From Pseudomonadales bacterium (GTDB lineage Bacteria; Pseudomonadota; Gammaproteobacteria; Pseudomonadales; Pseudohongiellaceae): 32,275 nt of DNA. A program made the translations under genes and the position numbers. The stretch lies in contig JAJDSZ010000029.1 in the NCBI GenBank assembly GCA_022827425.1, positions 1-32,275 of the forward strand, given 5' to 3'. Shown here piece after piece: positions 1 through 32,275 of the stretch (position 1 is the first letter of the stretch; every line of letters begins with the position of its first letter). The notes beneath the pieces were generated by a model, which saw only the letters and a list, made by a program, of their open reading frames with translations, had not been told where the DNA came from and did not search any database.

Positions 1-55
1 AGGAATTCGCGAAAGCGAATTTTCGCTTTCGCGAATTCCTACGGCGCAGGCTCCT
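1..55 (-). repeat. REP-like palindrome, copy 1
   Basis: Bases 1-18 and 23-40 are exact inverted complements, giving an 18-19 bp perfect stem with almost no loop. Read on the minus strand, the palindrome is preceded by GTAGG, the head motif typical of REP elements mobilised by RAYT transposases. Bases 15-55 recur at 8910-8950 with one mismatch in 41, so this is a dispersed repeat and not only a terminator. It sits at the 3' end of the DsbA-like gene, whose stop overlaps the repeat edge, and could also stop transcription. No RAYT gene is present in the window. The palindrome is certain; the REP assignment is an inference. Confidence 0.8.
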
Positions 56-779
56 AAGGGGATGGGGCCGCCGCGTCTCCCGTGGCTTCCCGGAAATGCT
101 CGTCCACCAGTTCCAGAATGCGGGAAGCGGTCAACTGGGCCACGCGCTGGCCGTTGATGAACATCACCGGCGTCGAGCGCACGCCGGCGGAATTGCCGCC
201 GCGCTGGTCGCCGCGAACCTTGGCGACGACCGCCCCGCTTTCCACATCGGCCCGTAGCTGGTCGAGGTCGAGTTCCAGATTTTCCGCATAGCTCTCGAAT
301 TCGCTTTCCACATCGGGGAGGAAGGACCACACCGGCTGGTTGACGAAGAGGAAGTCGTGCATTTCCCAGAAACTCCCCTGGCGGCCCGCGGCTTCGGCAT
401 AGAGCGCCGCGGTCCAGGCGTGTGGATTGCTCGCCGTCAGCGGGTAATGCCGGAAAATCAGGTGGGCGCGGTCCTCGATGCGCGACCACAGCCGCGCCAT
501 GAGCTGGTTTTCGGTGGCGCAGGCGGGGCATTGGAAATCGGCGTACACCACAATGCTCACCGGAGTCTCCGGGTTGCCGCGGATATGGTCGTTGGGCGCC
601 ACCTCCACCGGGGAATAGGTGGGACCCTGGGTCGCCAATACCCAGACCACAAGCAAACCCAGCGCCGGCAGCGCAACGAACAGGCCGAGCCTGGCGAGCA
701 CCTGCCGCCGCTGCTGCTTCTGCCTTGCCGCCTGTTGCTTGGCCTGACGGACTTGCCGCTGCTTTTCGCGTCGGTTCAT
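54..779 (-). CDS. Membrane-anchored DsbA-like thiol oxidoreductase
   Basis: This 241-residue protein belongs to the DsbA/Thioredoxin_4 group. A very basic N-terminus rich in Lys, Arg and Gln (residues 1-28) precedes one hydrophobic segment (about 30-50), so it is probably an inner-membrane protein with its catalytic domain in the periplasm. The redox motif CPAC follows DFQ at about residue 84, and the cis-proline motif STPVMFING lies near residue 205. The DsbA-like helical insert containing the HAWTAALYAEAAG stretch is present. The likely role is forming or isomerising disulfides in exported proteins, which fits the exported c-type cytochromes and quinoproteins encoded upstream. It starts 58 bp after xseA and is probably the last gene of that transcription unit. 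The stop codon falls at the border of a REP-like repeat. The family is clear; the specific partners are inferred. Confidence 0.87.
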   Translation of the reverse strand: MNRREKQRQVRQAKQQAARQKQQRRQVLARLGLFVALPALGLLVVWVLATQGPTYSPVEVAPNDHIRGNPETPVSIVVYADFQCPACATENQLMARLWSRIEDRAHLIFRHYPLTASNPHAWTAALYAEAAGRQGSFWEMHDFLFVNQPVWSFLPDVESEFESYAENLELDLDQLRADVESGAVVAKVRGDQRGGNSAGVRSTPVMFINGQRVAQLTASRILELVDEHFREATGDAAAPSP

Positions 780-837
780 GGGGTGGGATTTTCGCCCAGG
801 AAAGTTTTCAGGTCCACCCGGTATCGTGCAGGAATTT

Positions 838-2190
838 TCATGCCGGCTCGCTTCCGGAAACCGTTGAATGCAGTTTGCCGTCCGCCAGACGGGTGGCGAT
901 TCGGGCGCCGGGGCCTGCCTCGTCCACGCTGCGGATCACCCGGCCCGATTCATCGAGGGTGATGCTGTAGCCGCGGGCAAGGGTATTGAGCGGGCTGGTG
1001 GCGTGGAGGCTGCGGCTGAGGACTTCAAGCCGGGGTTTGTCGCGCTGGATGCGGGATTGCAGCGCCCGCTGCAAGCGCAGCGGGGCGCCTGCAAGTGCCA
1101 GCCGCAATTGCTCGACCCGCCGGATGGGGGCGTTGTGTTTCAACCCTTGCCGCAGCAGATTGACCCGCTGGCGCTTGCCGTCGAGCAGGGTTTTGCCGGC
1201 GCGCCGCATTCGCTGGCTGAAATCATCCAGGGTCTGGGCGTGGTCCTGAAGTCTTCTCCCGGGGCTTTGCAGGCGCCTCGCGGTGAGTTCGAGGCGCTCG
1301 CGCCGGTGTTCGAACTGCTGGCGCATGCGGTTTTGCAGCTTGCCGAGTTGTGCCCGCAGCAGATCGGAATACTCCTGCCGCGAGGGGCTCATCAGTTCGG
1401 CGGCCGCCGAGGGGGTGGGAGCGCGCAGGTCGGCCACAAAGTCGGCGATGCTGAAATCGATTTCGTGGCCCACCGCGCTGGTCACCGGCAATTCGCTGGC
1501 GAAGATGGCCCGGGCGACACTTTCCTCATTGAAGGCTTGCAGGTCCTCGGCTGAGCCGCCGCCGCGGCCCACAATCAGCGCTTCCAGCCCGAGTTTGTGG
1601 CGCAGGGCGTTGGCGGTCCCGATGGCCTGGCAGATCTGGGATGGGGCCTGTTCTCCCTGCACGGCGACGGGAATCAGGGTAAGGCGGATGGCGGGAAAGC
1701 GGCGCCGGAAAACGCTGAGCATATCTCGCAGGGCGGCGCTGGATTCGGCGGTTATGAGCCCGATATGGCGGAAACCCGCGGCCACTGGCTTTTTCCTGTC
1801 GCCATCGAACAGGCCCTCGGCCTGCAAGCGGGCCTTCAGGAGTTCAAAGGCCCGGCGCAGCTCGCCGGCGCCGGTGGCTTCCATGGCGGTCACATTGAGC
1901 TGGAATCTGCCCCGGGTCTCATAGATCGTCAGGTCTCCCCGGGCGGTTATCCGGTCCCCGTCGCCGGGCTGGAAGCGAACCCGGACGGCGGCGCCGCGGA
2001 ACATGACGCAGTCAAGCTGGGCGCCGCGGTCCTTGAGGGTAAAGTACCAGTGGCCGGGAGCCGACTTCTTCAGCCCGGAGATTTCGCCTTCCACCCGAAT
2101 CCCGGAAAAGCCCTCTTCCACAAGCTGCCGGGCGAGCCGGTTGATCTGGCTTACGCTCCAGACGTTTTCTCCCACATCCAGTAAATTCAT
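838..2190 (-). CDS. xseA: Exodeoxyribonuclease VII large subunit XseA
   Basis: At 450 residues this is normal length for XseA, the catalytic subunit of exonuclease VII, which degrades single-stranded DNA into short oligonucleotides together with XseB. The N-terminal OB-fold is recognisable from the VSQINRLARQLVE and GEISG segments through to about residue 110. The catalytic domain carries GRGGGSAEDL and the AVGHEIDFSIADFVADLRAPTPSAAAE block, followed by a long basic coiled-coil region and the conserved LARGYSI motif near the C-terminus. The usual T-S-x-T-G-A-A segment reads TAESSAA here, a departure at a normally conserved site. The gene begins 18 bp after the PQQ-type gene and lacks an obvious Shine-Dalgarno sequence, since a T-rich run precedes the ATG. 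Its place behind exported redox genes appears fortuitous. Confidence 0.95.
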   Translation of the reverse strand: MNLLDVGENVWSVSQINRLARQLVEEGFSGIRVEGEISGLKKSAPGHWYFTLKDRGAQLDCVMFRGAAVRVRFQPGDGDRITARGDLTIYETRGRFQLNVTAMEATGAGELRRAFELLKARLQAEGLFDGDRKKPVAAGFRHIGLITAESSAALRDMLSVFRRRFPAIRLTLIPVAVQGEQAPSQICQAIGTANALRHKLGLEALIVGRGGGSAEDLQAFNEESVARAIFASELPVTSAVGHEIDFSIADFVADLRAPTPSAAAELMSPSRQEYSDLLRAQLGKLQNRMRQQFEHRRERLELTARRLQSPGRRLQDHAQTLDDFSQRMRRAGKTLLDGKRQRVNLLRQGLKHNAPIRRVEQLRLALAGAPLRLQRALQSRIQRDKPRLEVLSRSLHATSPLNTLARGYSITLDESGRVIRSVDEAGPGARIATRLADGKLHSTVSGSEPA

Positions 2191-2208
2191 TCAAAAAAAT
2201 GATTTGGA

Positions 2209-4380
2209 TCAGTTGGTTAAGGTAAACACATACAGCGCGTTATGACCATCGGGGCTGCGCAATTCCGGAGCGAGGAAATTGCCGATGCGCCAGGGACTGC
2301 CGCCTTCGCGCCCGGCGGGTATCGCCACGTATTGCTTGCCGTCCACGGCATAACTCATGGGGAATCCCTGGGCCGAAGTCGCCAGGCGGCTGCGCCAGAG
2401 CGTCTCGCCGGTGGCCACGTCGATGGCATGGACGTAGCGGTCGAAATCGCCGATGAAAATCAGGCCGCCGGCGGTGGCCAGGGCCGCGGTGAGAAAAGGC
2501 GCCCGCTGTTCGATGCTCCACCGCTCGCGCATGGATTCCACGTCATAGGCCGCGAGCTTGCCGAATTGCCCTCCGGTGCCGGGCATTTCCATCCACATGC
2601 GGTCGCCCTGGGTGCCGCCGGAGCCGATTTCGAAAGTGATCTCCCTGGGCGACATTTCCATGCACGACTGGCTCAGGGGAATCACGAGTTGCCTGCTGGG
2701 CGGGTGATAGGCGCTGGCCTGCCAGTTGTGGCCGCCGGCGGTGGAAGGGCAGACCGAAAGCCATTCTCCCACCCGCATGTTGCGGATATCGTCGCGGTAG
2801 CGCACATCGCCGGTTTCCAGATTGACTTCGGAAAACACATTCTGGAACACCGTCTGCCGCAGGCCGAGAAACTCGCCGCTGCGGCGGTCGAGTTTCCACA
2901 GGATGCCGCTTTTGCCTATGGTGAGCAGCCAGGGTTCGTCGAACAGGTCCACCAGCACCTGTTCAAAGGACTCGTCCATGTCCAGGGATTCTCCCGGCAC
3001 GTGCTGGCGGTACCAGACCAGGCGGCCGTCGCTTGGGTCCAGGGCCAGGGTGGAATTGGTGTACAGCGCGGCGTCTTCGGTGGTGAGGCCGCGGCTCACC
3101 GCCATCCAGGGCTTGGCCTGGGCGGTGCCGAAGAAAACCAGGCCGAGTTCCGGGTCCCAGCTTCCCGTCATCCAGACATCGCCGCCGCCGCGGAATGCCA
3201 GCGGCAGCTCGCCCCAACTGTCGCCCCCGGGTTCTCCCGGCCTGGCGATGGTGTAGGTGCGCCAGAGTTCGGCGCCGGTCGCGGCGTCGTGTCCGCTGAT
3301 GAAACAGCTATCCTCGAAGAAGCGGCCGCAGCCGGTAATGCCGTTGACCACCACGCCGTCGGCCACGATGGGTCCGCTGGTATTGGAGTAACCCAGCGCG
3401 TTGTCGGCGATTTCCACGTCCCAGACTTCGGCGCCGGTGCGGGCGTCCAGGGCCACCAGATGGGCGTCGGTGGTGGCGACATAGATCAGGTCCCGCCACA
3501 GCGCCAGGGTGCGCAGCAGATAACCGGGCCGCTCGCCTTCGGGAAACTGGCGGCGATACTCCCACAGCAGATTGCCGTTGCGGCCATCGAGGGCCTGTAC
3601 CACATTGCCGTAATTGGGCAGGTAGATGACGCCGTCGCGCACCAGCGGCGCCGGCTGGCTGCGCCCGGGCTCCATGCCCCAGACCCAGGCGAGGCTGAGA
3701 TTCGCGACATTTCCGGTATTGATTTCATCCAGCGGCGTAAAGCCCTGGCTTTGTGGCGTGCGCCGCCACCAGATCCAGTCTTCCGCGGCGGGTTCGGTCA
3801 GTTCCGCCGTGCTGACGTCTCGATAGGCATCGGCTTCGCTCCAGGTCCGGGTCAGCCCGCGCCCGGTGCGGTAAATGGTGGCGATTTCGGGAATGGCATT
3901 GCGTGAATCCGGCGAAGGCACGGTACCCGCAAGCCCGGGAACCGGCGTTCGCGAGGGCGGGGCCTGACCGCTTTCCCCGCCGGGGAAAAGCACTTCGGGA
4001 GAATTCGCCGCCAGGGCATCGGCTGAAGCTGGAACACCATTGGCCTGGAGCAGGAAGGCGATCAGTTCGACATACTCATCATCTCTCAACGAGCCCGGCG
4101 CCTGGGTGGGCATGGTGCGCCGCAGCAGGTCGAGCATCTGACCCGGTGTGCGGTTGCGCCAGTTGTCGACAAAATTGCCGCCGCGCAGGGCGACGGCCTC
4201 GAATGATCCTTGCAGGTCGGGCAGGTGGCAGGCGGCGCAGTGCCGCCGGTACAACTCCGCGCCGCGCTCGGCCTGTTCGCTCCGGTAGCCGGCCTGGTTC
4301 AGTTGCTGGGCGTGCGCGGACGCCACGCCGAGCAGCAAGACCAATGCCAGGGCAGGAACCCGGGAGCCCTGACGTCGCAT
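2209..4380 (-). CDS. Exported quinoprotein dehydrogenase with N-terminal cytochrome c domain
   Basis: The 723-residue protein starts with a signal peptide (residues 1-24, cleavage near AHA-QQ). A class I cytochrome c domain follows, with haem motif CAACH at 48-52 and a probable axial Met90 in a TMP context. After a proline- and glycine-rich linker (about 130-180), a PQQ-type beta-propeller runs from about 200 to the end, with repeated A-x-x-G-x-x-x-W blades, for example GNLLWEY, GAEVWDV, GAELWRT and GETLWRS. An LDMDES segment lies where quinoprotein alcohol dehydrogenases carry their Asp-x-Asp near the active site. Known quinohaemoproteins usually carry the cytochrome at the C-terminus, so this order is less common. 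It probably oxidises an alcohol or sugar in the periplasm and passes electrons to its own haem; the substrate is unknown. It lies 32 bp after the cytochrome/copper protein gene, suggesting co-transcription. Confidence 0.86.
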
Positions 4381-4412
4381 GGTTTTCGATCCCGTGTTTT
4401 AGTTGGCGAAGC

Positions 4413-5738
4413 TCACTCTTCCAGGCTCAGGGTTTCCTGCCGCGCCCGCCGCTGGGCCAGCGCCTGGGCGAACTCTTCCTCGTTGACGTAGGTGATGCCA
4501 ACCCAGGCGTGGCTCATTTCGTCGACGCCGCGGCGACCGAACACCACCCACTGCTCCGGATCGGGATTGATCGGGTTGTTGGCGGTATTGTCGAACACCG
4601 AAGTGAATTGCAGCACGGTGCCCGTCGGCAGCAGGGGCTTGGCGTGATCGTCGTAGATATAGGCGATCTGCCAGTTGTGGTCGTACTTGTTGACTTGGCT
4701 CAGCACTTCGCGCCTGCCATCGGGGTAGATGGCTTCCATGGTCATCACCTTGCCGCGCATGTGCAGGTGGGGCCGGTAGCTGTGGACGATCGCCGGCCCG
4801 TCCAGCACATGGGTGCCTTGCAGCACCTGATAGCCATGGGGCGGAATCACGATGTCCTGGCCCCGGGCCATGCCATTGAGGCCGTCCACCCGGAACAGCA
4901 CTTCGCCCGCGGTTTCGAGTTCCGGGGTCACGCCGTCGGGATAGAACCACAGGCCGACTTCAACCACGTCCCGCGGCGCTTCGGTGCCGATGGGGAAATA
5001 GTGCAGGTTCCAGGCGATGGTGCCATTGGGCGGGACCCGCATGCCGGTGCCTTCGGGATAGACTTCCCAGGATTTGCCCACCCCGTAGCGCGCCAGACCC
5101 ACCGAACGCTGTTCGCCTTCCGGGATCAGCACCGCGTGGCCGTGGTGCACGACTTTCCTGCCCAGGGGATAGGAAGGCTTGAACTCGGCGGCGCGCAGCC
5201 AGCGCTCCTTGTCGAGGCCGGTGAATTCGACCCGCGGCTCCCACCATTGATCCTGGCCGTTGGCGATGACGTCATAGGGGCGGGAGCGCACGATCACGTC
5301 CGGCGGGCCGAGTTGTTCGGCGAGTTGCCAATCCCCGCCGGAAGGCAATTCCAGCGGTGGCGGCAGGTCCGCCGGGTCTCCCTCGGGTGCGCCGGCGTCC
5401 ACCCAGGCGGAAATCATGGCGATCTGATCGTCGCCGAGGGAAGCGTCATTCTTGAAGTCCTGGATGCCGATGCCGGTGTCCACATGCCAGGGCGGCATGA
5501 TGCGCTTGCTCGTGCGGTCCTTGATCAGGAAGGCGAAGGGCTGGACCTGCCGGTAGTTCATCAGCGGCATGGGGCCGATGCCTTCCGGGTTGTGACAGCT
5601 TACGCACTTCTCCCGCAGGATCGGCGCGATGTCACGGGAATAGGTCAGGCCATCCCGGGCAGAGGCGATACCGGAAACTCCGGCGCCCACGCTGGCAAGC
5701 AGCGCGAGCCGGATGCCGATTTTCGTGGTTCTGTTCAT
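4413..5738 (-). CDS. Exported cytochrome c fused to a PHM-like copper monooxygenase fold
   Basis: The chosen start (MNRTTK) gives 441 residues and a clean signal peptide ending near residue 27; an ATG five codons upstream at 5753 is possible. Domain 1 is a small cytochrome c with CVSCH at 45-49 and a candidate axial Met81. Domain 2 (about 145-425) resembles the peptidylglycine/dopamine-beta monooxygenase fold. His198, His199 and His246 could form one copper site, and His324, His326 (HLH) and Met408 (DEMSH) the other, in the same order as the CuH and CuM ligands of PHM. The motifs FDNTANNPINPDPE and PTGTVLQF are typical of the bacterial relatives. A covalently attached haem could replace ascorbate as the electron donor, but this is an inference. 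The substrate is unknown. The gene sits between an exported protein gene and a quinoprotein gene, with short gaps. Confidence 0.85.
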   Translation of the reverse strand: MNRTTKIGIRLALLASVGAGVSGIASARDGLTYSRDIAPILREKCVSCHNPEGIGPMPLMNYRQVQPFAFLIKDRTSKRIMPPWHVDTGIGIQDFKNDASLGDDQIAMISAWVDAGAPEGDPADLPPPLELPSGGDWQLAEQLGPPDVIVRSRPYDVIANGQDQWWEPRVEFTGLDKERWLRAAEFKPSYPLGRKVVHHGHAVLIPEGEQRSVGLARYGVGKSWEVYPEGTGMRVPPNGTIAWNLHYFPIGTEAPRDVVEVGLWFYPDGVTPELETAGEVLFRVDGLNGMARGQDIVIPPHGYQVLQGTHVLDGPAIVHSYRPHLHMRGKVMTMEAIYPDGRREVLSQVNKYDHNWQIAYIYDDHAKPLLPTGTVLQFTSVFDNTANNPINPDPEQWVVFGRRGVDEMSHAWVGITYVNEEEFAQALAQRRARQETLSLEE

Positions 5739-5774
5739 GGTCTGGTCCCGCATTGGAGAGAAGGGGGTTAACGC

Positions 5775-6599
5775 CTAATCGGCCACTGTAACATGGAACC
5801 AGGCGTTGGTGTGACAGCAATAGAACTCGAACGCGGCGATGTCGTCGATGGTCTGCATCCGGATGACGTATTCGCCGGGTTCGCTGAACGTGGCCCGCAC
5901 CGTGGCCGGCCCGGAACCCGTCGCGAAATCGTATTCGCGATTGTCGAAACCGACGCTGCCGGCGCCGCTGTGGTGGGCCCAGCCAACCCAGATTTCCGGC
6001 TCCTCGTGCTCGATCCAGGCGCGCAGGGTGAGCGGCTCGCCGACCCGGGCCTCAAGCCCGCGGAGCTCGATGCCGCGCCGGCCGCGGACGGCCTCGCCGT
6101 TTTCCTCCAGCGCCACCAGCGGCGCGATATCGCCGCGGCCGCCCGAGGCGGGCTCGTCCATGACATAGGGCGGAATGATCTTGCCCGGGACTTCCAGGGT
6201 CTGGCCATTGCTCGTCAGCCGCCAGACGATGCGGTCGTCGGCGCTGAAATCCGCCGGCACATCCACGGTGAAGGCGCAGAACACATGGCGGTAGGCCGGT
6301 GGCAGCGGATCGAAGTGGGTGGGCACCAGGGCGTCGGGAAAACGTTCGTCGAACTCGTTCAACTCGCCCCTGGGCAAATCGAAGGACTGCTCGGTATTGA
6401 GGGTGAAATAACTGAAACAGAGGGTGCGGACGCCGTCGGGGTTGGTCCACCAGCCGTCGAACAGGGGAATCAATGGCTGGCCCGCGGGCCGCACCAGGTC
6501 GGCGGACCAGGTCTGGTTCGATTGCAGGATCTGCTGCGCCCCGGCGGGCAGGGCCAGGGCGCAGCAAACAAAGGCAAGAGCGGACTTGCAACAGCGCAT
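5775..6599 (-). CDS. Exported protein of unknown function with C-terminal Ig/PKD-like domain
   Basis: Starting at 6599, with GAGGGACAGG just upstream as ribosome-binding site, gives 274 residues and a signal peptide (MRCCKSALAF onwards, cleavage after GAQ near residue 22). A longer in-frame reading exists but lacks a signal peptide at its front. The N-terminal 130 residues contain no motif I can name. The C-terminal part (about 175-274) looks like a beta-sandwich: LTLRAWIEHEEPEIWVGWAHHSG, then a GEYVIRMQTID strand, then FYCCHTNAWFHVTV. That arrangement, with paired cysteines and a TNA motif, recurs in exported proteins of Acidobacteria and Proteobacteria, from memory. It is the first gene of the minus-strand redox operon and 36 bp before the cytochrome/copper protein gene, so it may be an accessory or substrate-binding protein for it. 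No enzymatic function can be assigned. Confidence 0.75.
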   Translation of the reverse strand: MRCCKSALAFVCCALALPAGAQQILQSNQTWSADLVRPAGQPLIPLFDGWWTNPDGVRTLCFSYFTLNTEQSFDLPRGELNEFDERFPDALVPTHFDPLPPAYRHVFCAFTVDVPADFSADDRIVWRLTSNGQTLEVPGKIIPPYVMDEPASGGRGDIAPLVALEENGEAVRGRRGIELRGLEARVGEPLTLRAWIEHEEPEIWVGWAHHSGAGSVGFDNREYDFATGSGPATVRATFSEPGEYVIRMQTIDDIAAFEFYCCHTNAWFHVTVAD

Positions 6600-6799
6600 T
6601 GCCTGTCCCTCGTTCGCCAGACTGAAAATCATTCCCTCACCATCAGAAACCGCAGTTCGCCTTCGCATAGAATACCCGACCCAATGGGTACTGCAAAGAG
6701 GCTGCCGCGCCCGCCAGCAATTCCCATTGCGGCGCTGCGAAGCTTGGAAACGCTGTGCTAGACTCGCTCGACAGGCAACTTCCCATTCAGGGGCATCGT
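6600..6799. promoter_or_regulatory. Divergent intergenic region between two redox transcription units
   Basis: This 200 bp stretch separates the minus-strand operon from the plus-strand PQQ-type gene, so it must hold promoters for both. I see a possible extended -10 (TGCTAGACT, 6754-6762) for the plus-strand gene, but no convincing -35 at the right spacing. I see no clear pair for the minus strand. Ribosome-binding sites are good on both sides: AGGGG before 6800 and GAGG before 6599. Confidence 0.4.
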
Positions 6800-8857
6800 A
6801 TGACACCCTTTCCCGAATTCCCGCTTTCCACCACGGTATTCCTGACAGTTTCGCTGTTTGCTGGAGCGGTTCAGGCCCAGTACGGCGCCCCCGGCGGCGA
6901 ATGGCCCACCTATGGCGGCGACCTCGGCCACACCCGCTATGCCGCGCTGGATGGCATTGACGCCTCCAATTTCGCCGAGCTCGAAGTGGCCTGGCGCTTC
7001 AAGACCGACAATCTCGGCCCGAGCCCGGAGTACCGCCTGCAATCGACGCCGCTGATGGTGGACGGCGTGCTCTATTCCACCGGCGGCACCCGGCGGGCGG
7101 TGGTGGCGCTGGATGCGGCAACCGGCGAGTTGCTGTGGACTTTCAGCCTGCGCGAAGGCGAGCGCGGCGAAGTGGCGCCGCGGCAGTTGTCGGGCAGGGG
7201 CCTTGCCTTCTGGCGGGAAGGCGGCGAGGCCAGGGTGGTTTACGTCACTCCCGGCTACCAGATGGTGGCGCTGGATGCGGCAACCGGCAGGCCCGACGAG
7301 GGTTTTGGCGAAAACGGCGTGGTTGACCTGATGCGGCAACTCGACCAGCCGCCCGATCTCGCCCTGGGCCAGATCGGCCTCCACGCCACTCCCATCATCG
7401 CCAAGGACGTCATCATCGTCGGCGCCGCCCACCGCACCGGGGGCAATCCGCCAAGCCGGGAAAACGTCAAGGGTTTCGTGCGCGGCTACGATATCCGCAC
7501 CGGCGAAAGGCTGTGGATCTTCCACACGGTCCCCATGCCCGGGGAATACGGCTACGAGACCTGGGAAGGCGATTCGGCATCCTACACCGGCAATACCGGC
7601 GTGTGGGCGCAGATTTCCGTGGACCCGGAACTCAACATGGTCTACCTGCCCGTGGAAGCCGCCACCGGCGACTACTACGGCGCCTATCGCCCCGGCGACA
7701 ACCTGTTCGCCGAAACCCTGCTCGCGGTGGATCTCCACAGCGGCGAGCGGCAATGGCATTTCCAGTTGGTGCACCACGGCATCTGGGACCAGGACATCCC
7801 CTGCGCTCCCATCCTGCTGGATATCAATGTGGACGGTCGCCTGATCAAGGCGGTGGCCCAGCCCACCAAGCAGGCATTCCTCTATGTGTTCGACCGGGAA
7901 ACCGGCGAGCCGGTCTGGCCCATTGTCGAGCAACCCGTTCCCGGCGGCGACGTGCCGGGGGAATGGTATTCGCCCACCCAACCCATTCCCACCAGGCCGC
8001 CTGCCTACGACCGCCAGGGCGTTACCGGGGATGACCTGATCGACTTCACTCCGGAATTGCGCGCCCGGGCGCTGGAAATCGCCTCCTGGTATCAGATGGG
8101 GCCATTGTTTACGCCACCTGTGGTAAGCAACATCGACGGCCCGCTCGGCGTGTTGATGGCGCCGTCCACCGGCGGCGGCACCAATTGGCCCGGCGGCTCC
8201 TACGACCCGGAAACCGGCATTCTCTACGTGTCCTCCAACAGTTCAGTGGGCAGTCTCGCCGTGGTTCCGCCGTATCCCGGCCAGTCCGACATGGCGTACA
8301 TCCAGGGCAATGCCGCCACCGGGCCGCGAACCTCCGGCGGCGCCGGCTCCTCGGCCGGCGGCGGCCGCACCGAATTCAACGCCGCCCAGCGCGAACGGCC
8401 CACCTCCAGCCGCGGCCGCCCGCCGGTCGGCCTGCTCGTCAATGGCCTGCCATTGCTCAAGCCGCCCTATGGCGTGATCACCGCGGTGGACATGAACCGC
8501 GGCGAAATCGCCTGGAAAATCCCCCATGGACAGACCCCGGACCGCATCCGGGCCAATCCGGCCCTCAAAGGCATCGACCTGCCCCGCACCGGCCAGGGCG
8601 CATCCGTGGGCACCCTGGTCACCAAGACCCTGCTGATCGCGGGCGAAGCCGAAATGACCACCGGCGAAGACGGCGCATCCCGCGCCATGCTCCGCGCCTA
8701 CGACAAGGCCAGCGGCGCGGAACTCGCCGCCCTTCCGCTCCCCGCCCCCCAGACCGGCTCGCCCATGACCTACGAACTCGACGGCGAGCAATACCTGGTC
8801 ATCGCGGTAAGCGGCCGAGGCTACTCCGGAGAACTCATCGCCTTTCGCGAGCCTTGA
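6800..8857 (+). CDS. Exported PQQ-dependent dehydrogenase (glucose/quinate dehydrogenase-like)
   Basis: The ATG at 6800 follows AGGGGCATCGT and yields 685 residues with a signal peptide ending around AVQA-QYG (residue 27). The rest is an eight-bladed PQQ propeller: WPTYGGDLGHTRYAAL opens the first blade, tryptophan-docking repeats recur (GELLWTF, GERLWIF, GERQWHF), and the active-site region contains RPGDNLFAETLLAVD followed by HHGIWDQDIP, the W-D-x-D of this family. There is no cytochrome domain and no membrane domain after the signal, so electrons must pass to a separate carrier, for example the haem proteins encoded on the other side of the promoter region. A glycine- and serine-rich insert (ASG-type, about residues 510-545) interrupts the propeller. 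Overall it resembles soluble parts of membrane glucose or quinate dehydrogenases. Substrate not predictable. Confidence 0.9.
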   Translation: MTPFPEFPLSTTVFLTVSLFAGAVQAQYGAPGGEWPTYGGDLGHTRYAALDGIDASNFAELEVAWRFKTDNLGPSPEYRLQSTPLMVDGVLYSTGGTRRAVVALDAATGELLWTFSLREGERGEVAPRQLSGRGLAFWREGGEARVVYVTPGYQMVALDAATGRPDEGFGENGVVDLMRQLDQPPDLALGQIGLHATPIIAKDVIIVGAAHRTGGNPPSRENVKGFVRGYDIRTGERLWIFHTVPMPGEYGYETWEGDSASYTGNTGVWAQISVDPELNMVYLPVEAATGDYYGAYRPGDNLFAETLLAVDLHSGERQWHFQLVHHGIWDQDIPCAPILLDINVDGRLIKAVAQPTKQAFLYVFDRETGEPVWPIVEQPVPGGDVPGEWYSPTQPIPTRPPAYDRQGVTGDDLIDFTPELRARALEIASWYQMGPLFTPPVVSNIDGPLGVLMAPSTGGGTNWPGGSYDPETGILYVSSNSSVGSLAVVPPYPGQSDMAYIQGNAATGPRTSGGAGSSAGGGRTEFNAAQRERPTSSRGRPPVGLLVNGLPLLKPPYGVITAVDMNRGEIAWKIPHGQTPDRIRANPALKGIDLPRTGQGASVGTLVTKTLLIAGEAEMTTGEDGASRAMLRAYDKASGAELAALPLPAPQTGSPMTYELDGEQYLVIAVSGRGYSGELIAFREP

Positions 8858-8909
8858 CATCCTCTCCAGATGTGCCTGTTTTTCGGCTTCGGCCAGGGGC
8901 GCGGCGATA

Positions 8910-8950
8910 GCGAATTTTCGCCTTCGCGAATTCCTACGGCGCAGGCTCCT
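8910..8950 (-). repeat. REP-like repeat, copy 2
   Basis: This segment matches bases 15-55 at 40 of 41 positions and lies in the same orientation relative to the neighbouring gene. On the minus strand the GTAGG head is formed partly by the argF stop codon, and the repeat supplies the last codons of argF (Glu-Pro-Ala-Pro-stop). The left arm has diverged, so the long perfect palindrome of copy 1 is lost here. It lies between the convergent ends of the PQQ-type gene and argF. Confidence 0.8.
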
Positions 8951-9836
8951 GGCCCAGAAGGTATTCGATGAGTGCTTTTTGGGTATGCAGGCGGTTTTCG
9001 GCCTCATCCCAGACCACCGAATCTTCGCGCTCAAGCAATTCGGCGCTGACTTCCTCGCCGCGGTGGGCGGGAAGGCAATGCATGAACAGCGCATCCGGCG
9101 CCGCGCCGGACAGCAACTCGCTATTGACCTGGAATCCGGCGAAAATCTCCCGGCGGTCCGCGCTTTCCTCCTCCTGCCCCATGCTGGCCCAGACATCGGT
9201 GACCACGAGCTCGGCGTCGCGAACCGCCGCCGCCGGGTCGCGGCCAAGGGAAACCTGGTCGCCATGTGTCTTGAGCAGGTCCGCCCGGGGCTCGAAACCC
9301 GGCGGGCAGCAGATGCGCAACCGGAAATCAAAAGCCGCCGCGGCGTTGATGTAGGACTGGCAGACGTTGTTGCCATCGCCAATCCAGGCCACGGTCTTGC
9401 CGGCGATGGCGCCGCGGCGTTCCACGAAGGTCTGGATATCGGCGAGCAATTGGCAGGGATGGAAATCGTTGCTCAAGGCATTGATCACCGGCGCCCGGGA
9501 ATGCGCCGCGAAACGTTCGAGCAGGGCATGATCAAAGGTGCGGATCGCCACACAGTCCACCATGCGGGAGATCACCCTGGCAGTGTCTTCGACGGGTTCG
9601 CCCCGGCCGAGCTGGCTGTCTCCGGTGGTCATGAAGATGCTGGCGCCGTCCATTTGCGCCATGGCGGTTTCAAAGCCGATGCGGGTGCGGGTGGAAGCCT
9701 TCTCGAAGATCAGCCCAAGGGTCTTGCGGCGAAGGTCCGCGGCAAGCCCCGGCTCCGCCTTGAGCGCGATGGCCCGCCGCACGATGGCTTCGAGGTCGGC
9801 CGGGGGCAAATCATTGAGCGTCAGGAAATGGCGCAC
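8934..9836 (-). CDS. argF: Ornithine carbamoyltransferase
   Basis: ArgF transfers the carbamoyl group from carbamoyl phosphate to ornithine to make citrulline in arginine synthesis; it acts as a cytoplasmic trimer. All signatures are present: STRTR (48-52) for carbamoyl phosphate, HPCQ (126-129), DVWASMG (214-220) for ornithine binding, and HCLP (253-256) with the catalytic cysteine. The 300-residue length is normal. The start codon is GTG, preceded by AGGT eight bases upstream; no better ATG is available. The last few codons overlap a REP-like repeat, so the C-terminal tail (after LLGQ) has probably been replaced by repeat sequence. No other arg gene is nearby. It diverges from the TonB receptor relic, with 106 bp between the two starts. 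Confidence 0.96.
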
Positions 9837-9942
9837 GCCGCTACCTGTAATGTCCTAGATTCAGGGAAGCGGCGGATTCTAGCGGCAATTGCCAAAACCC
9901 GCAATCAATGAAAGCATCCATCTGAAGCAGAGCGATTGAGTC

Positions 9943-11085
9943 ATGAAAAGATCCATTACAAAAACCCTGATTGCCTCGTCATCGCTGTTGGCTTATCAGG
10001 CCCAGGCGCAGATCGAAGTCATCGAAGTCACCGCAACCCGGCGGCCCGAAGTGGCCCAGGATGTTCCCATCGCCCTGCGGGCGCTCAGCGCGGAAACCCT
10101 GGAACAGCTCAATATCCGCAATTTCAGCGACTATCTCGCCCATATGCCGGGTCTCACCGCCGGCGGCAGCGGGCCGGGCCAGGGCACGATCTATATCCGC
10201 GGCGTGGCTTCCACCACGCCGACGATTTCCGTCGCCGCCGTGGCGGGGCTGACTCCCAATGTGGCCCTGTATCTCGACGAGCAGCCAGTGACCCAGCCTG
10301 GCCGCAATCTCGACGTCTACGCCGCGGACCTGGAAAGGGTGGAAGTGCTTTCCGGCCCCCAGGGCACCCTGTTCGGCGCCAGTTCCCAGGCGGGCAACGT
10401 GCGATTGATCACCGCCAAACCCGATCTCGAAGGTTTTTCCTCCCGGGTTTCCGTGGGCGCCTCGGCGAACTCGAAGCCGTGCTTGCCACCGCCTGGCTCG
10501 ACCGCGAAGTCGACAGCGTCATCGATTACACCGACTACCTCTTCATAGGCCAGTATCTGCCGTACTACATCTGCGACGCTTCGGTGACCTATCCCTCCGA
10601 GGCGCCCGCGGGGAACTGCCACGACGCCCGCACCCTGCTGGGCGGCAACACCAAGTCCACCGTCTTTTCCCGGGAACTGCGCTTCAACACGCCCCGGGAC
10701 AGCCGCCTGCGCTCCACCTTCGGCGTCTTCTTCAGCGATACCGAAATCCTGGAACTGAATGATTTCACCTATCCCTCTTCGGTGTACGCCGAGAGCTTCA
10801 CCCCCGGCGCATTCGGCTTCGCGCCCAATTACCCCCTGCCGGGCGCCTGGCGGCAGGACCCGGGGCCTTTTCCGGAAGGCGTGGTGTTCCGCAACGATAT
10901 TCGCCGCACCGATGAGCAATACGGGGCTTTCGCCGAAGCAAGCTGGGAACTGATACCCGATACCCTCAGGCTCACCGCCGGCATCCGCAACTACGAAATC
11001 GATGTGGACCTGGAGGGCAGCGCCAATGCGCCGGGCTTCCAGGCGAGCCTGCGGCATCGCTCTCCTTCCGGGTGGCCACCGCATG
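9943..11085 (+). pseudogene. TonB-dependent receptor, decayed (internal deletion, frameshift, truncated end)
   Basis: The first part (9943 to about 10460) encodes a signal peptide (MKRSITKTLIASSSLLAYQAQAQ) and a normal TonB plug domain with IYIRGVAS, LYLDEQPV, LERVEVLSGPQGTLFGASSQAGNVRLIT. The coding frame then changes, and the continuation (GRLGELEAV, then DREVDSVIDYTDY) belongs to a mid-barrel region normally about 200 residues further on. An out-of-frame deletion at about 10445-10464 explains both facts. The second part continues through typical barrel strands (FSRELRFNTP, RSTFGVFFSDTE, LRLTAGIRNYE) and stops making sense near 11060-11085, where a dispersed palindromic repeat begins. Intact relatives have 700-900 residues; fewer than 390 are left. 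It once took up a siderophore, cofactor or carbohydrate, but is very unlikely to work now. Confidence 0.88.
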
Positions 11086-11124
11086 AGATTCCCCGCGACT
11101 CCGCTTCGCTTCGCGCGGAATGAC
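11086..11124 (+). repeat. Dispersed palindromic repeat, family 2, copy A
   Basis: This 39-base segment begins AGATTCC, passes through GCTTCGCTTCGCGCG and ends GGAATGAC. It matches 18606-18642 and 29069-29105 closely and in the same orientation. The ends (ATTC near the start, GAAT near the end) and the middle (GCGAAGCG-type) are complementary, so the element can fold into a hairpin. It marks the truncation point of the TonB receptor relic. It is too short to encode anything and must be mobilised by something else, if at all. Confidence 0.8.
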
Positions 11125-11231
11125 GGAAGAAGGGGAAATTCGCTCTCTTCTTCTGGAACCCGGTGGGAAGCGCAAGATATACTGGCGGTCGAGCGGCAAC
11201 CGGTTTTCAAAGACAATAACACGGAGGAAAC

Positions 11232-12965
11232 ATGGAAGCGGAACCCGAAACCCGGCGCGGCGGCATACGCTACGAGCCCGATGAAAGCCCGGCGCCTGAA
11301 CTGGCCGCCGGACTGGGCATCCAGCTTGCGCTGCTTTGCGTCGCCGGCATCGTGCTGACCCCTGCCATCGTCATCCGCGCCGCCGATGGCGGCGAAAGCT
11401 ATCTCAACTGGGCGGTGTTCGCCGCGGTGATCGTCAGCGGCCTGAGCACCATCATCCAGGCCCTGCGCATCGGCCGCATCGGCGCCGGCTATGTGCTCGC
11501 CATGGGCACTTCGGGGGCCTTTATCGCGGTATGCGTCACCGCCCTCGTCCAGGGCGGCCCCGGCGTGCTCGCCGCGCTGGTGATCGTTTCCTCGCTGTTC
11601 CAGTTCCTGCTTTCCGCGCGGCTGTCGCTGTTGCGGCATGTGCTCACGCCCATCGTTTCGGGCACGGTGATCATGCTGATACCGGTTACCGTGATGCCCA
11701 TCGTGTTCGACCTGCTGCTCGATGTTCCCGAAACCGGCGATCCCGCCGCGGCGCCCATCAGCGCGCTGGCGACGCTGCTCGTGGTGGTGGTCATCGCGCT
11801 CAAGGCCACCGGCGCGCTGCGCCTCTGGGCCCTGGTGATCGGCGTGGCGGCGGGTTCGCTGATATCCGCCCTGTTCGGGCTGTATGACGTGCAGCGGGTG
11901 CTCGACGCCGGCTGGATCGGCCCGCCCGCCGCGGGCTGGCCCGGCGTCAGTTTTGCCTTCGGCCCGGTTTTCTGGACCCTGCTGCCGGGCTTCATCTTTG
12001 TCACCCTGATCGGGGCGATTGAAACCATTGGCGATTCGGTTGCGATTCAGCGGGTTTCCTGGCGCAAGCCCCGGGCGGTGGATTTCCGCGCCGTGCAGGG
12101 CGCCGTGGGGGCCGACGGGCTCGGCAATCTGCTTTCCGGCCTGCTGGGGACCGTGCCGAACACGACCTATTCCTCAAGCGTTGCCGTCACGGAATTGACC
12201 GGCGTGGCTTCGCGCCGGGTGGGCATCGCCCTGGGCCTGACTTTTCTTGTGGTGGCGTTTTCCCCGAAATTTCTCGCCATCATCCTCGCCGTGCCGGGTC
12301 CGGTGGTGGCGGCCTATACCTCGGTGCTGCTGGCGATGCTGTTCGTGCTCGGCATGAAGATCGTGATCCAGCATGGCGTGGATTACCGGGGCAGCGTGAT
12401 CGTGGGGGTGTCGTTCTGGATCGGCGTCGGCTGCCAGAACAATCTGATTTTCCCGGAAATCCTCTCCGGCTTCGCCGGCGGGCTGTTGCAGAACGGCATG
12501 ACGGCGGGCGGGCTCAGCGCGATTCTCATGAACGGTTTTGTGCTGGCGGCCTCCCCGCGCCGCCGTCAGCTTGAATTGCCCCTGGCCACGGCTTCGCTGC
12601 CCCGGGTGCGCGAATTCCTGGCGCTGTTCATCGCCCGCAATGGCATGGGGGAACCGCTTTCGAGCCGGCTCGAACTGGCCAGCGAGGAAACCCTGCTGAC
12701 GCTGATGGACGAAAGCGGCGCCGGGACGCCCCGCAACCTGCGCATCGCCATCTGGCGCGACGGCGGCGAAGCCGTGCTGGAATTCATCGCCTCCCCGGGC
12801 GGGGAAAACATCGAAAACCTGCTCACGGTCATCAAGGACGGCCCTTCCGAGCCCTCGGTGGACCGGGAAGTCTCCCTGCGCCTGTTGCGGCACGCCGCCT
12901 CTTCCATCAATCACCAGCAATACCACAATGTGGATATCGTCACGGTGCGGGTGCGGGGAAACTAG
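11232..12965 (+). CDS. NCS2-family nucleobase permease with C-terminal regulatory-type domain
   Basis: The first 445 residues form a polytopic membrane protein of the nucleobase:cation symporter-2 (xanthine/uracil permease) family. The transport core is shown by AIETIGDSVAIQ (262-273) and the signature-like PNTTYSSSVAVTELTGVASR (309-328), with about 12-14 hydrophobic segments. Residues about 456-575 are an extra soluble domain: LELASEETLLTLMDE, then LRIAIWRDGGEAVLEF strands, then a VSLRLLRHAASSINHQQYHNVDIVTVRV end. This order recalls the RsbW/histidine-kinase ATPase fold, though the nucleotide-binding glycine motifs are not clear. Ordinary NCS2 permeases lack such a tail. The start is secure (GGAGGAAAC before ATG). 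It is a single-gene unit; a possible -10 (TATACT, 11178-11183) has only a weak -35. The substrate is probably a purine or pyrimidine base. Confidence 0.9.
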   Translation: MEAEPETRRGGIRYEPDESPAPELAAGLGIQLALLCVAGIVLTPAIVIRAADGGESYLNWAVFAAVIVSGLSTIIQALRIGRIGAGYVLAMGTSGAFIAVCVTALVQGGPGVLAALVIVSSLFQFLLSARLSLLRHVLTPIVSGTVIMLIPVTVMPIVFDLLLDVPETGDPAAAPISALATLLVVVVIALKATGALRLWALVIGVAAGSLISALFGLYDVQRVLDAGWIGPPAAGWPGVSFAFGPVFWTLLPGFIFVTLIGAIETIGDSVAIQRVSWRKPRAVDFRAVQGAVGADGLGNLLSGLLGTVPNTTYSSSVAVTELTGVASRRVGIALGLTFLVVAFSPKFLAIILAVPGPVVAAYTSVLLAMLFVLGMKIVIQHGVDYRGSVIVGVSFWIGVGCQNNLIFPEILSGFAGGLLQNGMTAGGLSAILMNGFVLAASPRRRQLELPLATASLPRVREFLALFIARNGMGEPLSSRLELASEETLLTLMDESGAGTPRNLRIAIWRDGGEAVLEFIASPGGENIENLLTVIKDGPSEPSVDREVSLRLLRHAASSINHQQYHNVDIVTVRVRGN

Positions 12966-12985
12966 GAGTCTGCACCGCAGGCTCC
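12965..12985. terminator. Hairpin between convergent permease and peptidase genes
   Basis: A 9-bp stem (12965-12973 with 12977-12985, one G-T pair, three-base loop) begins at the last base of the permease stop codon. No T-run follows, so intrinsic termination is uncertain. It lies in the 49 bp between two convergent genes, where a bidirectional stop would be expected. Confidence 0.45.
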
Positions 12986-13001
12986 CAGGCTCCCAGGCTC
13001 C
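12978..13001. repeat. Three tandem 8-bp units
   Basis: The unit CCAGGCTC occurs three times in succession, the first with one substitution. It overlaps the right arm of the hairpin at the convergent gene junction. The word GCAGGCTC also appears in both REP-like copies, so this may be a degraded relative of that family. Confidence 0.6.
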
Positions 13002-13014
13002 CGGCCCAGCCCGC

Positions 13015-15651
13015 TCAGCGTGGCCGGTCGAACGCCAGGGAGAAGAACAGGCTGTTCATGAACAGTTTGTTGGTGCCGAAGAACCAGGCGCGGAAATTCG
13101 GGTTGTCGGCAAACACGATTACGCTCCCGCTGCCGTGCCGCTCGGCCACGGCCATCGCTTTCCCCGCCAGCGCCGCCTGATTTTCGACCGAGGCGAACCC
13201 GGACAGCAGGGCGTTATCGGGAATCCGGATCAGGCTCGCCCACGGATTCTCCGGCGGATCGAATGCGATCAGGGAATTGCGGTGGCTGGCGATGGCGCGA
13301 TCGTGAATGCCGAAGCCGATGGGGTGGGTGTTGTCCAGATCGCCCAGCATGATGGCGCCGCCGATGATGTCCTGCGCCTCGATGTCGTCCTTGTCGGCAT
13401 AGTCGAATCGTTCGGTCTCAACTTCAGACTCAGCCTCAGCCTCAGCCGCAACCTCTACTTCCACCTCGATCGCGTCATCGCTTGCGCCCGCCGAATCGTC
13501 AGGGTGAAGAATATTGTCGAAGGCCCAGCGCGCGCCCTGACGAATGCCCACCAGTGTCCCTCCCTGCCTGACCCAGCGGTCGATTTCGTCCGTTTGCTCC
13601 GACAAATCGCCGTGATTGCCGCCGACCAGCACGATATGGGTGTAGTCGCGTAAATCGATACTCCCGAGATGCCTCTTCTCCACCATGTGGACCGGCATCT
13701 TCATGCGCGCGTCGAGCTGATGCCAGACTTCGCCGGCATCGTAGGCCTGGATACCTTCGCCCACCACCAACAGCACGGTCGGTAGCGGGATGTTGGCAAA
13801 GCTTGGGCTGCCGAGATCCATGCCTGCGACGGGCGTGCTGGCGCTGTCGACCGCATGCACGATGATGCCGTCTTCCATTGCGATCGCGCTCATCAACTCG
13901 TGAATTTCCGCGTCTTCCAGATCGCCACCCTGCCAGCCAAGCGGGACGAGAATCGCGCCCGCTTCGAGGCTGACCGCTTCTCCGCCGCTGTCGGTGACCG
14001 TCAAGGGCCTGGTCGCCACCTTGGGCCGTACGCCGGCATCGAGCAATCGGTACAGCGCCCGCGGCGCATAGTAGTTCGACCAGGAAAACAGATAGGCGAA
14101 GCGTGCCTCGGGAGGTTCGGGAGCGCTCGGAAACTCGGCCCGCACTTCGTCGCCGATCACATTCCCGCGAATGTCTCCCGCATCGAGTGGCGCATAGTCG
14201 AAATCGAAAGCCAGCGGCATTGTCCAGGCGGACACATCGTAGAAAGTCTCGTCTTCGAATTCCGTGATCAGCTCGAACAGGGCCTTGACCATGCGATATT
14301 GCGCCTGATCGGTTTGCACGACATAGGAATCCTGCGCGGAAAAGCTCATCCCGGCTGCTTCAATGTCCTGGTTCAGGCGCTGCACGCTGATCTGGTGCCG
14401 ATTCAGCAGATCGATCGCGTGGTAAGCCCTGGCGGGATCCCCGGGCGAGGAAAAAACATAGGCTTTGACATCATCGTCAGCCGCAAGCCCGGGTGTTTCC
14501 CGGGAGAAATCGCGCTGGAATTGCAGCAACTCGCCGCGCATTTCCACACCCGCGCGGATCATTTCCAGCGACGTGCGGTATTGCGTGCGGACGTTATCCC
14601 GAAACGACAGGACGCCATGCGGCGTATCGAGCAATCCTTCGCTGCCGGCCTGTTCGAACAGCATGCCCATGCTGGCGTGCATGTGGGGATAGGTCGATCC
14701 CTTGCCGATGTAATAGTTGTCGAAACCCTCTTCGTTGTAGTAGAGCCGCTGCTCGCTGTCGAGCCAGGAACGGGGCCGGTCGGCAACCTCGTCGAGCAGC
14801 TCCATGGATCTCCGGGGGATATAGGGAAAGGTGCGCTCGGGCACTCCCGGATGGAAGTAATACGTGTTGTTTTCCCCCATCTCGTGATAATCCACGTTGA
14901 TGTTGGGCCTCCATTCGTGAAACTTCGCCACCCACCCCCGGGGCTCGGGATGCTGGAGAATCAGCCACTGCCGGTTGAGGTCGAACCAGTAATGATTGGT
15001 GCGCCCGCCGGGCCAGAAGGTGTTGTGCAATTGATGCCGGGGATCCGTGACCGGCACGTTGGCGCCGTACATATGGTTCCACGCGGACATGCGGCTGTTG
15101 CCGTCGGGATTGAACACGGCGATGAGAATGATCACGCTTTGTTCAAGAGTGGCTTCGATCGCCTCTCCCCGGGCCGCCGCCAGATGATAGGTCACCGCCA
15201 TCGAGGAATCGGTGGAACTCACCTCGGCGCCATGCACGCCGTAATTGAGCCACGTGACCACCGGCATGTCCGCGTCCACTTCCTGCGCGCTGCCGGGATC
15301 GCTCAGCGCCACATGGGCGGCCTTGATCGCATCCAGTCGCTGATGATTTTCGGGGCTGGTAATGGTCAAACCGAGAATAGGGCGCCCTTCGTGCGTGTAG
15401 GCGATGTCCTCCACCGTGATTCTCGGCGACAGTTCCGCCAGGGTGCGCAGGTATCGCACCAGCAGATCGTTGCGGGCGATACGGTGGCCGAGGGGGTGGC
15501 CGATCACCGACTCCGGCCGCGGAATATCCGGATCGTAGTCGATTTCGGGCGGGTAGAAGGGAGCCGCCCTCGCGGGAGTCTGCGCCATGGCCAAGGGGCA
15601 CCACAGCAGAACCAGAAACAGTATGGAGACCACGTTTTTCATCAGCATCAT
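13015..15651 (-). CDS. Exported M14-family zinc carboxypeptidase-like protein
   Basis: The 878-residue protein has a signal peptide (cleavage near AMAQ, residue 24) and an M14 peptidase domain. Zinc ligands His140 and Glu143 lie in GVHGAE, the third ligand His256 in DYHEMGE, and the likely catalytic Glu333 in MGMLFEQAGSEG, so the site looks complete. Residues after about 560 include a class I glutamine amidotransferase-like fold (TVLLVVGEGIQAYDAGEVWHQL, HIVLVGGNHGDL, GGTLVGIRQG). An acidic Glu/Val/Ala linker (about residues 725-745) interrupts this part and is encoded by short repeats of CTCAGC on the plus strand. It probably removes C-terminal residues from peptides in the periplasm or outside the cell. 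The start is one base after the pntB stop, and AAGGA in the end of pntB serves as ribosome-binding site, so translation is coupled to the transhydrogenase genes. Confidence 0.9.
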   Translation of the reverse strand: MMLMKNVVSILFLVLLWCPLAMAQTPARAAPFYPPEIDYDPDIPRPESVIGHPLGHRIARNDLLVRYLRTLAELSPRITVEDIAYTHEGRPILGLTITSPENHQRLDAIKAAHVALSDPGSAQEVDADMPVVTWLNYGVHGAEVSSTDSSMAVTYHLAAARGEAIEATLEQSVIILIAVFNPDGNSRMSAWNHMYGANVPVTDPRHQLHNTFWPGGRTNHYWFDLNRQWLILQHPEPRGWVAKFHEWRPNINVDYHEMGENNTYYFHPGVPERTFPYIPRRSMELLDEVADRPRSWLDSEQRLYYNEEGFDNYYIGKGSTYPHMHASMGMLFEQAGSEGLLDTPHGVLSFRDNVRTQYRTSLEMIRAGVEMRGELLQFQRDFSRETPGLAADDDVKAYVFSSPGDPARAYHAIDLLNRHQISVQRLNQDIEAAGMSFSAQDSYVVQTDQAQYRMVKALFELITEFEDETFYDVSAWTMPLAFDFDYAPLDAGDIRGNVIGDEVRAEFPSAPEPPEARFAYLFSWSNYYAPRALYRLLDAGVRPKVATRPLTVTDSGGEAVSLEAGAILVPLGWQGGDLEDAEIHELMSAIAMEDGIIVHAVDSASTPVAGMDLGSPSFANIPLPTVLLVVGEGIQAYDAGEVWHQLDARMKMPVHMVEKRHLGSIDLRDYTHIVLVGGNHGDLSEQTDEIDRWVRQGGTLVGIRQGARWAFDNILHPDDSAGASDDAIEVEVEVAAEAEAESEVETERFDYADKDDIEAQDIIGGAIMLGDLDNTHPIGFGIHDRAIASHRNSLIAFDPPENPWASLIRIPDNALLSGFASVENQAALAGKAMAVAERHGSGSVIVFADNPNFRAWFFGTNKLFMNSLFFSLAFDRPR

Positions 15652-15652
15652 C

Positions 15653-17056
15653 CTATAATTCCTTCACCGCCTGGATCAGTTCGCTGGCGGCTTTCTGGCC
15701 GTCGCCGAAGAGCATTCTGGTGTTGTCGGCGAAGAACAGCGGATTTTCCACGCCGGAAAAGCCCGCGCCGCGGCCGCGCTTGATGACGATGACATTGTCG
15801 GCGTCCATGGCGTCGAGAATCGGCATGCCGTAGAGCGGGCTGGCCGTGTCGGTTTTCGCGGAAGGGTTGACCACGTCGTTGGCGCCGATCACCAGCGCCA
15901 CGGTGGTGTTGCTGAAATCGGCATTGATGTCTTCCATGTCGTATATCATGTCGTAGGGTACCCCGGCCTCGGCCAGCAGCACATTCATGTGCCCCGGCAT
16001 GCGTCCGGCCACGGGATGAATGGCGAACTTGACCTTGACGCCGCGCTCGCCGAGCAATTGTACGAGTTCCCAGATCTTGTGTTGGGCCTGGGCCACCGCC
16101 ATGCCATAGCCGGGGATGATGATGGCCTGACTGGCGAAGGCCATGAGGATGCCGGCGTCCTGGGCCTGGATTTCCTTCATTTCCCGCGGCCCGGAGTCGG
16201 CGCTGGCCGGCCCGGTGCCGACCCCGGCGAAGAACACATTGGCCACCGAGCGGTTCATGGCCACCGCCATCAGATGCGTCAGCAGCGAGCCCGCCGAGCC
16301 CACCACGATGCCGGCGATAATCATGGCGGCATTGCCGAGCACGTAGCCTTCAAAACCCACCGCGAGCCCGGTAAGGGCGTTGAACAGGGAAATGATCACC
16401 GGCATGTCGGCGCCGCCCACGGGCACGGTGATGAAGACGCCAAGCACCAGGGCCAGGCCGAAGAAAATCGAGATGCTGGTCAGATCGGTGGTGAAGTACA
16501 GCATCACCGAGAACGCCAGCAGCACGATGGCCAGCAGGGCGTTGACGATATGCTGCCCCGGCAGGAGCCGGCTCAGGTGCAGTCTGCCGTCGAGCTTGGC
16601 CCAGGCGATGATGCTGCCGCTGAAGGAAATGGTGCCGATTAGGGCGCCGAGAATCGCGAGAATCGCCACATCCGGCCCGAGGTAGGCTTCCGCGCCGCCG
16701 CCCGCCTCGCTGGCCTTGAGCAGCTCCACCGCGGCGATGGTGGCCGCGGCGCCGCCGCCCATGCCGTTGTACATGGCGATCATCTGGGGCATGTCGGTCA
16801 TGGCCACGCGCTTGCCGCTGATCCAGGCGTAGCCGCCGCCCGCGGCGATGCCTGCCAGAATGAGCGAGAGGTTGGTGACGAAGTGCTCGCTTTGCAGCAG
16901 TTCCGGCGTGCCGAAGGTCACCAGGGTGGCGAGCAGCATGCCCAGCCCCGCCCAGACGATGCCGCGCCGGGCGGTCACCGGCGAACTCATCTGCTTGAGG
17001 CCGACGATGAAAAGGATCGCGGCGGCGAGATAGCTGGCGTCAATGACGAGTCCCAT
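15653..17056 (-). CDS. pntB: NAD(P) transhydrogenase subunit beta
   Basis: PntB carries part of the membrane domain and the NADP(H)-binding domain III of proton-translocating transhydrogenase, which uses the proton gradient to make NADPH from NADH. The 467-residue length is normal. About nine membrane segments occupy residues 1-260, and the conserved RVAMTDMPQMIAMYNGMGGGAA block follows the first of them. Domain III holds the NADP-binding motif GYGMAVAQAQ, then HPVAGRMPGHMNVLLAEA, GANDVVNPSA and IVIKRGRGAGFSGVENPLF. Its ATG lies just after the pntAb stop, with GGAGG overlapping that end, so the genes are translationally linked. The three-gene layout (split alpha subunit plus beta) is the Rhodospirillum type, not the fused E. 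coli type. Confidence 0.97.
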   Translation of the reverse strand: MGLVIDASYLAAAILFIVGLKQMSSPVTARRGIVWAGLGMLLATLVTFGTPELLQSEHFVTNLSLILAGIAAGGGYAWISGKRVAMTDMPQMIAMYNGMGGGAAATIAAVELLKASEAGGGAEAYLGPDVAILAILGALIGTISFSGSIIAWAKLDGRLHLSRLLPGQHIVNALLAIVLLAFSVMLYFTTDLTSISIFFGLALVLGVFITVPVGGADMPVIISLFNALTGLAVGFEGYVLGNAAMIIAGIVVGSAGSLLTHLMAVAMNRSVANVFFAGVGTGPASADSGPREMKEIQAQDAGILMAFASQAIIIPGYGMAVAQAQHKIWELVQLLGERGVKVKFAIHPVAGRMPGHMNVLLAEAGVPYDMIYDMEDINADFSNTTVALVIGANDVVNPSAKTDTASPLYGMPILDAMDADNVIVIKRGRGAGFSGVENPLFFADNTRMLFGDGQKAASELIQAVKEL

Positions 17057-17059
17057 GGC

Positions 17060-17365
17060 TCAGCCTCCCGCCGATTCGCCGGGCTTGTTGCTGGACTTGA
17101 ACATCTCCAGCATGCGCTCGGTGACCACATAGCCGCCCACCGCATTGCCCGCCGCGAGCAGCACGGCGAAAAAGCCGATCACCTGCTCGGTGCCGGTCTC
17201 GGCGATGCCCAGGGCGTACATCGCGCCAACAAGCACGATGCCGTGGACGAAGTTGGAGCCCGACATCAGCGGGGTATGGAGAATCACCGGCACCCGGGCG
17301 ATGATTTCGTACCCGGTGAAGCCGGCCAGCAGAAAGATATAGATCGCCGCGAGTCCTTCAATCAT
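17060..17365 (-). CDS. pntAb: NAD(P) transhydrogenase alpha subunit, membrane part (PntAb)
   Basis: This 101-residue protein is the separate membrane part of the split alpha subunit. It has three hydrophobic segments: residues 1-20, then PLMSGSNFVHGIVLVGAMYAL in the middle, and IGFFAVLLAAGNAVGGYVV. The conserved GYEIIARVPVILHTPLMSG stretch identifies it. The gene lies 18 bp after pntAa and 3 bp before pntB, with a GGAG ribosome-binding site eight bases ahead of its ATG. Together with PntB it forms the proton channel. Confidence 0.95.
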   Translation of the reverse strand: MIEGLAAIYIFLLAGFTGYEIIARVPVILHTPLMSGSNFVHGIVLVGAMYALGIAETGTEQVIGFFAVLLAAGNAVGGYVVTERMLEMFKSSNKPGESAGG

Positions 17366-17383
17366 GTGTCTGCTCCAGTGTGT

Positions 17384-18517
17384 TCAGGCCCGGGAGGCTT
17401 GCAGCCGGTCCCGGATTCCCGCGTGGTGGATGGCGCCGGCGTGGGTGACGAGGCTGTCGTTGATGATCTCGTCCTCGCGGTTGATGTTGATTTCCCCGTC
17501 GACCACCAGCAGGTCGAGGAAAGCCATGAGGTTCTTGGCGTAGAGTTCGCTGCCGTGATTGCCCATCTGTCCCGGCAGGTTGACCGGCCCGTCGATTGTC
17601 ACGCCGCCGTGCTGTACCACTTCGCCCGGCCGGGTCAATTCGCAGTTGCCGCCGCCTTCGGCCGCGAGGTCGATAATCACCGAGCCGCCGCGCATGTTTT
17701 CCACGAGATCGGCGCCGATGATGCGCGGCGATGGCCTGCCGGGAATCGCGGCGGTGGCGATGATGACGTCGGCGCCGGTGATATGCCTGCCAAGCACTTC
17801 CCGCTGTTTTGCCTTTTCTTCTTCGGTCAGTTCCCGGGCGTAGCCGCCGCCGCCCTCCGCCGCCACCCGGGTATCGACGAATTTCGCCCCCAGCGATTCC
17901 ACCTGTTCCCTCACCGCGGCGCGCACGTCATAGCCTTCCACCACGGCGCCGAGCCGCCTCGCGGTGGCGATGGCCTGCAGCCCGGCGACCCCGGCGCCGA
18001 TGACGAGCACCCTGGAAGGCCGGATGGTGCCGGCGGCGGTGGTGAGCATGGGAAAGAACTTGCCGAGATGGCTCGCCCCGAGCAGCACCGCCTTGTAGCC
18101 CGCGATACTCGCCTGGGAGGAAAGCGCGTCCATGGCCTGGGCCCGGGAAATGCGCGGGATGAGTTCCACGCTGAAGGCGCTGATATTGCGCCGCGCCAGT
18201 TGTTCGAATCTTTCGGGTTCGCCGTGCGGGTCGAGAAATCCCACCAGCGCCGAGCCTTCGCGCAGGCTCGCGATCTGCTCGTTGCCGGGCGGGTTGACGA
18301 CAAGGCTGATATCGGCCCGGCCGAGAAGTTCGCCGGCGCCCGCGACGATTTCCGCCCCGCCGAAGCTGTCGTCGGCGAACCCGGTTTTCTCGCCGGCGCC
18401 CGCCTCGATGCTGACCCGCATTCCCTTGCCCACAAGCCGCTTCACCGCATCCGGAGCCAGCGCCACCCGCTGCTCTCCCTCCCGCGTTTCCTTCGGAACG
18501 CAAATCTGAACCGCCAT
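17384..18517 (-). CDS. pntAa: NAD(P) transhydrogenase alpha subunit, soluble NAD-binding part (PntAa)
   Basis: PntAa binds NAD(H) and passes hydride to NADP bound on PntB. From the ATG at 18517 the protein has 377 residues and begins with the typical VPKETREGEQRVALAP. The alanine dehydrogenase/transhydrogenase N-terminal domain spans about 1-135, and the Rossmann motif GAGVAGLQAIATARRLGA follows near 170-190. The loop VIATAAIPGRPSPRII and the conserved GGNCELT and SLVTHAGAIHH-like end are present. An AAAGG ribosome-binding site precedes this ATG. The frame stays open upstream to about 18718, but that stretch crosses a dispersed repeat and is not protein-like, so the later start is preferred. 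It is the first gene of the pnt-peptidase unit. Confidence 0.95.
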   Translation of the reverse strand: MAVQICVPKETREGEQRVALAPDAVKRLVGKGMRVSIEAGAGEKTGFADDSFGGAEIVAGAGELLGRADISLVVNPPGNEQIASLREGSALVGFLDPHGEPERFEQLARRNISAFSVELIPRISRAQAMDALSSQASIAGYKAVLLGASHLGKFFPMLTTAAGTIRPSRVLVIGAGVAGLQAIATARRLGAVVEGYDVRAAVREQVESLGAKFVDTRVAAEGGGGYARELTEEEKAKQREVLGRHITGADVIIATAAIPGRPSPRIIGADLVENMRGGSVIIDLAAEGGGNCELTRPGEVVQHGGVTIDGPVNLPGQMGNHGSELYAKNLMAFLDLLVVDGEININREDEIINDSLVTHAGAIHHAGIRDRLQASRA

Positions 18518-18605
18518 AGCCTTTCCCAAGCCGCACCGCAATGTGGGCACGAAGTATAGCGGCTCAGCCAGGGATAGCCAAAACAACTTCACAGGGTCTC
18601 CAGAC

Positions 18606-18642
18606 AGATTCTGCGACTGCGCTTCGCTCCGCGCAGAATGAC
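18606..18642 (+). repeat. Dispersed palindromic repeat, family 2, copy B
   Basis: This 37-base copy begins AGATTCTGCGACT and ends GCAGAATGAC; its ends (ATTCTGCG and CGCAGAAT) are perfect inverted complements. It differs from copy C (29069-29105) at only a few positions. It lies in the 212 bp between the divergent starts of pntAa and the synthase gene, about 90 bp from each. Confidence 0.82.
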
Positions 18643-18673
18643 AGGTTGTTTCCATGGCACCCATGGCGGGATT

Positions 18674-18682
18674 TGCTAGAAT
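18674..18682 (+). promoter_or_regulatory. Extended -10 promoter for the synthase gene
   Basis: TGCTAGAAT matches the extended -10 pattern TGnTATAAT with one mismatch in the hexamer (TAGAAT). It lies 47 bp before the ATG at 18730, giving a leader of about 40 bases. No good -35 is seen at 16-18 bp, as is common for extended -10 promoters. Confidence 0.4.
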
Positions 18683-18729
18683 TGCGCGCTGGCCGATAGG
18701 GGTATGGAAGAGCCTCAACGGAAATAGTC

Positions 18730-20322
18730 ATGAATCAGCCTGCCAGCCGGCGCCATATCGTCCTGATGGACACCACCCTGCGCGATGGGGAGCAGACTCA
18801 GGGGGTTTCCTTTTCGGTCAACGAGAAAGTGAGCATCGCCCGGGCGCTGTTGCAGACCCTGGGGGTGGACCGCATCGAGGTGGCTTCCGCCTGCGTTTCG
18901 GAAGGCGAGCGCGAGGCGGTGGCGCGGATTTGCGCCTGGGCGGAGGACAATGGCTGCGCCGGGCGCGTGGAAGTGCTCGGCCTTGTCGATTACAAGCGCA
19001 GTGTCGACTGGATTCGCGGCGCAGGGGGCAAGGTCATCAACCTGCTCACCAAGGGCAGCGAAAAACACTGCCGCAAGCAGCTCGGCAAAACCCTCGGCCA
19101 GCATCTGGCCGACATCGAAAGAACCGCGGAATACGCCCACAGCCAGGGTCTTGCGGTAAACGCCTACCTTGAGGACTGGTCCAATGGCTATCGCGACAGC
19201 CGCGAGTACGTCTTCGAACTCGTCCGGGGCATGTCGGGCCTCGGCGTCGGCCACTTCATGCTCCCCGACACCCTCGGCATGCTCTCTCCCCGGGAAGTCG
19301 GCCACTATCTCGGGGATATGCGGGAAGGCTTTTCCGAACTCCGGTTCGACTTCCACCCGCACAACGACTACGGACTCGCCACCGCCAATGTGCTCGCCGC
19401 GGTGGAAGCGGGAATCGACTGCATCCACTGCACGGTCAATTGCCTCGGCGAACGGGCGGGCAATGTGTCCCTTGCGGAAATCGCCGTGGTGCTGCGGGAC
19501 ATGGCCGGCGTCGAACTCTCCATCAATGAATCGCGCATCGCCGCGCTCAGCGCCATGGTGGAGAACTTCTCGGGCAAGCGCATTGCCGCCAACACGCCGG
19601 TGACCGGCGCCGATGTCTTCACCCAGACCGCTGGCATCCACGCCGACGGCGACCTCAAGGGCAACCTCTATGTTTCCCGTCTCGGCCCGGAGCGTTTCAA
19701 CCGCAAGCGCAGCTACGCCCTCGGCAAGATGAGCGGCAAGGCCTCGCTGATCAACAATCTCGATGAACTCGGCATTAGCCTCACCGCGGAAGAGCAGGCC
19801 GCGGTGCTGAAGCGCATCGTCGAGCTTGGCGATTCCAAACACGTCATCACCACCGACGACCTGCCGGTGATCATCGCCGATGTGCTCGAAGACCGGGAAC
19901 AGCAGGAGCAGCGGGACGCCCGGCACGTGCGCCTGCTCAACTGCTACATCAATACCGGCCTCGATGTGGACAGCACCGCCAGCGTGCGGCTTGCCGTCGG
20001 CGAGGCCATCAGCCAGAGTTCCGGCGTGGGCAATGGCGGTTTCGACGCCTTCATGGATGCCGCGGGCAAGATTTTCGCCGAGCACGATTTCCGCCTGCCC
20101 GAGCTCGTGGATTACGAAATCCACATCCCCCGGGGCGGTCAGACCGACGCCCTCACCGAGTGCTTCATCACCTGGCAACTTCCCGAACGCAAGCTCAAGA
20201 CCCGGGGGGTGGACGCCAATCAGGTGCTCGCCGCGGTAAAGGCCACCCTGCGCATGATCAATCTGCGGCTGCCGGCGCGGCGGCGTAATGCTCCGCCACA
20301 AGATCGCCAAAAGAGCGCGTAG
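18730..20322 (+). CDS. 2-isopropylmalate/citramalate synthase family protein
   Basis: This 530-residue enzyme condenses acetyl-CoA with a 2-oxo acid. The DRE-TIM barrel is shown by DTTLRDGEQTQGVSFS (14-29), the metal-binding HPHND near 217, and NCLGERAGNVSLAEI near 237. The C-terminal 150 residues form the allosteric regulatory domain (VRLLNCYINTGLDVDSTASVRLAVG, then GNGGFDAFMDA). The TQGVSFS wording is closer to the citramalate synthase and Bacteroidetes-type synthase branch than to classical LeuA, so the substrate may be pyruvate (isoleucine route) or 2-oxoisovalerate (leucine route); I cannot separate these by eye. The neighbour leuB acts in both routes. The two genes converge and overlap by 65 bp, so the arginine-rich tail after NLRLPA is shared with leuB sequence and is probably not conserved. 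Confidence 0.88.
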   Translation: MNQPASRRHIVLMDTTLRDGEQTQGVSFSVNEKVSIARALLQTLGVDRIEVASACVSEGEREAVARICAWAEDNGCAGRVEVLGLVDYKRSVDWIRGAGGKVINLLTKGSEKHCRKQLGKTLGQHLADIERTAEYAHSQGLAVNAYLEDWSNGYRDSREYVFELVRGMSGLGVGHFMLPDTLGMLSPREVGHYLGDMREGFSELRFDFHPHNDYGLATANVLAAVEAGIDCIHCTVNCLGERAGNVSLAEIAVVLRDMAGVELSINESRIAALSAMVENFSGKRIAANTPVTGADVFTQTAGIHADGDLKGNLYVSRLGPERFNRKRSYALGKMSGKASLINNLDELGISLTAEEQAAVLKRIVELGDSKHVITTDDLPVIIADVLEDREQQEQRDARHVRLLNCYINTGLDVDSTASVRLAVGEAISQSSGVGNGGFDAFMDAAGKIFAEHDFRLPELVDYEIHIPRGGQTDALTECFITWQLPERKLKTRGVDANQVLAAVKATLRMINLRLPARRRNAPPQDRQKSA

Positions 20323-21370
20323 AGATTGTTTGTGAATCCGACCCGGGGCCGGCAAGGTCGGGGGTGGCGTAACCCCGGTCGAACACCGACCGCATCGCCT
20401 TCCACACATGGCCAGCCTCATCCTTCAGGCCAAGGCTCATTTCCAGCAGCATGGCCACCGAACCGATCATGGAATAGGGGTTGGCCACATTCTTGCCGGC
20501 AATATCCGGCGCCGAGCCGTGGGATGGCTCGTAATAGGCTTTTTCCGGCCCGAGGCAGGCCGAAGGCATCAGCCCGAGCGAACCGAGAATGCCGCCAGCC
20601 TGGTCGCTGAGAATATCGCCGAACATGTTCTCCATCACCATTACGTCGAACTGCCGTGGATTCAGGCAGAGATAGGTTGCGGCGGCGTCCACCAGGATAT
20701 GCCGCACCTCCACTTCGGGGAACTCCCGCCCCACCTCGCCAAGCACTTCATTCCACAGCACGCTGGACTTGAGCACATTGCTCTTGTGGATATTGTGGAG
20801 GATTTTTTTTCTGCCCCGGGCGGTCTCGAAGGCAACCCGGGCGATGCGCCCGATCTGCTCCTCGTCATAGTCGAGACTTTCCTTGACATATCTCTTGCCC
20901 GCGGCGTTGCGACCACTCTCCTTGGCACCGAAATACAGCCCCCCGACAAGCTCCCGGATCATCATGATGTCGATGCCGCCGGCGATGACTTCCGGTTTCA
21001 GCGGCGAGAAATGCGTCAGCCCCCCGGCCAGCCGCACCGGGCGGAAATTGGCGAAAGTGTCGAAGCGCCGCCGCAGGGGCAGCAGGGCGCCGCGCTCGGG
21101 CCGCATGTCCACGGGGATTTTCCCGGTCTGCTCGTGGTCGAGCCCGATGGGTCCCTTGAGAATCGCATCGGCCCGGTCGCACAGATCCCGGGTCTCCCGG
21201 GGAAAAGCATCGCCATGGCTGAACCAGGCCCCGGCGCCGAATGCGCCATGGGTGAGTTCAAGTTGCAAGTCGCTGCGGGATTCCGCAAGCCGCAGAATCT
21301 TGACGGCTTCGGCCATGATTTCCGGCCCGATGCCGTCCCCGTCGAGCAGGGCGATGGTGTATGAAGGCAT
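20258..21370 (-). CDS. leuB: 3-isopropylmalate dehydrogenase family protein
   Basis: LeuB oxidatively decarboxylates 3-isopropylmalate (or 3-methylmalate) with NAD, next to a matching synthase gene. Starting at the ATG at 21370 gives 370 residues, beginning YTIALLDGDGIGPE; a TTG six codons upstream is a less likely start. Typical blocks are ILKGPIGLDH, FANFRPVR, IRELVGGLYFG, KSNVLKSS, the metal-binding ENMFGDILSDQAG, and EPSHGSAPDIAGKNVANP. The C-terminal Ala-rich tail lies in the overlap with the convergent synthase gene. The LLPLRRRFDTFANFRPV segment is normal for the family, and no key residue seems missing. It diverges from gpsA. Confidence 0.92.
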   Translation of the reverse strand: MPSYTIALLDGDGIGPEIMAEAVKILRLAESRSDLQLELTHGAFGAGAWFSHGDAFPRETRDLCDRADAILKGPIGLDHEQTGKIPVDMRPERGALLPLRRRFDTFANFRPVRLAGGLTHFSPLKPEVIAGGIDIMMIRELVGGLYFGAKESGRNAAGKRYVKESLDYDEEQIGRIARVAFETARGRKKILHNIHKSNVLKSSVLWNEVLGEVGREFPEVEVRHILVDAAATYLCLNPRQFDVMVMENMFGDILSDQAGGILGSLGLMPSACLGPEKAYYEPSHGSAPDIAGKNVANPYSMIGSVAMLLEMSLGLKDEAGHVWKAMRSVFDRGYATPDLAGPGSDSQTISTRSFGDLVAEHYAAAPAAAD

Positions 21371-21396
21371 GAATTTTCCCGGTTGCAACGGAGCGG

Positions 21397-21402
21397 ATTA
21401 TG
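21397..21402 (-). promoter_or_regulatory. Possible -10 element for leuB
   Basis: On the minus strand this reads CATAAT, five of six matches to the sigma70 -10, about 27 bp ahead of the leuB ATG. No convincing -35 was found, so it is tentative. Confidence 0.28.
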
Positions 21403-21481
21403 CACCAGCGGACACCCGGGCGGTAGCGATGAAATTCCCGCGCTCATCTGGAAAAGCCAAACTCCACGCCTTCACGCTGTT

Positions 21482-21509
21482 TTGCCGGACAATCCATAAC
21501 GGCTATCAT
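21482..21509 (+). promoter_or_regulatory. Sigma70-type promoter for gpsA
   Basis: TTGCCG (21482-21487), a 16-bp spacer and TATCAT (21504-21509) form a plausible promoter 23 bp ahead of the gpsA GTG. Transcription would start around 21516, leaving a very short leader that still contains the GGGAG ribosome-binding site. It would drive gpsA and the two genes behind it. Confidence 0.42.
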
Positions 21510-21532
21510 GCCGGCGAGCGGGAGCGGATTTC

Positions 21533-22567
21533 GTGAAGCGGATTGAAAAGATCGCGGTGGTGGGCGGCGGCAGTTTTGGCACTGTGATCGCCAACATCAC
21601 CGCCAGGAATGGCTGCGACGTCAGTTTCTGGATGCGCAGCGACGAACTCGCCCGGGATGTCAATCACCGGCGCGAGAACCCCCAGTATCTGCCCGGTTAT
21701 GAAATCAATCCCAGAGTCGTCGCTTCGGACGACATGGCCGCCGCGGTATCCGATGCGGAGTTGATTTTCGTCGCGGTGCCGAGTTCGAGTTTCCGCCCTG
21801 TGGTGCGGGAAATGCTCCTCCACGCCAGGCCGGACGCGATGCTTGTCAGCGGCACCAAGGGCATCGCGGCGGACAGCTTCCTGCTGATGAGCCAGATTCT
21901 GCGCCAGGAGGCCCCCGCCGCCCGGGTGGGCGTGCTCAGCGGACCCAATCTCGCCCGGGAAATCGCAGCCGGTCATCTCACCGGCACGGTCATCGCCAGC
22001 GAGAACGAGGCCGTGCGCGAGAACGTGCGCAGCCTGCTGCGCTCGGAATCCTTCCGGGTATACACCAATGACGACATGCTCGGCGTGGAACTCGGCGGCT
22101 CGCTGAAAAACATCTACGCCATTATCGCCGGCATCGCCGCCGCCCTCGGCATGGGCCACAACACCAACAGCATGCTGGTAACCCGGGCATTGACCGAAAT
22201 GGCCCGCTTCGGCAGCGAACTCGGCGCCGACCCCATGACCTTCCTCGGCCTGTCCGGCGTCGGCGACCTCGTGGTGACGAGTTCAACCCCGCTCAGCCGC
22301 AACTACCGTATCGGCTTCGCCCTCGGCAAGGGCAAGAGCGTGGAGGAGGCAATCAGGGAAGTAGGGCAGGTTGCGGAAGGCGTCAACACCGTTAAACTGG
22401 TCAGCGGGAAAGCCGGAGAACTCGGCGTATACATGCCGCTGGCCCAGGGCCTGCACCGGATCATCCACGAACGGGAATCCATCGGCAGCATACTTTCCTC
22501 GCTGATGCTCAGCGAACAGGCCCTGGACGTGGAATTCGCCGCCAACGAAGACAAGACCTTGAGGTAG
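21533..22567 (+). CDS. gpsA: Glycerol-3-phosphate dehydrogenase [NAD(P)+]
   Basis: GpsA reduces dihydroxyacetone phosphate to sn-glycerol 3-phosphate for phospholipid synthesis, in the cytoplasm. The 344-residue protein starts with the Rossmann motif AVVGGGSFGT (8-17). It has the conserved GTKGI (107-111) and SGPNLAREI, and ELGGSLKNIYAI with catalytic Lys192. The NTNSMLVTRALTEMARFG and SGVGDLVVTSSTPLSRNYRIG blocks of the substrate domain are present. The start codon is GTG, with GGGAG about ten bases upstream. It is followed after 5 bp by the DUF4389 gene, whose ribosome-binding site overlaps the gpsA stop. The gene order gpsA-DUF4389 is familiar from Pseudomonas-like genomes. Confidence 0.96.
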   Translation: MKRIEKIAVVGGGSFGTVIANITARNGCDVSFWMRSDELARDVNHRRENPQYLPGYEINPRVVASDDMAAAVSDAELIFVAVPSSSFRPVVREMLLHARPDAMLVSGTKGIAADSFLLMSQILRQEAPAARVGVLSGPNLAREIAAGHLTGTVIASENEAVRENVRSLLRSESFRVYTNDDMLGVELGGSLKNIYAIIAGIAAALGMGHNTNSMLVTRALTEMARFGSELGADPMTFLGLSGVGDLVVTSSTPLSRNYRIGFALGKGKSVEEAIREVGQVAEGVNTVKLVSGKAGELGVYMPLAQGLHRIIHERESIGSILSSLMLSEQALDVEFAANEDKTLR

Positions 22568-22572
22568 CAACC

Positions 22573-23106
22573 ATGACAGACAATCCGAATGCGAGTGCCT
22601 GGAAGGACCCGGCGATCTGGGGGCGGGCGGTGTTCGCCCTGCTGTACCTGCTGATTCTCGCCCTGGTGGCGGGGCCTCTGGTAATCATGCTCGGCCTGGT
22701 GCAGGGGGTTTTCACGGTCGCCACAGGGGAGGACAACCGCAATCTGCGGGACCTCGGTGCGGCACTGGCCGGATATGTCCACGAGATTCTGCTTTTCGTC
22801 ACCTGGAACCAGGAACAGAAGCCGTTCCCCTTCAGTGAGTTTCCCCGGACCGGGGGCGATGCCGTCGGGGAAGCGGCGGCTGAACCTGCCGGAGATAAAG
22901 CGGCACAGCCGCAAGCACGGAAAACCGTTGCCGCGGACGAAGAGAGCGAATCCGGCGCAGCCGGCGATGGCGCCCCGGAAAGCGGGGGCGCGGAGGAGGA
23001 ATCCGCCGAATCGGACAAAGCCGGCGATCCCGCCGGGAAAAGCGTTCGCAAGAAAAAGACCGGCTCCAGCAAGTCCGGGACAGACGATTCCGCCAGCGGG
23101 GATTGA
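22573..23106 (+). CDS. DUF4389 membrane protein
   Basis: This 177-residue protein of unknown function has one long hydrophobic stretch (about 20-52) followed by the diagnostic GEDNRNLRDLGAALAGYVHEILLFVTWNQEQKPFPF-type core (about residues 53-89; the FVTWN and KPFPFSEFP words are the family marks). The last 90 residues are a disordered tail of acidic, Ala, Gly and Ser residues ending in a Lys-rich KSVRKKKTGSSKSG stretch. The tail is much longer than in typical members, from memory. It is a small inner-membrane protein cotranscribed with gpsA, perhaps linked to envelope lipid metabolism, but no function is established. Confidence 0.85.
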   Translation: MTDNPNASAWKDPAIWGRAVFALLYLLILALVAGPLVIMLGLVQGVFTVATGEDNRNLRDLGAALAGYVHEILLFVTWNQEQKPFPFSEFPRTGGDAVGEAAAEPAGDKAAQPQARKTVAADEESESGAAGDGAPESGGAEEESAESDKAGDPAGKSVRKKKTGSSKSGTDDSASGD

Positions 23107-23168
23107 GTTGTCCGATGGAGCGAGCCCGCCCGATAGGGTACATTTGCTCGACAGGGTCGAATCGCCCG

Positions 23169-24083
23169 ATGGAGATTCGGGCAATTCTCATTCTGGCGTT
23201 CTGGTTTTTGCTGCTGTCTGCCCAGGCTTCGCTCGCCCAGCAGTCCGACCATCCGCTGTTCGGTGGATTTCCCGATTCCACCATCAGCGATTACCAGGCC
23301 GAGTCTGACGTCAATTACCGGGTGGTGCTCGGGAGTCTGCAAAGCGTTCGCGGCCAAGTCACACCGGAAGCGTCCGAGCGGCTGCGGGGCAGGCTGACGC
23401 GGATTCTCTACGAAATTTCCGACGGCTTTACCGGCCAGGACGTGATTGATTTTTTTGTCGAACAGATGCGTTCCCGGGGATACAGCGAGTTGTTTTCCTG
23501 CGCCGGGCGCGCCTGTGGCAGCAGCGAGTACTGGGCCAATGACATCTTCGGCAACCGGATTCTCTATGGTCCGGTGCGGAACCAGTTTTATCTCGTCATG
23601 GGTTCCGAGCCGCCGGGGCAGTTCTTCATTTCCGCCTACCTCATCACCCGCAGCAATCGCCAGTTGCTGGCCTATTTGGAGATCATCGAACCCGAAGCAG
23701 GCCACGCTGCCGTCGCCTCCGGCGCCACGCCGCAATCCATGCTCAATCAATTGCGAAGCAATGGCGGCCTGGTAGTCCCCGGACTGTCATTCACAGCCGC
23801 CGACGAGCTGGAATCAGGCGCCGACCTCGACAACATCGTTGAACTGCTGAACCTGGACCCGCAACTGCAACTCCACCTGGTCTCTCATCTGCGGGGGGAG
23901 GCCAATCTCGAAGAACTGCTTTCCCGCAGCCAGGCCCGGGCCGAATCCATACGCCAACGTCTGCTGGCGGCAGGCATCGACCCGTCGCGCCTGTCCGCGA
24001 GAGGGCTCGGCCCGCTTTCCCCGCTATGCGCAGCGGAAAATTGCGCAGAGAGGGTGGAACTCATAGCGCAGACCGCGCCTTGA
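23169..24083 (+). CDS. Exported DUF4892 protein
   Basis: Starting at the ATG at 23169 gives 304 residues with a signal peptide (MEIRAILILAFWFLLL, cleavage near LAQ, residue 24). Earlier in-frame starts (TTG at 23103, ATG at 23115) put a non-signal stretch ahead of it. DUF4892 is recognised by FSCAGRACGSSEYWANDIF. The C-terminal part (about 240-300) resembles an OmpA-like peptidoglycan-binding fragment: SRSQARAESIRQRLLAAGID and LSARGLGPLSPLC. This suggests a periplasmic protein close to the cell wall. The 62 bp ahead of the start contain imprecise repeats of CGATGGAG and CGATAGGGT-like words. The gene follows DUF4389 in the gpsA unit and converges with folE, 51 bp apart. Biochemical function is unknown. 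Confidence 0.85.
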   Translation: MEIRAILILAFWFLLLSAQASLAQQSDHPLFGGFPDSTISDYQAESDVNYRVVLGSLQSVRGQVTPEASERLRGRLTRILYEISDGFTGQDVIDFFVEQMRSRGYSELFSCAGRACGSSEYWANDIFGNRILYGPVRNQFYLVMGSEPPGQFFISAYLITRSNRQLLAYLEIIEPEAGHAAVASGATPQSMLNQLRSNGGLVVPGLSFTAADELESGADLDNIVELLNLDPQLQLHLVSHLRGEANLEELLSRSQARAESIRQRLLAAGIDPSRLSARGLGPLSPLCAAENCAERVELIAQTAP

Positions 24084-24134
24084 GTTGGCAAGGCACCGCG
24101 CGGCGGTTGGAAACACAAACCACGACACGGCAAG

Positions 24135-24683
24135 CTACTTCAACAGCGACAATAACTCGGCCCGGGTTGAGGCGCTGCTGCGGAACACTCCCCGCATGCA
24201 CGATGTCGTCATTACCGAATTCTGCTTTTCCACTCCCCGCATCATCATGCACATGTGTTGCGCTTCAGCGATGACCGCCACCCCCTTGGCTCCGGTGATT
24301 TCAAGAATGCAATTGGCGATTTGCTGGGTGAGATTTTCCTGAATCTGCAATCGGCGGGCGAAAACATCGACAATACGGGCGACTTTCGACAGGCCAAGCA
24401 CCTTCCCACCGGGTACATAGGCCACGTGGCACTTGCCGATAAAGGGCAGCAGATGGTGCTCGCACAAGCTGTACATCTCGATGTTCTTGACAATCACCAT
24501 CTCATCAGAATCAGAGGCATACAGCGCTTTGTTGACAATTTCATCAATGTCTTGCCGGTAGCCCTGGGTGAGAAATTGAAAGGCGGAGGCGGCGCGCTCG
24601 GGGGTCTTTTCAAGCCCTTCCCGTTCCAGATCCTCGCCGATCCCCGCTATGATGGAAGCAAAAGCCTGGGCTAGTTCCTGCAT
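24135..24683 (-). CDS. folE: GTP cyclohydrolase I
   Basis: FolE converts GTP to 7,8-dihydroneopterin triphosphate, the first step of folate (and pterin) synthesis. The 182-residue protein has the zinc ligands Cys74 and His77 (CEHHLLPF) and Cys145 ([13 protein letters not shown]), plus [20 protein letters not shown] and the N-terminal [10 protein letters not shown]. Length and motifs match the homodecameric type I enzyme, and no residue seems missing. The start has AGGA eleven bases upstream. It diverges from prmB with 126 bp between the starts, where TTGACA (24757-24762) occurs but has no good -10. Confidence 0.96.
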
Positions 24684-24809
24684 GTTGTATATTCCTGTTT
24701 TCAGTGGGCTTCTGCCCAGTCAGATTTCTGGTGCGCAAGCATACCATTCTTCGGCCTTGACATGATTCGGCCTCATTGATCGAACAACTTCATTCAGACC
24801 GGTCAAGCC

Positions 24810-25688
24810 ATGTTTCTGCAAGACTTCATCGAACAACTCGCCGCGCGATTCGGTGACGCCAACATTCACTGCGGACATGGCGTTGACAATCTATACGACG
24901 AAGCGGTGTATCTGGTTTTCGGCGCGCTGGGGCTGGATTTCCAGCGCCCGGTCGCGCAGCAGAACCGGAAACTGGCTCCCGATGAGTTCGCCCGCCTGGA
25001 GCGTCTCGCCCTTACCCGGGTGGAGCGGCGGATTCCCGTGGCCTACCTTCTCGGAAGAGCCTGGTTTGCCGGATACGAGTTTCATTGCGACCCCCGGGCG
25101 CTGATTCCCAGGTCGCCCATGGCGGAACTGATCCGCAATCGATTCGAAACCTTGCTGGATAGCGAGCCGGGCAGGGCGCTCGATCTATGCTGCGGCGGCG
25201 GCTGCATGGGAATCGCCTGCGCGCTGCAGTTTCCCGCCTGCCAGGTGGACCTGGCGGACATCTCTTCCGGGGCGCTGGCTCTGGCCCGGAAAAACATCGC
25301 CCTGTACAAGCTGGAATCCAGGGCCAAAACGCGGCAAAGCGACCTGTTCGCCGGTCTTGACGGCAAATACGACCTGATTCTTGCCAATCCGCCCTATGTT
25401 CCCCAGGCAGAAATCGAACAGCTACCCCCGGAATACCACCACGAACCCCGGCTCGGACTTCACGGCGGCGGAGTTGATGGCGTCGATATCGCCGCCCGCC
25501 TGCTGAATGAAGCCGCCAGCCACCTAAACCCCGACGGCCTGTTGATTCTGGAAACAGGTTACAGCGCCGAAGCGCTCCAGGCGCGATTTCCCGCCACGCC
25601 TTTCCTTTGGCTCGATTTCGAAGCTGGCGGCCATGGCATCTGTGCGGTTCCTGCCGGGCAATTCCGGCAGCTCATCCACCCTGGGTAG
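24810..25688 (+). CDS. prmB: Ribosomal protein L3 N5-glutamine methyltransferase
   Basis: PrmB methylates a glutamine side chain in ribosomal protein L3 using S-adenosylmethionine. The 292-residue protein has the SAM-binding motif LDLCCGGGCMGIA (125-137), the glutamine-binding NPPY (193-196) and the PrmB-type segment ALIPRSPMAELI, where the release-factor enzyme PrmC has a slightly different wording. The N-terminal region (ERLALTRVERRIPVAYLLGRAWFAGYEF) is normal. The end is followed by 57 bp and then the tail of a broken response regulator gene on the other strand. Confidence 0.92.
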   Translation: MFLQDFIEQLAARFGDANIHCGHGVDNLYDEAVYLVFGALGLDFQRPVAQQNRKLAPDEFARLERLALTRVERRIPVAYLLGRAWFAGYEFHCDPRALIPRSPMAELIRNRFETLLDSEPGRALDLCCGGGCMGIACALQFPACQVDLADISSGALALARKNIALYKLESRAKTRQSDLFAGLDGKYDLILANPPYVPQAEIEQLPPEYHHEPRLGLHGGGVDGVDIAARLLNEAASHLNPDGLLILETGYSAEALQARFPATPFLWLDFEAGGHGICAVPAGQFRQLIHPG

Positions 25689-25745
25689 GATGCGGATGAA
25701 GAGGCGCTTCTGGTCGGTTGCGCCGACCGGGCTCCACTCGCAGAA

Positions 25746-25937
25746 TCACATCAGTTTGCACAGATGTCCGTAGGTCTGACTGGAGCGGAGGGTTTCAGGG
25801 CGGTCGCGCAGCCGTAAAGCTTCCTGTCCTTCCCCGGCAACGCCGGCAATGGCAAGCTCAGGCCAAAGCATGGCAAGTTTCCCCCGCAACTGCTCGGCGA
25901 GCAAGGGTTCGTCTTCCACAATCAGGGCGCTTGTCAT
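25746..25937 (-). pseudogene. Truncated LytR-type response regulator
   Basis: Only the first 43 or so residues are recognisable: TSALIVEDEPLLAEQLRGKL, then the AGVAGEGQEAL helix of a CheY-like receiver. The phospho-acceptor aspartate, the rest of the receiver and the DNA-binding domain are absent. The last 20 codons (RPETLRSSQTYGHLCKLM) do not look like a receiver and end at a TGA. I could not find the missing parts in any frame downstream. Its ATG overlaps the stop of the kinase gene (ATGA), the usual coupling of a LytS/LytR pair, so the relic shows how the operon once looked. Confidence 0.78.
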
Positions 25938-26764
25938 GGCTTTGTTCGCAAGGCAGTCGCCGCATTATCTCCCGGCTTCGATATGAGCGGAATAGTGATG
26001 AGAGCCTTGACGCCGCATGGGTCTGCCGGCGTCAGTTCGAGGAAAGCCCCGGGGCCATAGCGCAGGCGCAGACGGTCGCGGACGTTGCGCAGGCCAGTGC
26101 CGCCGGATGAGGCGGTTTCATTGATGCCGGCGCCGCTGTCGCTGACACTGAATACGAGTTCGTTTTCGATTTGCCGGGCGCTGAAGATTACCTTGCCGCC
26201 TTCCGGCTTGACTTCGATGCCATGAATCACGGCATTTTCCAGCAATGGCTGCACCAACAGGGGCGGCAGCGGTATCTCGCGCAGGGCATCCGGCAGATCG
26301 ATTTGGTATGTCAGCCGCTCCTGCAATCGGGTGGCCTGGATTGCCAGATAGGCGGCGCCGAAATCGATTTCCTGGCCCAGGGTGCTTTCGCCGCTGCGGG
26401 TTCGCGCCAGAGAGGCCCGCAGCAGGGTGGTGAGATTCTCCAGGGTGCGAACGGCAAGTTCGGGTTCGCTGGAGATGAGTTGGGAGATACTGGACAGGGT
26501 ATTGAACAGGAAGTGGGGTTCGATCTGGGCCTGGAGCAGTTTGAGTTCGGTTTCTGCCAGCAGTTGTTCCTGGTGGGACTGGCGCAGTTCGGATTCGGCG
26601 AGTTTCCGCCGGGTGTGGTGCAACCTCTCCCGGGTGTAGAACACCAGGGTGCCGGTGATGCCGAAAAACAGCGCCAGGGCGACGGTGGTGAAACTCCCGG
26701 AAAAGAACAGCAGCGGCTGATTGCCCACGAGGGCGCCGGCGGAAGGCGACCGGGGACCGATCAC
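25934..26764 (-). CDS. LytS-type sensor histidine kinase, N-terminally truncated
   Basis: The 276-residue product has a single hydrophobic segment (about 24-43), a coiled coil (50-78), the His_kinase (PF06580-type) motif QAQIEPHFLFNTLSSI with probable phospho-acceptor His84, the QPLLENAVIHG N-box and the SDSGAGI G-box. The catalytic parts look complete, but LytS/AlgZ-type kinases normally have several membrane segments ahead of this point. Translation would start at a GTG, four bases after the carotenoid oxygenase stop and in the same frame, so the gene appears joined to that stop by a rearrangement. Its partner regulator is broken, so signalling through it is unlikely. It could be a pseudogene or, less likely, a coupled gene with a new role. 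Confidence 0.72.
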   Translation of the reverse strand: MIGPRSPSAGALVGNQPLLFFSGSFTTVALALFFGITGTLVFYTRERLHHTRRKLAESELRQSHQEQLLAETELKLLQAQIEPHFLFNTLSSISQLISSEPELAVRTLENLTTLLRASLARTRSGESTLGQEIDFGAAYLAIQATRLQERLTYQIDLPDALREIPLPPLLVQPLLENAVIHGIEVKPEGGKVIFSARQIENELVFSVSDSGAGINETASSGGTGLRNVRDRLRLRYGPGAFLELTPADPCGVKALITIPLISKPGDNAATALRTKP

Positions 26765-26767
26765 GAC

Positions 26768-28297
26768 TCAAGCCGCAACGAACTTGCCATGCAGTCCCAG
26801 CGGGATGGCATAGGGCAATTCAGCCGCGGCCACCGGGCCATCCGCCACGCTATCCGCATTGAAGAGATTCATCACCTGCTTCCCGCGCTGCCAGTCGTGG
26901 GCGGTTCCCAGAATCCAGCCCCGGCTTTCCGGCTCGCTGCCCGGACGGGCGAGATAGAGATGCTCTTCGGGAATCTGTGAATCCGGGTAGCGGAAGAAAT
27001 CGCGCCGCCCGCTTTCCACATTCAGCATGCTGACTTCGTTCAGGGTACCGTGCCCCTGTGGCTGCTTTCCGCTGCGGGACAGCGTCACGAGCTTGCGGTA
27101 GCGCCGGCAGCCCACCCTGGGGTCGACACAGGGAAACTCGGTCTGGACATCGCTTTCCACCAATGGTTCTTCCGAGATGGTCCGTTCCCTGGTGTCGATG
27201 CGGTAGACATAATGGCTCGCCGGTCGGCTGGCGATGGTTTCGCCGCGCATGATGGCGCTGAAGGCATCGGTCATGATGCCCGGGTCCGGCGCCCTGGCGG
27301 CGTCGAAACGGATGACTCCGGCGCTGTCCTCCCAGGCGTTGCCGAAATGGAACACCCATTGCGCGGGCAGTTCCAGGAAAAAATGGCCGGACAGGTCGTT
27401 CTTGTCCACCACCAACACCCGGCAAGGGTCTTCCGGCCGCCATTGGTGCATGTTCAGAAAACCTGTCGCGTTCGCCTGCGGCCGGTAGTGGAATGGCGGC
27501 AACACCACCACCAGATGTCTTTCCGTGACGACGAAATCGTGGGGCATCGTCATCGGGTCGACCGCCATGCGTCCGGCATTGCGCAACGAACCATCGGCGC
27601 CGATATGCCAGAACACCAGCAGGCCGGCGCTGGAGGCATAGCCGAAGTTCCACAGGCTGCCATCCACATCCACCCGGGGATGGGCCGAAAAGGGCACGCC
27701 GCGCATGGACGAGCCGCCGCCGGCTTCCGGGAACCGGTAAGGGCCTTTTGTGGCCAGGGTTTCCGGGTCGATCTCATAGGGACTGCCGGCTTCCCATAAG
27801 GCCAGCAGGCGGTCGTGATGGTGGAGAACGCTGGTATTGGCCAGATTCAGATCGTCGGGGCCGCTGAATCCCGCAGGGTTTGGCGGCGCGCCGGCAAGGC
27901 CGGGATAGAGGGCGCGCCCCGCCTGCCGCTCGGCTTTCAGCTTGGCGGTTTCCACCAGCCGCGCCTCATGCCGCACGCCGTCCGCGCCGATGCGCCAGGC
28001 GTGCATCATGCCGTCGCCGTCGAACCAGTGCCGATTGCGCCAGCCATGGGTTTCGTGTTGCGCGGGGCCGGTGCGATACAGCACGCCCCGCAGCGCCTCG
28101 GGCCAGTTTCCCGACACTTCGGCCTTGCTCTGGTAGTGGCCGCGGTCGATATTGCCCCAGGCGGCAAGCCAGGGGTGCTCTTCGAGACTGCGGGCGAACT
28201 GCGCCGACCAGTCGTCTGCATCGGCTTCGGCCAGTGCGGCGCCGGGCCAGGGCAGGGCCAGCAAGCCCATCATTTTCGTAAAATCACGACGGTTCAT
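26768..28297 (-). CDS. Tat-exported carotenoid oxygenase (RPE65 family)
   Basis: The 509-residue protein starts with a twin-arginine signal (MNRRDFTKMMGLLALPWPGAALA). The mature part is a carotenoid cleavage oxygenase-type seven-bladed propeller. Four histidines that would bind the catalytic iron are His206 (SAHPRVD), His253 (MPHDFV), His317 (VFHFGN) and His503 (GLHGKF). YRTGPAQHETHG and WFDGDGMMHAW are the typical N-terminal blocks. These enzymes split carotenoids, apocarotenoids or stilbene-like compounds with oxygen. Export to the periplasm folded with its metal is consistent with the Tat signal. It has a strong AGGAG ribosome-binding site. It is followed directly by the kinase relic and preceded by a hairpin array after the DUF2141 gene. 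The substrate cannot be inferred. Confidence 0.93.
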   Translation of the reverse strand: MNRRDFTKMMGLLALPWPGAALAEADADDWSAQFARSLEEHPWLAAWGNIDRGHYQSKAEVSGNWPEALRGVLYRTGPAQHETHGWRNRHWFDGDGMMHAWRIGADGVRHEARLVETAKLKAERQAGRALYPGLAGAPPNPAGFSGPDDLNLANTSVLHHHDRLLALWEAGSPYEIDPETLATKGPYRFPEAGGGSSMRGVPFSAHPRVDVDGSLWNFGYASSAGLLVFWHIGADGSLRNAGRMAVDPMTMPHDFVVTERHLVVVLPPFHYRPQANATGFLNMHQWRPEDPCRVLVVDKNDLSGHFFLELPAQWVFHFGNAWEDSAGVIRFDAARAPDPGIMTDAFSAIMRGETIASRPASHYVYRIDTRERTISEEPLVESDVQTEFPCVDPRVGCRRYRKLVTLSRSGKQPQGHGTLNEVSMLNVESGRRDFFRYPDSQIPEEHLYLARPGSEPESRGWILGTAHDWQRGKQVMNLFNADSVADGPVAAAELPYAIPLGLHGKFVAA

Positions 28298-28334
28298 TCT
28301 TGTTCTCCTGTTCTTGTACGCCTAGGTATTCTCT

Positions 28335-28480
28335 GAAAAATTCCTTCCTTGGAATTTTTCATTATCGCAAAACAAAAGCGTGGTTTTGTTTTGCTCTCGA
28401 ATTCAATGGCTTACGCCATCAAATTCGGCGGCACTTCCATGTGCCGCTAGGGAAGCTCTGACTTAATCAGAGCTTCCCTA
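28335..28480. repeat. Array of five consecutive hairpins
   Basis: Five inverted repeats follow one another in 146 bp. They are 28335-28344 with 28351-28360 (10 bp perfect), 28367-28377 with 28384-28394 (11 bp perfect), 28398-28410 with 28415-28427 (13 bp, two mismatches), 28428-28434 with 28441-28447 (7 bp perfect), and 28448-28461 with 28467-28480 (14 bp perfect). The last three abut exactly. They fill most of the gap between the DUF2141 gene and the carotenoid oxygenase gene. The stems have unrelated sequences, so this is not a simple tandem repeat. Confidence 0.8.
28448..28480 (-). terminator. Hairpin overlapping the DUF2141 stop codon
   Basis: A perfect 14-bp stem with a 5-base loop begins with the DUF2141 stop codon when read on the minus strand. 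No U-run follows directly. It may end or attenuate transcription before the oxygenase gene, or may simply be the last unit of the hairpin array. Confidence 0.45.
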
Positions 28481-28906
28481 GTGATTCAGGCTGATCACCT
28501 GGGTGACTTCGCCTTCGAGGATGAAGCGGGCGTCTTCCCAGACAGCCGGACCGAACATGGCCCTGGCGTTATTGGAAAAGGCGAAGGGCTCGGTGGGGGC
28601 GCCGACGAAATTGGCGTCGAGTGCATCGTTGCCGTTCACATCGTGCATGACGCGGATGGCGTATTCGCCCGGCGGCAGGTCTTCGGCGACCAGGGTGATC
28701 GAACCGGCTACCGCGGGTTCCATGAACTGCGCCATTGAGCCTTCGCCATCGAATTGCGCCTTGCCGGCATGTACCCGCACCTGAATCGTGCCGCTGGCTT
28801 CGCGGATGTCCTCGATCACGATGGTCAGGGTTTCCGCCCCCGCGGTGCCGCAAACGCCAAACGCCAGGGTGAGGGCGATTGCGCGAACGATCTTGCTGCG
28901 GTTCAT
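28478..28906 (-). CDS. Exported DUF2141 protein
   Basis: The ATG at 28906 has GGGAG eight bases upstream and gives 142 residues with a signal peptide ending near GTAGA (residue 24); a start 13 codons earlier is open but adds no signal-like sequence. DUF2141 is shown by the small beta-sandwich pattern LTIVIEDIREASGTIQVRV, LPPGEYAIRVMHDVNGNDALDANFVGAPTEP-type core (near residues 78-108) and FSNNARAMFGPAVWEDARF. Such proteins are periplasmic or secreted, and some neighbour carotenoid or lipid genes; here a carotenoid oxygenase gene lies just downstream. No enzymatic role is known. Confidence 0.86.
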   Translation of the reverse strand: MNRSKIVRAIALTLAFGVCGTAGAETLTIVIEDIREASGTIQVRVHAGKAQFDGEGSMAQFMEPAVAGSITLVAEDLPPGEYAIRVMHDVNGNDALDANFVGAPTEPFAFSNNARAMFGPAVWEDARFILEGEVTQVISLNH

Positions 28907-29139
28907 GACTTGCTCCCATGCTTTGCCGAAGGTGCTGGCAGTCATCTAAACATGACCGGAAAGCCCCGGCAACGATATTGCGACAAAGCGGCAATAGCCG
29001 GAACGAAGCCGTAAATGAGGCGATGGAAACCGGCCGCCAACCTGCGCCTGGAGACAGAATCCCCGAAGAGATTCTGCGACTACGCTTCGCTTCGCGCGGA
29101 ATGACATGAAGGTTGGAGCGCCGAAATGAGAATCACTGA
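28907..29139. other. Intergenic stretch with a dispersed repeat
   Basis: No coding sequence is seen here. It holds the upstream region of the DUF2141 gene, where I see only a weak promoter candidate (TTGCCG, 17 bp, TTAGAT on the minus strand), and family 2 repeat copy C. A second small inverted repeat, CAGAATC with GATTCTG (29055-29061 and 29070-29076), overlaps the start of copy C. Confidence 0.5.
29069..29105 (+). repeat. Dispersed palindromic repeat, family 2, copy C
   Basis: This 37-base copy runs from AGATTCTGCGACTACG to GCGGAATGAC and differs from copy B at a handful of sites. It lies about 35 bp before the promoter of the large repeat-protein gene. Confidence 0.82.
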
Positions 29140-29169
29140 TTGAAATTGCTTTTCGGGGTTTCTTATAAT
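29140..29169 (+). promoter_or_regulatory. Strong sigma70-type promoter
   Basis: TTGAAA (29140-29145), an 18-bp spacer and a perfect TATAAT (29164-29169) point towards the pentanucleotide tract and the large secreted protein. The predicted start of transcription is near 29176, about 38 bases before the ATG at 29214. This is the best promoter in the window. Confidence 0.72.
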
Positions 29170-29213
29170 GTCGCCACTTCTCCCGCCACCGGTACGCGAA
29201 TCGCGAAAATAGC

Positions 29214-29627
29214 ATGGAAATCGGTAAGAAGCACTTGACAGCGGATTTCCCCGGTAGTGGCACCATATTGTTAGCCGAGCCGAGCCGAGCCGAGCCGAGC
29301 CGAGCCGAGCCGAGCCGAGCCGAGCCGAGCCGAGCCGAGCCGAGCCGAGCCGAGCCGAGCCGTGAGCGCGCCCGAGTGGCATGGGGCTTTCAAATCCGGG
29401 GGCGCCCGCGGGCGCCCGCAACGCAGCCTGCCGCGTGCGCTGGGGCGGGCCCTGTCGTGCCTGCCGCTGCTGCTTGGCCTTGCCGCCGGGGCGCAGGCGC
29501 AGGGGACCGCGAGCCTGACGCTGGACCCGACCGAGATCGAGTATCACTCCCTGCACGGCGCCACGATCACGCTGATCCCGAAGAACGCGTCTTTCTTTGC
29601 GGCGGGGACCGGCGGAGGCTCGGATGA
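29214..29627 (+). other. Leader reading frame running through the pentanucleotide tract
   Basis: The first ATG after the promoter (MEIGKKHLTADFPGSGTILL) enters the repeat tract, where 15 bases encode AEPSR again and again. With 17 units the frame leaves the tract as arginine- and alanine-rich nonsense and stops at 29625-29627. The large gene lies in a frame one base different. Adding one 5-base unit, or removing two, would place this ATG in frame with it. No good Shine-Dalgarno is seen before the ATG. This may be the off state of a phase-variable gene, or an incidental open frame. Confidence 0.45.
29273..29362 (+). repeat. Pentanucleotide microsatellite, 17 perfect units
   Basis: The unit CGAGC is repeated 17 times without error from 29276 to 29360, flanked by partial units (AGC before, CG after). 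Since five is not a multiple of three, any gain or loss of a unit shifts the reading frame. Perfect tracts of this length are unstable by slipped-strand mispairing. The copy number in an assembly may be inexact. Confidence 0.95.
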
Positions 29628-32275
29628 TCCAAGTACACCTGCCGGAGTTGCCAGGCACGCCAGACTGCTATCCTATGTGGACAGCCGGGACCTGGTCGAG
29701 GACGGAGAAAAGATTCCGCCAACCGCGGTCCGGCTCAGCGCGGCCGGCCTTGCGAACATCACGCTGTCGGGGGCGCCCTCCGGCCTGACGATCGCCAGCG
29801 GCCGGCTGCTGGCGCGGTCGGCGGGCGACGACCATGGCTTTCCGGAAGGTACGCACCGGTCCGCGGAAATCACCCTGGCGTACAGCGGTTCGGCCGTCGC
29901 CGCGGACGATCCGGTGACCGTCACCGTCAACGGTGATGTCCTGTCGAGGCGGAATGCGCAACGCGAAAGAGGGAGCGGGCCCGGCAACCTGTCCGCCGAC
30001 TTCACGGTCGGGGGCCCGCCCCCCGCCGCCGTGACGCTCTCCCCGGACTCCCTCGCCCTGACCGAACTCGGCGCATCGAGTGCTGTTGAAAAAACCTACA
30101 CGGTGGTCCTGGACTCCGATCCGGTCGCGGACGTCACGGTCACGGTCACGAATGGCGACAGCACTGCCGCAGAGGTGGACACCGATACCGGCGCCGGCGC
30201 CGGCGCCGGCGGCAATCAGGATACCCTGACCTTCACGGCGGGCGGCACCGGTCTCGGCTCGGGCGCGGGCAACGGCAACTGGAGAGTACCCCAGGAGGTG
30301 ACGGTAAGGGCGCTGAACGATGCCGACGGCGCGGGCGAGTCCTTCAACCTTACGCATGCCGCGACCGCCGCGAGCGGCCCCTACAACGGCATCGTCATCG
30401 GCAGCGTCGCGGTGACGACCACCGACGCCGGCCACGGGGTCGTGGTGTCGGAGTCGGCACTGTCGGTGGCGGGGGATGACGAAACCGTGGAGTACACGGT
30501 GGTGCTGAAGAGCCGGCCCACGGGGAATGTGGTGATTTCGGCGACGTCGGACGACACGGCGAAGGCCACGGTCTCTCCCGCCACCCTGACCTTCGGCGTC
30601 TCGGACTGGAACGCCCCGAAGACGTTTACCGTCACCGGCAAGGGTGCGGGCTCGGCCAACGTCAGCCACGCGGTCCAGTCCTCCGCCGACACGACGAACT
30701 ACCCGACCTCGACGACGGTTTCCGGGGTGGCGGTGACGGTCACCGGCGCCAGGCCGGTGGTCTCGGTGGATGCGTTCGGTTTTGCTTTCAGTGAGGGTAC
30801 CCGCGACCTGTCTTTCGATGTCACGGCAATGCCGGCGCCCGCCGCGCCCCTCACCGTAAGACTGCGGGTGACCGCGACCGGCGCGGCGGCGTCTCCCGCG
30901 CCGGGCGGCGTGGGGGACGTGACGGTGACGGTGCCGACCGCGGGCAGTGCCAGGCACAACGTGAATATCTATGGGGATACAGTGGACGAGCCGGACGGCG
31001 AGGTGACGGTGGAGGTGCTCGCGGGTCCGGGCTACCGTGTGGCTACGGATCCGGACCACATCGATTCGCTCATTCTGTTCGACAATGACGCCGGAGTGAT
31101 GGTTTCCCCGACCTCCCTCACCCTGGAGGAACTCGGCGCCGCATCGGAGGTTGAAAAGACCTACACCATCGTCCTCGACACCGATCCGGGCGCGGATGTC
31201 ACGATCACGGCGACCAACGGCGACGCCACCGCGGTCGAGGTGGACACCGACAGCGGCATGTCCGGCAGCCAGTCCACGCTGACCTTCACGGCGGGCGGCG
31301 ACGGCTCCGGCTCGGGCACGGGCAACGGCGACTGGGCGGTGGCGCGGACGGTGACGGTGCGGGCGCTCAACGACGCCGACAGCGTGAGCGAATCCTTCAA
31401 CATCACGCACGGCGCGACCGCCGCGAGCGGCCCCTTCAACAACATCTCCATCGTTCCGGTGGCGGTGGCGACCGCCGACGCCGGCCACGGGGTCGTGGTG
31501 TCGAAATCGAGCCTGTCCGTGGCGGCGGGCGACGAAACCGCGACCTACACGGTGGTTCTCAAAAGCCAGCCTTCCGGCAACGTGGTGATTTCGGCGACCT
31601 CGGGCGCCACGGCCAACGCCGAGGTGGACACGGACGCGGACATGGCGGGCAACCAGAACACCCTGACCTTCGCCAATTCCGACTGGAACATGCCACAGAC
31701 GGTCACGGTCACCGGCAAGGGCCAGGGTTCGACATCCATCAGCCACGCGGTCTCGAGTTCCGCCGACACGACGAACTACCCGACCTCGTCAACGATTTCC
31801 GCGGTGTCGGTCACGGTCACCCCCGACACCCGCCCGACGGTGAATATCACGGGCGCGCCCTTCGAGGCCTGGGAGGGCGAGAGCGTGAGCGTCCCCGTAG
31901 CGCTCTCGGCCGCCCGCACCGTCGACACGACCGTCGAGCTGGAGCAGTCCGGCCTCGGCACGGCGACCGCCGGCGCGGACTTCACGGCCGGCCCCTGGAG
32001 CGTCACGATTCCGGCGGGCCAGACGACCGCGAGCGCGTCCATCGCGCTGACCCAGGACACGGCGCTGGAGATGGACGAGGCGTTCAACGTCCGCGTCAGG
32101 CAGTCCACCCTGCCGGCCGGCGTGGCCGCGGGAACGGGCGCGGCGCGGGTGACCATCCGGGACGACGAGTACAGCCTGTGCTTCGACCGCAATGCCTACG
32201 CGGTCAACGAGCACGCGGGCGAGGTGGACCTGCCCCTCAGCCTGTCGAGGGCGGTGCGGAACGACGTCACCGTGT
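29362..32275 (+). CDS. Large secreted Calx-beta-like repeat protein (partial, continues past the window)
   Basis: The frame is open for at least 971 codons from the GTG at 29362 to the window edge. A signal peptide is visible (SLPRALGRALSCLPLLLGLAAGAQAQ, about residues 22-47), giving a long basic N-region. After a unique region (about 48-220), two rounds of a three-domain set follow. Type A opens SPDSLALTELGA or SPTSLTLEELGA, type B opens GHGVVVS, and type C is a Calx-beta-like domain (VNITGAPFEAWEGESVSV with FTAGPWSVTIPAGQTTASASI). Such proteins are usually long surface or secreted adhesins; calcium binding is possible but not shown. The GTG is the only start codon in frame between the upstream stop (29272-29274) and the signal peptide, and it has no Shine-Dalgarno, so the true start may lie before the pentanucleotide tract in phase variants. 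Confidence 0.82.
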   Translation, partial: MSAPEWHGAFKSGGARGRPQRSLPRALGRALSCLPLLLGLAAGAQAQGTASLTLDPTEIEYHSLHGATITLIPKNASFFAAGTGGGSDDPSTPAGVARHARLLSYVDSRDLVEDGEKIPPTAVRLSAAGLANITLSGAPSGLTIASGRLLARSAGDDHGFPEGTHRSAEITLAYSGSAVAADDPVTVTVNGDVLSRRNAQRERGSGPGNLSADFTVGGPPPAAVTLSPDSLALTELGASSAVEKTYTVVLDSDPVADVTVTVTNGDSTAAEVDTDTGAGAGAGGNQDTLTFTAGGTGLGSGAGNGNWRVPQEVTVRALNDADGAGESFNLTHAATAASGPYNGIVIGSVAVTTTDAGHGVVVSESALSVAGDDETVEYTVVLKSRPTGNVVISATSDDTAKATVSPATLTFGVSDWNAPKTFTVTGKGAGSANVSHAVQSSADTTNYPTSTTVSGVAVTVTGARPVVSVDAFGFAFSEGTRDLSFDVTAMPAPAAPLTVRLRVTATGAAASPAPGGVGDVTVTVPTAGSARHNVNIYGDTVDEPDGEVTVEVLAGPGYRVATDPDHIDSLILFDNDAGVMVSPTSLTLEELGAASEVEKTYTIVLDTDPGADVTITATNGDATAVEVDTDSGMSGSQSTLTFTAGGDGSGSGTGNGDWAVARTVTVRALNDADSVSESFNITHGATAASGPFNNISIVPVAVATADAGHGVVVSKSSLSVAAGDETATYTVVLKSQPSGNVVISATSGATANAEVDTDADMAGNQNTLTFANSDWNMPQTVTVTGKGQGSTSISHAVSSSADTTNYPTSSTISAVSVTVTPDTRPTVNITGAPFEAWEGESVSVPVALSAARTVDTTVELEQSGLGTATAGADFTAGPWSVTIPAGQTTASASIALTQDTALEMDEAFNVRVRQSTLPAGVAAGTGAARVTIRDDEYSLCFDRNAYAVNEHAGEVDLPLSLSRAVRNDVTV
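30031..31853 (+). repeat. Tandem duplication of a domain set inside the repeat protein
   Basis: A segment of about 1,053-1,065 bp is repeated in tandem. Shared landmarks are the type A openings at 30031 and 31096, and GGCCACGGGGTCGTGGTGTCG-like type B openings at 30430 and 31483. Identity is high at the protein level in A and B and low in C. Inside the first A domain, GGCGCC is repeated three times (30190-30207), expanding a glycine-alanine loop. Confidence 0.8.

Follow-up and report, generated by a model that had tools for sequence, protein, structure and literature searches.

Upstream of the gene for a giant, predicted secreted protein, a draft genome of a Pseudomonadales bacterium carries 17 perfect copies of the pentamer CGAGC. 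Does this tract merely separate the promoter from the gene, or does its length decide whether the gene is expressed? The stretch of DNA analyzed here (32,275 nucleotides; the window) is contig C87 of the source genome, G000, a 2.86-Mb draft in 130 contigs. On the strength of the sequence comparisons described below, we consider it probable that the tract is a switch belonging to a multi-locus family of slipped-strand phase variation, a known kind of system with new variant features.

Organization of the window locus

Direct reading confirmed the elements listed by the first-pass annotation of this DNA: TTGAAA (29140-29145) and TATAAT (29164-29169) with an 18-base spacer, an ATG 38 bases past the expected transcript start, and 17 perfect CGAGC units. 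The hexamer pair is the sole promoter-like site within positions 28930 to 29600 (shuffles gave a mean of 0.1), and transcription would be expected to start near 29176, 38 bases 5' of the ATG at 29214. Tandem Repeats Finder reported two arrays in the window, one of them the CGAGC tract, for which it gave 29273-29362, 18.0 copies (partial units counted) and a 100% match. The features of the locus are as follows.

29140..29169, + strand: putative promoter TTGAAA-18-TATAAT (11 of 12 matches)
29214..29275, + strand: putative leader, an ATG and the codons before the tract, beginning MEIGKKHLTADFPGSGTILLA (direct reading; other loci have a similar leader)
29276..29360, + strand: tract of 17 perfect CGAGC units (direct reading), open in all three frames
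29214..29627, + strand: open reading frame from the leader ATG at 17 units, 137 codons, leaving the tract out of the protein frame
29362..29365, + strand: GTGA, in which the protein GTG (29362-29364) overlaps a TGA in the next frame (29363-29365) (direct reading)
29362..32275, + strand: start of the giant, predicted secreted protein; the GTG is the first start codon, and the frame is still open at the contig end
29362..29499, + strand: signal-peptide-like stretch and the region preceding it, ending …RALSCLPLLLGLAAGAQA (hydrophobic window plus A-x-A rule)
31879..32166, + strand: Calx-beta domain, residues 840-935 (E = 1.9e-9)

Because the unit has five bases, and not a multiple of three, the CGAGC tract encodes AEPSR whatever the frame and without a stop, so that its length sets only the frame in which it is left. 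The leader ATG and the protein GTG are 148 bases apart (29362-29214) and therefore lie in different frames; from the leader ATG, the first stop is met 264 bases beyond the tract. The 17 units of the assembly are thus the out-of-frame state. It had been calculated earlier that 15 or 18 units would join the two frames, and that fusion would add an AEPSR repeat to the protein; both statements are correct. That the GTG right after the tract lacks a ribosome-binding site was borne out as well (no Shine-Dalgarno match, duplex of -2.2 kcal/mol), but the leader ATG, on which the earlier note was silent in this respect, also has no Shine-Dalgarno match (+0.1 kcal/mol).

The protein behind the tract has at least 971 residues, its reading frame running off the contig, and its hydrophobic stretch ends in AQA, in keeping with the earlier description of a large protein with a signal peptide. 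Signal peptides here and at all other loci were called by an ad hoc rule, a hydrophobic window followed by A-x-A, and not by a dedicated predictor. Calx-beta alone was found by Pfam on the 971 residues. The tract proteins are presumably located at the surface. No AEPSR, RTEPN or REPGAGS repeat lies near the start of any of the 120 database relatives listed for the window protein (267 were found), which counts against a translated leader. Elsewhere in the source genome, an autotransporter beta-domain (PF03797, E = 3.8e-10) was seen at L010:10356-11504 on the minus strand, upstream of the broken tract gene G000:C60, indicating that autotransporters are present in this organism.

A family of leader loci with several repeat units

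A short leader followed by a tract 5' of a signal peptide was found at nine loci in the source genome and about 30 in five genomes of the same genus. In the source genome, the unit is CGAGC at C5, C40, C60, C87 and C101, CGAAC at C74 and C118, and CAAGC at C25 and C97; a four-unit search found four of the CGAGC tracts, the fifth (C40) having three units. At least six CGAGC units occurred in 7 of the 194 genomes searched, five of which (the source genome, G018, G022, G074 and G077) are among the 84 of this genus. CGAAC, at five or more units, was present in 5 of the 84 genus genomes. CAAGC, which came to light as the CGAAC pattern read backwards, occurs in the same five and also in 5 of 5 genomes searched directly. 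A GAGCCGG tract was found in 1 of 10 genomes searched, and a GGGCCGG tract at G030:C58. Three 5-mers and two 7-mers therefore occupy one position, and no unit length among these five, to which the search was confined, is divisible by three.

One kind of Shine-Dalgarno-led leader (GG..TTGACAATG) is common to CGAGC tracts and tracts of other units; the short leader pattern also matches tract-less places in 25 of 84 genomes, where the printed matches in other genomes look unrelated. The layout was seen at 42 leader loci, tabulated from five genomes and contig L108; a tract or its cut-off start is present at 40 of these, and three further contig ends in G074 have the same leader-tract arrangement. 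Contig L108, titled as alphaproteobacterial, was considered as a transfer between classes; this was rejected, its upstream 2.5 kb being 93.7% identical to G022:C37, and a mis-binned contig of this genus is the likelier explanation. L108 is counted here as one locus.

The first-pass annotation had named a constant unit number among relatives as evidence against a switch. Instead, tracts were found to have from 3 to at least 26 units, the upper value coming from G000:C118, whose contig ends within its tract. We regard an assembly artefact as an exceedingly improbable source of this picture: the genomes are drafts, and 10 of the 42 leader loci were unreadable, their contigs breaking off at the tract or shortly behind it, but the layout recurs in six genomes whose contig names (k141_, NODE_) point to different assemblers, and most readable loci have unique flanks on both sides.

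Reading frames behind the tract

We then looked at the frames in which the tracts can be left. Among 33 loci examined for a signal peptide, five fell below the threshold, three of them with fewer than 120 bases left; at 27 of the 28 with a recognizable signal peptide, the signal-peptide frame can be followed back to the tract without a stop (median, 50 codons), whereas the other two frames close after a median of 10 codons. The sole exception is G000:C60, where the signal peptide is unreachable at any unit number; at G018:C86, the tract is not followed by a signal peptide. The final bases of many tracts are CCRTGA, and hence one exit frame meets a TGA that overlaps the gene's own ATG or GTG.

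At the assembled unit numbers, the 30 readable tract loci comprise 13 fused, 6 in which the leader stop overlaps the gene start (an ATG at five, a TTG at one), 10 out of frame and 1 broken (G000:C60). Out of frame are the window, G000:C5, G018:C42, G018:C86, G018:C125, G077:C49, G077:C41, G077:C22, G077:C10 and L108; at G077:C22, as at G077:C73 and G030:C58, the contig stops short of a signal peptide, and the state was judged from the sole open frame. Two leader loci lack a tract, G077:C15 being fused and G030:C60 having a leader stop that overlaps the ATG. Of the nine source-genome loci, three are fused and one has the stop-start overlap; two are out of frame, one is broken and two could not be read. 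A fused share of 13 in 30 is indistinguishable from the one-third expected by chance, which fits free switching and, equally, no selection on the frame.

These counts bear on the notion that the only effect of the tract is to lengthen or shorten a linker in front of the signal peptide, out-of-frame copies being assembly slips or pseudogenes. The 13 in-frame loci and the openness of the tract in all frames would suit such a linker. The units, however, have 5 or 7 bases, units of 3 or 6 being absent from the set found, and the signal-peptide frames are still open even though a third of the readable loci (10 of 30) are out of frame. We therefore consider this explanation very unlikely.

Is the leader translated?

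Tract-less G077:C15 has a single open frame of 501 codons that begins at the leader ATG, spans the signal peptide and reaches the end of the locus, and at G030:C96, G000:C74, G022:C24 and G000:C25 leader, tract and signal peptide are in frame. The leaders fall into types that differ in the predicted duplex with the anti-Shine-Dalgarno sequence, the mean being -9.2 kcal/mol for type B (n = 27), -10.3 kcal/mol for type C (n = 3) and -4.0 kcal/mol for type A, the type of the window (12 loci, at one of which the ATG is misplaced). That one is G018:C125, where the misassigned leader ATG makes the Shine-Dalgarno value meaningless and the out-of-frame state rests on the reading frames. Starts just behind tracts gave a mean of -3.1 kcal/mol (20 sites). 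In a substitution test on hand-chosen, nonindependent leader pairs, differences were mostly synonymous in type C (8 of 13, P = 0.0005), borderline in type B (6 of 16, P = 0.07) and not significant in type A (10 of 33, P = 0.18). At G077:C49, the frame of the leader ATG is unlike that of its relatives, which speaks against translation of the type-A leader. A promoter-like pair scoring 9 to 11 of 12 precedes the leader ATG by 36 to 51 bases at 10 of 12 type-A loci, which are related to one another; simple base shuffles, the control, had a mean score of 6.5. Initiation at the leader ATG is thus well supported by sequence for the Shine-Dalgarno-led leaders; for the window's leader type, where promoter position and leader similarity speak in its favor, it appears plausible.

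Alternatively, the tract could be a neutral or length-tuning 5' untranslated region, with translation always beginning at the start codon just behind it. The lack of a Shine-Dalgarno match at the window's leader ATG is compatible with this, as are the many tracts that directly adjoin an ATG or GTG in the signal-peptide frame and the metagenome-assembled genomes (MAGs) of Ruminococcaceae that place a CGAGC tract in the untranslated region between promoter and gene. The post-tract starts nevertheless match the Shine-Dalgarno pairing poorly, no start codon closely follows the tract at G000:C101, G022:C24, G030:C96 and L108, and G022:C66 has ATA where other loci have ATG. Moreover, the tract-less relative is in frame and the signal-peptide frames are open back to the tract. 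Taken together, these points make an untranslated tract unlikely.

The switch proposed by the first-pass annotation is thus supported by the layout of the family, by differing unit numbers and by the tract-less in-frame relative. Support is stronger for the family than for the window locus, because the window's ATG is among the weakest-looking starts of the family. What had not been foreseen are the family itself, the other units, a possible third state and the apparent swapping of leaders and genes at this point.

We propose the following mechanism. Transcription would start about 38 bases 5' of the leader ATG, as the conserved promoter suggests, and ribosomes starting at this ATG, for which homology argues at the Shine-Dalgarno-led leaders and which we presume for the window's type, would translate the tract, open in every frame. 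The unit number would then determine the exit frame. In one frame, leader and repeat would be fused to the stretch ahead of the signal peptide; in a second, at genes with an RTGA start, the leader stop would overlap the start and re-initiation may follow; in the third, translation would continue out of frame, presumably silencing the gene. Gain or loss of units, probably by slipped-strand change, would shift a locus between these states, so that expression would be turned on or off by unit number.

A transcription start at the tract was also entertained, prompted by a TTGACA about 30 bases 5' of the tract in many leaders and by the promoter-like pair followed by a tract in Ruminococcaceae and Saccharibacillus. 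It was dropped for this clade because by inspection no -10 element lies at normal distance behind the TTGACA and because 10 of 12 type-A loci have the better promoter-like pair further upstream. In type-A leaders, including the window (29236-29275), an inverted repeat lies between the TTGACA and the tract; by eye, its arms seem to vary in step (GGGGATTTCCCC, GGGAATTCCC and CGGGGCGCTTGCCCCG), and it may be an operator or an RNA hairpin.

Unit-number differences and possible exchange at the tract

Flanks were compared among 35 loci, the genome pairs representing different species. Five between-species pairs have matching upstream flanks and unequal unit numbers. G018:C42 (12 units) and G022:C91 (17 units) match upstream (96.7% over 1525 bp) and, as the only pair with a close match on this side too, downstream (88.8% over 780 bp). 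G018:C86 (24 units) and G077:C27 (20 units) match at 93.4% over 1836 bp upstream, and G000:C118 (at least 26 units) and G030:C96 (5 units) at 93.8% over 1391 bp. For G000:C74 (16 units) and G077:C41 (14 units), identity is 82% over the 128 bp adjoining the tract and 93.2% over 532 bp further out; for G018:C56 (9 units) and G077:C59 (24 units), it is 88.6% over 193 bp upstream and 91.5% over 2105 bp further out. The window's upstream flank had no matching partner among the 35 loci, and the window's gene is 80.9% identical over 1911 bp to that of G018:C56, a locus that is fused at 9 units.

Homology between loci starts or stops at the tract, whichever side is compared: the upstream region is common to G018:C56 and G077:C59, whose genes are different, while G077:C49 and C59, as well as G018:C42 and C94, share the gene start and differ upstream. 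This pattern points to recombination by way of the tract. Three of the MAGs have contig names that suggest an assembly with k = 141, which is longer than the tracts (at most 120 bp), and this speaks against forced mis-joins, though they are possible.

One might go further and regard the tract mainly as a crossover point between promoter-leader modules and surface-protein genes, frame changes being a by-product. The three homology breaks just described are what this would produce. Draft assemblies may mis-join repeats, however, the comparison of G077:C49 and C59 covers 191 bases behind the tract, and the absence of units divisible by three is left unexplained; we hold this account to be highly improbable. 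More tentatively than the switch itself, and with less than even confidence, we suggest that the switch may be modular, with three states (fused, hand-over at the start, silent), and that crossover at the tracts may reshuffle around ten loci per genome. If true, an uncultured, probably sponge-associated lineage would have a combinatorial coat.

Comparison with known systems

In Neisseria opa, the tract encodes part of the signal peptide. Here, the unit and the protein family are different, the tract is in a putative leader that precedes the signal peptide, and several different units serve one kind of leader. The earlier analogy with opa holds for the pentamer tract early in a reading frame (here a predicted one), the several loci per genome, the predicted surface proteins and the differing counts, which for the opa (CTTCT)n tract range from 2 to 30, by strain and locus, in a table of PMC5320596. 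With its CGAGC unit and Calx-beta protein, the window locus would work like opa and is not a member of that family.

Tetranucleotide loci of Haemophilus influenzae are likewise present several times per genome. A 5' coding repeat shifts the frame there too (lic2A), but the units are tetramers in sugar-transfer genes, whereas here 5- and 7-mers precede giant secreted proteins. Neisseria NadA and Helicobacter SabA resemble our loci in having a surface protein under a repeat near the promoter, but those repeats act on transcription, and ours is proposed to lie inside a translated leader. The leader TGA that overlaps the gene start at 6 of the 30 readable loci recalls translational coupling by overlapping stop and start codons, as described in PMC12548453; here, unlike there, the overlap would be hit or missed according to unit number, and re-initiation would have to follow.

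Among the titles and abstract openings surveyed, no report of repeat-driven phase variation in sponge symbionts was found, and a term search of the main text of PMC9531527 returned neither "phase variation" nor "tandem repeat." Among the relatives of the window protein are records under the names Candidatus Synechococcus spongiarum 142 and Gammaproteobacteria bacterium AqS3. The MAG series of the tract-bearing relatives are probably sponge metagenomes, and judging by MAG names the named relatives of the clade are probably sponge symbionts. Phase variation through repeats is familiar mainly from pathogens with small genomes; here, giant secreted proteins are preceded by a set of putative switches whose repeat units are interchangeable. 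If the reading is right, the coat of an environmental or symbiotic bacterium would switch at random, which might, speculatively, serve against phages or host uptake. With many parallel loci and different units, tract growth, frame choice and gene shuffling could be tested from long reads alone.

CGAGC tracts outside the family

By inspection, such a leader is absent at tracts in G098, G160, G083 and eight viral contigs and at most of at least 114 further contig loci with tracts. Further CGAGC tracts were seen in MAGs bearing the titles Silicimonas, Gemmatimonadetes, Alphaproteobacteria, Boseongicola and Bryobacterales (L100, L136, L153, L184, L185 and L109), some from the same MAG series, and a long open reading frame with a signal peptide lies behind the L100 tract; mis-binning or convergence may account for them.

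In the Ruminococcaceae RUG MAGs (L087, L155, L160, L161, L114 and L148), 5 to 15 CGAGC units directly follow TTGACA-18-TAAAAT, with about 5 bases between the TAAAAT and the tract, in an untranslated region about 180 to 260 bases 5' of the start codons. The proteins have a signal-peptide-like start in common, and judging by its position the repeat is at the predicted transcription start, outside any reading frame. In Saccharibacillus, 16 of 17 printed tracts (L073, L078, L081, L094, L104, L106, L107, L113, L119, L130, L141, L146, L151, L162, L169 and L183) lie behind a repeated element, ATCCGTTA...ATCCGTTAGC, with small variations and with varied sequence downstream, an arrangement that resembles a dispersed repeat with a variable tract at its end.
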